IMG/VR virus record: IMGVR_UViG_3300030060_003529
Location: 1 to 20,355 of that record
Source of the DNA: a virus
Length of the DNA: 20,355 nucleotides
Reading direction: 5' to 3' (one strand)
Part shown: piece after piece, positions 1 to 20,355 of the stretch
How positions within the stretch are numbered: the stretch's first letter is position 1
Layout of the letters: every line of letters begins with the position of its first letter
Position numbers and translations under genes: made by a program
The notes under the pieces: generated by a model
What the model saw: only the letters and a program-made list of their open reading frames with translations
Told to the model about the DNA's origin: nothing
The model's database searches: none

Positions 1-43
1 AAGATGTGACCATGAGAATAAAGCCTAACCTTTTTTGGTAGTG

Positions 44-54
44 TATATTTACAA
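44..54 (+). promoter_or_regulatory. TATATTTACAA motif before the small terminase
   Basis: This 11-base sequence lies just upstream of the ATG at 57, and the same 11 bases lie just upstream of the portal ATG (2956-2966). It resembles the Bacteroidota -7 element TAnnTTTG except for a final A. I see no TTG at the expected distance upstream. It could be a weak promoter producing a very short leader, or an A/T-rich translation-initiation element. Its function is inferred only from recurrence and position. Confidence 0.3.
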
Positions 55-56
55 AC

Positions 57-404
57 ATGAATAAAGAAGCAATGATAATTTACGAGCGTTTGAGCGCGTG
101 GCTTATAGAGCATAACAAGTATGCCGAGCCAGATAACGAACTAATAGAAATGGCTGCTAACGTAAGAGCCGAGCTAGACGTACTACAAGATTTTATAAAT
201 AAGAATGGGACGACTTACGAGTGCATAAGCCGTACTGGTGAAGTCATGCATAAGCATAGACCGCAACACCAGCAACTAGTAGACGGGCGTACTAGGTACT
301 TAACTATATTACGCGACTTAGGACTAACCCCAGCAGCTAGAAATAAAGTTACGCAAATAGAAAGTAGTGATAATATACTAGATAATCTTTTGGGGAGTAA
401 GTGA
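57..404 (+). CDS. Terminase small subunit, P27 family (probable)
   Basis: A 115-residue protein directly upstream of the large terminase. Small terminases recognise phage DNA and recruit the large subunit for packaging. The C-terminal half has the P27-type pattern: a conserved-looking TTYE segment near residue 52, an RP motif near residue 68, and LGLTPAARNK near residues 89-98. The length fits the family. The ATG at 57 follows an A/T-rich leader. Its TGA (402-404) overlaps the GTG start of the next gene, which suggests translational coupling. The family assignment rests on the motif and on gene order. The DNA site it recognises cannot be seen. Confidence 0.75.
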   Translation: MNKEAMIIYERLSAWLIEHNKYAEPDNELIEMAANVRAELDVLQDFINKNGTTYECISRTGEVMHKHRPQHQQLVDGRTRYLTILRDLGLTPAARNKVTQIESSDNILDNLLGSK

Positions 405-2107
405 AACACAAAGCACATAAATACGCTGTAGATGTTGTATCTGGTAAAGTTGTAGCGGGTAAGTATTGTGTACTTGCTTGCAAAAGATATTTAGACGACT
501 TAAAACAAGCTAAAAAAAAAGGCTTTGAATTTAGAGAGTCTACAGCGCTAGCTTACCTAAATTTTTTTAGAAAGTGCTTAGTGCATACTGTCGGCGAATT
601 TGCTGGCAAGCCTTTTGAGCCTTTAGCATGGCAACAGTTCATACTGTGGAATCTTTACGGCTGGTATAATAAAGATGGCTCTAGGCGTTTTAGATATGGT
701 TATATATCGGTAGCTCGTAAAAATGGTAAGACTACTTTAATAGCTGGTTGTGCTTTAGCTTCTGCTATTTTTGATGAAGAACAAGCTGGCCAAGTTTACT
801 TTGCGGCTACAAAGCGCGACCAAGCGCGTATAGGCTTTGCTGAAGCTAGCCGTATGGCTTCACGTAGCGCAGCGCTAAAGGGTTTCTGCGAAGTTGGTAA
901 GCATGATATATATGTACCCAAGTACGATACCAAAGTAACTTACCTAAGTAGCGACAGCCGAAGCTTAGACGGTTTAAACGCTAATTTTTGCGCTGTAGAT
1001 GAGTACGCTTTTCATAGAGACGATAGCGTTAGTAATGTATTGCGCTCTTCTATGCAAAGCCGTAAAAATCCGCTACACCTTACAATTACCACAGCCGGTA
1101 CTTTTCAAGGCGCTTGCTATAAACTACAAAAGACAGTAAAACAAATTTTAGACGGCGTAAAAAAAGACGATAGCCAATTTGGTATAATTTACGAGCTTGA
1201 TGAGGGCGACGATTGGAAAGTACAGAAAAACTGGCGTAAGGCAAATCCTAGCTTAGGCGCTACAATTTCATTAGACGGCTTGAAGCGCCAGTACGTACAA
1301 GCTAAAAACATAGGCGGTAGCTATCAAACTGAATTTAAAATAAAGCACTTAAATACATGGGTAAGCGCTAGTAAGACTTGGATAGCTGCCGAAGACTGGG
1401 CAAAGAATCAACTTTCAAAAGATTTAAGCGGCTTACCTTGCTACGCTGGATTAGACCTTGCTAGCGTTTCAGATTTAACGGCTTTAGTTTTAGTATTCCC
1501 AGTAGAAGATGAATACCACGTAAGAGGCTACTACTGGCTACCCAAAGATACTTACGAAGCCGCCTTGCTTTCTGATGCTTCGCACCCTTACGGAGATTTT
1601 ATAGACCAAGAAAACTTTATACTTACAGAAGGCAACGTAACTGACTACGCAGATATAAGAAGGCTTATAACTGGCGTTACCTATACCCCTAAAGGCTTAG
1701 AAACTTCTAACGATTGTTTGCTCAATAATTACGAAGTTAAAAAGGTTGCATACGATAGATACAATAGTACACAAATAGCAATAGACTTAACTAACGATGG
1801 AGCGCCACTAGTGCCGTATGGTCAAGGCTTTATATCTATGAGCGCACCTACTAAGCAACTAGAAGTACTTGTAAGGACTGGTAAGCTAAAGCATGACGGC
1901 GATAAGGTACTAGCATGGAGCTTACAAAACGTAGAGCTACGAACTGACCCAGCTGGCAATATTAAACCAGATAAAGGCAAAGTAGAAGGTAAAGGCACAA
2001 GACAAAATAAAATTGACCCTATAGTAAGTATGGTTATGGGCTTAGGCGAAAGCATGAAGCAAGAGCCGGAAATAAGCGATGACGATTTGAAAGTACTAAG
2101 TTTTTGA
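401..2107 (+). CDS. terL: Terminase large subunit
   Basis: A 568-residue packaging motor with an N-terminal ATPase and a C-terminal nuclease that cuts concatemers and pumps DNA into the prohead. The Walker A-like motif is ARKNGKT at residues 105-111, where the R before KNGKT is typical of phage terminases. Walker B is CAVDEY at residues 197-202, with D200 and E201. The nuclease starts at GLDLASVSDLT (residues 350-360) with candidate metal ligands D352 and D358. A later AYDRYN segment and a C-terminal DPIVSMVMG segment also fit terminase nucleases. The start is GTG at 401, overlapping the upstream TGA as GTGA. GGGGAG at 393-398 is one of the few Shine-Dalgarno-like sequences in the window and may support this non-ATG start. 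The family assignment is secure. Confidence 0.95.
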   Translation: MKHKAHKYAVDVVSGKVVAGKYCVLACKRYLDDLKQAKKKGFEFRESTALAYLNFFRKCLVHTVGEFAGKPFEPLAWQQFILWNLYGWYNKDGSRRFRYGYISVARKNGKTTLIAGCALASAIFDEEQAGQVYFAATKRDQARIGFAEASRMASRSAALKGFCEVGKHDIYVPKYDTKVTYLSSDSRSLDGLNANFCAVDEYAFHRDDSVSNVLRSSMQSRKNPLHLTITTAGTFQGACYKLQKTVKQILDGVKKDDSQFGIIYELDEGDDWKVQKNWRKANPSLGATISLDGLKRQYVQAKNIGGSYQTEFKIKHLNTWVSASKTWIAAEDWAKNQLSKDLSGLPCYAGLDLASVSDLTALVLVFPVEDEYHVRGYYWLPKDTYEAALLSDASHPYGDFIDQENFILTEGNVTDYADIRRLITGVTYTPKGLETSNDCLLNNYEVKKVAYDRYNSTQIAIDLTNDGAPLVPYGQGFISMSAPTKQLEVLVRTGKLKHDGDKVLAWSLQNVELRTDPAGNIKPDKGKVEGKGTRQNKIDPIVSMVMGLGESMKQEPEISDDDLKVLSF

Positions 2108-2181
2108 AAAAAACTTTAGCTCTGTATGCCTAGTAAATACTGGCAAACATAAAATAAATTAAAAATAATTGTGTAAAATAG

Positions 2182-2211
2182 TTGACAAATGAAAATAGTG
2201 TTGTATATTTG
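2182..2211 (+). promoter_or_regulatory. Bacteroidota-type promoter of the small cassette
   Basis: TTG at 2182-2184, a 19-base spacer, then TATATTTG at 2204-2211. This matches the Bacteroidota primary sigma consensus (TTG, about 19-21 bases, TAnnTTTG). The predicted transcription start is near 2217, about 17 bases before the ATG at 2234. It is among the clearest promoters in the window and lies in a 126-base gap after the large terminase gene. The rest of the gap holds only an imperfect stem-loop at 2127-2145 without a T tract. Confidence 0.75.
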
Positions 2212-2221
2212 ATATATCAAA
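2208..2221. promoter_or_regulatory. 14-base perfect palindrome, candidate operator
   Basis: TTTGATATATCAAA is a perfect inverted repeat with no central gap. It covers the last bases of the -7 element and the predicted transcription start. A dimeric repressor bound here would block the promoter, so an operator role is plausible. The palindrome is observed. Its function is inferred from its position, and the binding protein is unknown. Confidence 0.45.
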
Positions 2222-2233
2222 GAAACAGAAAAC

Positions 2234-2449
2234 ATGAACTACTCAAAGCAAACAATATCTTTCACTCACCACAGCGGTACAGAATACAAACAAGTTCATA
2301 TACAACAATGGAATGAAGAAGGACGCAAATCAAGAAATTACTTTTACATCAATGGTAAGAAAGTTACTAAGTACGATAGAGAGGAGTGTGAGGATATGCT
2401 TGCAAACCATCACACAGAGTACAAAGAAGAGCTTTGGGAGAAAGCATAG
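2234..2449 (+). CDS. Small unknown protein, first gene of the cassette
   Basis: A 71-residue protein I do not recognise. It is polar and mixed in charge, rich in H, K, E and Y, with no signal peptide, membrane segment or cysteine cluster. Residues about 5-45 alternate polar and hydrophobic residues as in small beta-rich folds (segments near ISFTHHSG and YFYINGKKV). The C-terminal part looks helical and acidic. The ATG is preceded by AGAAAAC, as is the next gene's ATG. It is the first gene after the 2182-2211 promoter and shares a terminator with the next gene. It could be a self-regulating or host-directed accessory protein, but nothing in the sequence shows a function. Confidence 0.6.
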   Translation: MNYSKQTISFTHHSGTEYKQVHIQQWNEEGRKSRNYFYINGKKVTKYDREECEDMLANHHTEYKEELWEKA

Positions 2450-2481
2450 GCATCAAACAAACAAACAAAAAATTAGAAAAC

Positions 2482-2700
2482 ATGGCAAGCCCGAAATTTA
2501 TGACTTTAAAGGAACTAAAGTGGAACAAGAAGATGCAAACTAACAGAATAGCACAGCTTAAAGCATCTATTGAATGCGAAGGCGCTACTTACAAGCATTT
2601 TTCTTACGAAGCTACACTAGGCACACAGTTGTACAATGCACAAAGAAACTTAGCTGCTACTGAATTTTATATTACTCATTGGGATATTAATAACCCATGA
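2482..2700 (+). CDS. Small unknown protein, second gene of the cassette
   Basis: A 72-residue protein of unknown function. I chose the ATG at 2482 over the upstream in-frame ATG at 2434 because it follows the same AGAAAAC leader as the preceding gene and avoids overlap with it. The protein looks mostly helical: a basic N-terminal half (TLKELKWNKK, NRIAQLKASIE) and an aromatic C-terminal half ending near the stop at 2698-2700. No membrane segment is visible. The intrinsic terminator begins 31 bases after the stop. A coiled-coil or small DNA-binding role is possible but not demonstrated. Confidence 0.55.
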   Translation: MASPKFMTLKELKWNKKMQTNRIAQLKASIECEGATYKHFSYEATLGTQLYNAQRNLAATEFYITHWDINNP

Positions 2701-2730
2701 TAAAAATAACAAAGTCTTACAACTAAAACT

Positions 2731-2756
2731 AAGCGCCGTTTGGCGCTTTTTTTTTT
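2731..2756 (+). terminator. Intrinsic terminator closing the cassette
   Basis: A perfect 7-bp stem (AAGCGCC at 2731-2737, GGCGCTT at 2742-2748) with a GTTT loop. The T run covers 2747-2756 and overlaps the stem end. This is the strongest intrinsic terminator in the window. It should separate the small cassette from the portal gene, so head genes would need readthrough, antitermination or a promoter of their own. Confidence 0.9.
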
Positions 2757-2768
2757 ATCTTTATAGCT

Positions 2769-2951
2769 ATGGCTGGAATGACAAATTTTGAAAAAGCTAA
2801 AGTACTTATACAAGCTTCTGACCCAGATAAGTTTTTAGGTTTTAAACTAGAAGGCGGCTGCTTACATATTTTATATGAGTTAAACAATCACCAAGAAGTA
2901 TTTATACTTAGTGAAGAAGAAGTAAACACTATAGCTGAAAGCTTTAAATAA
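2769..2951 (+). CDS. Small unknown protein upstream of the portal
   Basis: A 60-residue acidic protein I do not recognise. It lies between the terminator and the portal gene. The N-terminal part is probably helical (NFEKAKVLIQ) and is followed by a beta-like stretch (FLGFKLEGG, LHILYEL) and an acidic C-terminal helix. ATG 2769 is used here; ATG 2778, three codons later, is an alternative. No membrane segment is seen. Codon use looks like that of its neighbours. A head-morphogenesis accessory role can only be guessed from position. Confidence 0.55.
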   Translation: MAGMTNFEKAKVLIQASDPDKFLGFKLEGGCLHILYELNNHQEVFILSEEEVNTIAESFK

Positions 2952-2955
2952 GTAT

Positions 2956-2966
2956 TATATTTACAA
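2956..2966 (+). promoter_or_regulatory. TATATTTACAA motif before the portal
   Basis: An exact copy of the 11-base sequence at 44-54, ending two bases before the portal ATG. The two copies precede the first packaging gene and the portal gene, the first recognisable head gene after the terminator. That placement would suit a weak or late promoter giving a very short or leaderless transcript. No upstream TTG at normal spacing is visible, so a translation-initiation role is equally possible. Confidence 0.3.
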
Positions 2967-2968
2967 CA

Positions 2969-4159
2969 ATGTTTGAACGTCTAAGAAACTTTTTTACCAG
3001 AGCTGCTAACATAGCATATACTGGTGGGAATTGGGCGAGCTTAACGGCTGCCCAGCATAGAAGCGGCGTAAATATGAACGCCGAAAAAGCTCTAAGCGTA
3101 CCTACTGTATACGCTTGTATTTATAAGATAGCTAGTACTCTAGGAACTTTACAACTTACAGCGCTTAGGCGTGAAGGTACTGGCTCACGACCAGCTACAG
3201 AATTAAATATTTATGAGTTACTTAGCCAGTCTCCAGACGAAAACGTAACGGCATCTTTCTTCTTTGAGCAAATAATAGCTAATATGCTATTATATGGTAA
3301 AGGTTATGCGCTTATAGTTAGAAATGTAGATACTGGTTTGCCACAGCGTTTAGAGTTTATACCTAGCAAAGCAGTAAAGCTATTAGATTACGACGGTACA
3401 GAGGTCTACGAAATAGATGGTATTGAAGGCGTAGTATTTAGCGATGATATTTTATGTATACCTTATCTATTAGGAGCTTCACCAATAGACCTACACGCCG
3501 AAACATTTGGCCTAGCCAAAGCAGCTGAACGCTACGCCGCAGAGTACTTTAATAACGGGTCAATAATGACTGGCGTATTATCTAGCGACCAGCCATTAAA
3601 AAAAGAGCAACTTGATATAGTTAGAGACAGTTGGAACGCTTCGAGCGCTGGTAACCTTACTAGGGTACTACCAGCTGGCTTTAAGTATGACCGTATAGCA
3701 CTAAGCCCAGATGAAGCGCAAAATATTGAAAGCCGTAAAATGAGCGCAGAAGATATAGCAAGGATATACAATGTGCCAGCTGCTTTAATTGGTTTAGAGG
3801 GAAACTTTACATACTCAAATACAGAGCAAGCTGGAATATTCTTTGCAAAGCATACTATACTACCTATAGCGAGACGTATAGAGCAAGAAATAGAAAATAA
3901 GCTACTTACGCCACAGCAAAGAGTAAACTACTTTGTACGCTTTAATATCGACGACTTGATGCGCGGCGACCTAAAAACTAGAGCCGACTACTACAATACT
4001 TTATTACAAGCGGGCGTACTTACAGCTAACGAAGTAAGAAGCCAAGAAAATCTACCTACTATAGAAGGTGGAGATGCTTTACGTATTCCAGTAAATGTAA
4101 TTAGCGCTAGTAAGTTTGAAGCTTACAGCGAAAAAATTAGTACTAATGGCGTACAGTAA
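2969..4159 (+). CDS. Portal protein, HK97 family
   Basis: A 396-residue portal that forms the ring at one capsid vertex through which DNA enters and to which the tail attaches. Family features include an N-terminal VPTVYACIYKIAST segment near residues 44-57 and a helical FFFEQIIANMLLYGKGYA segment around residue 100. The signature MSAEDIARIYNVPAALIG begins at residue 258 and is followed by YSNTEQ and a helix running to IEQEIENKLL. The length is typical of HK97-type portals. The gene follows the terminase genes as usual, but with a cassette inserted between. Its 3' end overlaps the next gene by 14 bases. Confidence 0.95.
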   Translation: MFERLRNFFTRAANIAYTGGNWASLTAAQHRSGVNMNAEKALSVPTVYACIYKIASTLGTLQLTALRREGTGSRPATELNIYELLSQSPDENVTASFFFEQIIANMLLYGKGYALIVRNVDTGLPQRLEFIPSKAVKLLDYDGTEVYEIDGIEGVVFSDDILCIPYLLGASPIDLHAETFGLAKAAERYAAEYFNNGSIMTGVLSSDQPLKKEQLDIVRDSWNASSAGNLTRVLPAGFKYDRIALSPDEAQNIESRKMSAEDIARIYNVPAALIGLEGNFTYSNTEQAGIFFAKHTILPIARRIEQEIENKLLTPQQRVNYFVRFNIDDLMRGDLKTRADYYNTLLQAGVLTANEVRSQENLPTIEGGDALRIPVNVISASKFEAYSEKISTNGVQ

Positions 4160-6962
4160 TTACCCACAAACGGCTGTCAATGCAGCTAAGAGAGCTTTAA
4201 AGCATAAAGAAGAATACGGCTCTAAATGTGGTACTACTGTAGGCTGGCGCTCTGCTGGTATAATATCAAAAAAAGAGCCTCTTACTTTAGATAGGCTTAA
4301 AAGGGTTTTTAGCTTTTTATCGAGGGCAAAAGTTTACGATACGGGTAAATTTTTAAATGACGGTAAAGAAGTTTGTGGCTCTGTAATGTATGCAGCTTGG
4401 GGCGGTACTACTATGCTTAGATGGGCTAGAAAAGAATTAGAGAAACTAGAGAAAGAAGAGCGCCAAGAAATAACTGGCAAAGCCAAAACTGCTTTAGAAA
4501 ACAAAGTAGAGGAACATAACGAGAGTGTACAATCTGATGTACGCAAAACTAATCTAAGGACTCTTAGCGCAGTATTTAAGCGTGGTATAGGAGCCTACAA
4601 AACAAATCCAGAAAGCGTTAGGCCAAGTGTAAAAAGCCCGGAACAGTGGGCGATGGCTAGAGTCAATAGCTTTTTGTACGCCTTAAAAAATGATAAGTTC
4701 CGTAGCGGTAAGCACGATACGGATTTATTTCCAGACGGGCATAAACTTAAAAGTAAAATGGAAGAAGATAATAAAGAGCGTGCGCGAGTTGGCATGGTTG
4801 ACGGCGTACCAGTTTACGACAATAAAGAACAAGCTGAAGAAGCAGCTGAAAAGCTAGGCTGTAGCGGTTCACATTCTATGGAATTAGAAGGTAAGACCGT
4901 TTATATGCCTTGCTCTAGTCATAGCGGAGCCACTGACGACGATAACGGCAACGGATATAGACAAGCTGAAGGCGTAGTACATAAGCGTACACTGCCCGCA
5001 GATTTTGAACTAAGAGAATCTAAGAAGGGTAGCACTATTGTAGGATATGCAGCTGTATTCAATACAGAAACGCAGATAGGCAACTTTAGAGAGCAAATTG
5101 CTCCAGAGGCTTTCAATAGAGCGCTTACAGAGTCTCCCGATGTAGTTGCATTATTGAATCACGATAGAAATTTTGTACTTGGTAGAACTACAAGCGATAC
5201 GCTAAAATTAAGCGTAGACGAGCGCGGCTTAAAGTATGAGCTGAAGTTAGGAAACCAAACCTACGCTAAAGACTTAGCCGAAAGTATGCGACGTGGCGAT
5301 ATATCACAAAGTTCTTTTGCGTTTACTATAGAGCGCGAAAGCTGGGAAGATGATTTAAGAACTGTTGAAGAGGTACGCGGTCTTTACGATGTTTCTGTTG
5401 TGACGGTCCCAGCGTATGCAGAAGCTAGCGCAACTATAAGAGCTAAAGAAAGCTGTGGCTGTAAAAAAGAAGAAATTAAAAATGCTACTGTAGTAGAAAA
5501 AAAATCTGCTCCAGAAGTTCGTGCAACTAGCACACCAAAAAAAAAAATTAAAAATAAATTTAAGATGAAAAAATCGGACCAATTAAAAAGCCTACGTAGC
5601 AATAAGCTAGTAGAGCTAAATGCTTTGGTGGAGGTTGCTGAAACTGAAGCTAGAGATTATACAGAAGCAGAGCTAACTCGCCAAGAGCAGCTTAATTCTG
5701 ATATTGCTGAACTTGATAAGTCTATCGAGAGAGCAGAAACTACAGAGAATAACGTAAAGCGTCATGCTAACGTAAATGCTACACCAAAAGGCGAAGCTGT
5801 AGAAATGAACAAAATGAATAAGCGTTACGATATGGGTAAAGCCCTACGCGAAGCAGCTCAAGGCCGTTTATCTGGACTAGAGCAAGAGATACACCAAGAG
5901 GCTCTAAGAGAGGCTTCTGCTTTCGGTATCCAGCTTAGAGGTAACGTATGTATTCCACAATCTTTTGTTGAAAAGCGTAACGTATATGGCAACGATGCTT
6001 CTGGTACACCAGATACAGCTGTAGGTACTGCTGGAACTGAGGCTGCTGAAGTAGCTCCATCTCTAAGAGCTACACCAGTTATACAAGAGCTAGGTGCTAC
6101 ACAGCTAACTGGATTTGTTGGTGATGTAAAGCTACCAAGCTTACCAAACGACAAAGCAAGCTTACCAGCTGAGGCTGCTAATGCTACTGCTTTCTCTGGT
6201 TCTATGTCAAGCGTTACTTTATCTCCACAGCGTTTCGCTGCTGAGATGACTATTACTAAAGAAGCTCTTAACCAAGCTACTGGTAATATGCAAGACGTTA
6301 TAGCTAGAGATTTCTCTGTAGCTATCGGTAACTCTATTGACCGCTACGCTTTCGCTAAGATTTGTAACGGATCTGTAGAAGGTACACAGCTAGCGCTAGT
6401 ACCAACAAACTCTGAATTTGGAGCTGGACAAGGTACACTAGTAAAGGCTGTTGAAACTGGTACTAACGACTTATTAGCTGTAGATACTGCTGCTGTTATG
6501 AACCTTTGGGCTGATATTACTGGTAATGGTATTGGAGACAACGCTGCTTTCGTAATGTCTCCAGCTGTAGCGGGTGCGTTAATGCAAGCTAACGTAACTG
6601 GTGCTGGAGGGCCAGCTGCTTTAGTAGGTAATAACCTAATGGGTTACAACGCACGTTGGACATCTAATATACCTACAGTAACTGGTACTAACATTCACGC
6701 AGACGCAGTATTAACTGGTGGAGCTGCTGATGTAGACTTAGGAGCTGGTTTTGTTTCTTCTGTAATGTTCTACGGAGACTTCTCGCAGTTATTCTGGTGT
6801 CAATGGGGCGGCTACTCGCTAACTGTTGACCCATTCAGCGGAGCTTCAGCTGGAACTGTTAAGTTAGTTGCAGATAACTATTTCGATGTAGGTTTACGCG
6901 ATTCTGGTGCTATTGGTTACATGTTAGCAAACGCTACAAACGTACTTGGAGCAGATAGCTAA
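4146..6962 (+). CDS. Fused accessory modules, prohead protease and major capsid protein
   Basis: A single 938-codon frame with four parts. Residues 1-105 form a small module (NAAKRALKHKEE, CGTTVGW, FSFLSRAKVYD, YAAWGG). Residues 138-260 form a second module (GAYKTNPESVRPSV, FRSGKHDTDL, then a CSGSH/CSSH pair at 239-243 and 256-259 that could bind metal). Residues 281-432 are an S78-type prohead protease with probable catalytic H339 (LLNHD) and S390 (QSSFAF), plus D415 in LYDVSVVTVPAY. Residues 474-938 are an HK97-fold capsid protein with an N-terminal coiled-coil delta region. The ATG at 4146 is preferred to the upstream TTG at 4116. The fusion passes through an A11 tract at 5537-5547, and a shift either way would stop the protease at or just before the capsid start. 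Whether the fused product is real is open. The protease and capsid assignments are firm. Confidence 0.85.
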   Translation: MAYSNYPQTAVNAAKRALKHKEEYGSKCGTTVGWRSAGIISKKEPLTLDRLKRVFSFLSRAKVYDTGKFLNDGKEVCGSVMYAAWGGTTMLRWARKELEKLEKEERQEITGKAKTALENKVEEHNESVQSDVRKTNLRTLSAVFKRGIGAYKTNPESVRPSVKSPEQWAMARVNSFLYALKNDKFRSGKHDTDLFPDGHKLKSKMEEDNKERARVGMVDGVPVYDNKEQAEEAAEKLGCSGSHSMELEGKTVYMPCSSHSGATDDDNGNGYRQAEGVVHKRTLPADFELRESKKGSTIVGYAAVFNTETQIGNFREQIAPEAFNRALTESPDVVALLNHDRNFVLGRTTSDTLKLSVDERGLKYELKLGNQTYAKDLAESMRRGDISQSSFAFTIERESWEDDLRTVEEVRGLYDVSVVTVPAYAEASATIRAKESCGCKKEEIKNATVVEKKSAPEVRATSTPKKKIKNKFKMKKSDQLKSLRSNKLVELNALVEVAETEARDYTEAELTRQEQLNSDIAELDKSIERAETTENNVKRHANVNATPKGEAVEMNKMNKRYDMGKALREAAQGRLSGLEQEIHQEALREASAFGIQLRGNVCIPQSFVEKRNVYGNDASGTPDTAVGTAGTEAAEVAPSLRATPVIQELGATQLTGFVGDVKLPSLPNDKASLPAEAANATAFSGSMSSVTLSPQRFAAEMTITKEALNQATGNMQDVIARDFSVAIGNSIDRYAFAKICNGSVEGTQLALVPTNSEFGAGQGTLVKAVETGTNDLLAVDTAAVMNLWADITGNGIGDNAAFVMSPAVAGALMQANVTGAGGPAALVGNNLMGYNARWTSNIPTVTGTNIHADAVLTGGAADVDLGAGFVSSVMFYGDFSQLFWCQWGGYSLTVDPFSGASAGTVKLVADNYFDVGLRDSGAIGYMLANATNVLGADS
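5537..5547 (+). other. A11 slippery tract at the protease/capsid junction
   Basis: Eleven consecutive A residues lie 17 bases upstream of an ATG (5565) that would start the capsid domain. In frame the ribosome reads through to the capsid. A -1 shift reaches TAA within two codons. A +1 shift reads to a TGA that overlaps the 5565 ATG as ATGA, the overlap type used elsewhere in this genome. Runs of this length are known to support transcriptional slippage and are also common places for assembly indels. Confidence 0.5.
5565..6962 (+). CDS. Major capsid protein, HK97 gp5 family (possible internal start)
   Basis: The capsid part alone would be 465 residues starting at ATG 5565. Residues 1-90 are a charged coiled coil (LRSNKLVELNALVEVAETEA, then LDKSIERAE) like the HK97 delta/scaffold domain that the protease removes. 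The remainder resembles HK97-fold shells: a VAPSLRATPVIQELGAT segment, PSLPNDKASLPAEA, LSPQRFAAEMTITKEALNQA, then a C-terminal FYGDFSQLFWCQWGG segment. The leader before 5565 (AAAATAAATTTAAG) has the A/T-rich form seen before other starts here. Independent translation is therefore plausible even though the frame is open upstream. The capsid assignment is firm; the separate start is inferred. Confidence 0.6.
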   Translation: MKKSDQLKSLRSNKLVELNALVEVAETEARDYTEAELTRQEQLNSDIAELDKSIERAETTENNVKRHANVNATPKGEAVEMNKMNKRYDMGKALREAAQGRLSGLEQEIHQEALREASAFGIQLRGNVCIPQSFVEKRNVYGNDASGTPDTAVGTAGTEAAEVAPSLRATPVIQELGATQLTGFVGDVKLPSLPNDKASLPAEAANATAFSGSMSSVTLSPQRFAAEMTITKEALNQATGNMQDVIARDFSVAIGNSIDRYAFAKICNGSVEGTQLALVPTNSEFGAGQGTLVKAVETGTNDLLAVDTAAVMNLWADITGNGIGDNAAFVMSPAVAGALMQANVTGAGGPAALVGNNLMGYNARWTSNIPTVTGTNIHADAVLTGGAADVDLGAGFVSSVMFYGDFSQLFWCQWGGYSLTVDPFSGASAGTVKLVADNYFDVGLRDSGAIGYMLANATNVLGADS

Positions 6963-6987
6963 TATCTACTGTATATAACTATACTTG

Positions 6988-7023
6988 GAAAGGGTGGCTT
7001 ATTAGCTGCCCTTTCTTTATTTT
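6988..7023 (+). terminator. Terminator after the major capsid gene
   Basis: A 12-bp stem with two G-T pairs: GAAAGGGTGGCT at 6988-6999, a TATT loop, then AGCTGCCCTTTC at 7004-7015. It is followed by TTTATTTT (7016-7023). It begins 26 bases after the capsid stop codon and ends shortly before the next gene. It would lower transcription of the connector and tail genes relative to capsid, or protect the capsid mRNA end. Confidence 0.75.
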
Positions 7024-7029
7024 AGCTAT

Positions 7030-7188
7030 ATGGAATTTTTAAGTAATAACTGGCTAGAGATAGCTGTAGCTCTAATGGCTTTTGCTAAAGTGATAGTAAA
7101 CCTTACGCCAAGTGTAAAAGACGACGCAATTTTTGGAATTGTAGATAGAGTTATAAATGCTATAGTAAAGCCAGTAAAAAAAAAATGA
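7030..7188 (+). CDS. Small membrane-associated peptide
   Basis: A 52-residue protein with one hydrophobic segment at about residues 8-25 (WLEIAVALMAFAKVIVNL). This is followed by TPSVKDD and a short amphipathic stretch ending in a lysine-rich tail. Small phage proteins with a membrane segment followed by a TP..DD motif occur in many siphoviruses, usually without known function. The gene sits six bases after the terminator T tract. It ends in an A10 run and a TGA three bases before the next ATG, in the same frame. A role in the head-tail region or in lysis is possible, but there is no direct evidence. Confidence 0.6.
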   Translation: MEFLSNNWLEIAVALMAFAKVIVNLTPSVKDDAIFGIVDRVINAIVKPVKKK

Positions 7189-7191
7189 TTA

Positions 7192-7758
7192 ATGTTTTTA
7201 AGTGTAGAGAATGTTGCTGCTGCAAACTATGCTACTGTAATAAGTACTAGCGACTTAAAAAATCATCTAAGAGTAACTAGTAACGATGAAGATAGTTTAA
7301 TAAATAGCTATCGAAATGCGGCTTGTCAGTTTGTAGAAAATTATTGTAATACTAGACTAACTAGCCAAAGCGTATATTTTTACGCTCAATCTTTTGGCGC
7401 TATAGGTGAATTTCAAATAGCGCCAGTTATAAGTGTAACTGCTGTAGAATACAAAACAAGTCAAATTGGCTCTTATATAACCTTAGATAGTGCAAATTAC
7501 TACGTAGAAAAAGCAAGAATACCAGCGCTAATAAAATTTATGACAGCGCCAAGTACAGATGGCGATGCCTTAGCGCCAGTAAGAGTAACGGCAACTTGTG
7601 GTTACGCAACTACGCCAGAGCCTTTAGTACACGCTGTGAGGCTTTTGGTAGCACACTATTTTGAGAATAGACAAGCTGCCGAAGTTGGATTTATTAGAGA
7701 GATACCACTAGGTATAAAATCTTTACTTAACACTTATAGAAGTATAAGTTTTAGATAA
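7192..7758 (+). CDS. Head-tail connector protein (gp6-like)
   Basis: A 188-residue protein in the position of the HK97 gp6 / SPP1 gp15 connector, which forms a ring below the portal. The N-terminal region contains DLKNHLRV and an acidic DEDSLI segment followed by a helix ending in VENYCNTRL, the usual start of this family. A beta-rich middle follows, and then a C-terminal helical part (LVHAVRLLVAHYFENRQA). Its stop overlaps the next ATG by one base (TAATG). Family and place in the order agree well. Confidence 0.85.
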   Translation: MFLSVENVAAANYATVISTSDLKNHLRVTSNDEDSLINSYRNAACQFVENYCNTRLTSQSVYFYAQSFGAIGEFQIAPVISVTAVEYKTSQIGSYITLDSANYYVEKARIPALIKFMTAPSTDGDALAPVRVTATCGYATTPEPLVHAVRLLVAHYFENRQAAEVGFIREIPLGIKSLLNTYRSISFR

Positions 7759-8084
7759 TGCGCATAGGAAAGCTAGATAGAAAAATTACAGTTCAGTTTA
7801 GGTCTATAGCCCAAAACACTTACGGCGAAGCCTTACAAGCCTTTACTTCTAGTGCTTCAGTTTGGGCTATGCTTGAAAGTAAACCCAGAGGTAAAGAAAA
7901 TGTACGCAACGGATTAGAAACTAGCCAACAAAACGTCAATTTTTTGATACGCTACTCTAGCGATGTAAGCGACGTAACAGCTGGCGATAGGGTTTTATAC
8001 AATTCTCAATACTACGACATTGAAAGCGTGCAAGAGGTAGGCCGTAATTTATCACTACGTCTAATTTGTAATCTAGTAGAGTAA
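7758..8084 (+). CDS. Head-tail adaptor / joining protein
   Basis: A 108-residue small beta-rich protein of the phage head-tail joining family (SPP1 gp16-like stopper). Visible features are the N-terminal GKLDRKITVQF segment, a YGEALQAF turn, VWAMLESKPRG, and a C-terminal AGDRVLYNSQYYDIESVQEV segment. These match the usual pattern of this family. It starts at the TAATG junction with the connector and joins the next gene by the same one-base overlap, indicating coupled translation. It would close the connector channel after packaging. Confidence 0.85.
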   Translation: MRIGKLDRKITVQFRSIAQNTYGEALQAFTSSASVWAMLESKPRGKENVRNGLETSQQNVNFLIRYSSDVSDVTAGDRVLYNSQYYDIESVQEVGRNLSLRLICNLVE

Positions 8085-8560
8085 TGGAAATACAACTAGT
8101 AGGTTTACAAGAGTTACAGAAAAAAATGCTAAAGGCTGCTACCTTTTGTAATAAAACTGACGCAAAAATTAAGGCTATACATAGGAGAGTAGCTAGAGCT
8201 TCAGCAAGGCGACTTAAAAGAAAAATAAGCCAATACGATAAAGATATACTAATATACCGTAACGGCGTTGTACGAGAAACTGTACCAAAGGGTACTTATA
8301 AGCGCTCAATAACAGCATGGCAGCCTAAAGAACATAAAGACTCACACGTATTTTTTATAGGTTCAAGAACTGGCTCTAAAGTTAATCAACGTAAAGACGG
8401 CTGGTTTCAGCTTATAGTAGAGCAAGGTAAGCAGCATGTACAAGGCGGCCCAAACAGAAATAAAGGCGTATTAATGAATCACGTAAGAAATGATGCACCA
8501 AAAGTTATAGCTCAAACTATAGCACTGTATAAACAAGAATTTCCAAAAAGAATAAAATAA
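8084..8560 (+). CDS. HK97 gp10-family head-tail / tail completion protein
   Basis: A 158-residue basic protein. The N-terminal LVGLQELQKKMLKA segment is the usual gp10-like start. It is followed by a strongly basic helix (RRVARASARRLKRKISQ) and a GTYKRSITAW segment, then a C-terminal part with a VEQG and an HVRNDAPKVIAQTI helix. In HK97-type phages this protein works at the head-tail joint or tail end. The context, between an adaptor and a DUF3168-like gene, is the normal order. Confidence 0.8.
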   Translation: MEIQLVGLQELQKKMLKAATFCNKTDAKIKAIHRRVARASARRLKRKISQYDKDILIYRNGVVRETVPKGTYKRSITAWQPKEHKDSHVFFIGSRTGSKVNQRKDGWFQLIVEQGKQHVQGGPNRNKGVLMNHVRNDAPKVIAQTIALYKQEFPKRIK

Positions 8561-8561
8561 A

Positions 8562-8945
8562 ATGGAATTTACAAAAGGTATAAAAAGCTTACTAGGTCAT
8601 TCTACTATTACAGATATAATTAGTACAAGGTCTTTCCCAATACAAGCGCCTTCTGGTACTTCTTTACCCTTCTTAACTTATGAAGTAATAAACGTAACTT
8701 TTGAGCATAGTAAAGACAAAGCAGAGTATAAACTAGCAGAATTAGAACTAGTTGGCTACAGCTCTACTTACTCTGATGCTGTTGATTTATGTGAAGCTTT
8801 AAAGACTAGATTTGCTAGAGCTTCTTTCGATTCTTTAGGTATAGTTATAGATAACATATTTTTACAAAGCGAAGAGATAGAATTTTTTGAAAGCCCAGAT
8901 AGGTACGCTTGTGTGTTAGAAATAAAAGCTTTCTTACCTTTATAA
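8562..8945 (+). CDS. Tail terminator protein, DUF3168-like
   Basis: A 127-residue protein with the features of DUF3168 tail terminators: an N-terminal GIKSLLGHSTITDII helix, then PIQAPSGTSLPFLTYEVI, a beta strand EYKLAELELVGYS, a helix DAVDLCEALKTRF, and a C-terminal CVLEIKAFL strand. Such proteins cap the tail tube at the end that meets the head. The leader before the ATG is AAATAAA, typical of this window. It fits the expected order between gp10-like and tail tube genes. Confidence 0.8.
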   Translation: MEFTKGIKSLLGHSTITDIISTRSFPIQAPSGTSLPFLTYEVINVTFEHSKDKAEYKLAELELVGYSSTYSDAVDLCEALKTRFARASFDSLGIVIDNIFLQSEEIEFFESPDRYACVLEIKAFLPL

Positions 8946-8959
8946 AAAAAATAGAAAAA

Positions 8960-9118
8960 ATGGCAATAAAAAAAGTAACATTTATAAAAGATTGGAAACA
9001 CCCTAGCGGACATACAATCAAAAAAGGCGAGTGTGCAAAATGTACACCAGAATTAGTTGAAGAATTAGAAAAAGGTGGTTATATTGCAGCTAAGTTAAAA
9101 ACTAAAAAAATTAAATAA
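8960..9118 (+). CDS. Small basic unknown protein, tail region
   Basis: A 52-residue lysine-rich protein. I use the ATG at 8960, preceded by AATAGAAAAA. A longer frame starting at 8909 would lie inside the previous gene. It contains KVTFIKDWKHPSGHTIKKGE and a CAKCTPELVEELE segment, then a basic tail. The compact strand-turn-strand form, a G-rich turn and the ELVEEL helix resemble small structural proteins next to tail tube genes in phages, but I cannot name a family. Confidence 0.6.
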   Translation: MAIKKVTFIKDWKHPSGHTIKKGECAKCTPELVEELEKGGYIAAKLKTKKIK

Positions 9119-9119
9119 A

Positions 9120-9518
9120 ATGGCAGTTGTAAACGGCACAAATTTAGTTATTACTCTAGGCGGTACGGCTATAGCAAACGCACAAGAAGTAAGCTTATCT
9201 TTGAATCATGACGTAATAGACGTTACTACAAAAGATAGCGCTGGTAATCGTGAGTTAATACCCGGCCAAAAGTCTGGCTCTATGTCATGTTCTGGTCTTC
9301 AAGAATTTTCTGGCTCTAACGGTATCAAAGCATTAACTGCAACTTTTAATACTGGAGCAGCTGTAGCTTTGATATTTGACCAAGTAGCTACTGGTGGAGA
9401 GACGTTTTCAGCTTCTGGTATTCTAACTTCGTTAGAAATTTCTGGAGGAACTGACGACGCACCAGTATACTCGGCTAGCTTCGAGCTAACTGGAGCTATA
9501 ACTAAGGATAATACTTAA
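9120..9518 (+). CDS. Major tail tube protein
   Basis: A 132-residue beta-rich protein. The repeated pattern of short strands and turns (LVITLGGTAIANAQEVSLSL, DVIDVTTKDSAG, PGQKSGSMSCSG) is typical of long-tail tube proteins of the TP901-1/lambda type. The conserved DVTTKDS turn and the late FSASGILTSLEISGG segment fit well. It lies directly before the chaperone pair and tape measure, the universal position of the tube gene. Many copies stack to form the inner tail tube. Confidence 0.85.
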   Translation: MAVVNGTNLVITLGGTAIANAQEVSLSLNHDVIDVTTKDSAGNRELIPGQKSGSMSCSGLQEFSGSNGIKALTATFNTGAAVALIFDQVATGGETFSASGILTSLEISGGTDDAPVYSASFELTGAITKDNT

Positions 9519-9527
9519 TCTTATAGT

Positions 9528-9821
9528 ATGACTATAGAAATAGACGGCGTAGAATATCCACTACGCTACTCACTTCGCGCGCTCAAAAAATTTGAGCATA
9601 AAACTAAAAAAAGCGTATTCCAGTTTGGAGATACTGGTACTATGACAGCTGACGCTATGAGCTGGCTCATTTATGTAGGAATAGTTGATGGCTGTGATTT
9701 TGAAGGCATAGACTTTGATAAGTCTTTAGCAGATATTGAGCCTTATGTAGATTTATCACACGTCACTCTAGCCGTAACTGCTTTACAGCAATATACGGGC
9801 GAAGGTAAAAAAAAGAAGTAG
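9528..9821 (+). CDS. Tail assembly chaperone, short form
   Basis: A 97-residue protein corresponding to the G-type chaperone of lambda-like tails. It binds the tape measure and tail tube subunits during assembly. The opening MTIEIDGVEYPLRYSLRALKK pattern and the FEHKT segment are typical of this class. The gene ends in GGT AAA AAA AAG AAG TAG, so the normal stop follows a slippery heptamer. A fraction of ribosomes should shift to the downstream frame. Both products are expected, with the short form in excess. Confidence 0.8.
   Translation: MTIEIDGVEYPLRYSLRALKKFEHKTKKSVFQFGDTGTMTADAMSWLIYVGIVDGCDFEGIDFDKSLADIEPYVDLSHVTLAVTALQQYTGEGKKKK
9809..9815 (+). other. Programmed -1 frameshift site A AAA AAG
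   Basis: The heptamer A AAA AAG is in the correct phase: zero-frame codons AAA (9810-9812) and AAG (9813-9815), two codons before the stop TAG at 9819-9821. The -1 frame is open from 9815 to 10177 and continues naturally into the C-terminal part of the chaperone family. I see no strong stem-loop immediately downstream. The heptamer alone may suffice. Confidence 0.85.
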
Positions 9822-10177
9822 AATGTGAGAATACACCTTTAAACTGGAAGCAATTAATAGGTTTAGGAATGGGAGTACTTAGGTATTCCCCTTCTGATTT
9901 TTGGGCTTGTACTTTAGGCGAACTTTTAACAGCAGTAGAGTACTTCCAAAATATAGACAACGGGAGACAGCAAGCTGCATGGGAGCGCTCAAGATTTGTA
10001 GCCCATATATTACTACAGCCACATGCTAAAAAAGGTACAAGAATAAAGGCAGAAGATATTTGCCAATTTACTTGGGAAAAAGAGCGAGATTTACAAAATT
10101 CAGAAGTTAGATTTAGTAAAGAACGTATAAAAGAATTAGCAAAGTATTCAGAAGAAAATTCTTATCTTAGCTTTTAA
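9815..10177 (+). CDS. Tail assembly chaperone, frameshift extension
   Basis: This frame supplies the C-terminal part of the longer GT-type chaperone. Reading -1 from the slip site gives EVECENTPLNWKQLIGLG, then RYSPSDFWACTLGELLTA, a classic chaperone C-terminal motif (SP..FW..T..EL). Joining the 96-residue upstream part to these 120 residues gives a protein of about 216 residues. The first internal ATG (9869) falls inside the conserved LGMGVL segment, so independent initiation there would truncate the domain. Translation by frameshifting explains the arrangement better. The end overlaps the tape measure ATG by one base. Confidence 0.8.
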   Translation, partial: EVECENTPLNWKQLIGLGMGVLRYSPSDFWACTLGELLTAVEYFQNIDNGRQQAAWERSRFVAHILLQPHAKKGTRIKAEDICQFTWEKERDLQNSEVRFSKERIKELAKYSEENSYLSF

Positions 10178-12525
10178 TGGCTTCTTTAGGTGATTTAATT
10201 GTAAAACTTGGCGTAAACGCTAGAGAGTTTGATAAAGGCTTAGGCAAGTCGATGCGTAAGCTAAATACTTTTGGTAAGAATACTAAAAAGTTAGGCAAAT
10301 CTTTAACGACTTCTTTAACACTACCTTTAGCTGCAATTGGTGGAGCTAGCTTTAAAGTAGCTGCCGACTTCGAGGCTTCAATGGCTCAAGTAAAGGCCGT
10401 AAGTGGCGCTACAGCTGATGAGTTTAAGCTGCTAGAGCAAAACGCTTTAGACTTAGGTAGTAGCACAAAATTTACAGCCAGCGAAGTAAGTGGCTTACAA
10501 TTAGAATTTAGTAAGCTAGGATTTTCTGCACAAGAAATAACTAAAGTAACAGAGTCTACACTAGCACTAGCTCAAGCTACTGGCTCAGACCTTGCTACTT
10601 CTGCTGAGGTCGCTGGTTCTACTTTAAGAGGATTTGGCTTAGAAGCTTCAGAAACTTCAAGAGTTACTGACGTTATGGCTGCTAGTTTTAGCTCTACGGC
10701 TTTAGATATGTCAAGCTTCCAAGATTCGATGAAGTTCGTAGCTCCAGTAGCTAAAGCTGCTGGTATAAGCATAGAGCAAACTACAGCGATGTTAGGCGCT
10801 CTAGCTAATAACGGCATAAAAGGCTCGCAAGCTGGTACAGCTTTAAGACGTATTATATCGGAGTTAGGCGCTACTGGTGGCGACGTAGCTGGCGCTTTAG
10901 AAAATTTAGCTGGGCAAGGTTTAAACTTAGCAGACGCAAAAGATGAAGTTGGCCGTAGCGCACAAAGTGCATTGCTTGTATTAATGGAAAATATAGGCGT
11001 TACCAACGAACTTACTGGCTCTTTTAACAATGCTTCTGGTACAGCTAAAGAAATGGCTGGAATTATGGACGATACCAGCGCTGGGTCTTTAGCTCGTATG
11101 CGCTCCGCTTTAGAAGGTGCTGGCATTGTAATTGGTAAAACTTTAGCGCCACATATAGAAAAATTAGCGGGCTTTATTTCTGACGTAGCTACAAAGTTTT
11201 CTAACCTAAGCGAAAAAACACAAAAAACTATATTAATTATAGGTGGCGTAGCAGCAGCTATAGGTCCAATTTTGGTAATTATACCAAGCCTAGTAACTGC
11301 ATTAGGTACGTTAAAAGTGGCTTTCAGTGTTATGACTGGGCCAATAGGTATAGTTACGGGAATTATAACGGGTTTAGCAGCTGCCTTTTTCTCATTTGGT
11401 ACAGAAGTTACAGACGCTAAAAGTGACCTTAACGATTTTACTGGTACTGTAGAAGAAATGCCAAAAGCTTTAGAAGCTATGGATTTTAAAGAGCTAGTTA
11501 ATGAAGTTAAAACTGGAGTAGATGACATACTAAACAGCACACAAGCTTTTGAAGATATGCGCTTCTTTAGCGAGCTTGGTAGCGATAGGGAAAGCTTAGA
11601 GAAGTCTTTAGCTATGGCTCAAGGTAGAGTAGCAGAATTTCAAGCTGCAATGGATAAAGCAGCCGCTGGTCAACGTGACAGTACTGGTAGGTTAAATAGT
11701 TCTAGTATTAGAATGCTAGAAACAGCAGAAGAAAATCTAGCAGCATATACTAGAATAGTAGACGCAAGTACTATAGCCTTAGCAAGACTAGACGAAAAGC
11801 AAAAAGCTGTAGCTAATAGCAGTAGTAGTACAGCTAGTGCAGTAGAAGGTACAAACACAGCTTTAAGTAGCCTAGCTATGACAACAATACAAGCTACGCC
11901 ACTTTTAAATGAAACGTCAGTAGGATTACAAACTTTACAACAAAATAATCTAAATTTAAAGGATAGTTTTGTAGATACACGTACAGAGTTTGAAAAAATG
12001 CAAGCTAAATTGAGTGAAGGCATGTTACTTATACAAGATACAGCTATGCAGATGGGTAGTTCTTTTGGTTTTGCTTTTGGCCAAATGATAAAAGGCTCCG
12101 AAGATGCTGGCAAGGCTTTAAAAGAATCTGTATTAGGTATTATAGATGCAGCCTTAGCCTCTTCTACTGCTTTAATTATTGAAGCTATGATAAATTCGGG
12201 TAAATTTACTGGACCAGCTGCGCCTATAGTTATACCTGCTTTAGTTGCTACTGGTATAGGTTTGGTTCGTGGTTTATTTTCTGCTATATCTGTACCAGCT
12301 ATGGCAGAAGGTGGTATAGTTAGTGGTAATACTATGGTAAATGTAGGTGAATACCCTGGCGTGCAATCAAATCCGGAGGTAATAGCCCCGCTTGATAAGC
12401 TCCGTTCTATGATTGGCGGCGCTGGTGGTAGTCAAGTGCAAGTACAAGGCGTAATACGTGGCCGCGATATTTTCCTAACAAACGAAATAGCCTCGCGCGA
12501 AGTAAGTAATTTAAGAGGCTTTTAA
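10177..12525 (+). CDS. Tail tape measure protein
   Basis: A 782-residue protein that sets tail length and is probably injected with the DNA. The N-terminal third has the tape-measure core (FEASMAQVKAVSGATADEF near residue 68, then TGSDLATSAEVAGSTLRGFG and IKGSQAGTALRRIISELG). A strongly hydrophobic stretch follows at about residues 350-410 (ILIIGGVAAAIG and later segments). A helical middle follows that, and a C-terminal MAEGGIVSG/EVIAPLDKL segment typical of such proteins. Taking about 1.5 angstroms per residue (established for siphoviruses), the tail would be around 115-120 nm. It is on the short side for the class. Confidence 0.93.
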   Translation: MASLGDLIVKLGVNAREFDKGLGKSMRKLNTFGKNTKKLGKSLTTSLTLPLAAIGGASFKVAADFEASMAQVKAVSGATADEFKLLEQNALDLGSSTKFTASEVSGLQLEFSKLGFSAQEITKVTESTLALAQATGSDLATSAEVAGSTLRGFGLEASETSRVTDVMAASFSSTALDMSSFQDSMKFVAPVAKAAGISIEQTTAMLGALANNGIKGSQAGTALRRIISELGATGGDVAGALENLAGQGLNLADAKDEVGRSAQSALLVLMENIGVTNELTGSFNNASGTAKEMAGIMDDTSAGSLARMRSALEGAGIVIGKTLAPHIEKLAGFISDVATKFSNLSEKTQKTILIIGGVAAAIGPILVIIPSLVTALGTLKVAFSVMTGPIGIVTGIITGLAAAFFSFGTEVTDAKSDLNDFTGTVEEMPKALEAMDFKELVNEVKTGVDDILNSTQAFEDMRFFSELGSDRESLEKSLAMAQGRVAEFQAAMDKAAAGQRDSTGRLNSSSIRMLETAEENLAAYTRIVDASTIALARLDEKQKAVANSSSSTASAVEGTNTALSSLAMTTIQATPLLNETSVGLQTLQQNNLNLKDSFVDTRTEFEKMQAKLSEGMLLIQDTAMQMGSSFGFAFGQMIKGSEDAGKALKESVLGIIDAALASSTALIIEAMINSGKFTGPAAPIVIPALVATGIGLVRGLFSAISVPAMAEGGIVSGNTMVNVGEYPGVQSNPEVIAPLDKLRSMIGGAGGSQVQVQGVIRGRDIFLTNEIASREVSNLRGF

Positions 12526-12528
12526 AAT

Positions 12529-15459
12529 ATGAACGCAACTATACAAGCACAAGCGGAGTACCGTAGTAGGTTTGGTAATAAACGCTACACAGTACAAATA
12601 GTAGATAGTGAAAGCGCTACAGAAAATATCCGCAGCTATGAAATTACGCCTTCTGGCGCTGTTATAAGCTACGAAAGTTCAGATAATGATGTATACCAGC
12701 CTATAATTTCTAGTACTTGTAGATTTACTTTTATTTGTGAAACTATAGCCGAAGTAGATTTTTTAGAAACAGTAGCAAAAAGTACAGAGGGTAAATATGG
12801 CGTTAGGGTATTGGCAGCCGACGATAATAATACTCCCGGTGTAGCTTGCTGGGTCGGCGTTGTAATTTCAGACCAAATAACTTTAGCAGACAATTTTCCG
12901 CAAGCTGTTGAAATAGTTGCTACTGATGACTTAGGATATTTAAAAGATGAGCCGTATTTACAAAGTGACGGCACGCGATATACTGGTGAAGTTACTGTAT
13001 TAGACCATCTAGTAAATTGCTTACAGAAATTACGTACAGATTGGTACTATAATTATTTTTTTACTCTTTTGGGAATTGATTTTTATACTATTCTAGTATC
13101 TATGGGCAAAGATATTTTGCCAAACGATTACAGTTCAGCTGGTCCTTTAGTTGATTTTTATGAAGAAAGTAAAATCAAGCACAACGCTTTTTACATTGAC
13201 GGCGCCGTAGATACGGCTATATCATGTTATGAAGTTTTAGAGCAGATTTGTAAATTTTATAACTGTCAGATTTACCAAACACACAACAGAATACCTACGT
13301 ATTTTAACTTTCAGCCAGTAGGTGCAGTACAAAAATATAGTGATGACGGCACTAATTTAACTGGATTTACTTATAGGTATAATAAACTATATTTTACTAC
13401 GACAGCAACACAGTTCAATACTTTAGCAGCATCTAACGACGCAAGTACTAAAGTACGTTTAGCTGGTGGCTCCTATTCTTTTTTACAGCCTTACAAAAGA
13501 GTTACCAGAAGCTTCGATAGGAGGCTGTTAGATGATAGTTTATTTAGGTCGCTACAAGAAAACGCTGTGACTACAGATTCTTTAGGCGTACCTACTACAA
13601 TTATGGGTTTTATGACTCAGCAATTAAATGTAGCTCAAACTTTCAACGATAAGTCGTATAGTGAAGGCGAAGAGTTGCGTTTACAACTAAAGCTTGCTTT
13701 TAACTGGAACGGCTCAAACAGTGTAGCACAAACTATTTATACCAGTAGCGGTGGTACTGGTTCTTTGCCAGAAAATTACGGTATTGGCCGTATAAAAGTG
13801 CGTTTTTTTCTACAACTAATGTACGACGAAGATGAGGCAGCTCCAGATGACGATGGCGTTGGTAACAGTAGATATTTAAAAAGAGGATTAACAAGCGGCG
13901 AGCAAATACCAGTATATCAAGACTTTTACAACTTTTCAAGTGTACCACAATTTTATACAGATGAATACATAGGAAGTGGCGCATCTTGGGGTACTAGTCT
14001 TACAAGCGCTTTTGAAGTTATAAGTCAGCCTTTTGACGTTTCAGTAGACCAACATATTATGTTGAATATTGATGAAGTTTTGCCGCCTATAGAGGCTGAT
14101 GGAGATTTAACGCCAATAGCAATACAAACAGCTGTGTACCCGCAGTACTTAGCGCCAGATAATACAGTATTAGTTAATAGTACTTCTGGTAATGGTATTA
14201 TATTTGAACACTCAATAATAGAAGGATTTTATAATTTAAGTAGATTTGCTGGTTATGGTGTACAAGACGCTTTTGACGTAATTGCCACTAATGATAATGA
14301 AACTAGAAAAACTTTAGATACTGGCAGTATGATTTTGTCGGATTGGTCTTTAAGTTTAGGAGCCATAACCTATAGGAAAAGCGGCGGTAGTTACAACAAT
14401 GCCAATGCAACTAACGGTTATAATAGTCTAATGATGACTAGTCCAAGCCATTACCCAGCCGCAACTTTAGCAACGCGAGAAATAGGTAACTTTCACGCTA
14501 GACATAGAAAGATTTATAACGGACAATTTATAAAACAACAGCTAGAGCTTTCTACTATATTCACTATACAAGAGGAGCAGCCCGGTGGCGGTACTGAAAC
14601 TACAAGCTATAAAGTACTCAAAATGTCCTACAATACGGGCTTAGAAGAAACTGAAATATCTGGAGTACAAGTTGCTAGAGACGCTGTATTTACAGTAGCA
14701 GTTGATGGCAAAGGAGGTAAAGATAGTGTAGACGACCCGGTATTACCGCCTGGCACGCCGGGTGATGCTGGTTTAGTTAGTGGCCTTATAACGAATACAA
14801 CAGCAAAGCTAGCTCCAGTACAAGCTTTACTAGCTACAGCTGTAGCTGCAAATAGAAGTTCACAAACGGGCGCTAATGTAGCTACTATAGATGCTAACGG
14901 CGTATTACAAGAAGTTGCAGATGGAACTAACGGGCAAGTATTGAGTACTAACGGTAGTGGAGTATATACCTTTAGTGATACTACAAAAGCATATATGCTA
15001 GCTAGCCACAGTTTTATGGCTTCTATGGGTAGGGAGGATTTTTATTACTATGGTTCTAATTTTTATGGCTGGGATACTTTCACTATAAATTCAAGTTCTA
15101 GTAGTATATCTACAATAGATGACCAGTATGCACATAATGGCATAGTAGTACCTCTAGCTTTTACTAGACTTATATTTAAGAGTACTATAAGAAACGATAG
15201 TAATGCTAATGATATAGACGTAACAATACTTAAAGGCTCAAGGCCAAACGGCTCAAGCTCTGCTATTACTTTAACTTCTTTAGGTACTGGCTCTGCAAAT
15301 AATGACGCTGGTCAAGACCTTCATTATAACTGTGATATTTCATTAACTGGTTTGAGTGTTACAGCTGGAGAGTTAATTTTTGTTGTATTTAAAAGAGCTG
15401 ACGGCGGTAACGTAACTACTAATGTTAATGTATCTTACAGTTTATTAGCAATAACTTAA
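12529..15459 (+). CDS. Tail tip / baseplate hub fused to a fibre-like C-terminus
   Basis: A 976-residue protein directly after the tape measure, where distal tail and tail-associated proteins are found. The N-terminal ~700 residues are beta-rich and look like a distal-tail/hub type protein. There is a glycine- and proline-rich linker at about residues 735-750 (DDPVLPPGTPGDAG). A segment DGTNGQVLSTNGSGVY near residue 800 matches a phage fibre turn motif. The last ~160 residues are serine-, threonine- and asparagine-rich beta strands as in receptor-binding domains. One gene thus seems to combine roles normally spread over several genes. No catalytic motif was recognised. The general class is well supported; the exact domain borders are not. 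Confidence 0.75.
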   Translation: MNATIQAQAEYRSRFGNKRYTVQIVDSESATENIRSYEITPSGAVISYESSDNDVYQPIISSTCRFTFICETIAEVDFLETVAKSTEGKYGVRVLAADDNNTPGVACWVGVVISDQITLADNFPQAVEIVATDDLGYLKDEPYLQSDGTRYTGEVTVLDHLVNCLQKLRTDWYYNYFFTLLGIDFYTILVSMGKDILPNDYSSAGPLVDFYEESKIKHNAFYIDGAVDTAISCYEVLEQICKFYNCQIYQTHNRIPTYFNFQPVGAVQKYSDDGTNLTGFTYRYNKLYFTTTATQFNTLAASNDASTKVRLAGGSYSFLQPYKRVTRSFDRRLLDDSLFRSLQENAVTTDSLGVPTTIMGFMTQQLNVAQTFNDKSYSEGEELRLQLKLAFNWNGSNSVAQTIYTSSGGTGSLPENYGIGRIKVRFFLQLMYDEDEAAPDDDGVGNSRYLKRGLTSGEQIPVYQDFYNFSSVPQFYTDEYIGSGASWGTSLTSAFEVISQPFDVSVDQHIMLNIDEVLPPIEADGDLTPIAIQTAVYPQYLAPDNTVLVNSTSGNGIIFEHSIIEGFYNLSRFAGYGVQDAFDVIATNDNETRKTLDTGSMILSDWSLSLGAITYRKSGGSYNNANATNGYNSLMMTSPSHYPAATLATREIGNFHARHRKIYNGQFIKQQLELSTIFTIQEEQPGGGTETTSYKVLKMSYNTGLEETEISGVQVARDAVFTVAVDGKGGKDSVDDPVLPPGTPGDAGLVSGLITNTTAKLAPVQALLATAVAANRSSQTGANVATIDANGVLQEVADGTNGQVLSTNGSGVYTFSDTTKAYMLASHSFMASMGREDFYYYGSNFYGWDTFTINSSSSSISTIDDQYAHNGIVVPLAFTRLIFKSTIRNDSNANDIDVTILKGSRPNGSSSAITLTSLGTGSANNDAGQDLHYNCDISLTGLSVTAGELIFVVFKRADGGNVTTNVNVSYSLLAIT

Positions 15460-15463
15460 AATT

Positions 15464-15616
15464 ATGGATTGGCTAGAAAAATCAAATAATAATCACACAA
15501 TATCAGACCTACCAGCTAGGCCGACACAAAACCAAATAAATACAAAAATAAATGAGCTAATAGGTAAAGTTAATGATTTGATGGCGCTTATTGTAAGCGA
15601 AAATACAAGGCTATGA
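15464..15616 (+). CDS. Small helical protein between tail tip and lysis genes
   Basis: A 50-residue protein starting at ATG 15464, five bases after the tail-tip stop, and ending in an ATGA overlap with the amidase. The sequence is polar, with TISDLPARPTQNQINTKINE followed by a helical LIGKVNDLMALIVSE that looks like a short coiled coil. Tight packing on both sides favours a real gene. It may act as a small tail-tip accessory or with the lysis genes. I know of no clear family. Confidence 0.6.
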   Translation: MDWLEKSNNNHTISDLPARPTQNQINTKINELIGKVNDLMALIVSENTRL

Positions 15617-16032
15617 ATTTTAATAAAGTTATACTGCATTGTAGCGCTACTAAAGAAAGCCAAGATATTGGCCTAAAAGAAATTGATAGCTGGCATAAAG
15701 CTAGAGGCTGGAAGGGGTGCGGATATCATTTTATAATAAGGCGTGACGGCACTACTGAAACGGGAAGGCCAGTAACTGAGCGTGGCGCTCATGCAAAAGG
15801 CTACAATGATTGTATAGGGGTATGCTTAGTAGGCGGAATAGATGATATAGGCAAGCCAGAAGATAACTTTTCAGAAGCACAGCACAATAGTTTTTATACT
15901 CTTATGCTTTGCCTACGTATGATTTTTGGCAAGGTAGAAATTAAAGGCCATTGCGATTTACCAAACGTAAATAAAGCTTGTCCTAGTTTTGATGTGGTAG
16001 AGAAATACGGCCAAAAATTTTGTGATGAGTAA
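15613..16032 (+). CDS. N-acetylmuramoyl-L-alanine amidase, T7 lysozyme type
   Basis: A 139-residue amidase that cleaves the bond between muramic acid and the stem peptide of peptidoglycan. It closely resembles T7 lysozyme: HCSATKESQ near the start, GYHFIIRRDGT, RGAHAKGYN, GVCLVGGIDD and ACPSFD. The zinc ligands are probably H9, H113 and C123, with Y38 and K121 as catalytic residues (equivalents of T7 H17, H122, C130, Y46 and K128). There is no signal peptide, so access to the wall should depend on the holin. The start overlaps the previous stop (ATGA), and its end overlaps the next gene. T7 lysozyme also inhibits T7 RNA polymerase; no such polymerase is seen here. Confidence 0.95.
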   Translation: MNFNKVILHCSATKESQDIGLKEIDSWHKARGWKGCGYHFIIRRDGTTETGRPVTERGAHAKGYNDCIGVCLVGGIDDIGKPEDNFSEAQHNSFYTLMLCLRMIFGKVEIKGHCDLPNVNKACPSFDVVEKYGQKFCDE

Positions 16033-16438
16033 AAAGATTAAAGATACTGGCTTAGGTAAATGGCTAAAAGCAAAAGCGCCAAAGATATTAGATACAGTTG
16101 GCGACCTACTGCCAGATAGCGGCGGCTTAGGTATAGTAAAAAATTTACTTGATAGTGAAGATTTAACAGAGCAAGCCGAGCCTTATTTATTCCAAGCCGA
16201 AGCAGAAGCAGAAGTAACTAAGCGATGGACTAGCGACAGCCAAAATAAGTTAAGCTCTATGGTAAGGCCTTTGATAGTTCTTGGTAGCTGTATTATTTTT
16301 TTACTGTTTGCTTTATTAGATGCCTTTAATGCTTTGTGTGTAAAAGATGCGTATATAAATTTGTTAGAAAGCTTATTACTTACTTCTGTTGGTGGTTATT
16401 TTGTACTACGTAGTGCAGATAAATATGTAAAGAAATAA
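16025..16438 (+). CDS. Holin-like membrane protein
   Basis: A 137-residue protein starting at ATG 16025, just after an in-frame GTG, and overlapping the amidase by 8 bases. The N-terminal half is soluble and charged (KIKDTGLGKWLKAKAPKI, later QAEAEAEVTKRW). Two hydrophobic segments follow: about residues 82-105 (PLIVLGSCIIFLLFALLDAF) and 110-130 (LLESLLLTSVGGYFVL), ending in a basic tail. This layout matches a phage holin family with a long N-terminal soluble part. Next to an endolysin, a holin role is the best reading. Confidence 0.75.
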   Translation: MSKKIKDTGLGKWLKAKAPKILDTVGDLLPDSGGLGIVKNLLDSEDLTEQAEPYLFQAEAEAEVTKRWTSDSQNKLSSMVRPLIVLGSCIIFLLFALLDAFNALCVKDAYINLLESLLLTSVGGYFVLRSADKYVKK

Positions 16439-16641
16439 TGGATATTACACAATACGAGTTAATTATGTTGGCTTTAGCCTTAATTGGTACTGTGTTTAAG
16501 TTTCATGCAGACTATACAAGATTGAGCGCACGTGTATATAATATAGAGCAAGATTGTAAAGAATATAAAGAAGATGTAAAGCAACTTCTACAAGCTGTAC
16601 AAGATATTAAAGTATTACTTGCAAAAAATAAAGTAGAGTAG
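16438..16641 (+). CDS. Small membrane/coiled-coil protein, lysis cassette
   Basis: A 67-residue protein with one N-terminal hydrophobic segment at about residues 7-22 (LIMLALALIGTVFKFH) followed by a helical, coiled-coil-like tail (YNIEQDCKEYKEDVKQLLQA). It starts one base inside the holin stop (TAATG). The form resembles small membrane-anchored partners such as spanin subunits or XhlA-like proteins, or an antiholin. A lipoprotein box is absent, so an outer-membrane spanin is unlikely. The next promoter's -33 element lies in its last codons. Confidence 0.65.
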   Translation: MDITQYELIMLALALIGTVFKFHADYTRLSARVYNIEQDCKEYKEDVKQLLQAVQDIKVLLAKNKVE

Positions 16642-16649
16642 TATATTTG
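16619..16649 (+). promoter_or_regulatory. Bacteroidota-type promoter after the lysis genes
   Basis: TTG at 16619-16621, a 20-base spacer and TATATTTG at 16642-16649, the same -7 element as at 2204-2211. The predicted start is near 16655-16656, at the G of a stem (16656-16661). No gene with a good start lies before the terminator at 16701-16726, so this promoter seems to serve a short RNA. Confidence 0.7.
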
Positions 16650-16655
16650 CAAACT

Positions 16656-16726
16656 GGGCGTTATGTTTGTACGTCCTTCATTTATGTTTTCATTGTGTTA
16701 GGCTGGCTCTACGGAGTCGGCCTTTT
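16656..16726 (+). ncRNA. Candidate small RNA of about 70 nt
   Basis: The stretch between the 16642-16649 promoter and the next terminator would give an RNA of about 71 nt. A first stem forms at its 5' end: GGGCGT (16656-16661) with ACGTCC (16671-16676), six pairs including one G-U. Then comes about 24 nt of unpaired sequence and the terminator hairpin. A 12-codon reading frame (ATG at 16663) is present but has no ribosome-binding signal. It could be a regulatory RNA or an attenuated leader for the early operon. No known RNA family was recognised. Confidence 0.4.
16701..16726 (+). terminator. Terminator with UNCG-type loop
   Basis: A nine-pair stem, GGCTGGCTC at 16701-16709 and GAGTCGGCC at 16714-16722, with two G-U pairs. 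It closes a TACG loop, which as C(UACG)G is a very stable tetraloop, and is followed by TTTT (16723-16726). It ends the late (tail and lysis) transcription and the short RNA from the 16619 promoter. Confidence 0.8.
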
Positions 16727-16743
16727 ACATTATTAAATATTTA

Positions 16744-16773
16744 TTGTTAATAACTAGTAAGTATGTCTATTTG
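16744..16773 (+). promoter_or_regulatory. Probable promoter of the replication operon
   Basis: TTG at 16744-16746, a 19-base spacer, and TCTATTTG at 16766-16773, which differs from the consensus TAnnTTTG only at its second base. The start would fall near 16780, leaving a leader of about 40 bases before ATG 16820. It lies after the terminator at 16701-16726, so it is the obvious place to start the following gene block. The mismatch keeps this at moderate confidence. Confidence 0.45.
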
Positions 16774-16819
16774 TATTAACACGTTATGAATAAGATATTA
16801 GCACAACAATTTATAAAAA

Positions 16820-16972
16820 ATGAAAACAGTATACCCACAAGAGCCTATAAAAGACTTTGAGGCATGGCGCGCGTACATAGCAAAGCAAGTACTAGACGCG
16901 AAAACAAAAAGAATCATAAACCAGTTTAAGCAAGACATAATAAAAGCTTATACTAAAAAACAAATAAAATGA
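16820..16972 (+). CDS. Small basic unknown protein, first gene of the replication operon
   Basis: A 50-residue basic, mostly helical protein (EAWRAYIAKQVLDAKTKRII and a lysine-rich C-terminus). The start is the ATG at 16820 after TATAAAAA, and the gene overlaps the next by ATGA. Being first in the operon, it might be a regulator or nucleic-acid binder. No family was recognised, and no helix-turn-helix is clear. Confidence 0.6.
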   Translation: MKTVYPQEPIKDFEAWRAYIAKQVLDAKTKRIINQFKQDIIKAYTKKQIK

Positions 16973-17418
16973 GTGAAGTAAAATCAAAAATTCAACAGCT
17001 CCGCGAAAACGTAAAAACATGGAGCGCACCAGACGGTACAGTATTTCATATACATAATGTTCAAATGGCAGATGGCGTACAAGGGTACGCACTAGGTAAA
17101 AGCGAAAGCGCACCGTATCAAGTAGGCGATGACGTTTTATATAGCGAAGTAAAAAAGACGGCAGACGGCTTACGTCTAAGAGTTAAAAAAGATACTGGCT
17201 ATACTCCTAGTAATAATAGCTATACCTATTCTAACGAAAGCGCAAAAGGTAAAAATATACAGCGCCAAAGCGCTCTTAAAATTGCTGCTTTTATGTTAGG
17301 CTCTGGAAAGTCTTTTAGCGAGTATCAAGATGCGGCTAACAAGTGCTTAGAGTTTTTTAAGAACGAAGGCCAAGCGCCACAAGTTGAAACCCGTAACGAT
17401 AATTTTAGCCCGTTCTAA
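16969..17418 (+). CDS. OB-like protein with an SSB-like C-terminus
   Basis: A 149-residue protein. Residues 18-75 are beta-rich (WSAPDGTVFHIHNV, YQVGDDVLYSEVKK, GLRLRVKKDTG), compatible with an OB-type fold. A flexible, S/N/Y-rich segment (92-102) follows, then a helical segment SALKIAAFMLG and another helix. The last residues, DNFSPF, resemble the acidic, phenylalanine-ended tail of single-strand DNA-binding proteins. Next to exonuclease and resolvase genes, a single-strand DNA binding or recombination mediator role is the best guess, not proven. It overlaps the previous gene (ATGA) and the next by one base. Confidence 0.55.
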   Translation: MSEVKSKIQQLRENVKTWSAPDGTVFHIHNVQMADGVQGYALGKSESAPYQVGDDVLYSEVKKTADGLRLRVKKDTGYTPSNNSYTYSNESAKGKNIQRQSALKIAAFMLGSGKSFSEYQDAANKCLEFFKNEGQAPQVETRNDNFSPF

Positions 17419-17759
17419 TGATACAAGATAAAGTATATACCTCACTAATGATAGCTAAAGACTGTACTAGGCTGTCAGCTAAAAAGTGTGGTTTTACGTT
17501 GGCTAGTCTTAAAGAAGATAATAGGCGTAGAGCGTATGCAGATATGCGTTCTATGCTTATGCATATGTTACGCAATACTACGGCGTTAAGCTTAGCAGAT
17601 ATTGGCTATATATTTCACCGAGACCATAGTTGCGTAATACACAACGTAAAAAAAGTAGACGACTTATTAAGAACAGATGAAGGTTTTAAGATTAGGTACT
17701 ACCAGATAAGAAACGATTTTTATAACACTCTGAAAATTTTAACTAATGAACATATCTAA
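17418..17759 (+). CDS. Stand-alone DnaA domain IV-like DNA-binding protein
   Basis: A 113-residue protein matching only the C-terminal DNA-binding domain of DnaA. The key segment SLADIGYIFHRDHSCVIHNV (residues 58-77) aligns with the DnaA signature (IG..F..RDH[ST].V), with R68, D69, H70 and S71 in place. The helix RSMLMHMLRN (44-53) precedes it, as in DnaA. No AAA+ domain, Walker motif or domain I/II is present. It may bind an origin or act as a repressor of host or phage DnaA boxes. It overlaps the downstream gene by 14 bases. A strong fit to the domain, but the role is inferred. Confidence 0.8.
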   Translation: MIQDKVYTSLMIAKDCTRLSAKKCGFTLASLKEDNRRRAYADMRSMLMHMLRNTTALSLADIGYIFHRDHSCVIHNVKKVDDLLRTDEGFKIRYYQIRNDFYNTLKILTNEHI

Positions 17760-18495
17760 ATATTATCCATTAAGCTTTAGTAGCATTAAAAATTTTGCTA
17801 CCAGCCCAGCTCACTTTATTGCATATAAAAATAGAGAGCAGCACGAAACGCCAGCTATGCGATTTGGTACAGCTGTACACGCTGCAATTTTAGAGCCCAA
17901 AGAGTTTGCCAAAGATTACAAAGTATTAGAAGTAAGGCGAGGTACAAAAGCATATAAAGAACTGGTAGAAGCACACCCAAATTCTATATGGATAAGCCCT
18001 TCAGAGTATAACGAAATACAGAAAATAAAAGAATCTGTAGAAGCGCACCCAGTAGCTAGTAAAATATTAGAAGACTGTATTGCATATGAAGAGGAATTAA
18101 AAGGGTCAATAGGTGGCGTACCATTTAGAGGTTTTGCCGATGGGTTTAGCCCTAAATACTGTGTAGACCTTAAAACGTGCCAGAAGGGAGCGCCAAGAGA
18201 TTTCACTAGCGATAGCTACAGACAAAAGTACCATATACAAGGTTATATATATTGTAGGCTATTAGAAGAAACTTTAGGCCATGAGATTAAAGAACACTGG
18301 ATTATAGCACTAGAAAAAACTAGCCCGTATGTAGTTACTTGCTATAAGTTAACGCCAGAAATTTTAGAGAGAGGTAAGCAAGAACTAGAAGAACTACTAA
18401 AAAAGTTTAAAACTTGGAATGGCGAAGCAACTGGCTACGACCAGTTAAGCACTTTTGGCTACTTTGATTTAGACGTACCAGCGTGGGCTATATAA
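17746..18495 (+). CDS. RecE-like PD-(D/E)XK exonuclease
   Basis: A 249-residue nuclease of the RecE/exonuclease VIII type, which degrades one strand of duplex DNA and supports annealing recombination. The N-terminal SSIKNFATSPAHFIAYK segment is typical. Visible catalytic features are H45 in GTAVHAA, D132 in FRGFADG, D141 and K143 in VDLKT, and the Q165/Y169 pair in HIQGYIY. The length matches the catalytic core rather than the longer E. coli RecE. No annealing protein (RecT/Erf type) is visible next to it; the OB-like protein upstream may serve. The start overlaps the DnaA-IV gene by 14 bases. Confidence 0.85.
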   Translation: MNISKYYPLSFSSIKNFATSPAHFIAYKNREQHETPAMRFGTAVHAAILEPKEFAKDYKVLEVRRGTKAYKELVEAHPNSIWISPSEYNEIQKIKESVEAHPVASKILEDCIAYEEELKGSIGGVPFRGFADGFSPKYCVDLKTCQKGAPRDFTSDSYRQKYHIQGYIYCRLLEETLGHEIKEHWIIALEKTSPYVVTCYKLTPEILERGKQELEELLKKFKTWNGEATGYDQLSTFGYFDLDVPAWAI

Positions 18496-18498
18496 GTC

Positions 18499-18843
18499 AT
18501 GGGTATTAACAGCAGAATAAAAGGCAAACAATGGGAGCTAAAAGCTGCTAAGATACTTGGTGAAGCTCTAGGCACAGAGCCAAAGCGAAGCAGCTACTAC
18601 GGTAAGTACTATGATGATAATGGTATAGACCTTATGCCAGAAGAAACAGCGCCGTTTATAGTACAATGCAAAGCAGTAGAGACTGGTAAGTATCTACACG
18701 ATGTACTAGAAGAAATGATGGAAATGGAAGGTAAGTATAAAATAGTAGTACACAAGCTAAACAGAAGGCCGCCTATAGTAGCTATACAACTAGATGACTT
18801 TTGCGAAATTATAGAAATGCTACGAAAGAACGGCGTACTATGA
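18499..18843 (+). CDS. Mrr/Hjc-like PD-(D/E)XK nuclease, possible resolvase
   Basis: A 114-residue small nuclease. The layout is helix with E13 (KGKQWELKAAKIL), then D44 in NGIDL, then Q56-C57-K58 in FIVQCKA. The QxK variant of the third motif is known in Mrr-type nucleases and replaces the more common ExK. The size and order suit a Holliday-junction resolvase (Hjc-like), which would cut branched intermediates of recombination or before packaging. It ends in ATGA with the next gene. The class is well supported; the resolvase role is inferred from size and context. Confidence 0.7.
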   Translation: MGINSRIKGKQWELKAAKILGEALGTEPKRSSYYGKYYDDNGIDLMPEETAPFIVQCKAVETGKYLHDVLEEMMEMEGKYKIVVHKLNRRPPIVAIQLDDFCEIIEMLRKNGVL

Positions 18844-19487
18844 ATAGAGAATTTAAAGGCGTCTGGATTCCTAAAAAGCTGTACTTAAATAAGTACTTAA
18901 CATGGATAGATAAGCTTATAATTTTAGAAGTACACAGTTTTAGTAATAACGGCTTAGAGTGCTTTGTAAGTAATGAACACTTAGCAGATTTTAGCCAAGC
19001 TAGTTTAAGCTCTGTAGAGAAGTCTATAAGCAAACTTGTAAAGCAAGGTATTATAGTAAGGACTAAAAAGAAAGTTGAAGGCTCTTACCAGCGTTTTTTA
19101 CGGTTAGCAAATAGCAACTTTTGCGAAGACGCAGCCGTAAATTCTGCTAGAGAGTACCCGTATATTTTACGGCCTACTAATATCAATATACAAAATCAAA
19201 CTAAAAAAACAAATAGTGAACGTACTCCCATAAATATTACGGTAGTAGTAGAAGCTTTTATAGAAGCTGGTAGTACAGATAAAGAAGCTAATAAATTTTA
19301 CGACTATTACGAAAGCAACGGCTGGAAGCAAGGTAAGGGCAAGCCTATAATAAATTGGAAAGCAGCAGCCCGTAACTGGATAAGAAGAAGTGAAGAATAT
19401 AAAATCAATAACAATGCCAACGGATTTGACAGAACAAAAATCAGTGGAGAGCGCCTTAGAAACTATTTCAACGAAGGGAATAGTTAA
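18840..19487 (+). CDS. Winged-helix replication initiation protein
   Basis: A 215-residue protein starting at ATG 18840, overlapping the previous stop (ATGA). The N-terminal 85 residues look like a winged helix: a helix in WIDKLIILEVHSF, then LADFSQASLSSVEKSISKLVKQGII as the turn and recognition helix, then a strand/wing. The C-terminal FYDYYESNGWKQGKG and INWKAAARNWIRR pattern is common in phage replication proteins of this host group and similar to DnaD-like C-terminal domains. It is probably an origin-binding or helicase-loading protein. A linker with N/T/K residues separates the two parts. Confidence 0.7.
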   Translation: MNREFKGVWIPKKLYLNKYLTWIDKLIILEVHSFSNNGLECFVSNEHLADFSQASLSSVEKSISKLVKQGIIVRTKKKVEGSYQRFLRLANSNFCEDAAVNSAREYPYILRPTNINIQNQTKKTNSERTPINITVVVEAFIEAGSTDKEANKFYDYYESNGWKQGKGKPIINWKAAARNWIRRSEEYKINNNANGFDRTKISGERLRNYFNEGNS

Positions 19488-19950
19488 GTATACGCCGAAA
19501 GAAGCTTTTAAGGAAGGCTTGAACGTGCGCAAAGCGCTTAGGGTACAGCCTCACCAAACAAAAAAAATACTATGCGCTTTAGTAATGGACTTATGTCAGT
19601 TCGTAGATGCCAAGCGTACACTAACTACAGACGAGGATATTATATATACTATAGAAGCAATAATAGAAGGCTACCCTATTTTAACTATAGAAGAGTTTAG
19701 ATTAATATGCGATAGAATGAAGCGAGGCCAGTATGGTAAGTTTTATGAGCGCTTAAAGCTAGCAGAGATAGAAGAGGCAATAAGGCATTACGAAGGTAAT
19801 CAACGTGCTAAAGTACTTGAAGATATGCACAGATATAAAAGCATAGAGCGTGGACTCGCAGAAGGTCAAGAAGTAAAGTACCAGCCACAAAGCATGGCAG
19901 ACTTGAAGCGTAAAAGGTTTAAAGAAATCTTTGGTAAAGATGAAGCGTAA
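19414..19950 (+). CDS. Unknown helical protein, possibly replication-associated
   Basis: A 178-residue, strongly helical protein. I use ATG 19414 (MPTDLTEQ); a GTG at 19390 is an alternative. Either start lies within the end of the upstream gene, so the two overlap by at least 74 bases. The middle contains TKKILCALVMDLCQFVDAKRT, then EDIIYTIEAIIEGYPILTIEEF and RMKRGQYGKFYERL, and the end a basic helical tail. Proteins with this IEGYP...EEF...M..GqyGk..eR pattern occur in Bacteroidota phages and mobile elements, to my knowledge without proven function. Its place after the winged-helix protein would suit a helicase loader or partner. No catalytic residues are seen. Confidence 0.65.
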   Translation: MPTDLTEQKSVESALETISTKGIVKYTPKEAFKEGLNVRKALRVQPHQTKKILCALVMDLCQFVDAKRTLTTDEDIIYTIEAIIEGYPILTIEEFRLICDRMKRGQYGKFYERLKLAEIEEAIRHYEGNQRAKVLEDMHRYKSIERGLAEGQEVKYQPQSMADLKRKRFKEIFGKDEA

Positions 19951-20355
19951 CTGGGCTGAACAAAGAGTAGTAGAGTTATGTAAAGAGCGTAAGATGCACG
20001 TTAGCTTTACAGATGATATTATAGACAGCTCACAACATATTGATATAGTTTGTAGTTACAACGGCATAACAATTACAGCAGATATAAAAGGCGCAAGTAA
20101 AATCTCAAAACGTGATAAAGGATATTCAACTACTCATAGATGGCTAGAGATAAGAAACAATAATGGCTTACGTGGTTCTTTATTTGGTAATGCTAATTAC
20201 TTAGTAATTGCTTCACCTATTGGCTGGCTTTGGGTTGACCGTAATGAAGTAGCTGGCGAGTGTGTACTAAGATATATAGAGAACAATACTAAGACTAAAG
20301 AAAGAGACGACTGGCACTCTAGAAGTGTTAAGGGTCGAAATAGTATTATAATAGC
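19940..20355 (+). CDS. Nuclease-like protein, cut by the window end
   Basis: A gene starting at ATG 19940 and overlapping the previous stop by 11 bases. 138 codons are visible and the end is outside the window. The part HIDIVCSYNGITITADIKGA (residues 33-52) has the form of a PD-(D/E)XK core, with D35 and the DIK of ADIKG (D48 to K50), and an early E (residue 7) in the first helix. A later WLEIRNNNG and YLVIASPIGWLWV fit the rest of such a fold. It might be an endonuclease or a resolvase-like enzyme. The family is uncertain. Confidence 0.55.
   Translation, partial: MKRNWAEQRVVELCKERKMHVSFTDDIIDSSQHIDIVCSYNGITITADIKGASKISKRDKGYSTTHRWLEIRNNNGLRGSLFGNANYLVIASPIGWLWVDRNEVAGECVLRYIENNTKTKERDDWHSRSVKGRNSIII

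Follow-up and report, generated by a model that had tools for sequence, protein, structure and literature searches.

A prohead protease–capsid fusion gene with a conserved internal capsid start codon: a candidate nested gene of tailed phages

Results

Protease and capsid share one open frame

The window (the whole 20,355-nucleotide stretch of viral DNA analysed here, IMG/VR record IMGVR_UViG_3300030060_003529) carries on its plus strand a single uninterrupted frame of 948 codons, ORF 4116..6962, which contains both a protease and a capsid protein. The gene likely starts at ATG 4146, inside the 3' end of the portal gene (2969..4159). Its features are as follows, with residues numbered along the 948-residue frame unless given as model residues:

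4146..6962, + strand: fused gene of 938 aa, counted from its likely start at ATG 4146; upstream of this codon the frame stays open back to TTG 4116
4146..6962, + strand: order of parts, N-terminal domains, S78 prohead protease, linker, delta scaffold, HK97-fold capsid
4410..4697, + strand: DUF5824 match, residues 99-194 (Pfam 1.1e-5, 26 bits with the cut-off at 25)
4815..4925, + strand: DUF3721 match, residues 234-270 (Pfam 1.6e-10)
5007..5450, + strand: Peptidase_S78 prohead protease, residues 298-445 (Pfam 5.4e-47)
5451..5564, + strand: variable linker of low conservation, predicted disordered (pLDDT <50 at model residues 154-195)
5537..5547, + strand: A11 tract, private to this genome (letters and comparison with relatives)
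5550..5564, + strand: leader of the internal start, with A at -15 to -11 (5550-5554) and -3 (5562)
5565..5567, + strand: in-frame internal ATG, inferred capsid start codon, aligned with the capsid starts of split relatives and present in 26/26 fused clade A loci
5565..6962, + strand: predicted nested product of 465 aa, delta domain plus capsid (Phage_capsid 2.7e-15 when searched by itself)
5574..5777, + strand: delta scaffold helices, model residues 198-265 (weak AlphaFold model)
6045..6914, + strand: HK97-fold capsid domain (Phage_capsid), residues 644-933 (Pfam 7.5e-15)

The ORF call and the Pfam matches thus place an S78 protease and an HK97-fold capsid protein in one open frame. Two PHROG families, phrog_617 and phrog_10, are annotated as 'major head protein' and have matches that cover both the protease and the capsid part, so that such fusions are already present in the PHROG library.

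Several fused relatives (L005, L010-L017, L019, L021, L107 and L110) keep the N-terminal domain but lack, by profile, the DUF5824 region (window 4410-4697), which is therefore dispensable for the fusion. Around the same region lies the sole match that the fused gene has at the DNA level when the phage collection is searched in distant mode. It is with Roseobacter phages CRP-821 and CRP-822 (71.8% over 174 nt, window 4569-4742 against L002:4001-4174); the capsid parts are distant despite this match. At L075:2555-5035, and alike in L076 and L077, it is the portal that is fused to DUF3721, a weak DUF5824 match and the N-terminal domain found ahead of the window's protease; the L075 protease lies in a frame of its own. 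It seems that these domains can change partner between portal and protease.

The fusion is conserved among relatives

The first-pass annotation had left it to related phages to tell whether the open frame is conserved. In the closest relatives (L003, L004 and L005, best segments 95, 94 and 91% identical to the window) the junction aligns without indels and the same frame is open, with A-runs of 5, 8 and 8 at the tract. A search with the capsid part only, using a profile built from nine fused members, yielded 27 loci. All 25 that span the junction are fused, seven of these being contigs already read under earlier locus names; L026 and L112 end short of the junction and were left out of the count. 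The linker, from the PAY motif of the protease to the boundary Met, measures 35-51 residues and is in frame in all 26 genes; read in either of the remaining frames, the same linkers contain 52 and 87 stops. Judged by these alignments, the fusion is genuine and no sequencing artefact, as the first of three outcomes listed by the first-pass annotation had it, and the frame has been kept through a linker that varies in length and sequence.

We built a tree of 55 de-replicated capsid domains, leaving out L100-L102 (long branch) and L026 and L112, with the labels fused and split set by hand from the locus readings. All fused genes of the window's type, 17 in number, group in a single clade (support 100/100), here called clade A. 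Another type of fusion, whose S78 domain is divergent and confirmed by Pfam for five members, makes up a clade of 15 (97/95), clade B. The 23 capsids in frames without a protease, a class that rests on frame room as these frames are too short for a protease, fall outside both fused clades. The tree is compatible with one origin of the fusion. A capsid-profile search of cellular genomes found no relative. Clade A can be called Bacteroidota-like on the strength of its lack of Shine-Dalgarno signals and a distant similarity to Cellulophaga phage phi39:1.

The internal ATG corresponds to a former capsid start

We read 17 split loci in detail. In 14 of them the first capsid ATG lies 16-26 nt past the protease stop, the spacing in the remaining three being 4, -4 and -11 nt. 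Their proteases end in residues such as KNKF, KNKY or INKK, and their capsid proteins start with MKTS or MKNS. The window junction reads IKNKF-K-MKKSDQLK, so that ATG 5565 is the counterpart of the start codon of a separate capsid gene. This bears out the view of the first-pass annotation that this ATG fits a capsid start, and the fusion looks like the result of a lost stop and spacer.

The border ATG is retained in 26/26 fused clade A loci, while the residue before it varies between K, L, N, T and H; boundary starts were selected by alignment and not blindly, and members within one clade are not independent of each other. It marks the junction of the variable linker with the conserved scaffold helix. 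An AlphaFold model of residues 290-948, built from 18 aligned sequences, is weak (mean pLDDT 59.9, pTM 0.38), and we took from it no more than the order in which disorder and helix follow one another. In it, disorder covers model residues 154-195, up to and including the internal Met (195), and helices follow at 198-221 and 228-265. Alignments and model together place a conserved in-frame start at a domain border, and a protein made from it would open with the first delta helix. Among solved structures, a profile search returned three capsid sequences and no protease.

Clade A internal starts have A-rich, open leaders

The leader of the internal ATG is rich in A and T. For the 20 nt ahead of it, in each of the nine nearest genes, 0-5 of ~596 control positions in the protease-capsid part reach the same AT content, and over the whole frame the fraction is <=0.010. 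Predicted RNA openness at the ATG is in the top 7% in all 19 de-replicated clade A genes. An A stands at -12 in 18 of these 19 (25/26 loci), as against 29% A at first codon positions. According to the parts of a study of Flavobacterium johnsoniae consulted here (PMC6847099), A at -3, -6, -12 and -13, together with a run from -14 to -11, promotes initiation. The window's internal start has A at -3 and at -15 to -11 but not at -6, and the A-run before the internal starts resembles Flavobacterium starts.

This picture agrees with how these genomes start their other genes. None of the window's own 22 gene starts carries a strong Shine-Dalgarno sequence and their mean pairing is weaker than in shuffled sequence, the latter being true of 13/13 clade A records. 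Most positions show stronger Shine-Dalgarno pairing than the clade A internal start (mean fraction 0.87).

Several observations count against a nested reading, in which the internal ATG would also serve as a start codon. Only 9/19 clade A genes have A at -3 and 5/19 at -6, and in the L006-L021 group the ATG follows CAC, hence C at -3, and AT content is moderate. Under synonymous recoding, with a fraction <0.05 taken as unusual, AT-richness is unusual in 6/19 clade A genes (L006, L007, L014, L108, L109 and L110) and openness in 2/19 (L014 and L108). For the window the fractions are 0.11 for AT-richness and 0.54 for openness. The AT-richness of its leader is largely explained by its amino acids, because Lys and Asn codons account for most of it.

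A second clade keeps the start with a Shine-Dalgarno signal

Clade B includes Roseobacter phages in the tree, e.g. CRP-821 and CRP-831, and has Vibrio, Escherichia and Pseudomonas phages among its members. By similarity it also takes in VP882, ECOO78, Persinger, PPpW-3, Alexa and MQ-4; VP882, ECOO78, Persinger, Alexa, MQ-4, CRP-406 and CRP-811 are assigned by similarity and not by the tree. A start codon, picked by alignment to the delta domain among candidate starts, stands at the linker/delta border in all 34 clade B loci examined. It is ATG in 32 and GTG in two, L032 and L058, which look like near copies, so that the GTG is probably one event. In CRP-406 the boundary Met is residue 356.

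In 21 of 22 de-replicated or isolate clade B genes an AGG begins 10-14 nt upstream of this start; MQ-4 lacks it. The motif occupies all three codon phases (17, 3 and 1 genes) and is encoded within differing residues (KENN-M, RSDP-M, EAHQ-M, KVEI-M and RGAE-M). Pairing is stronger than the synonymous-recoding mean in 22/22 genes, with a fraction <0.1 in nine. Against a nested reading, the other 13 do not differ from their recodings at 0.1, and 53 of 460 other in-frame ATGs in clade B genes pair as strongly as the gene's own boundary start. CRP-811 has a GTG and an ATG with close pairing at codons 333-334, and a TTG with equal pairing at codon 460. At the gene starts of clade B, mean anti-Shine-Dalgarno pairing exceeds that of shuffled sequence in 14/14 records, by a small margin in VP882 and ECOO78.

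An initiation signal at the internal start is thus seen for both clades taken together, the recoding fractions of the window alone being those given above. That the signal in each clade appears to be of its own genome's type is the strongest argument for ribosomes starting at the border.

The fused gene of Roseobacter phage CRP-823 is entered as two overlapping 'major capsid protein' genes (L087:1456-2172 and 2132-4384), which suggests a frameshift in the record or in the phage.

Discussion

Tailed phages need hundreds of capsid subunits and few protease molecules, and the protease must sit inside the prohead. Fusing protease and capsid would seem to spoil this ratio. We consider it probable, from the comparisons above, that the window gene is a nested gene that gives few protease–capsid fusions and many capsid proteins. 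Ribosomes starting at ATG 4146 would make the 938-aa fusion, and ribosomes starting at ATG 5565 in the same frame would make the 465-aa capsid with its delta scaffold alone. Internal initiation would supply most capsid subunits. The rarer fusion would enter the prohead via its own delta/capsid part and carry the protease inside, where it would remove the delta domains and itself. The synthesis of both products, their ratio, their co-assembly and the cleavage are what we infer; comparison establishes the conserved fusion, the correspondence of ATG 5565 to real capsid starts and the genome-type signals in two clades.

The main alternative is a polyprotein. Here, every subunit would be made as a fusion and freed by the built-in protease, with the internal Met a relic of the former gene start. 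The conserved open frame fits this, as a single translation product would suffice. So does the composition of the window's leader, which owes much to its amino acids, and a 'tripartite capsid gene' has been named for Gifsy-2, in a title cited by PMC8814770. However, a relic would not be expected to remain Met in 26/26 loci next to changing residues, to be replaced by GTG only, in clade B, or to keep an AGG in shifting codon phase. A polyprotein would also give one protease per capsid subunit. We regard it as improbable.

The first-pass annotation had instead looked to the A11 tract. Its reading of the letters holds: protease and capsid form one frame across 5537-5547, ATG 5565 lies in frame 17 nt past the tract, and the other frames stop at TAA 5549 (-1) and TGA 5566 (+1). 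Its remark that the resulting ATGA overlap is exactly the type used by neighbours was overstated, as this 4-nt type occurs at 15613/15616 and 401/404 but five neighbouring pairs overlap by 1 nt (7758, 8084, 10177, 16438 and 17418). It proposed, as one of its outcomes, that slippage on the tract yields protease alone, and the stops in both other frames after the tract would allow this. However, the closest relatives carry only 5, 8 and 8 A there, and in the other 25 loci the 45 nt upstream of the start hold a longest A-run of 3-8, against 11 in the window, so that no slippery run is conserved at the junction among the 26 fused loci compared. A run of this length is also ordinary in this composition: 17% of 300 Markov-1 sequences of window composition contain an A or T run >=11, and the window also contains A10 and T10. 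A11 is unremarkable here, and what exceeds chance, as far as the relatives tell, is that the open frame and an in-frame start are conserved, rather than the tract itself. Slippage is thus very improbable. Of the second outcome that the first-pass annotation listed, the internal capsid start is well supported by comparison, and its idea that a protease-to-capsid ratio would be set in this way still stands, although by internal initiation rather than slippage. For the nested gene the tract is incidental, and no protease-only frame is needed. The third outcome, a homopolymer miscount in a genome that really has two genes, draws on homopolymers being error-prone in principle and on the existence of split relatives, but it is scarcely credible for the window and already refuted for the clade, as relatives with shorter, broken A-runs share the junction length and open frame and 17/17 de-replicated clade rows are fused.

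Protease–capsid fusions as such are already known, from the annotation of PPpW-3 and the Gifsy-2 title. PPpW-3 ORF-5, VP882 gp07 and CRP-406/811/821/831 have, like the window, an S78 protease, linker, delta scaffold and HK97-fold capsid in one frame with a start codon at the linker/delta border; among these isolates S78 (peptidase U35) is confirmed by Pfam only for PPpW-3 and CRP-821. They differ from the window in their divergent S78 domain, their Shine-Dalgarno leader and their separate clade, and they are annotated as one capsid product. Gifsy-2 reportedly has protease, scaffold and capsid in one gene, like the window, but with a protease said to be of ClpP type rather than S78 (work attributed to Effantin et al. 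2010). Phage 7-7-1 has separate genes according to the printed excerpt. The CRP phage paper (PMC12629253), which reports purified CRP-406 and CRP-822, does not use the words 'protease' or 'fusion' in its main text. Among the matches listed in the open-licence literature, covering titles and abstract openings, we found no description of a nested capsid start in a protease–capsid fusion.

HK97 has an S78-type protease, gp4, and a capsid protein, gp5, in two separate genes. Lambda C/Nu3 fuses a protease, unrelated to S78, to a structural protein, and its nested in-frame product, likely there for stoichiometry, is the scaffold. The HK97 capsid protein has an N-terminal delta domain (PMC10275583, excerpt). 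HK97 resembles the window in its S78-type protease and delta-bearing capsid and differs in using two genes. Herpesvirus UL80/UL80.5 is a nested pair for which stoichiometry is given as the likely reason in the excerpt consulted (PMC9732275). As described there, it shares with the window a protease fused to a structural protein and a nested in-frame product with the structural part alone; unlike in the window, this product is the scaffold and not the capsid, UL80.5 has its own transcript and the protease is unrelated.

Beyond the window gene, we lean, with some reserve, towards fused S78 protease–capsid genes of tailed phages being generally nested, with an internal start in at least two clades that uses the genome's own type of signal, A-rich without Shine-Dalgarno in Bacteroidota-like phages and Shine-Dalgarno in phages of Proteobacteria. 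The two clades would then offer a natural comparison, one internal start kept under two kinds of bacterial initiation.

Taken together, an internal start would restore the ratio of protease to capsid and place the protease inside the prohead with one gene. If this is true, database entries of 'major capsid protein' with 632-974 residues are dual-product genes whose main product starts deep inside, with consequences for annotation, structure work and predicted capsid mass. Such genes would be a phage counterpart of herpesvirus protease–scaffold nesting, but with the capsid protein itself as the nested product.
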